Shown here in pieces: positions 1 through 42,333 of a stretch of 42,333 nucleotides of DNA (its first letter is position 1; every line of letters begins with the position of its first letter). The notes below the pieces were generated by a model. The model was not told the origin of the DNA and did not search any database. It saw nothing but the letters and a program-made list of their open reading frames with translations. This stretch comes from an uncultured Candidatus Actinomarina sp. (GTDB lineage Bacteria; Actinomycetota; Acidimicrobiia; Actinomarinales; Actinomarinaceae), in the NCBI GenBank assembly GCA_902555055.1, contig CACDQN010000008.1, positions 1-42,333 on the forward strand, read 5' to 3'. The translations under genes and the position numbers were made by a program.

Positions 1-1
1 A

Positions 2-526
2 TTTAGGGTAATGTTAAAAGACCCAAATCATATTCTCTGGGATGATGTGAACACACCAAATAAGGAAAATCTCACTGATATCCTAGAAAGATCTCTAGCC
101 CTGTCAGATGGTTACATTATCGATATATTTGGTTCAGACAAATCAAGTGACTGGACTTGGGGAAAAATACACACTATTACATACCCAACGAACTTTCTAG
201 GTGAAGCAGGGATTTCAATTCTAACTTCATTAGTCAACAGAGGCCCAGTTGAGTCTGGAGGCTCTTCTTTTTCAATCAATTCTACTGACTGGGGATTTGG
301 AGACGACTTTACTATTGGAAGTTACCCATCAATGAGGATGGTTATTGATTTGGGTAATTTTGATAATTCAAGAACAGTTCTTCCCTCTGGTCAATCTGGA
401 CACGTGATGTCAAAATATTATGATGATCAAGTAGATAGCTGGATTTCTAATACAATGTACCCTCTTTATTTTGGAAGAGAACTTATTGAGCTTAATCAAA
501 AAGATATTATGTACTTGAGGCCGTAG
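2..526 (+). CDS. Penicillin acylase (Ntn-hydrolase) family protein, C-terminal part, truncated by window start
   Basis: Frame is open to the window edge upstream of the ATG at 11. C-terminal family motif SGQSGHVMSKYYDDQVDSWISNTMYPLYF. Confidence 0.8.
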   Translation, partial: FRVMLKDPNHILWDDVNTPNKENLTDILERSLALSDGYIIDIFGSDKSSDWTWGKIHTITYPTNFLGEAGISILTSLVNRGPVESGGSSFSINSTDWGFGDDFTIGSYPSMRMVIDLGNFDNSRTVLPSGQSGHVMSKYYDDQVDSWISNTMYPLYFGRELIELNQKDIMYLRP

Positions 527-1475
527 TTTCTTTCCTGTAGAAATTAAAAAAGCTAAGGGTTGCAACGGCACACAGTAAATGCCATATCATATGTGCCTGT
601 AGCCATGAATCTGGATTACACCAAGGGTGATTTGGTACACCAGTTCCCCAAATTAAAACAGCTCCAAAAAAAGAAGCAAAACCTATAAAAAACCAAGGAG
701 TATATACTCTTTTGACCTCTGATTGAAAATTTGGTATTAATGCAGGTAAGAAATATAGAAGCATTTCCCAATTTTGGTCAAAGTTCGCTAAGGATTCAAT
801 AACTGAGCTACCAAATAATTGCTGAATAATTAGGACTGTTATTCCTGACATTAAACGACCATAAATATTAGGAAATTTAATTAGTACTTCTGTCGCAATC
901 CATAAACCAATACTCAATTCAAATAAGTCAACTCCAATTCCAAGTCCTGAATCTAAATACCAATAGCTAAATGCATAATAAATTAGTAAAGCTGAATAAC
1001 TAACAAAATAAGTTTTGTTTGAAAATTTCTTCAGTCGTTTTAGGTTATACATCCACAAAAGTAAAATATATGCAATCATAGAAACATTATCCAGCCAAGC
1101 ACCAAATCTAGTATGAGTCCCATGCATTGCCATTGATCCAGGTCCAAGAAATGTTGATGCTGATGCATATAAGAGCGCAATTTTAAATGAACCGAACATT
1201 GGTGCAAGATTATTTGTTGCATCTTTCGATAGCTTGTAGAACATATAAAGACCAGCAAATACAAATCCTAAATTCCCTAATGTATTGGCGGGTTCTCTAA
1301 AAAATCCAGCACTAACCCTTTCACACCATCTTGAAATTTCACCAATTGCTTGTTCATTCGAAGCTGCAGGACCCCATCCATTAGATCCGAAGATTATAAA
1401 TAAAATCCCAGTAGAAAGAACAGCAATTAAGGAATATGCAAAATAGTTTGAATTAGATTTATTTTTTTGCAGCAT
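507..1475 (-). CDS. Alkaline ceramidase-like (CREST superfamily) integral membrane hydrolase
   Basis: 322 aa polytopic protein with WCERVSAGFFREPANTLGNLGFVFAG, GSMAMHGTHTRFGAWLDNVSM and SWLQAHMIWHLLCAVAT, matching ceramidase (PF05875) metal-binding motifs. Confidence 0.75.
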   Translation of the reverse strand: MLQKNKSNSNYFAYSLIAVLSTGILFIIFGSNGWGPAASNEQAIGEISRWCERVSAGFFREPANTLGNLGFVFAGLYMFYKLSKDATNNLAPMFGSFKIALLYASASTFLGPGSMAMHGTHTRFGAWLDNVSMIAYILLLWMYNLKRLKKFSNKTYFVSYSALLIYYAFSYWYLDSGLGIGVDLFELSIGLWIATEVLIKFPNIYGRLMSGITVLIIQQLFGSSVIESLANFDQNWEMLLYFLPALIPNFQSEVKRVYTPWFFIGFASFFGAVLIWGTGVPNHPWCNPDSWLQAHMIWHLLCAVATLSFFNFYRKETTASST

Positions 1476-2625
1476 TTAGAGCGGAATCCATATCGTCAAT
1501 CAAGTCTTCAATATTTTCAAGCCCTACAGAAACTCTTATTAAATCAACAGGAGCACTAGCCGCAGTTTCTTGTGCGTTGTCATGCGTCATTAAGTAAGGT
1601 AACTCTATTAAAGTTTCTACACCACCAAGACTCACTGCTAACTTATATAAATCTAGTGATTTCCAAAATTTTTCTTGATCGACATTCTCATTTAGGTAAA
1701 AACTAAGCATCCCTCCGAAATAATCCATTTGCTTTAATGCTATTTCATGATTTTTAAACTTTTCCAATCCTGGATATCTAACTTCTTTAATAAGTTCAGA
1801 ACTTTCGAGGTGCTCGGCTAATTTATGTGCATTTTCAGAGTGTAATTTTATTCTTGGTCCAAGTGTGTATAAACCTCTTTGAACTAAGTAGGAATCAAAA
1901 GGAGACATAATCGCACCGCCTTGCCTCTGATAAAACATTAGAGTTTCATGTAGCTCAGGATTTTTTGTAACAACAGCCCCACCAAGCGTATCACTATGTC
2001 CTCCAATATATTTTGTTGTTGAGTGCATGACGATATCAACTCCATGCTCTAGAGGCCTAGTAATAAATGGTGTAGAAAAAGTACTATCTGCAACTAAAAA
2101 AGTACCATTTTCATGGACAATTTCTGCAGTTTTTGAAAGATCATAAAGATTTATAGATGGGTTAGATGGTGATTCTATCCACGCCAACTTAGTTTTTTCG
2201 TTTAATAATGACTTCAGCTTTTCAGTATCAGAAAAATCACAAAAATTAACCTCGACACCTCTTTCAGTAGCTATTTTTGAAAAATAATTGGTTGTTCCTC
2301 CGTAAACATCTTTTGTAATAACTACATTCTCTCCTGGCTTAACGAGTTCTGCTATCAAACTGACAGCAGACATACCTGAAGCCATTGCAAGGGCATGTAT
2401 TTCCTCATAGTTTTCTATTCCTTCAAGTGAAGCTAGTGTTCTTTCAAAAAGCTCTCTTGTAGGATTATTAACACGTCCATAGAAGTACTCTGATTCGCCA
2501 GGAATATCATTTTTATAAGTTGTTGAAAGATGAAGAGGTGGCATGATATCTCCAGTTACGGGTTCAAATTTTTTATTAGCATGTAATGCTTTGGTGTTCA
2601 TACCGTAGTTTTTAGATTTCCCCAT
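1459..2625 (-). CDS. Trans-sulfuration PLP enzyme (cystathionine gamma-synthase/lyase family)
   Basis: 388 aa; ADSTFSTPFITRPLEHGVDIVMHSTTKYIGGHSD PLP-lysine motif and LGGVETLIELP. Confidence 0.9.
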   Translation of the reverse strand: MGKSKNYGMNTKALHANKKFEPVTGDIMPPLHLSTTYKNDIPGESEYFYGRVNNPTRELFERTLASLEGIENYEEIHALAMASGMSAVSLIAELVKPGENVVITKDVYGGTTNYFSKIATERGVEVNFCDFSDTEKLKSLLNEKTKLAWIESPSNPSINLYDLSKTAEIVHENGTFLVADSTFSTPFITRPLEHGVDIVMHSTTKYIGGHSDTLGGAVVTKNPELHETLMFYQRQGGAIMSPFDSYLVQRGLYTLGPRIKLHSENAHKLAEHLESSELIKEVRYPGLEKFKNHEIALKQMDYFGGMLSFYLNENVDQEKFWKSLDLYKLAVSLGGVETLIELPYLMTHDNAQETAASAPVDLIRVSVGLENIEDLIDDMDSALNAAKK

Positions 2626-2668
2626 ACATGGAGTTTAGGTCTACTTGATTAGTTACAGAAGTTAAACT

Positions 2669-3868
2669 TTAAATTTTTACCAGAATATTTTTAAATCCCC
2701 TGATTCCAAAAGCACCTGTTCTTTCTGGGCTAGCTAAAAGTTGTATGTCATAACTGAATAAATTTTGAAATGAAACTTCTAATTCTAATCTTGCAAGGTG
2801 GGCGCCAAGACAAAAATGAACTCCACCACCAAAACTTGTGTGGCTTAAATTTTCACGTTCGAAATCAACTTTCTCTGCTTCACTGAATGCTAAGTTATCT
2901 CTATTCGCTGATCCTAAGAGAATGGCAACTTTAGAATTTCTGGGTAGCTCATATCCAGATAGTTCAGTGTCCTCCACGACCCATCTTTGAAAAAACTGTA
3001 AAGGGCTATCCCATCTAATGAGTTCTTCGATAATGTCTTTTATTTCAAACTTTTTATGCAAATCTTTTGTTTCAATATCATTCTTGTTTAAAGCTACGAT
3101 TGAATTTCCAATTGTGTTTACTGTCGCTTCGTGACCAGCATTCAGCAATAGAATCACAGTACATATAATTTGGTCTCTAGTTAGTTTCTGATCATTTTCA
3201 CTTACTTGAGACAATCTTGAAATCATATCATTTTGCGGGTCAGCATTTTTACTATCTATCAAATCATTCATGTAGATATAAAATTCTCTGGCCGCTTTTT
3301 CTGCTTCCAATGCATTCTCATCAGAGACTTTCAAATCATACATTTTGACTATTGCATGAGACCAGTATAAAAATTTGTCATAATCTTCTTCAGGCACACC
3401 AAGCAGTTCTCCAATTACAGATATTGAATAAGGTTGTGCATAATCAGCTAACAAATCAAATGAATCTTTATTAACTTTTTCTAACAATTCTTTTGATTTT
3501 CTCTCCATAAATGGTCTTAACTCTTGTACCTGCCTATTTGAAAAAGCTTTTGCTACCAAACCTCTAAGTTCGCTATGAATTGTGCCCTCAAGGTTTAATA
3601 AATTAAATTCTTCCGTCTTCCAAAAAAATTCATAATCTTTTTTATTAACTATTGTTGCTTCTTTTTTCTCATAATTTTCTGGTTCTGATGACGAAAAATT
3701 TTTACTTTTTTGTACATTTTTTACATCATCAAAATGTGTAATTAAAACAAGACCACTTTCGACGTCTAGATGCAAAGGTGACTTCTCCCTCAATTCTTTT
3801 AAGTAAGGGTATGGATTATTAATAAATTCTTCATCAGTATTAGGAAAAGAAATTTGTGGAATATCCAT
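2669..3868 (-). CDS. Cytochrome P450
   Basis: Heme-Cys motif FGGGVHFCLGAHLARLE, ExxR in EELIRWDSP, I-helix LLNAGHEATVNTIGN. Confidence 0.95.
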   Translation of the reverse strand: MDIPQISFPNTDEEFINNPYPYLKELREKSPLHLDVESGLVLITHFDDVKNVQKSKNFSSSEPENYEKKEATIVNKKDYEFFWKTEEFNLLNLEGTIHSELRGLVAKAFSNRQVQELRPFMERKSKELLEKVNKDSFDLLADYAQPYSISVIGELLGVPEEDYDKFLYWSHAIVKMYDLKVSDENALEAEKAAREFYIYMNDLIDSKNADPQNDMISRLSQVSENDQKLTRDQIICTVILLLNAGHEATVNTIGNSIVALNKNDIETKDLHKKFEIKDIIEELIRWDSPLQFFQRWVVEDTELSGYELPRNSKVAILLGSANRDNLAFSEAEKVDFERENLSHTSFGGGVHFCLGAHLARLELEVSFQNLFSYDIQLLASPERTGAFGIRGFKNILVKI

Positions 3869-3959
3869 AGTATTAAAGTATCAGTTTTGGCAATAATTTC
3901 TACGGATTTATCAAAAATATTTAGTGACCAGTTCAAAATAGGTTGATATCATTTATTTT

Positions 3960-4730
3960 ATGTCAGAAAAGAAATCAATGCTTGATGGAGAAAAGCAGTA
4001 CCACATACAACTACAAGAAGGCGATATAGCAGATTTTGTAATCCTTCCCGGTGACCCAGGAAGAGTTGACTTTATTGCAAAACATTTTGATGATCCTAAA
4101 GAAATTGCTTTTAATAGAGAATACAAAACTGTGACTGGAACATACAAAGGCAGGCCGGTAAGCGTTACATCTACAGGAATTGGATGTCCATCTGCAGCAA
4201 TAGCTGTTGAAGAATTAGCAAATATTGGAGCAAAGACTTTAGTTAGATTGGGGACTTCAGGTGCCATGCAAGAACACACCAGAATTGGTGATTTAGTTAT
4301 TGCAAATGGGGCTGTTAGACAGGAAGGAACTTCACCGCAATATATGCCACTTGAATATCCCGCAGTACCATCAGCTGACATGGTCTATGCATTAGAGGGT
4401 GCGGCTAAAGATAAAGGAGCTAGTTATCATATTGGTGTTGTACAATCAAAAGATTCCTTTTATGGCCAACACGACCCAGACTCTATGCCTGTTTCCCATG
4501 AATTAAACCAGAAATGGGAAGCATGGGTTAAGGGTGGCGTTTTATGTTCTGAGATGGAGGTGTCGACATTATTTGTTGTCGGTGCTTACAGAAAAGTCAG
4601 AACAGGAGCTTTACTTGTTGTGTATGGAGACCAAAATAGAAAAGAAGCTTTGAGTAAAGAGGATTATCTTGACTCAGTAAATATGGCTACAAATGTTATT
4701 TTGGAATCTAGCTTAAAAATTCCAACTTAA
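3960..4730 (+). CDS. udp: Uridine phosphorylase / nucleoside phosphorylase family
   Basis: LPGDPGRVDFIAKHFDD, TSTGIGCPSAAIAVEELANIGAKTLVRLGTSGAM, CSEMEVSTLFVVG. Confidence 0.88.
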   Translation: MSEKKSMLDGEKQYHIQLQEGDIADFVILPGDPGRVDFIAKHFDDPKEIAFNREYKTVTGTYKGRPVSVTSTGIGCPSAAIAVEELANIGAKTLVRLGTSGAMQEHTRIGDLVIANGAVRQEGTSPQYMPLEYPAVPSADMVYALEGAAKDKGASYHIGVVQSKDSFYGQHDPDSMPVSHELNQKWEAWVKGGVLCSEMEVSTLFVVGAYRKVRTGALLVVYGDQNRKEALSKEDYLDSVNMATNVILESSLKIPT

Positions 4731-5596
4731 TCTTTATAAGAACTCTGAGTTCCTTTTTTAGTAACTGAGTTTGTTGCTTTTTCTAGAGCTAACTTTATCG
4801 AATCTTGTTTAGACATTTTACTTGCTAAACCATATGAGAAAGACCCAACAAACGCATCTCCAGCTCCAGTTGTATCAATAGCGGTAACTTTTTTAGCTTG
4901 ATGAATATGTACTTTTCCACCACTCACCTCAGCACATCCATTTTCACCCAAAGTTACAATTATCTCTGGGTTGACTTCTTTTGAGTGTTTTAATAAAGCA
5001 TTTTCATTAAATGGTTCTCCTAGCATTTCTTCAAACTCGATCTCATTAGGTATAAACCAGGAGGTGTTGTTTAATAGCTTTTCTGAGATGTTTCCAGCAG
5101 GTGCAGGGTTTAAGACAGTTTGTACTCCATTATTCTTTGCAAATTCAAATACTTTCTCATTTACTTCTAATGGTATTTCAAATTGGCCTACTAATACATC
5201 TAAAGAACCAATATTGCTCAATGAGTCTATAGCAATATCTGCATCAATTAAATTGTTAGCACCAGGTATAACAATGATTCTATTCTGACCAGTTTTGTCA
5301 ACCCAAATAGGAGCCACACCACTAGACCCATCTACTGTTTGAATAAAGTCGGTATTTACATTGTTGCTATTTAAATTATCAATTGTCATCTTGTTATAGA
5401 CATCTGTGCCTAAACAAGCAATCATATAGACATCTGCACCAAGTAACCCCGCCATCACTGCTTGGTTTGCCCCTTTACCACCAAATCCCATTTGATAAGA
5501 ATCTCCGAATACTGTTTCTCCATCAGCGGGGATAGTGTCAACATAGGAAATCTGATCTATATTAGCGCTGCCTACAATACAAATTTTTGGGTTCAT
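4727..5596 (-). CDS. rbsK: PfkB-family sugar/nucleoside kinase, ribokinase-like
   Basis: GFGGKGANQAVMAGLLGADV, LNPAPAG, TTGAGDAFVGSF. Confidence 0.85.
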   Translation of the reverse strand: MNPKICIVGSANIDQISYVDTIPADGETVFGDSYQMGFGGKGANQAVMAGLLGADVYMIACLGTDVYNKMTIDNLNSNNVNTDFIQTVDGSSGVAPIWVDKTGQNRIIVIPGANNLIDADIAIDSLSNIGSLDVLVGQFEIPLEVNEKVFEFAKNNGVQTVLNPAPAGNISEKLLNNTSWFIPNEIEFEEMLGEPFNENALLKHSKEVNPEIIVTLGENGCAEVSGGKVHIHQAKKVTAIDTTGAGDAFVGSFSYGLASKMSKQDSIKLALEKATNSVTKKGTQSSYKD

Positions 5597-5646
5597 AAAA
5601 CTAGAGTATAAAAAATATTTTTAGCAAATGCTATTAAGATTTTTTC

Positions 5647-6627
5647 ATGAAGATTAATTGGGACTCAAAAGTATTACATTCTATAAAGCCGGTAATAAAC
5701 AACTTACAAAATTTATCTATTGACCGTGGTCAACTAATCACTGAAGCAAAAAAGCTTTCAACTTACAATTATGAAATTAAATATTCCAATAACTCAAACT
5801 TCAATCCAGAAGAAGTAATTAGAAAAATAATGTTAATTAACACATTAAATTTTGCTTTCACAGATTTTGAATCAAAAATTAAATATGCGTTAAATGAAGG
5901 TGACAATACATTTTCTGATACTGATGCCATGGTTTACCAAATTGACCAAGCTGTAAAAAACGGAATAGATTTATATGACGGTTATTTTTTACGAGATATT
6001 ACTGAAACAACCTTTAAATCAATTTTTACAGCAAATATAGATATGCCAATGGCTAAGGAAAAAACCTATGTTTTAAATAAAGTTGGAGAAATTTTAGCCG
6101 GAGAATATAAGGGTGACTGGATAAATTTTATTAAAAGTGGTCCAAAAAAACTTTATCACAATGGAGAGGGTTTAATTGAGAGACTGGTTTCTCAATTTGA
6201 TAGATTTAGAGATACTTCTATCTATTTAGAAGAAGAAGTGCATTTTTTTAAATTGGCCCAGTTAGCATTTTGGGGTATTCACAGAGAACTAGCTAAGGAT
6301 GGAGAGTTCTATATTGAAGACATGGAAAACATGACTGCATTCGCTGACTATATAGTTCCAGTTGCTCTTGAGACGATGGGCATTGTTACATACACTGACA
6401 AACTTAAAAATAAGATAGAAAAAGGTGTCCTTATAGAACCTGATTCAATTGAAGAAATTGAAATTAGAGCAGCAACACTGTTTGTTACAGCGCAGCTGAC
6501 TGAAGAAATAAATAAATTAAAAGCAGAAGAGGAAAAAATAATAATTCCTCAACTTGATTTTAAGCTTTGGACTGATTTTCACGCTGAACAATCAGCACAC
6601 CATTTAACAAAAACGATTATGTATTAA
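5647..6627 (+). CDS. Queuosine-salvage protein family (DUF2419/PF10343, queuosine 5'-phosphate N-glycosylase-like)
   Basis: RLVSQFDRFRDTSIYLEEEVHFFKLAQLA, DMENMTAFADYIVPVALETMGIVTYTDKL, IEEIEIRAATLF and a terminal LDFKLW, matching my recollection of the family signature. Confidence 0.78.
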   Translation: MKINWDSKVLHSIKPVINNLQNLSIDRGQLITEAKKLSTYNYEIKYSNNSNFNPEEVIRKIMLINTLNFAFTDFESKIKYALNEGDNTFSDTDAMVYQIDQAVKNGIDLYDGYFLRDITETTFKSIFTANIDMPMAKEKTYVLNKVGEILAGEYKGDWINFIKSGPKKLYHNGEGLIERLVSQFDRFRDTSIYLEEEVHFFKLAQLAFWGIHRELAKDGEFYIEDMENMTAFADYIVPVALETMGIVTYTDKLKNKIEKGVLIEPDSIEEIEIRAATLFVTAQLTEEINKLKAEEEKIIIPQLDFKLWTDFHAEQSAHHLTKTIMY

Positions 6628-7226
6628 CTGTCACCCCAGGTATCTTCCAAGTACCCTTTTCTACCACTAGCTTTGGCATACATTTGATATCTCATACTTT
6701 GTTTTTTATAAAAGTCTTGGTGATACTCTTCTGCAATATAAAATTCTGGAGCTTCTGATACTGCAGTAACAATAGGTTTATCAAACTTTCCCGATTTTTC
6801 TAATTCCTCTTTTGAGGCTAAAGCAAGGTTTTTTTGATTATTACCAACTGTAAAAATTTCTGTTCTGTACTGTGACCCAACATCGGCAAATTGATAATTT
6901 AATGCGGTAGGATCAATGTTTCTCCAAAACACAGCAAGCAGCTCTTCATAGCTCACAACTTCAGGGTCAAATAAAATCTCAACGACTTCAGCATGGCCAG
7001 TTTCTCCAGTTGTAACTTCTTCATATGTTGGATTTTCAACTGTTCCACCCATATATCCGGATACTGCACCTTTTACACCATCTAACGCCTCAAAAGGTGG
7101 TTCCATACACCAAAAGCATCCGCCAGCAAAATAAGCTTTTTCTAAATTATTATCCACATCTCCTCCAGTCGTTGATACTGAACATGCTACCAATATTACT
7201 AACAAGCAGTATTTTAAGAAACTCAT
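6624..7226 (-). CDS. msrA: Peptide methionine sulfoxide reductase MsrA, predicted lipoprotein
   Basis: GGCFWCMEPPFE active site, GSQYRTEIF, YHQDFYKK; N-terminal hydrophobic segment LLVILVAC resembling a lipobox. Confidence 0.92.
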   Translation of the reverse strand: MSFLKYCLLVILVACSVSTTGGDVDNNLEKAYFAGGCFWCMEPPFEALDGVKGAVSGYMGGTVENPTYEEVTTGETGHAEVVEILFDPEVVSYEELLAVFWRNIDPTALNYQFADVGSQYRTEIFTVGNNQKNLALASKEELEKSGKFDKPIVTAVSEAPEFYIAEEYHQDFYKKQSMRYQMYAKASGRKGYLEDTWGDS

Positions 7227-7275
7227 AACTAGATGTTATAAACAAATAAGTTAAAACCTAAATTAAAAAATTAGT

Positions 7276-7302
7276 TTGAAACAGAAATATTAATAATATA
7301 AT
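7276..7302 (+). promoter_or_regulatory. Putative sigma70-type promoter upstream of panB
   Basis: TTGAAA (7276-7281), 15-nt spacer, TATAAT (7297-7302), ~40 nt upstream of panB. The spacer is shorter than the consensus 17. Confidence 0.4.
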
Positions 7303-7341
7303 GGGTTTAGATCCTTCGACCTATAAGGCGGAGAGAAAAAT

Positions 7342-8205
7342 ATGAAAATAACTGTACCAAAAATATTGGATTTAAAAAACAGTCGTCAAATAAGTATGAT
7401 GACGGCATATGACTTTCCTACAGCTAATGCTGTATCAGAAGCTGGAATTGACATAATTTTAGTAGGAGATTCTTTAGCCCAAGTCGTACTTGGTCATGAT
7501 GACACCCTTTCAATAACCATGGATGAAATGCTACACCATGTAAAAGCTGTTACAAGAGCACAACCAGATTCTTTAGTGGTAGCAGACATGCCCTACATGA
7601 GTTATCACAATACTGTTGAAGAGGCTGTACGTAATGCAGCTAGGTTTATTCAAGAAGCTGGTGCTGATGCAGTTAAATTAGAGGGAGGGAATAAAAGAAA
7701 AGATGTTATTGAAGCAATCATTAATGCTGAAATACCTGTAATGGGACATTTAGGTCTTACCCCTCAGTCAAAAAATATCATGGGTGGCTACAAAGTCCAA
7801 GGAAAAACTTTAGATAGGGCAACTCAATTATTAGAAGAAGCGGTCCTACTAGATTCAATTGGATGCTTCAGTATGGTTTTAGAAGGAGTTCCTTCAGTTG
7901 TTGCAGAAGTCATTACTGAGAAAATTACAATTCCAACTATAGGAATTGGTGCTGGCGTAGATGTAAGTGGACAGGTATTAGTATTTAATGATCTCATTGG
8001 AATGAAATCAAAAGAATATATAGATGCAAAATTTGTAAAAAGATACTCAGATCAGTACGACGAAGTTGTAAAAAGTTTAAAACAGTACAAAGTTGATGTA
8101 GAAAATAAGACTTTTCCTTCAGAGGAACACTCATATGGTGCTGGTAAATTAACATCTGAAAACATAAAAGAGTGGAAAAAAGAAATTAAAAAAATTCTGT
8201 CATAA
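7342..8205 (+). CDS. panB: 3-methyl-2-oxobutanoate hydroxymethyltransferase
   Basis: MMTAYDFPTANAVSEAGIDIILVGDSLAQVVLGHDDT, MGHLGLTPQS, IPTIGIGAGVDVSGQVLVFND. Confidence 0.96.
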   Translation: MKITVPKILDLKNSRQISMMTAYDFPTANAVSEAGIDIILVGDSLAQVVLGHDDTLSITMDEMLHHVKAVTRAQPDSLVVADMPYMSYHNTVEEAVRNAARFIQEAGADAVKLEGGNKRKDVIEAIINAEIPVMGHLGLTPQSKNIMGGYKVQGKTLDRATQLLEEAVLLDSIGCFSMVLEGVPSVVAEVITEKITIPTIGIGAGVDVSGQVLVFNDLIGMKSKEYIDAKFVKRYSDQYDEVVKSLKQYKVDVENKTFPSEEHSYGAGKLTSENIKEWKKEIKKILS

Positions 8206-8230
8206 CTAATTCCTACTATTAAATTAATAA

Positions 8231-8257
8231 GTACCTGCTTCATAAGAAGCCACGTAC
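8231..8257 (+). promoter_or_regulatory. Hairpin in rpsF leader; candidate S6:S18-type autoregulatory leader
   Basis: GTAC-ct-GCTTC-ataa-GAAGC-cac-GTAC: inner 5-bp and outer 4-bp stems separated by an asymmetric internal loop, ~20 nt upstream of the rpsF ATG. Confidence 0.35.
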
Positions 8258-8276
8258 AAGTGTCCATAGGAGAAAA

Positions 8277-8564
8277 ATGAATAAATATGACTTAGTCTCG
8301 ATAGTGAGACCAACAGCAGACGAATCAGTCGTCGAATCAATCCACAAATCAATTACAGATGTGATTTCAAATGGTGGAGGTAATGTATCAGAACAAGGAG
8401 TATGGCAAAGAAGAAAACTTGCATATGAAATTGATACATTCAAAGAAGGAATTTACACAATAACAAGTTTTGATAGTCCTTCAAATGTGCCAGCAGAGTT
8501 AGATAGAGTGCTAAAAATATCTGATGATGTGATTAGACACAAAGTGTTAAAGATGGAAAGCTAG
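8277..8564 (+). CDS. rpsF: 30S ribosomal protein S6
   Basis: MNKYDLVSIVRPTADE; QGVWQRRKLAYEIDTFKEGIYTI; first gene of the rpsF-ssb-rpsR-rplI order. Confidence 0.95.
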   Translation: MNKYDLVSIVRPTADESVVESIHKSITDVISNGGGNVSEQGVWQRRKLAYEIDTFKEGIYTITSFDSPSNVPAELDRVLKISDDVIRHKVLKMES

Positions 8565-8576
8565 GAGTAGATAAAG

Positions 8577-9002
8577 ATGGTAGATAACACAGTAACAATA
8601 GTTGGAAATTTAACAGCAGACCCAGAGGTTAGAGTAACTGATGGTGGTGCAACATTAGCTGAAATAAGGATTGCACAAAATAAAAGAAAGAGAAACTCCG
8701 ATGGATCTTGGGAAGAAGGAGATGCTATGTATTTCCAAGGAACTGTTTGGAATGATATGGCAGAAAATGCAGCAGCATCATTACAAAAAGGAATGAGAGT
8801 TATTGTTGTAGGAAGATTAAATTACAGATCTTGGGAAACACAAGATGGTCAAAATAGATCAGTAGTAGACATCTCAATTGATGAAATAGCACCAAGTCTA
8901 AGATGGGCAAAAGCAAATATTGAAAGATCTTCAGGCGGCATGTCATCATCACCACAACCAGTAGCAAGAGAAAATTACGAAGAAGACGAAGCCCCGTTCT
9001 AA
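8577..9002 (+). CDS. ssb: Single-stranded DNA-binding protein
   Basis: OB-fold N-terminus VTIVGNLTADPEVRVTDGGATLAEIRIAQN; acidic C-terminal tip EEDEAPF. Confidence 0.95.
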   Translation: MVDNTVTIVGNLTADPEVRVTDGGATLAEIRIAQNKRKRNSDGSWEEGDAMYFQGTVWNDMAENAAASLQKGMRVIVVGRLNYRSWETQDGQNRSVVDISIDEIAPSLRWAKANIERSSGGMSSSPQPVARENYEEDEAPF

Positions 9003-9014
9003 GGAGATTTAACA

Positions 9015-9298
9015 ATGGCAAATACTAAAAGAAATTCAGGAAGAAGAGCTTCAAAATATGAAGCACCTAAGCAGAGAAGAATTACAAAGAAACAAATTGA
9101 AAATGCGACTTATAAAGACGTAAAACTTTAGAAAAATTTGTTTCTGACAGGGGAAAGATTAGATCTAGCTTAATTACCGGAATCACTAAACAAGAACAAG
9201 CTAAAGTGGCTCGATTAATAAAAGTTGCTAGAGAATTAGCATTATTACCTTATGTTACAACAAGCTCCTATAAGCAAAGTTACGGTAATAGAAGATGA
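9015..9298 (+). pseudogene. rpsR: 30S ribosomal protein S18 with apparent 1-nt frameshift (real deletion, sequencing error or recoding)
   Basis: Frame 1 from ATG 9015: [38 protein letters not shown], stop TAG 9129-9131. A shift at ~9128 gives [56 protein letters not shown], ending TGA 9296-9298. Confidence 0.9.
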
Positions 9299-9747
9299 AA
9301 TTAATTCTTAACTCAGACGTCAAATCACTTGGTCGTAAAGGAGATATTGTTAACGTAGCAAAAGGATATGCTAGAAACTATTTGCTTCCAAAGAAATTAG
9401 CAATCATGGCAACTACTAGTAATTTAGAACTGGCTGAGAAGATTCAAGAAAAACGAAAATTACAAGCACAGGAAAATAGTGAGTTGGCAGACTCAATAAC
9501 AACTGCATTAGCAGATGCTAATATTGTAATTTCTCAAAACTCAACAGATGAGGGAACCCTTTATGCTGCAATAAGTAATGAACAGATCGTTGACGCAATT
9601 GAAACTTTTTCAGGTTATAAACTTGAAGAGACACAAATTGATACTAAAGAACAGGTTAAAGAAATAGGACTCCATACTGTAACTGTCGTACTAGGTCCTG
9701 ATACACAATTTGACACAACACTTGAAGTAGTTCCTGAAACAAAATAA
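9295..9747 (+). CDS. rplI: 50S ribosomal protein L9
   Basis: [36 protein letters not shown]. Confidence 0.97.
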
Positions 9748-11108
9748 TGGTTGGTCCAGAGGCAATTTCATCAAGAGACAATCAATCTCTAGGTAAAGTT
9801 CCTCCACATAGTTTAGAAGCAGAAGAAGCATTGTTAGGAAGCGCTCTACTTTCAAGAGATGCTGTATCACGCTTAATGGAAGAAGTTAGACCAGCTGATT
9901 TCTATAGTCCATCAAACCAAACAGTTTATGAAGCAATGAAAGGTCTGTTTGATACAGGCAAGCCAATTGATACAGTAACCGTCTCGGAGTTAATTTTTAA
10001 AGACTCTAAAAATTCTACTTCAATAAATGCATCATATATCGCAAGACTTGTTGATAACGTTCCAAGCTCAGCAAACTTTGAAAGATATATCGAGATTGTT
10101 TTGGAGCATTCTCATAGAAGAAAATTGTTAAAGGCTAGTGGAAGAATAGAACTTTTAGCAATGGCTATGGATAAAGAAATTCATAGTGTACTTGACGAAG
10201 CTGAGCAAACAATATTTACAGCCTCTGACGATGCCATCGGAGATGGATTAGTTGGTGTTACTGATGTTTTGGAAGGTGCAATCGAAAGAATTGAAGAAAT
10301 AGAAAATAGAGGGACTGGCTTATCAGGACTACCTACCTACTTTACAGATTTAGATAATTATCTATCAGGACTTCAAGAGGGAAACCTAGCTGTTATTGCA
10401 TCTAGACCCAGCATGGGTAAATCTTCCCTTGCTTTGAACATAGGAACTAACGTAGCAAAAGAGGGTAAAGTTGTAGCATTTTTCTCTCTTGAAATGACAA
10501 AAGAAGAACTTGTCCAAAGAGTTCTTTTTTCAGAAGCCAAAGTAACTTCAGGTGACGCTAGAAAAGGACAACTAGGTCCTGAGAAATGGTCAAGAGTAGT
10601 TGAAGCAGCTTCTAAAGTAAATAACCTGCCGTTATATTTTGATGATGCGCCTGTCATTACTGTTACTGACATAAGGGCAAAGTCAAGACGTCTTAAGTCT
10701 GCAAAAAATTTAGATTTGATCATTGTTGACTACCTTCAGTTGATGCAAAGCTCTTCTGGAGATAACAGACAACAAGAAATTGCTGAAATAAGCAGAAATT
10801 TAAAAAACTTGGCTAGAGAATTAAAAGTTCCAATTCTTGCACTTTCTCAGTTGAACAGAGCTGCTGAAGCAAGAGAAGACAAGAGACCACGTCTTGGTGA
10901 TCTTCGTGAGTCGGGTGCAATTGAGCAGGATGCTGATATTGTAATGATGCTTTATAGAGATGATTACTATAACCCAGGGACAGATGTGCCTGGCGTTGCA
11001 GAAGTAAATATAGTTAAAAACAGATCCGGTATGACAGGAAAAGTAGAACTCTTCTTTAGTAAAGAGTTCACTCAATTTAGTAATTACTCAAGACAAGAAC
11101 AACAGTAA
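9747..11108 (+). CDS. dnaB: Replicative DNA helicase
   Basis: SLEAEEALLGSALL; ASRPSMGKSSLALNIG Walker A; LIIVDYLQLMQ; LGDLRESGAIEQDADIVMMLYRDDYY. Confidence 0.97.
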   Translation: MVGPEAISSRDNQSLGKVPPHSLEAEEALLGSALLSRDAVSRLMEEVRPADFYSPSNQTVYEAMKGLFDTGKPIDTVTVSELIFKDSKNSTSINASYIARLVDNVPSSANFERYIEIVLEHSHRRKLLKASGRIELLAMAMDKEIHSVLDEAEQTIFTASDDAIGDGLVGVTDVLEGAIERIEEIENRGTGLSGLPTYFTDLDNYLSGLQEGNLAVIASRPSMGKSSLALNIGTNVAKEGKVVAFFSLEMTKEELVQRVLFSEAKVTSGDARKGQLGPEKWSRVVEAASKVNNLPLYFDDAPVITVTDIRAKSRRLKSAKNLDLIIVDYLQLMQSSSGDNRQQEIAEISRNLKNLARELKVPILALSQLNRAAEAREDKRPRLGDLRESGAIEQDADIVMMLYRDDYYNPGTDVPGVAEVNIVKNRSGMTGKVELFFSKEFTQFSNYSRQEQQ

Positions 11109-11110
11109 GT

Positions 11111-11962
11111 TTGAATTCTAAACTTAGGGCCTACTTTTTAATTAGCTTATTAGCAATTTCATGGGGAACTATTCCACTTATAATCAGAACTTCAGATGTT
11201 AGCTCGCTTTCTTTGGTTGGTATAAGAACTTTCCTTGGAACTATATTTTTATTTTTTTTTGTAATTACAAGAGGCGGGATAAAAAAAGAATTGGTACGTT
11301 CAGGTTTTATCTTAGGTCCACTGCTAGCTATTCATTGGTCAACAATGTTTAAGTCAATTGAGCTGAATACAGTTGCTGTAGGCATTGGTCTAGTTTTTTC
11401 TTATCCTATTTTTATTATTTTATTTGAAATTTTTAGAGGTAAAAATGTCAAGCGACATCAAGTCCTAATTATCTTGACCGGGTTTCTTGGACTTTTTCTT
11501 CTTCTAGACTTATCAACTATATCGTCGATTGCAGGAGTACTTTATGGAATTATCAGCGCAGTAACACTTGCGATTTTAATTATCTACGGGTCTGAAAAAT
11601 CGAAAGAATTTGGTGGACTAAATGTTGCATTTATCCAGGTATTATTTGCTGGAGCTTGTTTATCACCTTTTACCTTTAATGGGTTTTCTTGGATGGTTGA
11701 TAACTTAGCAGTCAGCATATTTCTAGGTTTTTTTCTAACTGGAGTTGGCCTTGCAACTTATTGGTATGTTGTAAAAATTATCACACCGCTTTCTATTGGA
11801 ACTATTACATATCTAGAACCTGTAACAGGTGTAATAATTGGAGCAGTAATACTTAATGAAAATTTACAGAATATTCAATACTTAGGTTTTCTTCTAGTTA
11901 TTAGTGCAGGAGTAGTACAGGTTTATTTAGATTCCAAATACACTTCTGGCTCAAGTGCTTGA
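11111..11962 (+). CDS. EamA/DMT-family transporter
   Basis: 283 aa, about ten hydrophobic helices; AISWGTIPLIIR N-terminus, ITYLEPVTGVIIGAVILNE near C-terminus. TTG start. Confidence 0.85.
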   Translation: MNSKLRAYFLISLLAISWGTIPLIIRTSDVSSLSLVGIRTFLGTIFLFFFVITRGGIKKELVRSGFILGPLLAIHWSTMFKSIELNTVAVGIGLVFSYPIFIILFEIFRGKNVKRHQVLIILTGFLGLFLLLDLSTISSIAGVLYGIISAVTLAILIIYGSEKSKEFGGLNVAFIQVLFAGACLSPFTFNGFSWMVDNLAVSIFLGFFLTGVGLATYWYVVKIITPLSIGTITYLEPVTGVIIGAVILNENLQNIQYLGFLLVISAGVVQVYLDSKYTSGSSA

Positions 11963-12381
11963 TATTTGTCATAGTATTCTTCATTTTCAAGCATAAATTT
12001 ATTTAGATTCCATTCAGCATATTTTTCAAAGTAAGATTTAATCATCCCAATGTTAGATTTAGCTGGAGTGCAAAGTCTGATATATTCTTCTCGATTAAGG
12101 TGTTCTACAATTTGCCCTTGACTATTAATTTTTTTAATAGCATTAGTAACATTATTTGTTGTAACTTTGTACTCAGAAGATAGCAAATTGCTAAGAACAA
12201 CTGAAAGCTTTGGTTCATCTGGTGCAGTATTATCTAAAATTATACATTCTGTGTTGTTTGGATAATCTAGGAATTTAGGGTTATCAATTTCGTTTATTTT
12301 TTCAAAAGTTAAATTACCGTTAATTTCATTTAAATTAAACAAAGTAATAGAACTATTAACCTCAAGCACTAAAATTTGCAT
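11923..12381 (-). CDS. Hypothetical protein
   Basis: 152 aa ORF, 40-nt convergent overlap with the EamA gene; no recognised domain. Confidence 0.55.
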   Translation of the reverse strand: MQILVLEVNSSITLFNLNEINGNLTFEKINEIDNPKFLDYPNNTECIILDNTAPDEPKLSVVLSNLLSSEYKVTTNNVTNAIKKINSQGQIVEHLNREEYIRLCTPAKSNIGMIKSYFEKYAEWNLNKFMLENEEYYDKYQALEPEVYLESK

Positions 12382-12456
12382 ATAATTTAAAATAATAATA
12401 TTTTTGAGTAATAAGAAATTTTAAAAAGAAATTTTTTAAACAAGGTTGATGTAAAT

Positions 12457-14088
12457 ATGACAAGTGTTAAAGGCTTAGGAGCTTCAATAGGAATAGCTAT
12501 AGGAATTTCATATATATATGAAAATGAAATCAATTTTGAACGCCCCACAAGTATTTCATTTGATTTAGCTAAATCTAATTTAATTAAAAGGTTTAAGACA
12601 CAAATCGAATCTTTTAAATCTAAAGATAGGACTGATGAGGCCGAAGTACTTGATGCGTATATCTTGATTCTAGAAGATCCTGAAATCACAAATCAGTTTG
12701 AAGAAATCTCTGATATTTCAAGTGAAAAAGTATTTGAAGTTTTTTCAAATACAGCATCAATCTTTGAATCTATGGAGGATGATTACTTTAAGCAGAGATC
12801 AGAAGACATAATTTCCGTTGGAAAGCATCTAATTTTTGCAATGCAGGATAAAGACACATCTACAACATTTGAAGAAAATACTATTCTAATAGCTAATGAT
12901 TTGACCCCTGCAGACACTTCATCTATGGACTTAAATAAAGTCTCTGGGATTATTTTAAAAGAAGGTGGTTTCACTTCCCATGCTGTAATTGTTGCCAAAA
13001 ATTTAGGAATCCCTTGTGTCATTGGACTTAAAGAGTCTGTAAATGATGTCTTATCAGGAACTAAAGTTGCAATAGATGGTGATAGTGGAGAAGTTATCCT
13101 CTCTCCATCGAAGGAAATTATTTTAGATCTTAAAAGAAAATCAGAAAATATTGATTTAGTAATTAGTAACTTTACTAAAGATAAATATGAGAAATTAGGA
13201 GTTAATTTCAGAATCAATGTTGGCTCCTCAGAAGAAATAGACAATTTTGAACATTTATTCTTAGATTCGATAGGTTTATTTAGATCAGAATTTATTTATT
13301 TAGACAGGCAAAGCCCACCAACACTTGAAGATCAAAAAAAAGTATTATCTGAACTTTCAGAAAAATTTAAAGGCACAATTGTATTCAGAACTCTTGATAT
13401 TGGTGGAGATAAACAGGTTAAGCATTTAAATTTACCAGTTGAAGAAAACCCCTTTTTGGGAGTTAGGGGGGTAAGGTTGTCACTCGAGAATAAAGATATT
13501 TTCTATTCACAAGTTAGATCAATTTTGGAATCAGAGTGTATTGATAGACTTAAAGTGATGTTTCCTATGGTATCTACAATTGAAGATTTTTTGGATGCTA
13601 AAAATTATGTAAATGAAATTGCTGAAGAGTTAGATTTAAAAACACCACCATTGGGAATTATGGTTGAAACACCATCATCAGCACTAATGTCAGATCAGTT
13701 TGCTGAAGTTGTAGATTTTATTTCAATTGGTACAAATGATTTAACACAATACATAATGGCTGCTGATAGGGGGAATAGTAATCTTAGCAAATATCAAAAC
13801 CCGCTCCATCCAGCTGTACTAAGAGCCATCTCAGGCGTAATAAATAATTGTAAAAAAAATAAAATTGAAGTTTCTGTCTGTGGTGAAATGGCATCAGATC
13901 CTATGTCAGCTTTGGCATTATACATTTTAGGGTTAAGAACATTTAGTATGTCTCCATCTGCTGCGCCTTTTGTTTTTGAAATTCTTGATAACAATCATCA
14001 AAGTATTCCTGAACAATTTGAGGATAAAATGTTATCGGCACTTAATGCTGAAGAAGTAACACTTCTAATAGAGGAAAATATACTTTGA
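12457..14088 (+). CDS. ptsI: PTS Enzyme I (phosphoenolpyruvate-protein phosphotransferase)
   Basis: GGFTSHAVIVAKNLGIPCVIG (active-site His), FRTLDIGGDK, ISIGTNDLTQYIMAADRGN, VCGEMASDP. Confidence 0.95.
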   Translation: MTSVKGLGASIGIAIGISYIYENEINFERPTSISFDLAKSNLIKRFKTQIESFKSKDRTDEAEVLDAYILILEDPEITNQFEEISDISSEKVFEVFSNTASIFESMEDDYFKQRSEDIISVGKHLIFAMQDKDTSTTFEENTILIANDLTPADTSSMDLNKVSGIILKEGGFTSHAVIVAKNLGIPCVIGLKESVNDVLSGTKVAIDGDSGEVILSPSKEIILDLKRKSENIDLVISNFTKDKYEKLGVNFRINVGSSEEIDNFEHLFLDSIGLFRSEFIYLDRQSPPTLEDQKKVLSELSEKFKGTIVFRTLDIGGDKQVKHLNLPVEENPFLGVRGVRLSLENKDIFYSQVRSILESECIDRLKVMFPMVSTIEDFLDAKNYVNEIAEELDLKTPPLGIMVETPSSALMSDQFAEVVDFISIGTNDLTQYIMAADRGNSNLSKYQNPLHPAVLRAISGVINNCKKNKIEVSVCGEMASDPMSALALYILGLRTFSMSPSAAPFVFEILDNNHQSIPEQFEDKMLSALNAEEVTLLIEENIL

Positions 14089-14765
14089 AAGTTCATGCAA
14101 TTTTATTAGCTGGTGGATCTAGTGATAGATTTAACAATGAAGAAAATAAAGTTTACTTTCCTATTGGGGGCAAGCCAGCTCTCTCTTGGGCTTTAGAAAC
14201 TCTAGATAATTCTGAGAAAGTAGATTCAATATTACTAGTTGTTCGCGATGAAGATTGGGACAAAACGAACAATGTTATTGAACTAACAAACCCTAAAAAG
14301 CTTATAGGTGTTGCAGTTGGAGGAAATACTAGACATCAAAGTGAATATGAAGGTTTAGTCAACTTAAAAGGAAGGGAAGATGTCGACGAAGAAGACTTAA
14401 TATTAATACATGATGGAGCAAGACCTCTTCTCCCGATATATTTACTAGATGAACTAATCGATGTAGCAACTAAATATGGAGCATCTGCACCAGGTTTTAA
14501 TTCAGAAAATCTTATGAAAAAAGATAATTCGAACAATGATACAAAACAAGAAACTATTGTAGAAATACAAACACCCCAAATATTTCCAGCTTCAGAATTA
14601 TGGAAGTCTTATGAACTCGCAAAACTTGATAATTGGCAAGCTGTGGACACCACGGAGTGCGTCTCTAAATATTCAGAACTCGAAGCAGTTGTAATACCAG
14701 GAGATCCAAGAAATATGAAAGTAACTTTTATCGAGGATATATTCACATTAGAAACGATGATTTAA
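14085..14765 (+). CDS. ispD: 2-C-methyl-D-erythritol 4-phosphate cytidylyltransferase
   Basis: AILLAGGSSDRF, LIHDGARPLLP, IQTPQIFP; TTG start overlaps the ptsI stop. Confidence 0.88.
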   Translation: MKVHAILLAGGSSDRFNNEENKVYFPIGGKPALSWALETLDNSEKVDSILLVVRDEDWDKTNNVIELTNPKKLIGVAVGGNTRHQSEYEGLVNLKGREDVDEEDLILIHDGARPLLPIYLLDELIDVATKYGASAPGFNSENLMKKDNSNNDTKQETIVEIQTPQIFPASELWKSYELAKLDNWQAVDTTECVSKYSELEAVVIPGDPRNMKVTFIEDIFTLETMI

Positions 14766-14870
14766 TTTTCTACTATAAATTTTAACTGTACTATTTTCCG
14801 TGTAATATAAAACTTTTCACCTAAATCTAATACAAGCTATCTTTGAAGTCAGTAAAATTAAAGTAATCAT

Positions 14871-15299
14871 TTGAGTTGGGAGATAATGATACTAGATTCA
14901 CCTTATGCCATTGGCATAATTTTTGTAACTCTTGCATTGATGTGGGTATTACAAATGTATCTTGCAAAAAAACAAGCTACGAGCTTTCTTAATGCAGTTA
15001 ACAGCATTAAAGGTTCTGGACTTGAAGTTGCTATTGGGATCAACCAACCAAAATGGGGAAGAAAAAAAATCTATATAGCAATTTCAGCTAATGCAGAATC
15101 AATCATTGTTGATGGCCTAACCCTAGAAGGTGTTACTACTTTTGCAAAAAGTAAAAAACTTACATTATTCAACGGTAAGAGTTTGCATGAAATTGTTACT
15201 TCAGATAATAACGAACCTATCTGGGAAGCTGCCTCAATGGCAGCTGATACTTTGATCAAAAGAATTCAAAGTAAAGAAGATAGTAGTTCAATAAGTTAG
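14871..15299 (+). CDS. Glucitol-operon activator GutM/SrlM family membrane protein
   Basis: N-terminal TM helix followed by IYIAISANAESIIVDGLTLEGVTTFAKSKKLTLFNGKSLHEI, resembling GutM; first gene before glucitol-type PTS components. Confidence 0.72.
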   Translation: MSWEIMILDSPYAIGIIFVTLALMWVLQMYLAKKQATSFLNAVNSIKGSGLEVAIGINQPKWGRKKIYIAISANAESIIVDGLTLEGVTTFAKSKKLTLFNGKSLHEIVTSDNNEPIWEAASMAADTLIKRIQSKEDSSSIS

Positions 15300-15316
15300 C
15301 AAAAGAAGGGGGAGAA

Positions 15317-15859
15317 ATGGATGCTTTGGTAAATGGCGCAGAAGCCTTTATACAAGTATTTAGAACCGCTGCTGACGTATTTGTAGGATTCACAACTGGA
15401 ATTATTCCAATTGTGGTAGTGTTCTTGACTGCAGTAAATGCTTTGGTCAAGTTTATTGGTGAGGAAAGAGTAGAGGGGTTTGCAAAATGGGCTTCTCAAG
15501 AAGGGGCGATATACATGCCTGTTCGATATACTCTCCTACCGTTTGTTGCTGTGTTTATGTTAACTAACCCAGTTTGTTATACATTCGGTACATTTTTGCC
15601 AGAAAAGCACAAACCGGCATTTTATGATTCAGCAGTCAGCTTTGTACATCCAATTACGGGAATATTTCCACACGCAAATGGTGGAGAGTTATTCGTATGG
15701 CTAGGCATTGCTGCAGGTGTCGAGATTGTTGCACCTGACATGGTTACTGCTTTAGCAGTTCGTTACCTACTTGCTGGTCTTGTAGTTATTTTGATTAGAG
15801 GTATTGTCACTGACATTATTTATAACATTATGGCAGCAAGAAAGGCGGGTGTCGAATAA
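15317..15859 (+). CDS. PTS glucitol/sorbitol-type EIIC (SrlA/GutA family)
   Basis: 180 aa, polytopic: TTGIIPIVVVFLTAVNALVKFIGEERVEGFAKWA, YTLLPFVAVFMLTNPVCYTFG, FLPEKHKPAFYDSAVSFVHPITGIFPHANGGELFVWLG. Confidence 0.92.
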   Translation: MDALVNGAEAFIQVFRTAADVFVGFTTGIIPIVVVFLTAVNALVKFIGEERVEGFAKWASQEGAIYMPVRYTLLPFVAVFMLTNPVCYTFGTFLPEKHKPAFYDSAVSFVHPITGIFPHANGGELFVWLGIAAGVEIVAPDMVTALAVRYLLAGLVVILIRGIVTDIIYNIMAARKAGVE

Positions 15860-16383
15860 TGCAAGCATTAATAGAAAGAATAGGTAGATCAGTTGGTGGC
15901 GTAGTTGGAACACTGTTCCAAGCAGGTCGTGATGCAGTTGATCTATGTCTTAAAACAATTATTCCTTTCATGGCATTCGTAACATTCGTCATTGGTTTGA
16001 TTTTAGAAACCGGTGTCGGTGATGCAATTGCAAATGGAATTAAAGGCTTTTCTAGCAGTTTGGGTGGATTGATGATAGTTTGTGTCATCTGTGCAATTCC
16101 AGTCCTGTCACCATTATTGGGACCAGGTGCTGTTATTGCCCAAATTGTTGGTGTTCTAATTGGTACAGAAATTGGTCGTGGAAACATTGATGTTTCAATG
16201 GCGCTTCCAGCATTGTTTGCAATTAACCCACAGGTTGGTTGTGACTTTGTTCCTGTAGGATTAGCACTTGGTGAAGCTGAACCTGAGACAGTTACGATTG
16301 GAGTTCCGGCAGTTCTGACAAGCAGAATGATTACTGGACCAATCTCAGTAGTTGTTGGTTATTTATTTGCATTAGGGTTGTAA
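15859..16383 (+). CDS. PTS glucitol/sorbitol-type EIIBC, membrane (C-terminal SrlE) part encoded separately
   Basis: TIIPFMAFVTFVIGLILETGVGDAIANGIKGF, CAIPVLSPLLGPGAVIAQIVGVLIGTEIGRG, INPQVGCDFVPVGLALGEAEPETVTIGVPAVLTSRMITGP. Confidence 0.9.
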   Translation: MQALIERIGRSVGGVVGTLFQAGRDAVDLCLKTIIPFMAFVTFVIGLILETGVGDAIANGIKGFSSSLGGLMIVCVICAIPVLSPLLGPGAVIAQIVGVLIGTEIGRGNIDVSMALPALFAINPQVGCDFVPVGLALGEAEPETVTIGVPAVLTSRMITGPISVVVGYLFALGL

Positions 16384-16410
16384 AAATTTAATTTAACAAT
16401 TGTTAAGTGT

Positions 16411-16440
16411 GTAGCGCTCTGTGTAAAATCAGAGCGTTAC
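16411..16440 (+). promoter_or_regulatory. Intercistronic stem-loop between the two glucitol EIIBC gene parts
   Basis: gtagcgctctg / tgtaaaat / cagagcgttac: 11-bp stem with one G-T wobble and 8-nt loop. Directly downstream of the palindrome TTAACAATTGTTAA (16393-16406). Confidence 0.8.
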
Positions 16441-16458
16441 AAATTTTAAGGAGAATAA

Positions 16459-16836
16459 ATGGCAGAATATAAAAAAGTTAAAGTGGAAGCTGGTAAAAGT
16501 GGTTGGGGCGGTCCATTAGAAATTCAACCAACAGATGAAAAAAAATATATTGTTTGTATTACAGGTGGGGGCATACACCCAGTAGCACAAAAAATTGCTG
16601 ATTTAACAGGTGCTGAAGCATTTGATGGTTTTAAATCATCACCAGAAGGAAGTTTTAAAGCAATGGCATGTGCAGTTATTGATTGCGGAGGAACGGCACG
16701 AATCGGAGTTTATCCAATGAAAGGTGTTCCTACAATTGATATACACGACACAACACCTGCAGGGCCTCTCGCACAGTTTATTAAAGAAGAAAACTTTGTT
16801 TCAGGCGTATCTGAGGATCAAGTAACAGAAGCTTAA
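16459..16836 (+). CDS. PTS glucitol/sorbitol-type EIIB (N-terminal SrlE part)
   Basis: KKVKVEAGKSGWGGPLEIQP, YIVCITGGGIHPVAQKIADLTGAEAFDGFKSS, AVIDCGGTARIGVYPMKGVPTIDIHDTTPAGPLAQFI. Confidence 0.92.
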   Translation: MAEYKKVKVEAGKSGWGGPLEIQPTDEKKYIVCITGGGIHPVAQKIADLTGAEAFDGFKSSPEGSFKAMACAVIDCGGTARIGVYPMKGVPTIDIHDTTPAGPLAQFIKEENFVSGVSEDQVTEA

Positions 16837-17195
16837 TGCTTATTTATTCTTCTGAAATAGTCCGAATAGGCGATCAAGCACATTTATTTTTGGACGAAGG
16901 AATAGTTGTCTTTTTTGGTGATAACGCTCCAGAAGAGCTTCAAGATTTTGCTGTAATTCATAAATTAATGGAAATTTCTGAAGAAATTGTTGTTGGTTCA
17001 AAAATTTGTTTATCAAACGCAAATTTAGAAGTAACAGCTGTTGGACCAGTCGCTAATGAAAATTTTAAAAACCTTGGCCATTTGGTTTTAAAACTTGATA
17101 GTTCAACAGAAGCAGCGTTACCAGGGGATGTAAGTTGTAAGTATGATAAAAAACCGGTTATTGAAATTGGAGATAAGTTAGAGATTACTCAATGA
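16836..17195 (+). CDS. PTS glucitol/sorbitol-type EIIA (SrlB/GutB family)
   Basis: ILFGDNAP-like motif (VVFFGDNAPEELQDFAVIHK), LGHLVLKLD; position after EIIB. Confidence 0.85.
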   Translation: MLIYSSEIVRIGDQAHLFLDEGIVVFFGDNAPEELQDFAVIHKLMEISEEIVVGSKICLSNANLEVTAVGPVANENFKNLGHLVLKLDSSTEAALPGDVSCKYDKKPVIEIGDKLEITQ

Positions 17196-18445
17196 ACTAT
17201 ACAGAAGAGTTGATTAAAAGAGAAAAAGAACTTGGAAGACCAGTAAGAGTAGGTCTTGCGGGTGCTGGACAGATGGGTTCAGGCTTAGCAGCTCAAATTG
17301 GAAGAATACCTGGAATGAGCCTTGTCGCCTGTGCGGATATTGATATAAAAAGAGCAGAAAATGCACTCTCGTTAGCTGGAGTCGAAATAATTAAAAGCAA
17401 CAATGAAGCAGCAGACTCTATTAGTAATGGTCATGGAGGGGTTGTAGATAACGCATCAGCACTTTCAGAGCTTCCAGTAGACATAGTTTTTGAAGCAACA
17501 GGAGTCCCCTGGGTTGGTGCAGAAGTTGCAAATGCCTGTATTGATGCAAAAAAACATATTCTTATGTTGAATGTTGAAACAGATGTCACTATTGGTATGT
17601 ATCTTGCAAATAAAGCACGTGAAAATGGAGTAGTTTATAGTGTTGCAAATGGAGACGAACCTGTTGCATGTAAAGAACTTTATGATTTTTCTATAGACCT
17701 TGGCTTTGAAGTTGTTTGTGTGGGTAAAGGAAAAAATAACCCGCTTGATCAAACAGCTAATCCTGATACATGTTTGGAAAAAGCAACAAAGAAGAAAATG
17801 AATCCAAAAATGTTAGCAAGTTTTGAAGATGGTTCAAAGACAATGATAGAGATGGCAGCTCTTGCTAACGCCATCAACCTACCACCAGATAGAGCTGGAA
17901 TGAATGGGCCTGTTAGTGAAGTTAGCGATTTAAATAAAATACTTATACCTCAAGAAGATGGCGGTGTTCTTAGTAGTTCAGGACGTGTAGATTATGCTTT
18001 TGGGCCAGCTCCTGGAGTATTTTCTATTGTAAAATCTGAAAACATTACAGTTATTGAAGAAATGGAGTACCTCTCTATGGGAGAAGGCCCCTACTACACT
18101 TTTTACAGACCCTATCATTTAGCGTCTATAGAGGCCCCAAGAAGTATTGGTATGGCAATCATAAATGAAGAAGCAGGTCTACAACCTACGACATGGATTG
18201 CTGAAGTAGTAGGACATGCAAAAAAAGATTTAAGTAAAGGGGAGATGGTTGATGGGATTGGTGGTTTTAATTCTTACGGAGTAACATATCCAGTTCAGGA
18301 AGCTAAGAATCTAGTTCCACTCGGTCTTCTTGAGGGTGCAGAAATAATTAGTGATATAAAGCAAGGGGAGCCAATTACCTTTGATGATGTCAATCTTCCA
18401 GAAAATCTAATCAATAATTTACGAAAACTACAAGACAATAGTTAA
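17192..18445 (+). CDS. COG4091-like NAD(P)-dependent oxidoreductase with SAF domain (homoserine dehydrogenase-like)
   Basis: Rossmann GLAGAGQMGSGLAAQI; MLNVETDVTIGMYLANKARENGVVYSVANGDEPVACKELYDF; C-terminal SAF-like segment. Confidence 0.8.
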   Translation: MNYTEELIKREKELGRPVRVGLAGAGQMGSGLAAQIGRIPGMSLVACADIDIKRAENALSLAGVEIIKSNNEAADSISNGHGGVVDNASALSELPVDIVFEATGVPWVGAEVANACIDAKKHILMLNVETDVTIGMYLANKARENGVVYSVANGDEPVACKELYDFSIDLGFEVVCVGKGKNNPLDQTANPDTCLEKATKKKMNPKMLASFEDGSKTMIEMAALANAINLPPDRAGMNGPVSEVSDLNKILIPQEDGGVLSSSGRVDYAFGPAPGVFSIVKSENITVIEEMEYLSMGEGPYYTFYRPYHLASIEAPRSIGMAIINEEAGLQPTTWIAEVVGHAKKDLSKGEMVDGIGGFNSYGVTYPVQEAKNLVPLGLLEGAEIISDIKQGEPITFDDVNLPENLINNLRKLQDNS

Positions 18446-18455
18446 ATAGAAATTA

Positions 18456-19415
18456 ATGGCACTAATTAAAGATACGCAATTAGAACTTCATCGAATGATG
18501 ATGCTAATAAGATTGTTTGAAGAAGCACTAGAAGAAATGTTTTCCCGTGGCCTTCTACATGGAACAATGCATCTCTCAATAGGACAAGAAGCAACAGCAG
18601 CCGGTGCATGTCTTGCTTTAGATAAAAAAGATTTAATAACTTCAACCCACAGAGGGCATGGTCACTGTCTTGGTAAGGGAGCAGAACCATATAAAATGTT
18701 TGCTGAGCTTTTAGGACGTGAAGATGGATATTGCAGGGGGCGTGGAGGCTCAATGCACATTGCTGACTTATCAAATGGAAATCTTGGTGCTAATGGTATT
18801 GTTGCAGGAAGTTTAACCATATCTGTTGGAGCTGCTCTTTCATTTCAGCTACAAAAGAAAGAAAATATTGTTCTATGTTTCTTTGGTGACGGGGCTGTAA
18901 ATGAGGGATCGTTCCATGAAGCACTTAACCTAGCTTCGTTATGGAATCTCCCTGTACTATTTTTATGTGAAAACAATCAATATGGAATGTCTATGGCTTC
19001 TGAAAAAGCTGTTGCTGGTGAGTCAATTGCATCAAGAGGAAAATCATACGGCATTGAAAGTATTCAGATTGATGGTAATGATGTCGAGGCAGTCTATGAA
19101 AGTGTGTCTACTTGTAAAGATGAAATATTAAGTAATAAGAGACCAAAATTTATTGAAGCTGTTACATATCGATATAGAGGGCATTCAAAGTCAGATCGAA
19201 ACTTATATAGGACGAGTGAGGAAATAAATTTTTGGAAAGATGAAAAAGACCCGATTAAAAGATATATAGGAAAACTACTTGAACAGGGTATTACAGAAGT
19301 AGATTTAAAAAAAATTGATGAAGAAGTAAAGCAAACAATAAGAACCTCAGTAAAGAAAGCTTTAGACTCCTCACTAAGCCCAATCACTAATCTCGAGGAG
19401 GACTCTTATGCCTGA
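18456..19415 (+). CDS. TPP-dependent 2-oxo acid/acetoin dehydrogenase E1 alpha subunit
   Basis: GRGGSMHIADLSNGNLGANGIVAGSLTISVGAALS; TPP motif FFGDGAVNEGSFHEALNLASLWNLPVLFLCENN. Confidence 0.93.
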   Translation: MALIKDTQLELHRMMMLIRLFEEALEEMFSRGLLHGTMHLSIGQEATAAGACLALDKKDLITSTHRGHGHCLGKGAEPYKMFAELLGREDGYCRGRGGSMHIADLSNGNLGANGIVAGSLTISVGAALSFQLQKKENIVLCFFGDGAVNEGSFHEALNLASLWNLPVLFLCENNQYGMSMASEKAVAGESIASRGKSYGIESIQIDGNDVEAVYESVSTCKDEILSNKRPKFIEAVTYRYRGHSKSDRNLYRTSEEINFWKDEKDPIKRYIGKLLEQGITEVDLKKIDEEVKQTIRTSVKKALDSSLSPITNLEEDSYA

Positions 19416-20391
19416 GCTTACTGTTGGGCAAGCAATCAATAATGCGCTCTCACGAATTCTTAAAGAGTATCCCAACTCGTTTATAGCCGGTGAAGATATA
19501 GGTATTTATGGTGGCGCATTTGGAGTAACTGAAGGATTATTAAAAACTTTTGGAGAGGAGAGAATAAAAGATACCCCTATTGCTGAAGATGCAATAGCTG
19601 GTCTAGCAGTTGGTGCCGCTATGACAGACTCTAAACCCATTGTTGAGATGCAATTTAGTGATTTTATTGTTAATGCTATGGATCCAATTGTAAATCAAGC
19701 AGCAAAACTTCATTTTATGTATGGGGGTGCAGTTAATGTACCTATTGTTGTTCGAGGTGCTAGTGGTGCTGGAACAGGGGCTGCTGCACAACATAGCCAG
19801 TCTCTAGAGTCTTGGTTTTGTCATGTTCCAGGTTTGAAAGTTGTCACACCTTCAAATCCACAAAATGCTTATGATTTACTTCTTCACTCTTTTGTTGACC
19901 CAAACCCCGTAATTTTCATGGAACATAAATTAATTTATAAAATTAAAGACAATGTAGTTTTAAATGATATACCTAGTAGTTCAGAACTACTGGGTAAAGC
20001 AAATATCGAATCCAAAGGAAACGACATCACTATAGTTTCTTATTCAAATATGGTGAATGTTGTAAAAGATGCAATTTCCTCTGATGAGTTATCTGGAATT
20101 TCTATAGAGCTCATCGATCTTCAAACTCTTTCGCCTATGGATATGGAGACTGTAATAACCTCAGTCTCAAAAACAAAGAAGTTACTTGTTTGTCAGGAAG
20201 CGCCAGCAAACAGCTCTGTTGGTAGCACAGTAATTTCTAATGTTGTACAGAGTAGTACATTCTCTAGTCTGTCAAGTGCTCCTAAGTTAATTTCAGGACT
20301 TCATTCACCGATGCCCTCAGCGAAACACTTAGAAACAACTGTTATCCCTCAAAAGGAAGACATTGTAAAAGTTATTAAAGATATGGTATAA
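19408..20391 (+). CDS. TPP-dependent 2-oxo acid/acetoin dehydrogenase E1 beta subunit
   Basis: LTVGQAINNALSRILKEYPNSFIAGEDIGIYGGAFGVTEGLLKTFGEERIKDTPIAEDAIAGLAVGAAM; AAQHSQSLESWFCHVPGLKVVTPSNPQNAYDLLL. Confidence 0.95.
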   Translation: MPELTVGQAINNALSRILKEYPNSFIAGEDIGIYGGAFGVTEGLLKTFGEERIKDTPIAEDAIAGLAVGAAMTDSKPIVEMQFSDFIVNAMDPIVNQAAKLHFMYGGAVNVPIVVRGASGAGTGAAAQHSQSLESWFCHVPGLKVVTPSNPQNAYDLLLHSFVDPNPVIFMEHKLIYKIKDNVVLNDIPSSSELLGKANIESKGNDITIVSYSNMVNVVKDAISSDELSGISIELIDLQTLSPMDMETVITSVSKTKKLLVCQEAPANSSVGSTVISNVVQSSTFSSLSSAPKLISGLHSPMPSAKHLETTVIPQKEDIVKVIKDMV

Positions 20392-20397
20392 ATAATT

Positions 20398-20670
20398 ATG
20401 GCAAAAGAAAACATACTATTACCAGCAATGTCTGATCAAATGACAGAAGCAGAGCTACTCTCTTGGAATGTTTCTGTGGGCGATAAAGTTAATAAAGGAG
20501 ATGTACTTTGTGAAATCTCAACTGACAAGGTGGATATGGATCTCGAATCCCCTTATGCTGGTGAAATAATAAACCTAATTGCAACAGAAGGAGACATGAT
20601 TAATGTCGGGGAACCTGTAGCAGAGATAGAAACAGAGGAAGATAGTTTATTAGGTTCTATTTTTGATTAA
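20398..20670 (+). CDS. Free-standing lipoyl (biotinyl/lipoyl attachment) domain protein
   Basis: 90 aa: LLPAMSDQMTEAELLSWNVSVGDKVNKGDVLCEISTDKVDMDLESPYAGEI (lipoyl-Lys DKVDM). No subunit-binding or acyltransferase domain. Confidence 0.93.
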   Translation: MAKENILLPAMSDQMTEAELLSWNVSVGDKVNKGDVLCEISTDKVDMDLESPYAGEIINLIATEGDMINVGEPVAEIETEEDSLLGSIFD

Positions 20671-20673
20671 TTA

Positions 20674-21090
20674 CTAACAAGTATTATCTTTCACTATAGT
20701 AACTGTGTCTTTTTCCTCTTCTCTTACAAATATTCCAGAAATAAACACACATTCATTATCAAATGCTACGTTTTCATTTACTGAGATAGAACATTCAATT
20801 TTATAATTTTCATACTCAGAACTATAAAAATTTAGACAGTCATTTATTTTTTTTTCACCATTATTTTTATTAATCTGCAAAAGAAAAATTTTTACTTCAT
20901 CATCACCTATTTCAATATTTTCAGGATCTATATAAAAAGTTTCTTCATAAAGCCCATCTAGGGTACTACTTGTTTCTGATGTTAAAAAACCTGAAGCACT
21001 ACTTGAGATTATTGCTAAAAACCCAATGCCAATAAGAAGATAAAATAAATTTTTCATATTTTTTGTTATTTTGTGCCTTAATTTTATCAA
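20674..21090 (-). CDS. Hypothetical membrane-anchored extracytoplasmic protein
   Basis: 138 aa with one N-terminal TM segment (NLFYLLIGIGFLAIISSSASGF); no recognised domain. Confidence 0.5.
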   Translation of the reverse strand: MIKLRHKITKNMKNLFYLLIGIGFLAIISSSASGFLTSETSSTLDGLYEETFYIDPENIEIGDDEVKIFLLQINKNNGEKKINDCLNFYSSEYENYKIECSISVNENVAFDNECVFISGIFVREEEKDTVTIVKDNTC

Positions 21091-21165
21091 ATGGTTACAT
21101 AAAATGTATAAATTTATACCGTATCTACCTGAAACTTATAAAAAGTTTTCTTATACTTAAAACGT

Positions 21166-21195
21166 AATATTTTCCGGTTAAATATTTTCCGGTTA
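21166..21195. repeat. 15-bp perfect tandem repeat upstream of mannitol PTS operon
   Basis: AATATTTTCCGGTTA at 21166-21180 and 21181-21195; the junction forms AATATTT-n7-AAATATT dyad symmetry. Confidence 0.9.
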
Positions 21196-21237
21196 AGTAA
21201 GTAAGTTATAAAACAATCGATTAGGGGGATTGTAAAT

Positions 21238-22299
21238 ATGAAAGAATCCATACAACGCGTTGGTGGTGCTATGTCAGGAATGGTTATTCCTAACATTGGT
21301 GCTTTCATCGCTTGGGGTTTAATTACAGCACTCTACATACCAACTGGTTGGCTGCCAAATGAAGATTTGTCATCCATGGTTGGTCCTATGATTGTTACCT
21401 TATTACCACTTTTGTTAGGTTACACAGGTGGAAAGATGGTACATGGTCATAGAGGTGGAGTTATTGGTGCAGTTGTAACAACAGCTATTATTGTTGCTAC
21501 TTCCTCACCACAGTTCTTAGGTGCTATGGTAATGGGTCCATTAGCAGCTTGGATCATGAAGCAAGTTGACGACAGAGTACAAGATAGTGTACCTGAGGGA
21601 TTTGAGATGTTATATGATAACTTCTCTCTCGGTATTCTAGGTTGGGGCTTAGCAGTCGTTGCTTATAATGTAATTAGCCCAGTACTTGATGCAATAACAA
21701 ATGCATTAGGTAACGGTGCAGCTTGGTTAGTAGACAGCGGTCTAGTACCACTAGCTGACATTCCAATTGAAGTTGCTAAGGTATTGTTCTTGAACAATGC
21801 TGTTAACCAAGGTGTGTTAACACCTCTTGGAGCAGCTGAGTCTGCAGAAGCAGGTCAATCAATATATTTCCTTTTGGAGACTAACCCAGGTCCTGGTTTA
21901 GGTCTACTTTTGGCTTATTGGTTTGCCGGCACTGGTATGTGGAAAGAATCCGCACCAGGCTCAATCATTATTCACTTCTTTGGAGGAATACATGAAATTT
22001 ATTTCCCATATGTCCTTGGTCATCCAATTATGATCATCGCAATGTGGGCTGGAGGAATCTCTGCTGACCTATGGTTCGTAGCAACCGGTGCAGGTTTAGT
22101 AGGACCTCCGTCACCAGGAAGTATTTTTGCTTATATAGCAATGCTTCCTAAAGGTGGGGCGTTCCCAGTATTAGCAGGTGTAGCAATAGCTACAGCAGCA
22201 TCAGCAGTTGTTGGTGTTATCTTGCTAAGAGCACGTCCAATTAAAGAAACAGATGCAGGTGTTGATACAGTAATTGAAAGCAACATACCAACTGTTTAA
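21238..22299 (+). CDS. PTS mannitol-type EIIC
   Basis: IQRVGGAMSGMVIPNIGAFIAWGLITALYIPTGWLPN, GGKMVHGHRGGVIGAVVT, NNAVNQGVLTPLG, ETNPGPGLGLLLAYWF, FFGGIHEIYFPYVL. Confidence 0.95.
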   Translation: MKESIQRVGGAMSGMVIPNIGAFIAWGLITALYIPTGWLPNEDLSSMVGPMIVTLLPLLLGYTGGKMVHGHRGGVIGAVVTTAIIVATSSPQFLGAMVMGPLAAWIMKQVDDRVQDSVPEGFEMLYDNFSLGILGWGLAVVAYNVISPVLDAITNALGNGAAWLVDSGLVPLADIPIEVAKVLFLNNAVNQGVLTPLGAAESAEAGQSIYFLLETNPGPGLGLLLAYWFAGTGMWKESAPGSIIIHFFGGIHEIYFPYVLGHPIMIIAMWAGGISADLWFVATGAGLVGPPSPGSIFAYIAMLPKGGAFPVLAGVAIATAASAVVGVILLRARPIKETDAGVDTVIESNIPTV

Positions 22300-22318
22300 T
22301 CAAAACTATTAAGTTATA

Positions 22319-22357
22319 ATTGACTTGGGAAGTAAAATTCCCAAGTCAATTTTTTTT
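22319..22357 (+). terminator. Intrinsic terminator/attenuator within the mtl-type operon
   Basis: attgacttgggaa-gtaaaa-ttcccaagtcaat: 13-bp perfect stem, 6-nt loop, followed by a T-run to 22357; the next gene's ggagg RBS and ATG (22367) follow immediately. Confidence 0.92.
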
Positions 22358-22366
22358 GGAGGAGTT

Positions 22367-22687
22367 ATGAGTTCAATTAACGGAGCAGAAGTAAAAAAGA
22401 TATGTTTAGCTTGTGAAGCTGGAGCTGGTTCAAGCTTAATGGTAAAGAATGGATTAGTTAAAAAAGCTAAAAAAGCTGGTTTAGATGTTGAAATTGTTCA
22501 TGCACCAGCTACTCAGATACCAGCTGATTCAGATATAGTTGTTTGCCACACAGGTCTAGCAGCTGCCGCAAAAGCCGCAGCACCAGAAAATGCTGTTGTC
22601 ATCCAGTTTATGATGTTCATGAATGACCCAGCACTTAAAAAATTAATTACTGATTTATCAGAGGGTAATGAAATAACCTCTACATGA
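22367..22687 (+). CDS. PTS mannitol-type EIIB
   Basis: KKICLACEAGAGSSLMVKNGLVKKAKKAG phospho-Cys loop. ATG at 22367 preceded by ggagg; the upstream start at 22325 would translate the terminator hairpin. Confidence 0.92.
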   Translation: MSSINGAEVKKICLACEAGAGSSLMVKNGLVKKAKKAGLDVEIVHAPATQIPADSDIVVCHTGLAAAAKAAAPENAVVIQFMMFMNDPALKKLITDLSEGNEITST

Positions 22688-23127
22688 GTCAAAAAAAAGT
22701 ATTGTTGATAGATTCAATTTCAACAAACAGATATTTTAAAACAAAAGAGGAAGCTACTATTGCTTCAGGACAACTTCTTCTTGACAATGGGTATATCGAA
22801 AAAGATTATATCGACTCTATGCTGGAAAAGCTAGATACTCAATTATTTGCAACATTTATTGGAAATGGTGTTGCTATTCCTCACGGTATGTCATCTGGTT
22901 CAGTTCACGTTCTACATACTGGAGTTAGCGTTATCCAGGTTCCAGAGGGTGTTTCATGGGGAGATGAGACAGCTTATGTAGTTGTTGGGATTGCCGCAAA
23001 TTCCGACGAACACATGAATGTCCTCTCCGCTCTTGCCGACGCTATAGAAGATGAAGAAGATGCTAAGAAACTCTGGCAAGAATCATCAGTTGAAAATATT
23101 TTTAACTTACTATCCCAGTCATTATGA
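22684..23127 (+). CDS. PTS mannitol/fructose-type EIIA
   Basis: GNGVAIPHGMSSGSVHVLHTGVSVIQVPEGVSWGD (active His in PHG). Confidence 0.93.
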   Translation: MSQKKVLLIDSISTNRYFKTKEEATIASGQLLLDNGYIEKDYIDSMLEKLDTQLFATFIGNGVAIPHGMSSGSVHVLHTGVSVIQVPEGVSWGDETAYVVVGIAANSDEHMNVLSALADAIEDEEDAKKLWQESSVENIFNLLSQSL

Positions 23128-24203
23128 AACTTGCTGTTCACTTTGGAGCTGGAAATATAGGTAGAGGGTTTATCGCACCTGTTCTTTTTGAAAATGATTA
23201 CAAAGTTATTTTTGTTGATGTTAACAAAGAACTTGTAAGTTTAATTAACTCAGAAAAAAGCTACAGAGTCACATCAATTAACTCTAATAGTAGTGATATC
23301 AACATTGTGTCTAATATTACAGCAATAGATTTAGCCAGTGCAGACGAACTTAGAACAGCATTACTAGGTGCAGATCTGGTTTCTACATCGGTTGGTCCTA
23401 AATTTGTAAAAGATATTTATCAAAAAGTTGCAGAGCTTGATAGTGATAGAAACCAAATATTTGTTGCTTTTGAAAATATGTATAGAGCTTCTAGCGTTTC
23501 AAGTAACAGTGTTGAAAAACTTAATCCTAATTTAGAAATAATAGATGCAGTAGTTGATAAAATAGTACCTCCTCAAATTACGGATTCTTTAAGTGTGACT
23601 GTTGAGAAATATGGATCAATAATTCTCGATGAAGACTCAAAGGGTAGACCTTTAAAAAAATCAGATGTCGTTAATTATAAAAATTATGATAATGAGTTTT
23701 ATAAAAAATTATGGTTGCTTAATGGACTCCATTTACAATTGGCATATTTTGCAAAGTCTAACAATATCAATTTTATTCATGAAATTTTAGATAAGGATAC
23801 TGGAGTTGCATTCGCAAAAAAAACAGTTTCGCAATTAAGCAATGCATTTAACCTATTAACAAATCAAGACTTAGATCTTGACAAATTTAACAATCTAATT
23901 ATTGAACGTTTCTCTCTTTCTCTTATAAAGGATGAAGTTAATCGAATCTGTAGAAATCCAGAAATAAAGTTTTCTAAAGGTGAACGTTTTGAGTATCCAC
24001 TACGAACATTGATATCAAATAATAATGACGTAAGTTCTTTTAAAGAAATCTTAGATATTATATTTGAAAATAGTTTTTCAGACATTGAAGGGTACGATCA
24101 ATTTTATGGAGAGCATATTTCTAGGGGTAGAGAAAATTTTTATAAGGAATTTTGGAAGCTTAAAGACTATAGTGATAGATACATCGAAAAGCTTGGAGGT
24201 TAG
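23124..24203 (+). CDS. mtlD: Mannitol-1-phosphate 5-dehydrogenase
   Basis: MKLAVHFGAGNIGRGFIAPVLFENDYKVIFVDVN; AVVDKIVPPQ; LLNGLHLQLAYFA. Confidence 0.92.
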   Translation: MKLAVHFGAGNIGRGFIAPVLFENDYKVIFVDVNKELVSLINSEKSYRVTSINSNSSDINIVSNITAIDLASADELRTALLGADLVSTSVGPKFVKDIYQKVAELDSDRNQIFVAFENMYRASSVSSNSVEKLNPNLEIIDAVVDKIVPPQITDSLSVTVEKYGSIILDEDSKGRPLKKSDVVNYKNYDNEFYKKLWLLNGLHLQLAYFAKSNNINFIHEILDKDTGVAFAKKTVSQLSNAFNLLTNQDLDLDKFNNLIIERFSLSLIKDEVNRICRNPEIKFSKGERFEYPLRTLISNNNDVSSFKEILDIIFENSFSDIEGYDQFYGEHISRGRENFYKEFWKLKDYSDRYIEKLGG

Positions 24204-24491
24204 ATGATTGAAAAAGAATTAGTTGTAAAAGATGAAGTTGGACTCCATGCTCGACCTGCAAGTTTATTTGTAAAATTAGCACAAGAGTTCAATGGGACTG
24301 TGACAGTAAGGTTCCCAAAAATAAATAAAGAAACCGGAGAACAAGAAGTAGTTGAAAAAGATGGAAAGAGCATGATCGGAATCTTAAGTTTAGGGATAGC
24401 GAAAGATAAACCATTTACTTTAGTTTTAGATGGTGATGATGAGGAAAGTTATTTGATTAGGTTTGAACAACTTTTAGAAAATAATGAGTAG
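24204..24491 (+). CDS. ptsH: Phosphocarrier protein HPr (with extended beta2-beta3 loop)
   Basis: VGLHARPASLFVKLAQEFNGTVTV active-site His; GKSMIGILSLGI around the Ser46 equivalent; ~10 extra residues RFPKINKETGEQEVVEKDGKS versus E. coli HPr. Confidence 0.92.
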   Translation: MIEKELVVKDEVGLHARPASLFVKLAQEFNGTVTVRFPKINKETGEQEVVEKDGKSMIGILSLGIAKDKPFTLVLDGDDEESYLIRFEQLLENNE

Positions 24492-24759
24492 CGTGTTAGA
24501 AACACTCCTTAATTCATCTAAAGTCCAGGAATCTGAACAGTGGGATGCTTTATACGACTCATTACCTGTTGTTGTAGCGGAGTCTACAAAAGAGTTAAAT
24601 GGTGCCTTATCGAGGCTTGACCAGGTTGGAGGTTACGGATTTATAGCAACTTGGAGAAAAAATCTGTTTGCATTTAATCCAAAACTAATCTCAAAGAGAT
24701 GTGGCTTAATTGATGAAAATGGAAACTTACTTAAAGCAGCACGAGTTCCAAAGAATTAG
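24484..24759 (+). CDS. Hypothetical protein, translationally coupled to HPr
   Basis: 91 aa ORF overlapping the ptsH stop by 8 nt, same strand; no recognised domain. Confidence 0.6.
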   Translation: MSSVLETLLNSSKVQESEQWDALYDSLPVVVAESTKELNGALSRLDQVGGYGFIATWRKNLFAFNPKLISKRCGLIDENGNLLKAARVPKN

Positions 24760-25038
24760 TTATTGCTTTTTAAAATTGTAATACTGTATTCTGATAATTT
24801 GAATTGTGTACATAGCTAAAATTGTTATACCAATTTTAATAAGTTCTCTCATCCACCATAAGTTAGACGGTATATCCATACCTGAACCTATGAACCCTCC
24901 TAAAAGACCCCCTATTAGCCCCGATGATATTAATAAAAGGTAGTCTCTACTACTTGCATTTTTTAAGAAAACAGAAGCAATTAAGCCATAAACTAACCAA
25001 CCACCAATTAATGGAACTAGAGCGTAAATAACTTGCAT
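24760..25038 (-). CDS. Hypothetical membrane protein
   Basis: 92 aa, about three hydrophobic segments; no family recognised. Confidence 0.5.
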   Translation of the reverse strand: MQVIYALVPLIGGWLVYGLIASVFLKNASSRDYLLLISSGLIGGLLGGFIGSGMDIPSNLWWMRELIKIGITILAMYTIQIIRIQYYNFKKQ

Positions 25039-25121
25039 AATGTAATTTTAGCCTAACTTTAATTTGGATTTTGATTACATTTTTTAATAGTTGTATTTTT
25101 TGTAACTTAATTTAATAACTT

Positions 25122-26597
25122 TTAAGGTATGTCTTGGTCTGTTCTAGATACGATAATTAAGCTTCCCAGGTCTCCAGCTAAAAATAATTTACCATCAGCA
25201 CCTATAGTAAAATCCCTTACTCTCTCATCAACATAAAATTCACCAACATGTATTACATTTCTTTGCGATTTATCAAGTTTTACTGTATATATCTTCATAT
25301 TTTTTAAGCTTGAAACCATTAGAAAATCATTCCACCTTGGAAACTCAGCTTGGTTGTAAAAAGTTATTTCACTAATTCCTATGGAAGGAGTAAAAAAATA
25401 AATAGGTTCTTGGAAAATATTATTATGATCAAGTTCATAAATATTTTCTAAACCGTAAGTAAAACCATAGGCACTAGAGGGCCACCCATAATTCTTCCCT
25501 TCCTCAATAATATTTACTTCATCTCCACCATAAGGACCATGTTCTGAAGAAAAAATAGTTGCATTACGAATAGTTAAGCCCTGCGGATTTCTATGTCCAG
25601 AAGAAAAAATAGTTGCATTCCAGTCACTATCAATTAGTAAAATTTTAGATAAGTGAGAATCTTCAGTTATTTCATATCCAAAGTCCTCAGGTAATTTAAA
25701 GTCACCAACAGTTAATAAATAGCCCTCTTTGTATGGCTGTATCCTTCCTCCTGCTTGATGAGAATTAAAGTTTTCTTCACAATGGTTAATCTCAAATGAC
25801 CATGTAAACGATAAATAATCTGTAGACATATCTGCTGACAAAACTCCTAATGTGAAACAGTTATTTTTTTCATCTTTCTTTATAGCTGTAACTAATAAAG
25901 TATTGTTTCTCATATCAAATAATGTATCTCTAATTCCCATTCTGGAGCTATAGTCTGAACCATTTACGATTGAAGAATACTCTTGAGACTCTATGATACC
26001 TAAAAGATTTGATTCTACTTCTGTAACTGAGCCATCACTGATTTTCATTTTTACAATATTGCCTTTCCCCCCAATCATAAAAATATAATTATTATCTGAT
26101 TCAATAAAGAAGGATGGTAAAAGTCCACTAGTATATTTTGTAAAATATTCTGTAAAATCAATCTTTGTTATATCTAAATTATGAAAATCCCCCTGTACGT
26201 TAAATGCTGTTGTAAATTTGCTTGGATCTAAATTTTCCTGCAGAGCAGCTACAGTTTCAGAAAGTGGCAATATTCCCAAAGAAGCCATTTTGTCAACAAC
26301 GTTTCTGTCTAGAGGATTCATAATTCTACCCCCATCTTTAATTGCTTTTTCTAGACTTTCAATATCAAATACAATAAGCACTCGATCTTCTGAAATACTT
26401 TCGTCAACTCTTAAGGAAATAAAATTACCTTGGCTACTTTTTCCAACAAATTCTTCCCAGTTGGAACTATTTATCTCTATTTTGTTAGTAGTGGAACCAA
26501 CAGTCTCAGAAAGAGAAGACAAATTTATAGGGGTTTGTGTCGTACTGCAAACAGCAAAAAATAATATAAGTATAAGATATTGATAAATTCGTTTCAC
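25122..26597 (-). CDS. PQQ-dependent glucose/sorbosone dehydrogenase-like (soluble aldose dehydrogenase) lipoprotein
   Basis: N-terminal signal with LILFFAVCS lipobox-like segment; FSSGHRNPQGLTIRNATIFSSEHGPYGGDEVNIIEEGKNYGWPSSAYG family motif. Confidence 0.82.
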   Translation of the reverse strand: MKRIYQYLILILFFAVCSTTQTPINLSSLSETVGSTTNKIEINSSNWEEFVGKSSQGNFISLRVDESISEDRVLIVFDIESLEKAIKDGGRIMNPLDRNVVDKMASLGILPLSETVAALQENLDPSKFTTAFNVQGDFHNLDITKIDFTEYFTKYTSGLLPSFFIESDNNYIFMIGGKGNIVKMKISDGSVTEVESNLLGIIESQEYSSIVNGSDYSSRMGIRDTLFDMRNNTLLVTAIKKDEKNNCFTLGVLSADMSTDYLSFTWSFEINHCEENFNSHQAGGRIQPYKEGYLLTVGDFKLPEDFGYEITEDSHLSKILLIDSDWNATIFSSGHRNPQGLTIRNATIFSSEHGPYGGDEVNIIEEGKNYGWPSSAYGFTYGLENIYELDHNNIFQEPIYFFTPSIGISEITFYNQAEFPRWNDFLMVSSLKNMKIYTVKLDKSQRNVIHVGEFYVDERVRDFTIGADGKLFLAGDLGSLIIVSRTDQDIP

Positions 26598-27850
26598 TAG
26601 TTAATTTTAGATATTTTTTTAACTATTAGTGAATCTATCCTTCGATTATCAACAGCAGTTACTGTAAGTTCTAAACCATGTATTGTAATTTTTTCATTTA
26701 TATTTGGAAGTTTCTCAGAGTAGCTTAAGTAAAGTCCTCCAACTGTTGCTACATCTGATTCCTGTGGGTCTAGTCCAAAAAATTCTTCAAAGTCATCAAT
26801 ATCAGTTTTGCCTTCTACAACCCACTGTCCAGGACCAAGTCTTCTAATTCCTGAAAACCTTTCATCATGTTCATCTGGTAAATCACCGACAAACTCAGAA
26901 AGAACGTCTTTTATAGTAATTACTCCCTCAATACCACCGTTTTCGTCAATCACACAAGCAAAGCTTGCTTGATTCTCTCTGAGAATATTAAGGGCCGATA
27001 AGACTGTGGTATATTCTGGAAGATATATTGCGTCTTTTACTAAATTTTCAATTTCGACAGAATTTACTGAAATATCTAAATTAAATATATCTTTTACGTA
27101 AACAATTCCAAAGGTATCATCTAAAGACTCTGACCTCGAAATAGGCATTCGTGATATTCTTTTTTCGTCAACAATCTTTTTAACATCTACCATATTTACC
27201 GGTAAAGAAAGAAATAAAACATCAACTCTTGGTGTCATAATTTCTTTAATTGGCCTGTCAGAAAAATCTAGTAGTGAATCAATAATTTCTCTTTCAGCTG
27301 GCAAAATCTGTCCTTCCATTTCACCAAGAGCGGTAAGAGCTTGAATATCTGCTTCTGTTATTTCGTTGTCACCATCCATATCTCCCTGTTTAGATGTTCT
27401 ATCTATTGAATTTGTAATTAGGCTCGTAAATGGAGCGAAGGCCCTTGAAAGAAAATCTATTATAAATGCAGTTTTTGAAAGGAAACCAATGGGATTTCTT
27501 GATGCAATGGTTTTAGGTGTAATTTCTCCAATTACCAGTACTAGTAATGTGATTACTAGTGTTGATAAAGCTGATCCCGCAGTTTCATCACCTTTTAATA
27601 AGCGAACAAATAATATTGTTGAAAGAGAAGCCATAAGTATATTCACAAAATTATTAGCTACAAGAATCCCTCCGATAGTTTTTTCTAAATCATCTTTAGC
27701 ATTCTTTATTTTATTATTTCTCTTTGAATCTTTAAGTTGATGTATTTTCTCTCTCGGAACATAGGTAATAGCAGTCTCAGAGCCAGAAAGCAACGCAGAG
27801 AAAAACAAGCAAATTGCTATCAGAATGATGATTATGTAGTCAGTACTCAA
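26597..27850 (-). CDS. CNNM/CorC-type transporter-like protein (HlyC/CorC family) with CBS domains
   Basis: FSALLSGSETAITYVPREK, VLVIGEITPKTIASRNP, IMTPRVDVLFL, FACVIDENGGIEGVITIKDVLSEFVGDLPDE. Confidence 0.93.
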   Translation of the reverse strand: MSTDYIIIILIAICLFFSALLSGSETAITYVPREKIHQLKDSKRNNKIKNAKDDLEKTIGGILVANNFVNILMASLSTILFVRLLKGDETAGSALSTLVITLLVLVIGEITPKTIASRNPIGFLSKTAFIIDFLSRAFAPFTSLITNSIDRTSKQGDMDGDNEITEADIQALTALGEMEGQILPAEREIIDSLLDFSDRPIKEIMTPRVDVLFLSLPVNMVDVKKIVDEKRISRMPISRSESLDDTFGIVYVKDIFNLDISVNSVEIENLVKDAIYLPEYTTVLSALNILRENQASFACVIDENGGIEGVITIKDVLSEFVGDLPDEHDERFSGIRRLGPGQWVVEGKTDIDDFEEFFGLDPQESDVATVGGLYLSYSEKLPNINEKITIHGLELTVTAVDNRRIDSLIVKKISKIN

Positions 27851-27881
27851 TATGTATATTTGATTTTAAAGTATTTTCTGT

Positions 27882-28205
27882 TTAAGTAAAAAGGTTTTTT
27901 AAATTAGTTTTATCAATTGGTTTAAGCAAATATCCATCAGCACCAACTCTTTTAGCTTGAAAAGTATCAGCTTCCCTATCAATTAATAGAATAATTTTAG
28001 AATGTTGAAATTTTATATCCCTATTAAGTTCTTTAACAATTGATGGGCCCCCATTATTATTTACCTGCATATCAACAAAAATATAATCATAAGACAACTT
28101 AATATCATCACCATTATCAAGATGTGTAAAATTGTATTCAAAATCAAGAAATTTAAGTAAAGAATCCTTTACCCACGAGTTATCAGTTATTAAGCAAATT
28201 TTCAC
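27882..28205 (-). CDS. Stand-alone response-regulator receiver-like domain
   Basis: 107 aa; YDYIFVDMQV (phospho-Asp candidate), AKRVGADGYLLKPIDKTNL. Confidence 0.72.
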   Translation of the reverse strand: MKICLITDNSWVKDSLLKFLDFEYNFTHLDNGDDIKLSYDYIFVDMQVNNNGGPSIVKELNRDIKFQHSKIILLIDREADTFQAKRVGADGYLLKPIDKTNLKNLFT

Positions 28206-28246
28206 AGTTTTAAAAGACTACTATTGTATATATTTAAGTATATAAA

Positions 28247-29416
28247 ATGTTAAAACTATTACCGATATTATTTTTTGCAGCTGTAAATGTAACACAGATA
28301 AGCATATTTGAGATTGAAGGAATTTTTTCTAGTGGTCACATTAATGCTATTGAACGATACTTTGATGAAAATAAGATTAATGACGATGAGCTTTTCATTA
28401 TTCAGTACAACGCAAATGATGTTAGTCAAGAAAGTGTTATCCAGTTAGGCGAAATATTAGAAAGCGTAACAATACCAAAAGCTATTTGGGTTGGACCAAA
28501 CAAAACAGAAATTAATGCAGAGCTACTTAAAGATTTTGACTTTGTTGGCCTATCACCAGGAACCCTGGTAACAAATATGTGTCAAAATACAAATGAAATT
28601 CTTTTTGATACCAACCCATGTCTAGATAGCAGTTCTACGATGTTGGTGACCGGAGAAGAAGATATTTATGAGAGGTATATGATTGTCGGGTCAATAGGAG
28701 CATTTATTGAAAATTTAGGGATGGAAGACATATCTTCAAATCTAGATAATTCAGTTGGGATTGTAAATTTTGACATAAATTCGACAGCAATTGAAGAAAT
28801 AAAATTTATCAAACCATCTCTAGCCGAAAGATTTTACATTTCTATATCAAATCCTTTGTTTACATATATGTTTTTTGGTCTTGGCTTTGCTTTGATTGGT
28901 TTGGAGTTATTTGCTATAGGTCCAGGAATTATGGCATTTATTGGTGCTCTTTTAATTTCTTTTTCCTCTATGACATTTTATGAATTTGGTCTAAATTATT
29001 ATGGTTTATTTATTTTTCTGATTTCTTTTTTAACATACATAAAAATATTATCTAGAGGTTATTTCGGCTTTTTAGGAATTGGATCATTCCTAATACTTCA
29101 TTCATCGTGTTTGTTAATGTTTAACAATTATGATTTAAAAATTAATCAATTTCTTATGTTTGGTTGCTCGATAATGTTGTCTTTCTTCTACTTTATAGCA
29201 ATACCCACTGTAATAAGGTCAAGACTTACCACCGACACGAGTGCAATGTCATCATTAGGTGGTAAAAAAGCCCAAGTAGTAAAAGTTTTGAATGAAAAAC
29301 AGGTCCTTGTGAAGCTAGGTGCTAAACAAATTGTTGTTAATAAAAATGAGGATAGATTATTTGAAGAAATGCAGGATGTAATTCTATCTGAAGATGATGG
29401 AAAACTGTCAATATAG
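28247..29416 (+). CDS. NfeD-like membrane protein
   Basis: N-terminal ClpP/crotonase-like region, C-terminal TM cluster, then LGGKKAQVVKVLNEKQVLVKLGAKQIVVNKNEDRLFEEMQDV resembling the NfeD OB domain. Confidence 0.6.
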   Translation: MLKLLPILFFAAVNVTQISIFEIEGIFSSGHINAIERYFDENKINDDELFIIQYNANDVSQESVIQLGEILESVTIPKAIWVGPNKTEINAELLKDFDFVGLSPGTLVTNMCQNTNEILFDTNPCLDSSSTMLVTGEEDIYERYMIVGSIGAFIENLGMEDISSNLDNSVGIVNFDINSTAIEEIKFIKPSLAERFYISISNPLFTYMFFGLGFALIGLELFAIGPGIMAFIGALLISFSSMTFYEFGLNYYGLFIFLISFLTYIKILSRGYFGFLGIGSFLILHSSCLLMFNNYDLKINQFLMFGCSIMLSFFYFIAIPTVIRSRLTTDTSAMSSLGGKKAQVVKVLNEKQVLVKLGAKQIVVNKNEDRLFEEMQDVILSEDDGKLSI

Positions 29417-29475
29417 ACGAATACTTCGCGAAAAAAATCTTTTTACACATAAAAATTGCAGTTTATTGTTTTAAT

Positions 29476-29736
29476 ATGCTTCAAATAAAAATTTCAACTT
29501 GGCAATACGAGGCTCTCTGTCGACAACACAGTAGTAATTTATTTTTTCCACCTGCTACTTTTGAAAAAAAAGAAGATAGGGAGAAGAGGGAAGCCAAAGC
29601 AAAAGCAGTTTGTAGTGGATGTCCTGTAAAAATTGAATGCCTTGAAGAAGCAAATGAAATTTCTGAACCTTTCGGTGTTTGGGGTGGATTAAATGAAGTA
29701 GAGAGAAAAAGAGAAGGTATCTTTATCTCAAACTAG
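29476..29736 (+). CDS. WhiB-family Fe-S transcriptional regulator
   Basis: LC...VCSGCPVKIECLEEAN...GVWGGLNEVERK: four-Cys signature and GVWGG turn. Confidence 0.93.
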   Translation: MLQIKISTWQYEALCRQHSSNLFFPPATFEKKEDREKREAKAKAVCSGCPVKIECLEEANEISEPFGVWGGLNEVERKREGIFISN

Positions 29737-31401
29737 TTTCTTTCTCTTTCCGCTATCCTCGATTTTTGCAGTAAGAGACTCACTATCTAAAAACTCTAAA
29801 TATGGAATTGCATACTTCCTGGACAAATTTGCTAAATCTTTAAACTCTTTTACGGTGAAGATATCTGGCAAATCTTTTAACAATTCAATAAGGCTGTTCT
29901 TATGAAGATCCGAAATTATCAATTTTTTACTAAGTCTATAAAGATAATTGTTCATAAAAAGTGTTTTGACAGCTTCCTTCTCATATTTAGATAGATCAAC
30001 TTCATTAATGCTTAATTCAACTGTTATTTCATTTAAAATCATTTTATAAATTTCTAAATCAATTGTTGTTTTTTTCTTATGAACGATTTGATTTTTTACT
30101 AGATCAAATTTGCTTATTTGATCAAAGATTTTTGCTATCAATCTCTTTTCAATAAATAACATTTTGTAAAAATAATCCTCAACACCAATGTTGTTTATTG
30201 TTTGTAAATTATCTGTAATTTTCTTATCTAGTAAGTCGAGATTTTGGGATGAAAGAAATTTATCTTCTAATTCAATATACGAAATATTTTTATTTATGTA
30301 TTTTTTAGGAGTGAAAGTTAAAATTTCTAATAGTAAATTTTTGTTCAGTATCTCTTTGTTCTTAAGAAGTTTTTTTATCTGAAAATTATTATTAGTTTTT
30401 AATATAACCTCTCCTCCTAAAAAATCATTTTTTGCTAAATTATGTAGGAGAATATTTTGGCCCTCAACAGCACTTATTGGTTTATCTAATTGAATTACTA
30501 CATAGTTTTTGCCCTCAACGCTCAAGCACTTTACTTTTTTTACTATTTGATTAGATGTACCGATATAAGCTCTTGTGGTATCTTTTGCTTCAAAAGAGAG
30601 TGTTTCATTTTTAGTCTCAAGGATTAAATATTCAGATTGATCTAATAAATTATTTGAAAGAACATCACCTCTCTGAAGAGGTTGTGATGGATTTTTTTTA
30701 AGGGAAATAGCAATTCTTGATGTTGAGACAATTTTATCTATATCTTTTCCAAGACTTTGTATTTTCTTAACTTCAAGAGGACTTTTATAATTAGATACAT
30801 AAAGGTTACCTAGGTCGAGACCTTTACTTGCTGTTCCAGTTACCACTGTTCCAATTCCATCAATTGAAAAAGTTCTATCAACCCAGATTGTAGCTTCTTC
30901 ATGAGCGTCAGTTTCTTTAAAAAAGCTATTAATCACTTGATGGAAACTTTCTTTATCACTTGTTTTTGAGCTGAATTCTATGATTTGAAAATTTAAGTCA
31001 TTAACATTTGAAAATTTTTTTACAATACTGTCTTTTTTAAGAGTTGCTTCTAATAGGTCAGTCTTAGTAAAGATTACAAGAATATCTCTAATTCCTAAGC
31101 TAACAATTGATTTAAAATGCTCTTCTGATTGTCGTGACCACCCTTGCACAGAATCAATACAAAACAGAACTCCATCCACATTTGAGAAACCAGCAATTGT
31201 ATTTTTAAAATAATCTTGATGACCAGGAACATCAACTATTGAAATTACTCTCTCTTTGTACTCAAAATAGGTATAACCAAGATTTATCGTTAACCCCCTG
31301 TTTTTTTCTTCGGCTAACCTATCTGTTTCTTGGTTTGTTAAAAAATTAACGAATGTTGACTTACCGTGATCAACATGACCAGCAGTAGCTAGAACTGTCA
31401 T
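29728..31401 (-). CDS. selB: Selenocysteine-specific elongation factor
   Basis: ATAGHVDHGKSTFVNFLTNQETDRLAEEKNRGLTINLGYTYFEY, VDVPGHQDYFKNTIAG, FTKTDLLE; adjacent to selA. Confidence 0.93.
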   Translation of the reverse strand: MTVLATAGHVDHGKSTFVNFLTNQETDRLAEEKNRGLTINLGYTYFEYKERVISIVDVPGHQDYFKNTIAGFSNVDGVLFCIDSVQGWSRQSEEHFKSIVSLGIRDILVIFTKTDLLEATLKKDSIVKKFSNVNDLNFQIIEFSSKTSDKESFHQVINSFFKETDAHEEATIWVDRTFSIDGIGTVVTGTASKGLDLGNLYVSNYKSPLEVKKIQSLGKDIDKIVSTSRIAISLKKNPSQPLQRGDVLSNNLLDQSEYLILETKNETLSFEAKDTTRAYIGTSNQIVKKVKCLSVEGKNYVVIQLDKPISAVEGQNILLHNLAKNDFLGGEVILKTNNNFQIKKLLKNKEILNKNLLLEILTFTPKKYINKNISYIELEDKFLSSQNLDLLDKKITDNLQTINNIGVEDYFYKMLFIEKRLIAKIFDQISKFDLVKNQIVHKKKTTIDLEIYKMILNEITVELSINEVDLSKYEKEAVKTLFMNNYLYRLSKKLIISDLHKNSLIELLKDLPDIFTVKEFKDLANLSRKYAIPYLEFLDSESLTAKIEDSGKRKKLV

Positions 31402-32693
31402 AATTTATTAAGACAAGTTTTAATAATTTTATCTTGATCTTGAAATACACTTCGTAAATCAATACAGATTCTATTTTTATAAAAATGAGGAATTATAGGT
31501 ATGTCATTCTGCAATAATATTTCAAGTAAAGAGTTACTAGCTTCTTCCTTTAAAAGCATGATAGGCGACTTCATAGTAACGTCAGGAAGGGTACCTCCTC
31601 CAATTAAACTAGTTCCTTCCTCAATATCAAATTTAAAGCTAGATTCCGAGACAATATTTTTTACTCTAGTTTCAAGTGATTGGTAGCTTTGTGACACCAA
31701 GTGCCAAAAAGGGATATTTAATTCCTCTTTATTTATATAGTGAGAGACAGTTTCTTGAAGCTCAAAGAGAGTTGATGGGGAACACCTGTAGGTTCTAAAC
31801 AGGCTATAATTTTTGATATTTTCAATTAACTCACTGTTACCAGCAATAATTCCCGACTGAACAGAACCAAAAAGCTTATCTCCAGAAAACATAACTAAAT
31901 CAGATCCATCATCTAAAGAATTTTGAACAGAGGTTTCATGATCGAATATGTCAATGTTATTTACTTCAAGAAACTTTCTATTTATAACCAAGCCGCTTCC
32001 AAGATCATGTAAAAGAACAGTATCGTAATCTTTTTTAATACTTGCTAGTTCTTTTATGCTTACTTCTTCTGTAAAACCAGAAATTGAGTAATTTGATCTG
32101 TGAACTTTTAAAATGATTGAATTTGGAAAATTTTCTAATACTTTCGTATAATCACGTAGTTTAGTTTTATTGGTCGTTCCAACTTCTATCATTTTAAGTC
32201 CAGTTTCTTCAATTATTTCAGGTAGTCGATAAGAGCCACCAATCTCAATGATTTCCCCTCTAGAGATAATCACATTTTTGAATTCGTAATTTTTTGCTAG
32301 CGCACGTAATGATAAATAGAGAGAAGAGGCATTATTGTTGACAAATGTTATCCCTCCACACCCCAGAAAACTACTTAGAGATGAAGACAGGTATTCATTT
32401 CTTGTTCCTCGTCTAAAATTATTTAAATTATATTCAACATTCGTGTATCTACCAGAAAAGCTTATATTATTTGGAGATCTTCCTAAATTTGTATGTAAAA
32501 CAGTACCAGTAGCGTTGATAACCTCTCTTTGTTTTTTCTGTTCTAAATTATTAACAATTTCTTTAAATTTTTCTTTAGCTATTTCTATGTTTTTTTCTTG
32601 GGCAAGAACTTCTTTTGCTAATGAAATTTTTATATCTCTTGGTAATGAAGAGTTTGTAGAGTCAGCTAATTTATTAACAGATATATTTTCCAT
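31398..32693 (-). CDS. selA: L-seryl-tRNA(Sec) selenium transferase
   Basis: REVINATGTVLHTNLGRSP, KVHRSNYSISGFTEEVSIKELA, LHDLGSGLVI, VMFSGDKLFGSVQSGIIAGN (PLP Lys). Confidence 0.95.
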   Translation of the reverse strand: MENISVNKLADSTNSSLPRDIKISLAKEVLAQEKNIEIAKEKFKEIVNNLEQKKQREVINATGTVLHTNLGRSPNNISFSGRYTNVEYNLNNFRRGTRNEYLSSSLSSFLGCGGITFVNNNASSLYLSLRALAKNYEFKNVIISRGEIIEIGGSYRLPEIIEETGLKMIEVGTTNKTKLRDYTKVLENFPNSIILKVHRSNYSISGFTEEVSIKELASIKKDYDTVLLHDLGSGLVINRKFLEVNNIDIFDHETSVQNSLDDGSDLVMFSGDKLFGSVQSGIIAGNSELIENIKNYSLFRTYRCSPSTLFELQETVSHYINKEELNIPFWHLVSQSYQSLETRVKNIVSESSFKFDIEEGTSLIGGGTLPDVTMKSPIMLLKEEASNSLLEILLQNDIPIIPHFYKNRICIDLRSVFQDQDKIIKTCLNKL

Positions 32694-33820
32694 TACTTTG
32701 AAAGCTCTTCAAAAACTTTTGCGAGTCTACCTGTACATGTTTCGTCCGCAACGGGAGGAAGCTTTATAGCAATATCTTTTACAAGGTTTTCGATTGCTAG
32801 TTTTGTTGAAGAGTTACTCTCTTGTTTTATAAGAGGAATGCCATCATCAGCTTTATTGTTCGTATCTTCACTTATTGGAATTTTAGCTAGTAGTGGTAGT
32901 CCAAATTTTTCTGATAACGCCTCTCCACCGCCCTCACCAAATAAATTATATTTTTCGCCTGAGTTTGATTCAAAGTATGACATATTTTCAACTACTCCTA
33001 GTAATGGAATAAAACTTCTTTTAGCCATATCAGCAACTCTTGTCGCAACTTTCTGGGCCATCAGTTGAGGTGTTGTTACAACTATAAGTTCAGCTTGGGG
33101 TAATAATCTACTAAGTGCCATTTGAATATCCCCAGTACCTGGTGGAAGATCTATTATAAGATAATCTAACTCTCCCCATTCAACATCAGTTAAAAACTGT
33201 TCAAGAGCTTTACTGAGCATTAAACCACGCCACATTAGTGCAGTGTCTTCATCGCTAGTGATTAATCCAGTTGAGATAACTTCAAGCTCATCTACTTTGT
33301 AAGGCACCATTTTTTTATTTGCATTCGCTTCGATTCTTCCAGTAATTCCCAACAGTCGTGGTATCGAGAAACCCCATATATCTGCATCAAGTAATCCTGT
33401 TTTAAATCCAGCCCCTGACAACCCAAGAGCTATATTTGCTGATAAAGTAGATTTTCCAACCCCTCCTTTACCACTTCCAATAGCAACAACCCTTGTTCTT
33501 GGGTTGATATTGGTTGGTTGTGCATTCTCTCTTGCTTTCTTTCTTGCTTTTTCCATAACGGCTGTTCGATCTTTTTGATTCATAGCGGTTGTTGTAATTT
33601 CGACAGAATCTACATTTTCAAGTAAAAGTAGCTTTCTTTCTATTTCTGTTTCAATCTGGTTTCTCATTGGACAATCAGCAATTGTTAAAGCAAGCTTGAT
33701 ATATACATCTTTTTCAATATGTTTGATATCTTTTACCATTCCTAAATCGACTATATTTACAGCTAATTCAGGGTCATAAATTGACGATAGATGCTTTAAT
33801 AAAATATCATTTTGTACCAT
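32693..33820 (-). CDS. Mrp/ApbC/NBP35-family Fe-S carrier ATPase with N-terminal DUF59
   Basis: IASGKGGVGKSTLSANIALGLS-like motif (AIGSGKGGVGKST), LIIDLPPGTGDIQMAL, GVVENMSYF. Confidence 0.95.
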   Translation of the reverse strand: MVQNDILLKHLSSIYDPELAVNIVDLGMVKDIKHIEKDVYIKLALTIADCPMRNQIETEIERKLLLLENVDSVEITTTAMNQKDRTAVMEKARKKARENAQPTNINPRTRVVAIGSGKGGVGKSTLSANIALGLSGAGFKTGLLDADIWGFSIPRLLGITGRIEANANKKMVPYKVDELEVISTGLITSDEDTALMWRGLMLSKALEQFLTDVEWGELDYLIIDLPPGTGDIQMALSRLLPQAELIVVTTPQLMAQKVATRVADMAKRSFIPLLGVVENMSYFESNSGEKYNLFGEGGGEALSEKFGLPLLAKIPISEDTNNKADDGIPLIKQESNSSTKLAIENLVKDIAIKLPPVADETCTGRLAKVFEELSK

Positions 33821-33897
33821 AAGGGTATTCTAAGTAACTTTAAAAAAGATGTAATTACAAATTTATTGAATAAATACATCTTTGTTATAATAAAACT

Positions 33898-34245
33898 ATG
33901 GATATACAAATTAAATCATCTAGAACAGTACTTGCTACTGAAAATGCTGTAAGCAAACTAATAGAGCTCAAAGCTGAGCAAGATTCAAAAGAGAGCTTTC
34001 TTAGAATGGGTGTAAAACCTGGTGGCTGTTCAGGATATTCTTACGAAATGTTTTTTGATACTGATAAGTTTGACGGTGATGTTATTGAAGAATATGGTGA
34101 AGTTAATATCGTTGTTGATGCTGAGAGTTTAGAACATATAAAAGGTGCAACTCTTGACTATAAGGAAGGATTAATGGAAACTGGATTTTCAATTGATAAT
34201 CCTAATGTATCAAGAACTTGTGGTTGCGGAAACAGCTTTAGTTAA
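33898..34245 (+). CDS. HesB/IscA/ErpA-family A-type Fe-S carrier
   Basis: LRMGVKPGGCSGYSYEMFFD and TCGCGNSFS: the three conserved Cys. Confidence 0.95.
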   Translation: MDIQIKSSRTVLATENAVSKLIELKAEQDSKESFLRMGVKPGGCSGYSYEMFFDTDKFDGDVIEEYGEVNIVVDAESLEHIKGATLDYKEGLMETGFSIDNPNVSRTCGCGNSFS

Positions 34246-34867
34246 ACTTGTAACCTACTGAGTGAACAGTCTTTATCCAATCTTTTCTCTTGTCACCTAA
34301 TTTTGCACGCAAACGTCTTACATGAACATCAACAGTTCTAGCTCCACCAAAATAATCATATCCCCATACTTTTTCTAATAAATCTTCTCTCGACCACACA
34401 TTTTCTTGATTCTCAACAAAAAACTTTAATAATTCATATTCCATAAAAGTTAAGTCCAAGAGTACTTCACCCGCTTTAGCTTCATATGTTTTTAAATTTA
34501 TAGTTAAATCTTTAAACTCAAGGATTTCTGATTCTCCATCACCCACCAAAGCATGAACTCTTGCTGCTACTTCTTCTAACTTGCTACTACTTGAAATCAG
34601 TTCTATTTGTGGGTTCTGAATTAAATCTACAGTTTGACTAAATTCATCCTCATTTACAACAATTAATGTAGGGAATGGTTTGTTTGCGGATTCTAAATCA
34701 GAAAGGTTTTTTTTAGTATCACCATACTTTCCTAGTGAAGTAACAACTAGTTTGATTTGCTTGGGGCTCTGAATATCTTTAAGTACGAGTTTATTTACAC
34801 CAACATCTTTTAAATGTTGATCTAACTCTTTATGAGCCTTCTCTATGTTTATATATGTATCTATCAT
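34238..34867 (-). CDS. OmpR-type winged-helix regulator with atypical receiver (GlnR-like by position)
   Basis: C-terminal LTFMEYELLKFFVENQENVWSREDLLEKVWGYDYFGGARTVDVHVRRLRAKLGDKRKDWIKTVHSVGYKF; N-terminus lacks a clear phospho-acceptor site. Confidence 0.85.
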   Translation of the reverse strand: MIDTYINIEKAHKELDQHLKDVGVNKLVLKDIQSPKQIKLVVTSLGKYGDTKKNLSDLESANKPFPTLIVVNEDEFSQTVDLIQNPQIELISSSSKLEEVAARVHALVGDGESEILEFKDLTINLKTYEAKAGEVLLDLTFMEYELLKFFVENQENVWSREDLLEKVWGYDYFGGARTVDVHVRRLRAKLGDKRKDWIKTVHSVGYKFN

Positions 34868-34930
34868 TTGGAAACAATAATTTAATATTTCTGTAACAAC
34901 ATTGCTTTGAATATATATTACATTATTTTC

Positions 34931-35959
34931 ATGAAGATAAAAGCAGAATATATATGGATTGACGGTCTGACTCCTACCGCAAAATTAAGGAGTAAAACAA
35001 AAATAATGGAACAAGGAACAGAGCCACCAATTTGGGGTTTTGACGGTTCTAGTACACAACAAGCAACAGGTGACCAATCTGATTGCGTTCTAAAACCAGT
35101 TGCTCAGTTTCCTGACCCAATTAGAGGTGGAGATAACATTTTAGTAATGTGCGAAGTAATGAACGTAGACATGACTCCACATTCATCAAATACAAGAGCA
35201 GCATTAGTTGAGTCCGCATCTAACTTTGGTGAGTTTGAACCATGGTTTGGTATGGAGCAGGAATATACATTTTACGAACAGTCATATGACTCACTAAAGT
35301 ACGGACAACCTCTTGGCTTTCCCCCTTCAGGTTATCCAGCTCCTCAAGGAGGTTATTACTGTGGTGTAGGTGCAGATGAGGTCTATGGACGTGATATTTC
35401 TGAAGCACATGCGACAGCATGTATAGAAGCTGGACTTGGAATTTCTGGAACAAATGCAGAAGTAATGCCAGGTCAGTGGGAGTTTCAGATTGGACCTGTC
35501 GGAGCACCAGATATAGGCGACCAAATTTGGATTGCCAGATGGTTACTCTACAGAATTGCTGAAGATTGGAACATCTCTGCAACCCTAGATCCAAAACCTG
35601 TAAAAGGTGATTGGAATGGTGCTGGTATGCACACTAACTTTTCAACTAAACAAATGAGAGAAGATGGTGGATATGACGCCATAGTTGCAGGTTGTGAAGC
35701 TCTTGGTAAGAATGCAGATTTGCATGTTAAAAATTATGGTGCAAATATTGAAGACAGGCTAACGGGAGACCATGAAACTCAAAGTTTCGATACCTTCTCT
35801 TATGGTGTAAGTGACAGAGGTGCATCAATCAGGATTCCATGGCAAGTTGAAGTTGACAAAAAAGGATATCTTGAAGATAGGCGACCAAATGCAAATGGAG
35901 ACCCTTACGTTATTGCAATGTTAATGATAGATACAGTGTGTTCAGGAGCTTCTAGCTAG
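34931..35959 (+). CDS. glnII: Glutamine synthetase, type II (eukaryote-like GSII)
   Basis: AEYIWIDGLTPTAKLRSKTKI...PPIWGFDGSSTQQATGDQSDCVLKP, WFGMEQEYTFYE, GTNAEVMPGQWEFQIGP, NGAGMHTNFSTK. ATG at 34931 preferred over TTG at 34907. Confidence 0.95.
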   Translation: MKIKAEYIWIDGLTPTAKLRSKTKIMEQGTEPPIWGFDGSSTQQATGDQSDCVLKPVAQFPDPIRGGDNILVMCEVMNVDMTPHSSNTRAALVESASNFGEFEPWFGMEQEYTFYEQSYDSLKYGQPLGFPPSGYPAPQGGYYCGVGADEVYGRDISEAHATACIEAGLGISGTNAEVMPGQWEFQIGPVGAPDIGDQIWIARWLLYRIAEDWNISATLDPKPVKGDWNGAGMHTNFSTKQMREDGGYDAIVAGCEALGKNADLHVKNYGANIEDRLTGDHETQSFDTFSYGVSDRGASIRIPWQVEVDKKGYLEDRRPNANGDPYVIAMLMIDTVCSGASS

Positions 35960-36560
35960 AAGTTGCTGCAGCAACTATTTCTTCAATTTTATTGATAAAC
36001 TGATCGAGGTTTGTATTGAAAGAGTCTAGTGCAGCTGCTCTTTGTTCTCCAGTGTCTGAGGATTCAAGACCTGCGAGTAAGTCAACTGTGTCGTTATAAA
36101 CTAGATTTACTAATGTGATTAATTCATTGTGACCTGAAACTAAATTACTAAATTCTGAAGGCGGTCCAGGTTCTGTAACAAGATTTGTAAATAACTCAGT
36201 ATCATCAATAAATTCTGCAAATTCCTGCTTTGCTTCTTGATAAGTTATTGATTTTTCATCCCACTTTTCGTTAGCCTCCAAGACCTTTTTTCCAAGCTCT
36301 ATTGCCTGAATCTTTTCAGCTGTAATTTCTTCAAGGTATTCTACATAATTACTTGGAAGTGTCGTCGTGGTGGTTGAAGTGGTTGTAGTATCCTCATCAA
36401 CAACTTCTTGTACCTGTTCAGTAGGCTGTTCTTCAATTATTTCTAACTGATTGTTGTCAGCTACTCTATTGATAAATGTGTAGGTCGTTGCAATCATTCC
36501 AATTAAAACTAAAGGTAAAATTAATCTTCCTGGTTTTGGATCTTGATTAAAGGTTTCCAT
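35952..36560 (-). CDS. Hypothetical membrane-anchored protein with Thr-rich linker
   Basis: 202 aa; one N-terminal TM helix, then DEDTTTTSTTTTTLPS low-complexity linker and a helical domain. Confidence 0.6.
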   Translation of the reverse strand: METFNQDPKPGRLILPLVLIGMIATTYTFINRVADNNQLEIIEEQPTEQVQEVVDEDTTTTSTTTTTLPSNYVEYLEEITAEKIQAIELGKKVLEANEKWDEKSITYQEAKQEFAEFIDDTELFTNLVTEPGPPSEFSNLVSGHNELITLVNLVYNDTVDLLAGLESSDTGEQRAAALDSFNTNLDQFINKIEEIVAAATSS

Positions 36561-36563
36561 ACA

Positions 36564-36788
36564 TTACAGTTTATCAAAGATGTTAATAATGTTTTGATTT
36601 ATTGAATCCCACTCAGTGTTTTCTTCTTTTATAATTGTTACAAATCCAGGGCCAAGAAAAATTGAAGACACCCCATGAATTTCATTTATCTCATTAGATA
36701 GCTTTTCGCCTAATTCTTTCTCCTCAGGCGAAGATAAGTCTATTATCACTTTCTTTGCATTTGGATTAGGTGTATCTATTAAATTCAT
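36564..36788 (-). CDS. Stand-alone Nfu N-terminal domain protein
   Basis: DTPNPNAKKVIIDLSS...INEIHGVSSIFLGPGFVTIIKEENTEWDSINQNII resembles NFU1 N-domain (PF08712); no CxxC C-terminal domain. Confidence 0.8.
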   Translation of the reverse strand: MNLIDTPNPNAKKVIIDLSSPEEKELGEKLSNEINEIHGVSSIFLGPGFVTIIKEENTEWDSINQNIINIFDKL

Positions 36789-36833
36789 ATTCTCAATCTT
36801 ATTTTAATATAAAAACTATTAATATACTGTTGT

Positions 36834-37367
36834 ATGAATATTGTAAAAACAAATAATATTATTTCAAAAATTTCAAATAATATTATTTCATCCGTGGTCA
36901 GTCTATATATGTACACACTCGGAAGCTTGCTTATGGGGTTTTCAATATATCTCATGCTTCAAACTACAAATGATGAAAATATTTTAACCACTTGGTCTGG
37001 TCAAGCGATGTTTTGGTCACTAATAATATTTTTCATGGCTTTGTTCATATTATTTTTTCCTATTGAATTTTTAAATTATCCGGTATTGAAAAATTCTAAT
37101 TTTAGTGATTTAGTAGTGAATATATTTACAGTTATATTCTTTTCTGCTTTTCTATTAATAGCTACCCAATTATTTATTCCATCTGATAACTCTATTTTGA
37201 TAGAACTTAAAGCAATTACCAGAGCCGTATCTTTCTCAGGATTTATTACGGTACCAATTGTGTTATTTATTTTGCAAAATTTCGGATCTAAATTGGTTTT
37301 GGTTAAAAATTATTCATTTAGTTTAGTTTTATTCCTATGGATTTTATCTTCTCAATTATTTATATAA
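36834..37367 (+). CDS. Hypothetical polytopic membrane protein
   Basis: 177 aa with about five hydrophobic segments; no family recognised. Confidence 0.5.
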   Translation: MNIVKTNNIISKISNNIISSVVSLYMYTLGSLLMGFSIYLMLQTTNDENILTTWSGQAMFWSLIIFFMALFILFFPIEFLNYPVLKNSNFSDLVVNIFTVIFFSAFLLIATQLFIPSDNSILIELKAITRAVSFSGFITVPIVLFILQNFGSKLVLVKNYSFSLVLFLWILSSQLFI

Positions 37368-37368
37368 T

Positions 37369-39006
37369 CTACATTGAATCAACCAGCTTAATTCCAAGGC
37401 AACTAAAAATTAAACCAGTTAAATTATAAAAATTATCAACAATTTCAATTCTCTTTAATTTTATTTCATCAGGTGTGTCATTTGAAAAGATTTTATTATT
37501 TGCATAAAAAGAATTAAAAGTTTGACAAAGACTATAGAGATATTCAGCTAAGTGGTGAGGTTGATAGTTATTTAAACTTTGATTGTAAAAGTAATCAAAT
37601 TTACTTAAAAGTAGTAGTAGCTTTCTTTCATCAAGGTTATATTCATTATCTATATTCGTATCTATTATTTCAACTTTTGACGATAATAGTTTCTGGGCTC
37701 TTACTTGGGCATACTGAATATAAACTCCTGTTTTTCCATTTATGTCAGTAAATTTTTCTAAGTCAAATTCATAATTTTGATTTCTATTAGGTAACAAATC
37801 CGAAAATGTTAAAACTGTGTTAGTTAGAACGTTTAAAACTTTTTCATTTGAATTATATTTTTTTAATTTTTCTTTAATATCTTCGTGCAGCTTGCTTAAT
37901 TTATAAACATTTCCATCACGAGTTTTAAAGGGTTTTTTATCGGGCCCATTTACAGTTCCAAACCCAACGTGGATAAAGCTGCTTGAAGAGAGGTTGAAGT
38001 GCTTTACCGTTTTAAAAACTTGTTCAAAGTGATTTCTTTGTCTTGAATCAACTACATAAATATATTTATCACACTTTTGATTCTTTTCTCTGTGTACCAC
38101 AGTTCCCAGGTCGGTCGTTAAGTACAAATAAGATCCATCTGATTTAGTAATTAATATTGGTGGGTCTTCTTTTTCTGTTGAAACTAATGCTCCATCATCT
38201 TCTACGACAAGATTTTTTTCTTGTGCATCAGCAACAACAGTTTTGACTTCCTCTACAACATCACTTTCACCTCTCCATAAGTCAAATTCATAATTTAAAC
38301 TCTGTAATAAATTTTTAATATTTGGTATTGCAAGATTATAAATTATCTTCCATTTTGATAGATATTCTTCATTTTTAGAATTTAATTTTTTTGATATTTC
38401 TTGAGCTTCTTTATAAAAATCTTTACTACTTGCAGAAAGCTCACTTGCTTTGGGATATATTATTTCAAGGTCAATATATGAAAGTGAGTTTATATCTATG
38501 CTTTCTTTTTCGATGTAAGCCAGTATTAATCCTATTGGCATTCCCCAGTCTCCTAAGTGAATATCAGAGATAACATCATGACCTGCTAGTTTGAATATAT
38601 TATATAAAGACCTACCAATATTTAGCGTTCTGATGTGTCCAACATGTAAATCTTTCCCAATATTGGGTCCTCCATAATCAAAAAGCATAGATTCTTTTTT
38701 TGGTGAAATAATTCGTTCATTATGGTTTTTCGAAAATTTCTTTAAATATTCATTAGAAAAATTTAAGTTAATAAATCCATTTTCAGCAATCTCAATATTT
38801 TCGATAAACGGATTAGCTAATAAAGATTTTTCTAATTTCTCTTTTATTTCATTTATATTTGGAGCATTCGAGTACCTTACAAGGTTATTACATTGAATAT
38901 CAGTATTTTCAATATTCGAATATCTTATTTCAACACTATCCTGAATTTCAAATTCATTTAGTATGTTGGATATTTCAGATTCAATATCTTTGATTCCTGC
39001 AATCAT
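37369..39006 (-). CDS. argS: Arginyl-tRNA synthetase
   Basis: DYGGPNIGKDLHVGHIRTLNIGRSLYNIFKLAGHDVISDIHLGDWGMPIGLI (HIGH-like HVGH); C-terminal QYAQVRAQKLL. Confidence 0.93.
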   Translation of the reverse strand: MIAGIKDIESEISNILNEFEIQDSVEIRYSNIENTDIQCNNLVRYSNAPNINEIKEKLEKSLLANPFIENIEIAENGFINLNFSNEYLKKFSKNHNERIISPKKESMLFDYGGPNIGKDLHVGHIRTLNIGRSLYNIFKLAGHDVISDIHLGDWGMPIGLILAYIEKESIDINSLSYIDLEIIYPKASELSASSKDFYKEAQEISKKLNSKNEEYLSKWKIIYNLAIPNIKNLLQSLNYEFDLWRGESDVVEEVKTVVADAQEKNLVVEDDGALVSTEKEDPPILITKSDGSYLYLTTDLGTVVHREKNQKCDKYIYVVDSRQRNHFEQVFKTVKHFNLSSSSFIHVGFGTVNGPDKKPFKTRDGNVYKLSKLHEDIKEKLKKYNSNEKVLNVLTNTVLTFSDLLPNRNQNYEFDLEKFTDINGKTGVYIQYAQVRAQKLLSSKVEIIDTNIDNEYNLDERKLLLLLSKFDYFYNQSLNNYQPHHLAEYLYSLCQTFNSFYANNKIFSNDTPDEIKLKRIEIVDNFYNLTGLIFSCLGIKLVDSM

Positions 39007-39055
39007 GTGTATATCTTAATACTTAGTATGCAAAACAATGTGGATATTCTTCACA

Positions 39056-39805
39056 TCAATTTTTTAAAGGACGGTCAAATTTAGGATTTTTAACTAATTG
39101 ATACAAAAATAGAAGAATAAATAAAGTATTATCTTGAAAATATCTCTTCCACAGCCTCTTTGGATCTTGAAGTAGTCTCCACAGCCATTCAAATCCAAAT
39201 GACTGCCAAGCCTTAGGTGCTCTTTTAATTTCTCCAGCTGTCCACTGAAATATTGCACCAGCACCATACATTGAAACACCAGGTAACAAAGGCTTTATTT
39301 TTTGCATGAAAATTTCTTGTTTTGGAAAACCAAGTCCTACCCACAACATATCAGCTTGACTTTCTAAAATTTGTTCTGCGATTTTACTGATATCCCAATC
39401 ATCAAGAGGAGAGAAAGGTGGTGAAAAAAGACCACATATCTGAAAATCATCGTTAATTTTTCTAATATTTCTATTCATTTTCTCCAAAACTTCTTCAGTT
39501 CCACCAATAAAAAAATGTTTTAGGGTTTTATCATTTTCAATAAGTGAGTCAAAAATATCAGCACCTGCAAGTCTTGAAAAATTTTTTCGTGAAGATATAT
39601 TTATAGGCCAAGTTAATGGATGCCCGTCTGGGATTCTGTAGTCATGGGAATTAATAATCTCGCTTAAATTTTTGTCAAAATAAGATCTCACAGCTGTGTT
39701 TACATTGCATCCAGCAATTGAGATACTTTTTTGGTTATAGATGTCATTAATGATTTCTTCTTTAGAGTTCGTGGATACAGAAATATTAAGACAGTAGATA
39801 GACAT
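39056..39805 (-). CDS. WecG/TagA/CpsF-family glycosyltransferase
   Basis: DGHPLTWPINISS, LWVGLGFPKQEIFM, GAGAIFQWTAGEIKRAPKAWQSFGFEWLWRLLQDPKRLWKRY. Confidence 0.92.
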   Translation of the reverse strand: MSIYCLNISVSTNSKEEIINDIYNQKSISIAGCNVNTAVRSYFDKNLSEIINSHDYRIPDGHPLTWPINISSRKNFSRLAGADIFDSLIENDKTLKHFFIGGTEEVLEKMNRNIRKINDDFQICGLFSPPFSPLDDWDISKIAEQILESQADMLWVGLGFPKQEIFMQKIKPLLPGVSMYGAGAIFQWTAGEIKRAPKAWQSFGFEWLWRLLQDPKRLWKRYFQDNTLFILLFLYQLVKNPKFDRPLKN

Positions 39806-39861
39806 ATACTCATAATAATTTATTTTTTATACTTTGAATAGCAAGAGACATCATAATAAAG

Positions 39862-41100
39862 TTGTATTTAATGAATCATGTAAAAAGCTTTGTTTGGTAT
39901 TTACTTGTATTTAATATCAGTATTATAAGTTCATACTCTGTTACATATTTTAGAAATGGAACCTTTGCTTCCAATTTTAATGAACTAAACCTTAATGAAC
40001 TTAGTCTTCTTATAATTTTAAATTTATCAACCTCTTTGATTTACTATTTAATATCATTTTTAATTGGGTCTGAGTCTAAGGTATTTTTATACTTCTCAAC
40101 CTTTACTACTCAGCAATTACTATTTGTGTTTATTTTATGGTTAATAAAGTTTACGGATTTGAGTAGGTCATTTTATTTAATTCAGATAGTGACCTTTTTC
40201 ATAGTTGCACTGCTCATCATTAGAACTTTTGACAAAAACATAGATGATATCTATATTTCTTTCGATAAAGATTTGTGTAGTAAAAATAATAATTTTATAT
40301 ATTGCGATTATCAGGATTTCCCTTCTAATTTGCTTGATACACTTACAGGATTATTAAAAAGTTCAAACTTAAGAGGTTTAATTTTTAACCAAAGTGAATC
40401 AGAAAACTTAAGTTTCCATGAAGTTGTTGAAATTTCCAATTATTTTGGGATTAGTATTTATGAAATTGTAAATGATAAATACAAATTAGTTCATAAATCA
40501 ACAAGCTTAAGTAAAGTTTTAAAAAATTTTGAAGATGTTTTCTTACTTACCTTTACTCTGCCCTTTTTTCTTATTTTACTGGTTCCCCTGTCTCTAGTAA
40601 TACTTATTTTCCAAGGTAGACCAATTTTTTACACTCAAGATAGAGTGGGGCTAAATGGTAGGTATTTTAAAATTTTTAAATTTAGATCAATGAATAATAA
40701 TGTTATAGATGATGCAGATTTAAAAAAGTTAAATAAAAAAAGCAAGATAGTCTTCAAGGCAACTAATGATCCAAGAGTAACAAAACTTGGATCATTTTTA
40801 AGAAAATCAAGCTTGGATGAGCTACCTCAAGTTATCAATGTTTTAAAAAATGAGATGTCATTTATTGGCCCAAGACCGCCAATTATTAGTGAGGTAAAGC
40901 AGTATGAGCTTAAACATCTTAAAAGAATTTCAGTAAAGCCCGGGATTACTGGATTATGGCAAGTTACGTTAAGACAAGATAATAACTTTGACAGGTGGGT
41001 TGAAAAAGATATCGAATATATAGAAAACTGGTCTGTTGCTTTAGATTTTAAAATTTTATTAAAAACGTTTAATGAAATTATTGGAATGACTGGAGAGTAA
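39862..41100 (+). CDS. Polyprenyl-phosphate sugar-1-phosphate transferase (exopolysaccharide initiating glycosyltransferase)
   Basis: N-terminal TM helices; FYTQDRVGLNGRYFKIFKFRSM, LRKSSLDELPQVINVLKNEMSFIGPRPP, KPGITGLWQV. Confidence 0.93.
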   Translation: MYLMNHVKSFVWYLLVFNISIISSYSVTYFRNGTFASNFNELNLNELSLLIILNLSTSLIYYLISFLIGSESKVFLYFSTFTTQQLLFVFILWLIKFTDLSRSFYLIQIVTFFIVALLIIRTFDKNIDDIYISFDKDLCSKNNNFIYCDYQDFPSNLLDTLTGLLKSSNLRGLIFNQSESENLSFHEVVEISNYFGISIYEIVNDKYKLVHKSTSLSKVLKNFEDVFLLTFTLPFFLILLVPLSLVILIFQGRPIFYTQDRVGLNGRYFKIFKFRSMNNNVIDDADLKKLNKKSKIVFKATNDPRVTKLGSFLRKSSLDELPQVINVLKNEMSFIGPRPPIISEVKQYELKHLKRISVKPGITGLWQVTLRQDNNFDRWVEKDIEYIENWSVALDFKILLKTFNEIIGMTGE

Positions 41101-41161
41101 TTTCAAAAATCTCATTAAAGTTACTTTTATTTTGGTGTAATATTTTCAGGTAATCTTTTTT

Positions 41162-41234
41162 GGGTCGGTAGCTCAATCGGTAGAGCAGGAGCCTTTTAAG
41201 CTCAAGGTCGTGGGTTCGATTCCCACCCGACCCA
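41162..41234 (+). tRNA. tRNA-Lys (TTT)
   Basis: Full cloverleaf: gggtcgg/ccgaccc acceptor, anticodon loop CTTTTAA, GGTTCGATTCC T-arm. CCA not encoded. Confidence 0.97.
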
Positions 41235-41284
41235 CTTTTTTTAAGTCATTTAATATAGACATATAGTATTCTTATTAAATAGTT

Positions 41285-41359
41285 GGGGGCGTGGTGAAGT
41301 CTGGAGTTCACGCCTGCCTGTCACGCAGGAGGTCGCGGGTTCGAATCCCGTCGTCCCCG
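41285..41359 (+). tRNA. tRNA-Asp (GTC)
   Basis: gggggcg/cgtcccc acceptor, anticodon stem-loop cctgc-ctGTCac-gcagg, GGTTCGAATCC T-arm. CCA encoded at 41360-41362. Confidence 0.97.
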
Positions 41360-41365
41360 CCATAA

Positions 41366-41438
41366 GGCCAGATAGCTCAGTCGGTAGAGCACTTGTCTGA
41401 AAAACAAGGGGTCGGCAGTTCGATTCTGCCTCTGGCCA
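41366..41438 (+). tRNA. tRNA-Phe (GAA)
   Basis: ggccaga/tctggcc acceptor, anticodon loop ctGAAaa, AGTTCGATTCT T-arm. CCA not encoded. Confidence 0.97.
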
Positions 41439-41570
41439 CAATAAACATAGGCTTATTTAGTCTTCACTAACGAACTAATTAAATTACCGAACATTTCTTA
41501 GAACATCTTGAGTATCTTGAGCCACTTGATTTAGTTGACTATGTTATCTAATGCTTTGTGAGTCAAATGT

Positions 41571-42332
41571 TTAAGGTCTACGGGGTCTACCTGGAGATTG
41601 TTCTGTAAATTCACCCATTAAACAACGAGGGAAATATGGATATTCATTTGTAATAACATAAGCATATTGATCATTTATGAATGCTCCATTACACTCATCG
41701 AGTTCACCTGAGTTCGCAATATAATTCCAATCCTCTGTATATGTACCATTAGGGGTTGTACCTTCAAGATCTAAATCTTGTTGGTTTCGTAGAGATACTG
41801 TACAGTTAGTTCCTTTTCTTGTTGTTGATGACAGTTGGTAACTGCTTTTATAGTTATTAGATTTTGAGTAATAAATTAAAAAGCCATCTTGTGCAAATCC
41901 TATTAAAACCAGATCATTACTATTGGAAAATACATCAATAAGCAACTCTGAAACACCATGATAATGGTATTCGCCTGATGGTTGGACATGTGCATTGTTA
42001 ATGTCCATTCCTAATGGAAAATCTTGTTGTAATCCTTCAACCCTGTAAACTTCACCCGAGTTACAAGTGACTGTTTCTGCTGTTCCAGGTTCAAACTTAA
42101 CTCCATTCAATGCAACCCCAGGCTCTCTAACATCTTTTGCAGTTCCTGTATATACCCCATTTAATGGAAAATTCCATATTTTGTTTTGTTCAGTTATTGT
42201 ATGAGGGTTCCCTGGATTAGGGAAACTACCTGTTCTATGATTAGGAATTGCATTACTTACAATAGTTCTAACTTCATTAGAAATAGTAACTTCTACACTG
42301 GTACCAAATTCTTCATCGTATAAGGTGTAGTC
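41571..42332 (-). CDS. YHYH-domain secreted protein, truncated at its N-terminus by the window end
   Basis: Frame open from 42110 to the window edge; HVQPSGEYHYHGVSELLI motif, IGFAQDGFLIYY, C-terminal RCLMGEFTEQSPGRPRRP. Confidence 0.82.
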   Translation of the reverse strand, partial: DYTLYDEEFGTSVEVTISNEVRTIVSNAIPNHRTGSFPNPGNPHTITEQNKIWNFPLNGVYTGTAKDVREPGVALNGVKFEPGTAETVTCNSGEVYRVEGLQQDFPLGMDINNAHVQPSGEYHYHGVSELLIDVFSNSNDLVLIGFAQDGFLIYYSKSNNYKSSYQLSSTTRKGTNCTVSLRNQQDLDLEGTTPNGTYTEDWNYIANSGELDECNGAFINDQYAYVITNEYPYFPRCLMGEFTEQSPGRPRRP

Positions 42333-42333
42333 C

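Follow-up and report, generated by a model that had tools for sequence, protein, structure and literature searches.

How can an E1 component work when the gene that follows it encodes a lipoyl domain and nothing else of an E2? This question is raised by a locus on contig C8 of the very small genome of a Candidatus Actinomarina (1.01 Mb, 82% complete). The whole stretch of 42,333 nucleotides analysed here is called the window. The lipoyl gene is the last gene of an operon that also encodes a glucitol-type PTS, a DRL-type oxidoreductase and both E1 subunits. The features are as follows.

12457..14088, + strand: PTS enzyme I (PtsI); TIGR01417, 8.7e-123
14085..14765, + strand: IspD, MEP cytidylyltransferase homologue; TIGR00453, 2.1e-41, below the curated cut-off of that model
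14871..15299, + strand: GutM-like protein; PF06923, 1.5e-16
15317..15859, + strand: glucitol-type PTS IIC (SrlA); PF03608, 2.2e-66
15859..16383, + strand: glucitol-type PTS, C-terminal membrane part of SrlE; PF07663, 8.8e-45
16459..16836, + strand: glucitol-type PTS IIB (N-terminal part of SrlE); PF03612, 3.5e-52
16836..17195, + strand: glucitol-type PTS IIA; PF03829, 1.2e-31
17192..18445, + strand: DRL / DXR-II type NAD(P)-dependent oxidoreductase, 417 aa, with SAF domain; Pfam DRL_cat, 1.1e-61; Brucella DRL 3upl/3upy, 1e-98
18456..19415, + strand: E1alpha, 319 aa, TPP-dependent; Pfam E1_dh, 5.1e-81; 31% identical to the other (fused) E1 of the genome
19408..20391, + strand: E1beta, 327 aa; Pfam Transket_pyr, 3.3e-38, and Transketolase_C, 3.2e-25
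20398..20670, + strand: free-standing lipoyl-domain protein, 90 aa (Pfam PF00364, AlphaFold2, orthologues); predicted lipoyl lysine K44 in STDKVDM; tail residues 82-90 DSLLGSIFD
20641..20667, + strand: conserved C-terminal motif DSLLGSIFD, homologous to the post-lipoyl DDLLGGLFD of full-length actinobacterial E2s; invariant in the genus save for I/L

The lipoyl protein and its fixation in the genus

The lipoyl ORF begins with an ATG 6 nt past the E1beta stop codon. Pfam Biotin_lipoyl (PF00364) was matched over residues 6-77 (E = 3.1e-21). Among NCBIfam models, those of E2 lipoyl domains match best, led by that of the acetoin dehydrogenase E2, rather than the H-protein family. With 41 aligned sequences, AlphaFold2 predicted a confident beta-barrel (pLDDT 85.6), which Foldseek placed closest to PDH lipoyl domains, e.g. 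3crk, the human PDH lipoyl domain L2. The DKVDM lipoyl site (ISTDKVDM) is invariant in 13 of 13 Actinomarina orthologues. The 90-aa protein has the fold and the DK-type site of a lipoyl carrier, and a biotin carrier is ruled out by the DKV site and by the best matches to lipoyl domains. No PSBD (PF02817) or acyltransferase domain was matched in the protein by the Pfam scan, and the contig carries no E2 core or E3. A reading of the sequence alone had described an ORF with only a lipoyl domain directly behind E1beta and with none of these parts nearby, and both points are confirmed. The DXR-II, glucitol PTS and ispD genes around it are an addition to that reading.

The same sequence-only reading had noted a short acidic tail. 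The tail is present. In the single-chain model it is unstructured, and the last ten residues have a pLDDT of about 51. It is not a spacer: the loops of the barrel differ among the 13 orthologues, but the last nine residues, DSLLGS(I/L)FD, are invariant save for a single I/L exchange.

All 13 complete Actinomarina orthologues aligned are exactly 90 aa long. They are 70-93% identical to the window copy and lie in the same gene order. Pairwise dN/dS, where measurable, is about 0.03-0.2; silent sites are saturated in many of the pairs. Chance is excluded because the length, the identity, the gene order and the low measurable dN/dS all agree. A recent truncation or an assembly artefact is ruled out by the common length of all 13. 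Judged from these substitution rates, the 90-aa form is under purifying selection in the genus.

One chromosomal site holds two alternative cassettes, either PTS-DRL-E1-lipoyl (window 12457-20670) or DRL without the PTS, E1 and lipoyl genes (L057-L063). Group A comprises the 13 genomes with PTS, E1 and lipoyl genes, and group B comprises 15 genomes with a DRL that is 43-48% identical. Every group A genome with a spanning contig has the order ptsI, ispD, gutM, srlA, srlE, IIB, IIA, DRL, E1alpha, E1beta, lipoyl, and a partial contig (G021) shows mtl, lipoyl, E1beta and E1alpha in matching order. Among the genus genomes searched, SrlA occurs only in those carrying this cassette. In contrast, all seven group B loci examined lack PTS, E1 and lipoyl genes in the interval from ispD to mtlA, and no close E1alpha was found in the group B genomes. 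One group B locus was inspected gene by gene, and there DRL is followed by YjbQ and a short minus-strand gene. The ispD and ptsI genes are strongly diverged between the two cassettes. IspD is 72-97% identical within group A and 30-38% identical to group B, and it varies together with the DRL module.

The lipoyl gene is immediately followed by a 138-aa ORF on the minus strand (window 20674-21090). It has no Pfam match and is conserved in group A. It is probably a small membrane or exported protein.

Descent from a full-length E2

A DRL alignment was scanned against 84,980 species genomes, and the best 80 of 582 loci were taken. The frequencies given here thus apply to the nearest relatives only, and the genomes are incomplete. 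Among these best 80, there are 50 non-Actinomarina DRL loci of at least 15 kb. E1alpha-beta is present in 40/50, the glucitol PTS in 39/50, and both in 37/50. The E1-DRL linkage spans Actinobacteria, Chloroflexi, Bacillota, Alphaproteobacteria and Spirochaetes. In 19 loci outside the genus, the DRL operon has an IspD homologue nearby, in several different arrangements; a Microbacteriaceae example inspected in full is a fusion of IspDF length. Full E2 or E3 genes occur in DRL-E1 operons elsewhere, and some DRL operons carry FGGY kinases. On Ligilactobacillus plasmids (L010), DRL and a glucitol PTS are accompanied by a transketolase and a fructose-6-phosphate aldolase-like gene, with no E1. Judging from this pairing, relatives of DRL may act on other branched polyol phosphates. 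A Methylomirabilota contig (L108:4329-5360) carries DRL-E1alpha-E1beta, and the 5 kb that follow contain no lipoyl gene.

The 50 loci and four plasmid loci yielded 48 complete lipoyl ORFs from comparable operons outside the genus. All are full-length E2s, measuring 354-473 aa from lipoyl start to stop. Those scanned combine a lipoyl domain and a PSBD with a core of either the CAT or the alpha/beta-hydrolase type. In the actinobacterial members, a DDLLGGLFD-type motif stands right after the lipoyl domain, and the Actinomarina ORF ends directly after its corresponding tail motif. The motif was not found in the E2 on contig C2 of the same genome, nor in one unrelated Acidimicrobiia E2.

These data show descent from a full-length E2. 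By this comparison, the Actinomarina gene is a fixed, reduced E2 that lost linker, PSBD and core and kept the lipoyl domain and the motif. Since the motif was retained together with the lipoyl domain while the rest was lost, it is a probable docking peptide. Fusion of the ORF to an E2 core in related genomes had been proposed in advance as the sign of a truncation. Such fusions are the form found outside the genus and were not found inside it, where all 13 complete orthologues aligned are short. A truncation did occur in evolution, but it is old, fixed and selected.

Probable acyl transfer in trans and the proposed substrate

The sole E2 core found in the genome lies on contig C2, in an operon of full E2, Lpd, fused E1alpha-beta and a LipB-LipA fusion. 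The same E1-E2-Lpd set was found in 3/3 other Actinomarina regions examined for it, and most of the genus genomes searched have lipoyl ORFs of E2 size. Two fusions were observed on contig C2. The other 2-oxoacid dehydrogenase has its E1alpha and E1beta joined in one 668-aa chain (L044:5890-7893), and LipB and LipA form one 542-aa protein downstream of E2 (L044:9175-10800).

The sequence-only reading had left two options, an E2 encoded elsewhere or a diffusible carrier such as GcvH, and had proposed a search of the genome for E2 core, E3 and LipA-LipB. The single full E2, the Lpd and the LipB-LipA fusion on contig C2 favor the first option. Judging from gene content, the proteins encoded on C2 could lipoylate the arm, unload it on the CAT core and re-oxidise it, all in trans. 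Since the only E2 core found, the Lpd and the LipB-LipA fusion lie on another contig, the most probable mechanism is that the acyl group is transferred in trans. The second option, taken as an electron carrier like GcvH or LbpA that works without acyl transfer, is highly improbable. The free-standing size would fit it, and LbpA shows that lipoyl carriers can exist apart from the classical complexes (PMC6067878). However, the motif and gene position shared with E2s indicate descent from E2, a separate short GcvH-sized lipoyl ORF is present on contig C10, and the operon has no glycine-cleavage, sHdr or other Hdr-like genes.

The E1alpha and E1beta match PDH-type models. They could therefore form a plain pyruvate or 2-oxoacid dehydrogenase E1 that stands beside DRL by chance, with a lipoyl protein that only feeds acetyl to the other complex. 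This explanation is quite improbable, since the E1-DRL linkage recurs across the bacterial groups named above and the genome already has another complete E1-E2-E3 set.

Herein, we propose that the lipoyl-tail protein is a reduced E2 served in trans by the C2 core, within an operon leading from methylerythritol/MEP through DXP to acetyl-lipoyl. We give this proposal an even chance. The PTS would bring in the branched polyol 2-C-methyl-D-erythritol as MEP, and DXR-II (DRL) would oxidise MEP to DXP. E1 would then split DXP in the style of acetoin dehydrogenase to glyceraldehyde-3-phosphate and acetyl-lipoyl. This step combines the reversed DXS reaction with the acetoin-dehydrogenase principle, and the chemistry of both is established. 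On the lipoyl side, LipB-LipA would lipoylate K44, and the E1alpha-beta of the operon itself would load the acyl group onto the arm. Handing the acyl group to CoA would fall to the E2 core of the second 2-oxoacid dehydrogenase complex in the genome, and the shared Lpd would re-oxidise the arm. The DSLLGS(I/L)FD tail may stand in for the lost PSBD in binding either E1 or the host complex. MEP could also go straight to IspD for isoprenoids.

The DRL of the window is homologous over its full length to the Brucella DRL (PDB 3upl/3upy). It keeps the DXR-II residues K191, K193, T229, R320 and Y322. Two positions conserved in most DXR-II are changed, H250 to N (N238) and V351 to I (I336). The roles of these residues, and the binding of the DXP analogue fosmidomycin by those that are kept, have been described (PMC3847144). 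DXR-I was found in 0/35 Actinomarina genomes and in 23/24 other Acidimicrobiia, and IspG is present in 28/35 Actinomarina genomes. With IspG present and DXR-I absent, DRL would have to make or use MEP in this genus. The DXR-I absence thus points to a probable MEP/DXP activity of the window DRL.

The PTS class is annotated as sorbitol, and methylerythritol is the substrate that we infer for it. Uptake of mannitol and sorbitol has been inferred for Actinomarina-type organisms (PMC7771536). The same reduced E2 could serve another imported polyol, such as sorbitol, an apiitol-like compound or another branched alditol. E1 would then cleave the ketose phosphate made by DRL into an acyl-lipoyl (e.g. 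glycolyl) and an aldose phosphate. The glucitol type of the PTS, the DRL operons in which a transketolase and an aldolase-like gene replace E1, and those with FGGY kinases agree with this version. However, we consider it rather unlikely, since the kept residues bind a DXP analogue (PMC3847144), ispD is linked to the operon, and DRL is the only DXR in this IspG-bearing genus.

No canonical DXS (DXP_synthase_N) was found in the 35 Actinomarina genomes, group B included. The strongest match there is 2.5e-8, while a true DXS in other Acidimicrobiia scores 5.9e-83 or better. A canonical DXS match is also missing from 11/24 other Acidimicrobiia genomes. In a wider survey, 181 MEP species were missing only Dxs, and 172 of them are unexplained (Marshall et al., PMC10663253). 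The E1 could then act as the DXS, a carboligase, with the lipoyl protein serving a side PDH activity. The E1 adjoins DRL and ispD, the PDH E1 is able to make 1-deoxyxylulose, and aceE mutants make DXP (PMC3424233); the missing DXS in the genus and the unexplained species would fit as well. This assignment is nevertheless unlikely. It is weakened by the group B genomes, from which DXS and a close E1 are both missing, with no E1, PTS or lipoyl genes at the seven loci examined. In addition, the lipoyl unit is kept and full E2/E3 genes stand in the operon elsewhere, and a carboligase needs neither. The DXS gap in the genus is not solved by the lipoyl operon alone, because group B genomes lack DXS too.

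Other candidates for the missing DXS were also considered. In other DXS-less Acidimicrobiia, E1 orthologues were rejected as substitutes: the 45% matches in G047, G051 and G057 lack a DRL context, and G037 and G058 have neither DXS nor an E1 orthologue. A split transketolase in G010 and G019 was set aside as it sits among sugar-nucleotide genes. This transketolase-like pair (~210 + 155 aa; L147:2071-3173 and L148:2251-3335) has sugar aminotransferase and nucleotidyltransferase neighbours in the two Actinomarina genomes.

The proposal can be extended to the operons of other bacteria, tentatively and with more doubt than belief. They may encode an undescribed, widespread pathway for 2-C-methyl-D-erythritol. 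A PTS or kinase would form MEP, DXR-II running in reverse would form DXP, and a dedicated E1-E2 DXP dehydrogenase would yield acetyl-CoA and glyceraldehyde-3-phosphate. In the DXS-less Actinomarina, the import would also feed isoprenoids, and the E2 would be stripped to an arm and a docking peptide on the core of another complex. If true, this would give a reason why DXR-II exists in addition to DXR-I, or where there is no MEP pathway at all. Activity was found even for the DXR-II of Finegoldia magna, an organism with no other MEP genes, and for that of a Chloroflexus relying on the mevalonate pathway (PMC3847144). A catabolic role would explain activity in such bacteria. The overlap with DXR-I, the activity without the MEP pathway, and the acyloin-type dehydrogenase and polyol PTS as neighbours all fit catabolism or salvage of methylerythritol phosphate as the purpose of DXR-II. 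The proposal bears on isoprenoid precursor supply in an abundant marine genus without DXS. It makes the purpose of DXR-II testable, and also whether a complex can be split so that a detached lipoyl arm, carrying a short conserved peptide, works on a core encoded elsewhere.

Comparison with known systems

In the open-access literature searched, we found no direct report of methylerythritol catabolism or of a lipoyl-only E2, and no description of the docking-like tail or of the DRL-PTS-E1-E2 operon. The closest relatives are the full-length E2s of DRL-E1 operons, as in Nitriliruptoraceae (L072), Amycolatopsis (L078) and Terrarubrum (L007). They share the operon, the place after E1beta and a DKV/DKA lipoyl site, and the actinobacterial members share the tail in the form of the DDLLGGLFD-type motif. 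However, they are longer (354-473 aa), as their chain continues into linker, PSBD and a core of the CAT or alpha/beta-hydrolase kind, whereas the Actinomarina protein consists of lipoyl domain and motif (90 aa).

The Brucella DRL (DXR-II) is alike in its full-length homology and in the key substrate-site residues. The window DRL differs from DXR-II by H250N, V351I and an operon with E1 and PTS. For acetoin dehydrogenase (AcoABC-Lpd), the proposed chemistry is alike: an acyloin is split by a TPP enzyme, with lipoyl as the acceptor of the acyl group. Its substrate is an acyloin, whereas a ketose phosphate is proposed for Actinomarina. An AcoC-type E2 is present in some DRL operons, but the Actinomarina operon has no AcoC core.

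A 79-aa lipoyl-only ORF follows E1alpha-beta directly on Sphingobium plasmids (L160:5998-6237, L161:6001-6240), much as the 90-aa one does in Actinomarina. The Sphingobium proteins differ in having no DRL/PTS nearby, no DSLLGS(I/L)FD tail, and an E-K-V or A-K-A site. Archaeal single-domain lipoyl proteins are a recognised class (PMC3904984) and likewise consist of the lipoyl domain alone; of the archaeal proteins and the Actinomarina one, a link to an E1, DRL or PTS operon is established here for the latter. Because such proteins exist in Sphingobium and in archaea, a lipoyl-only split E2 is not unprecedented in kind.
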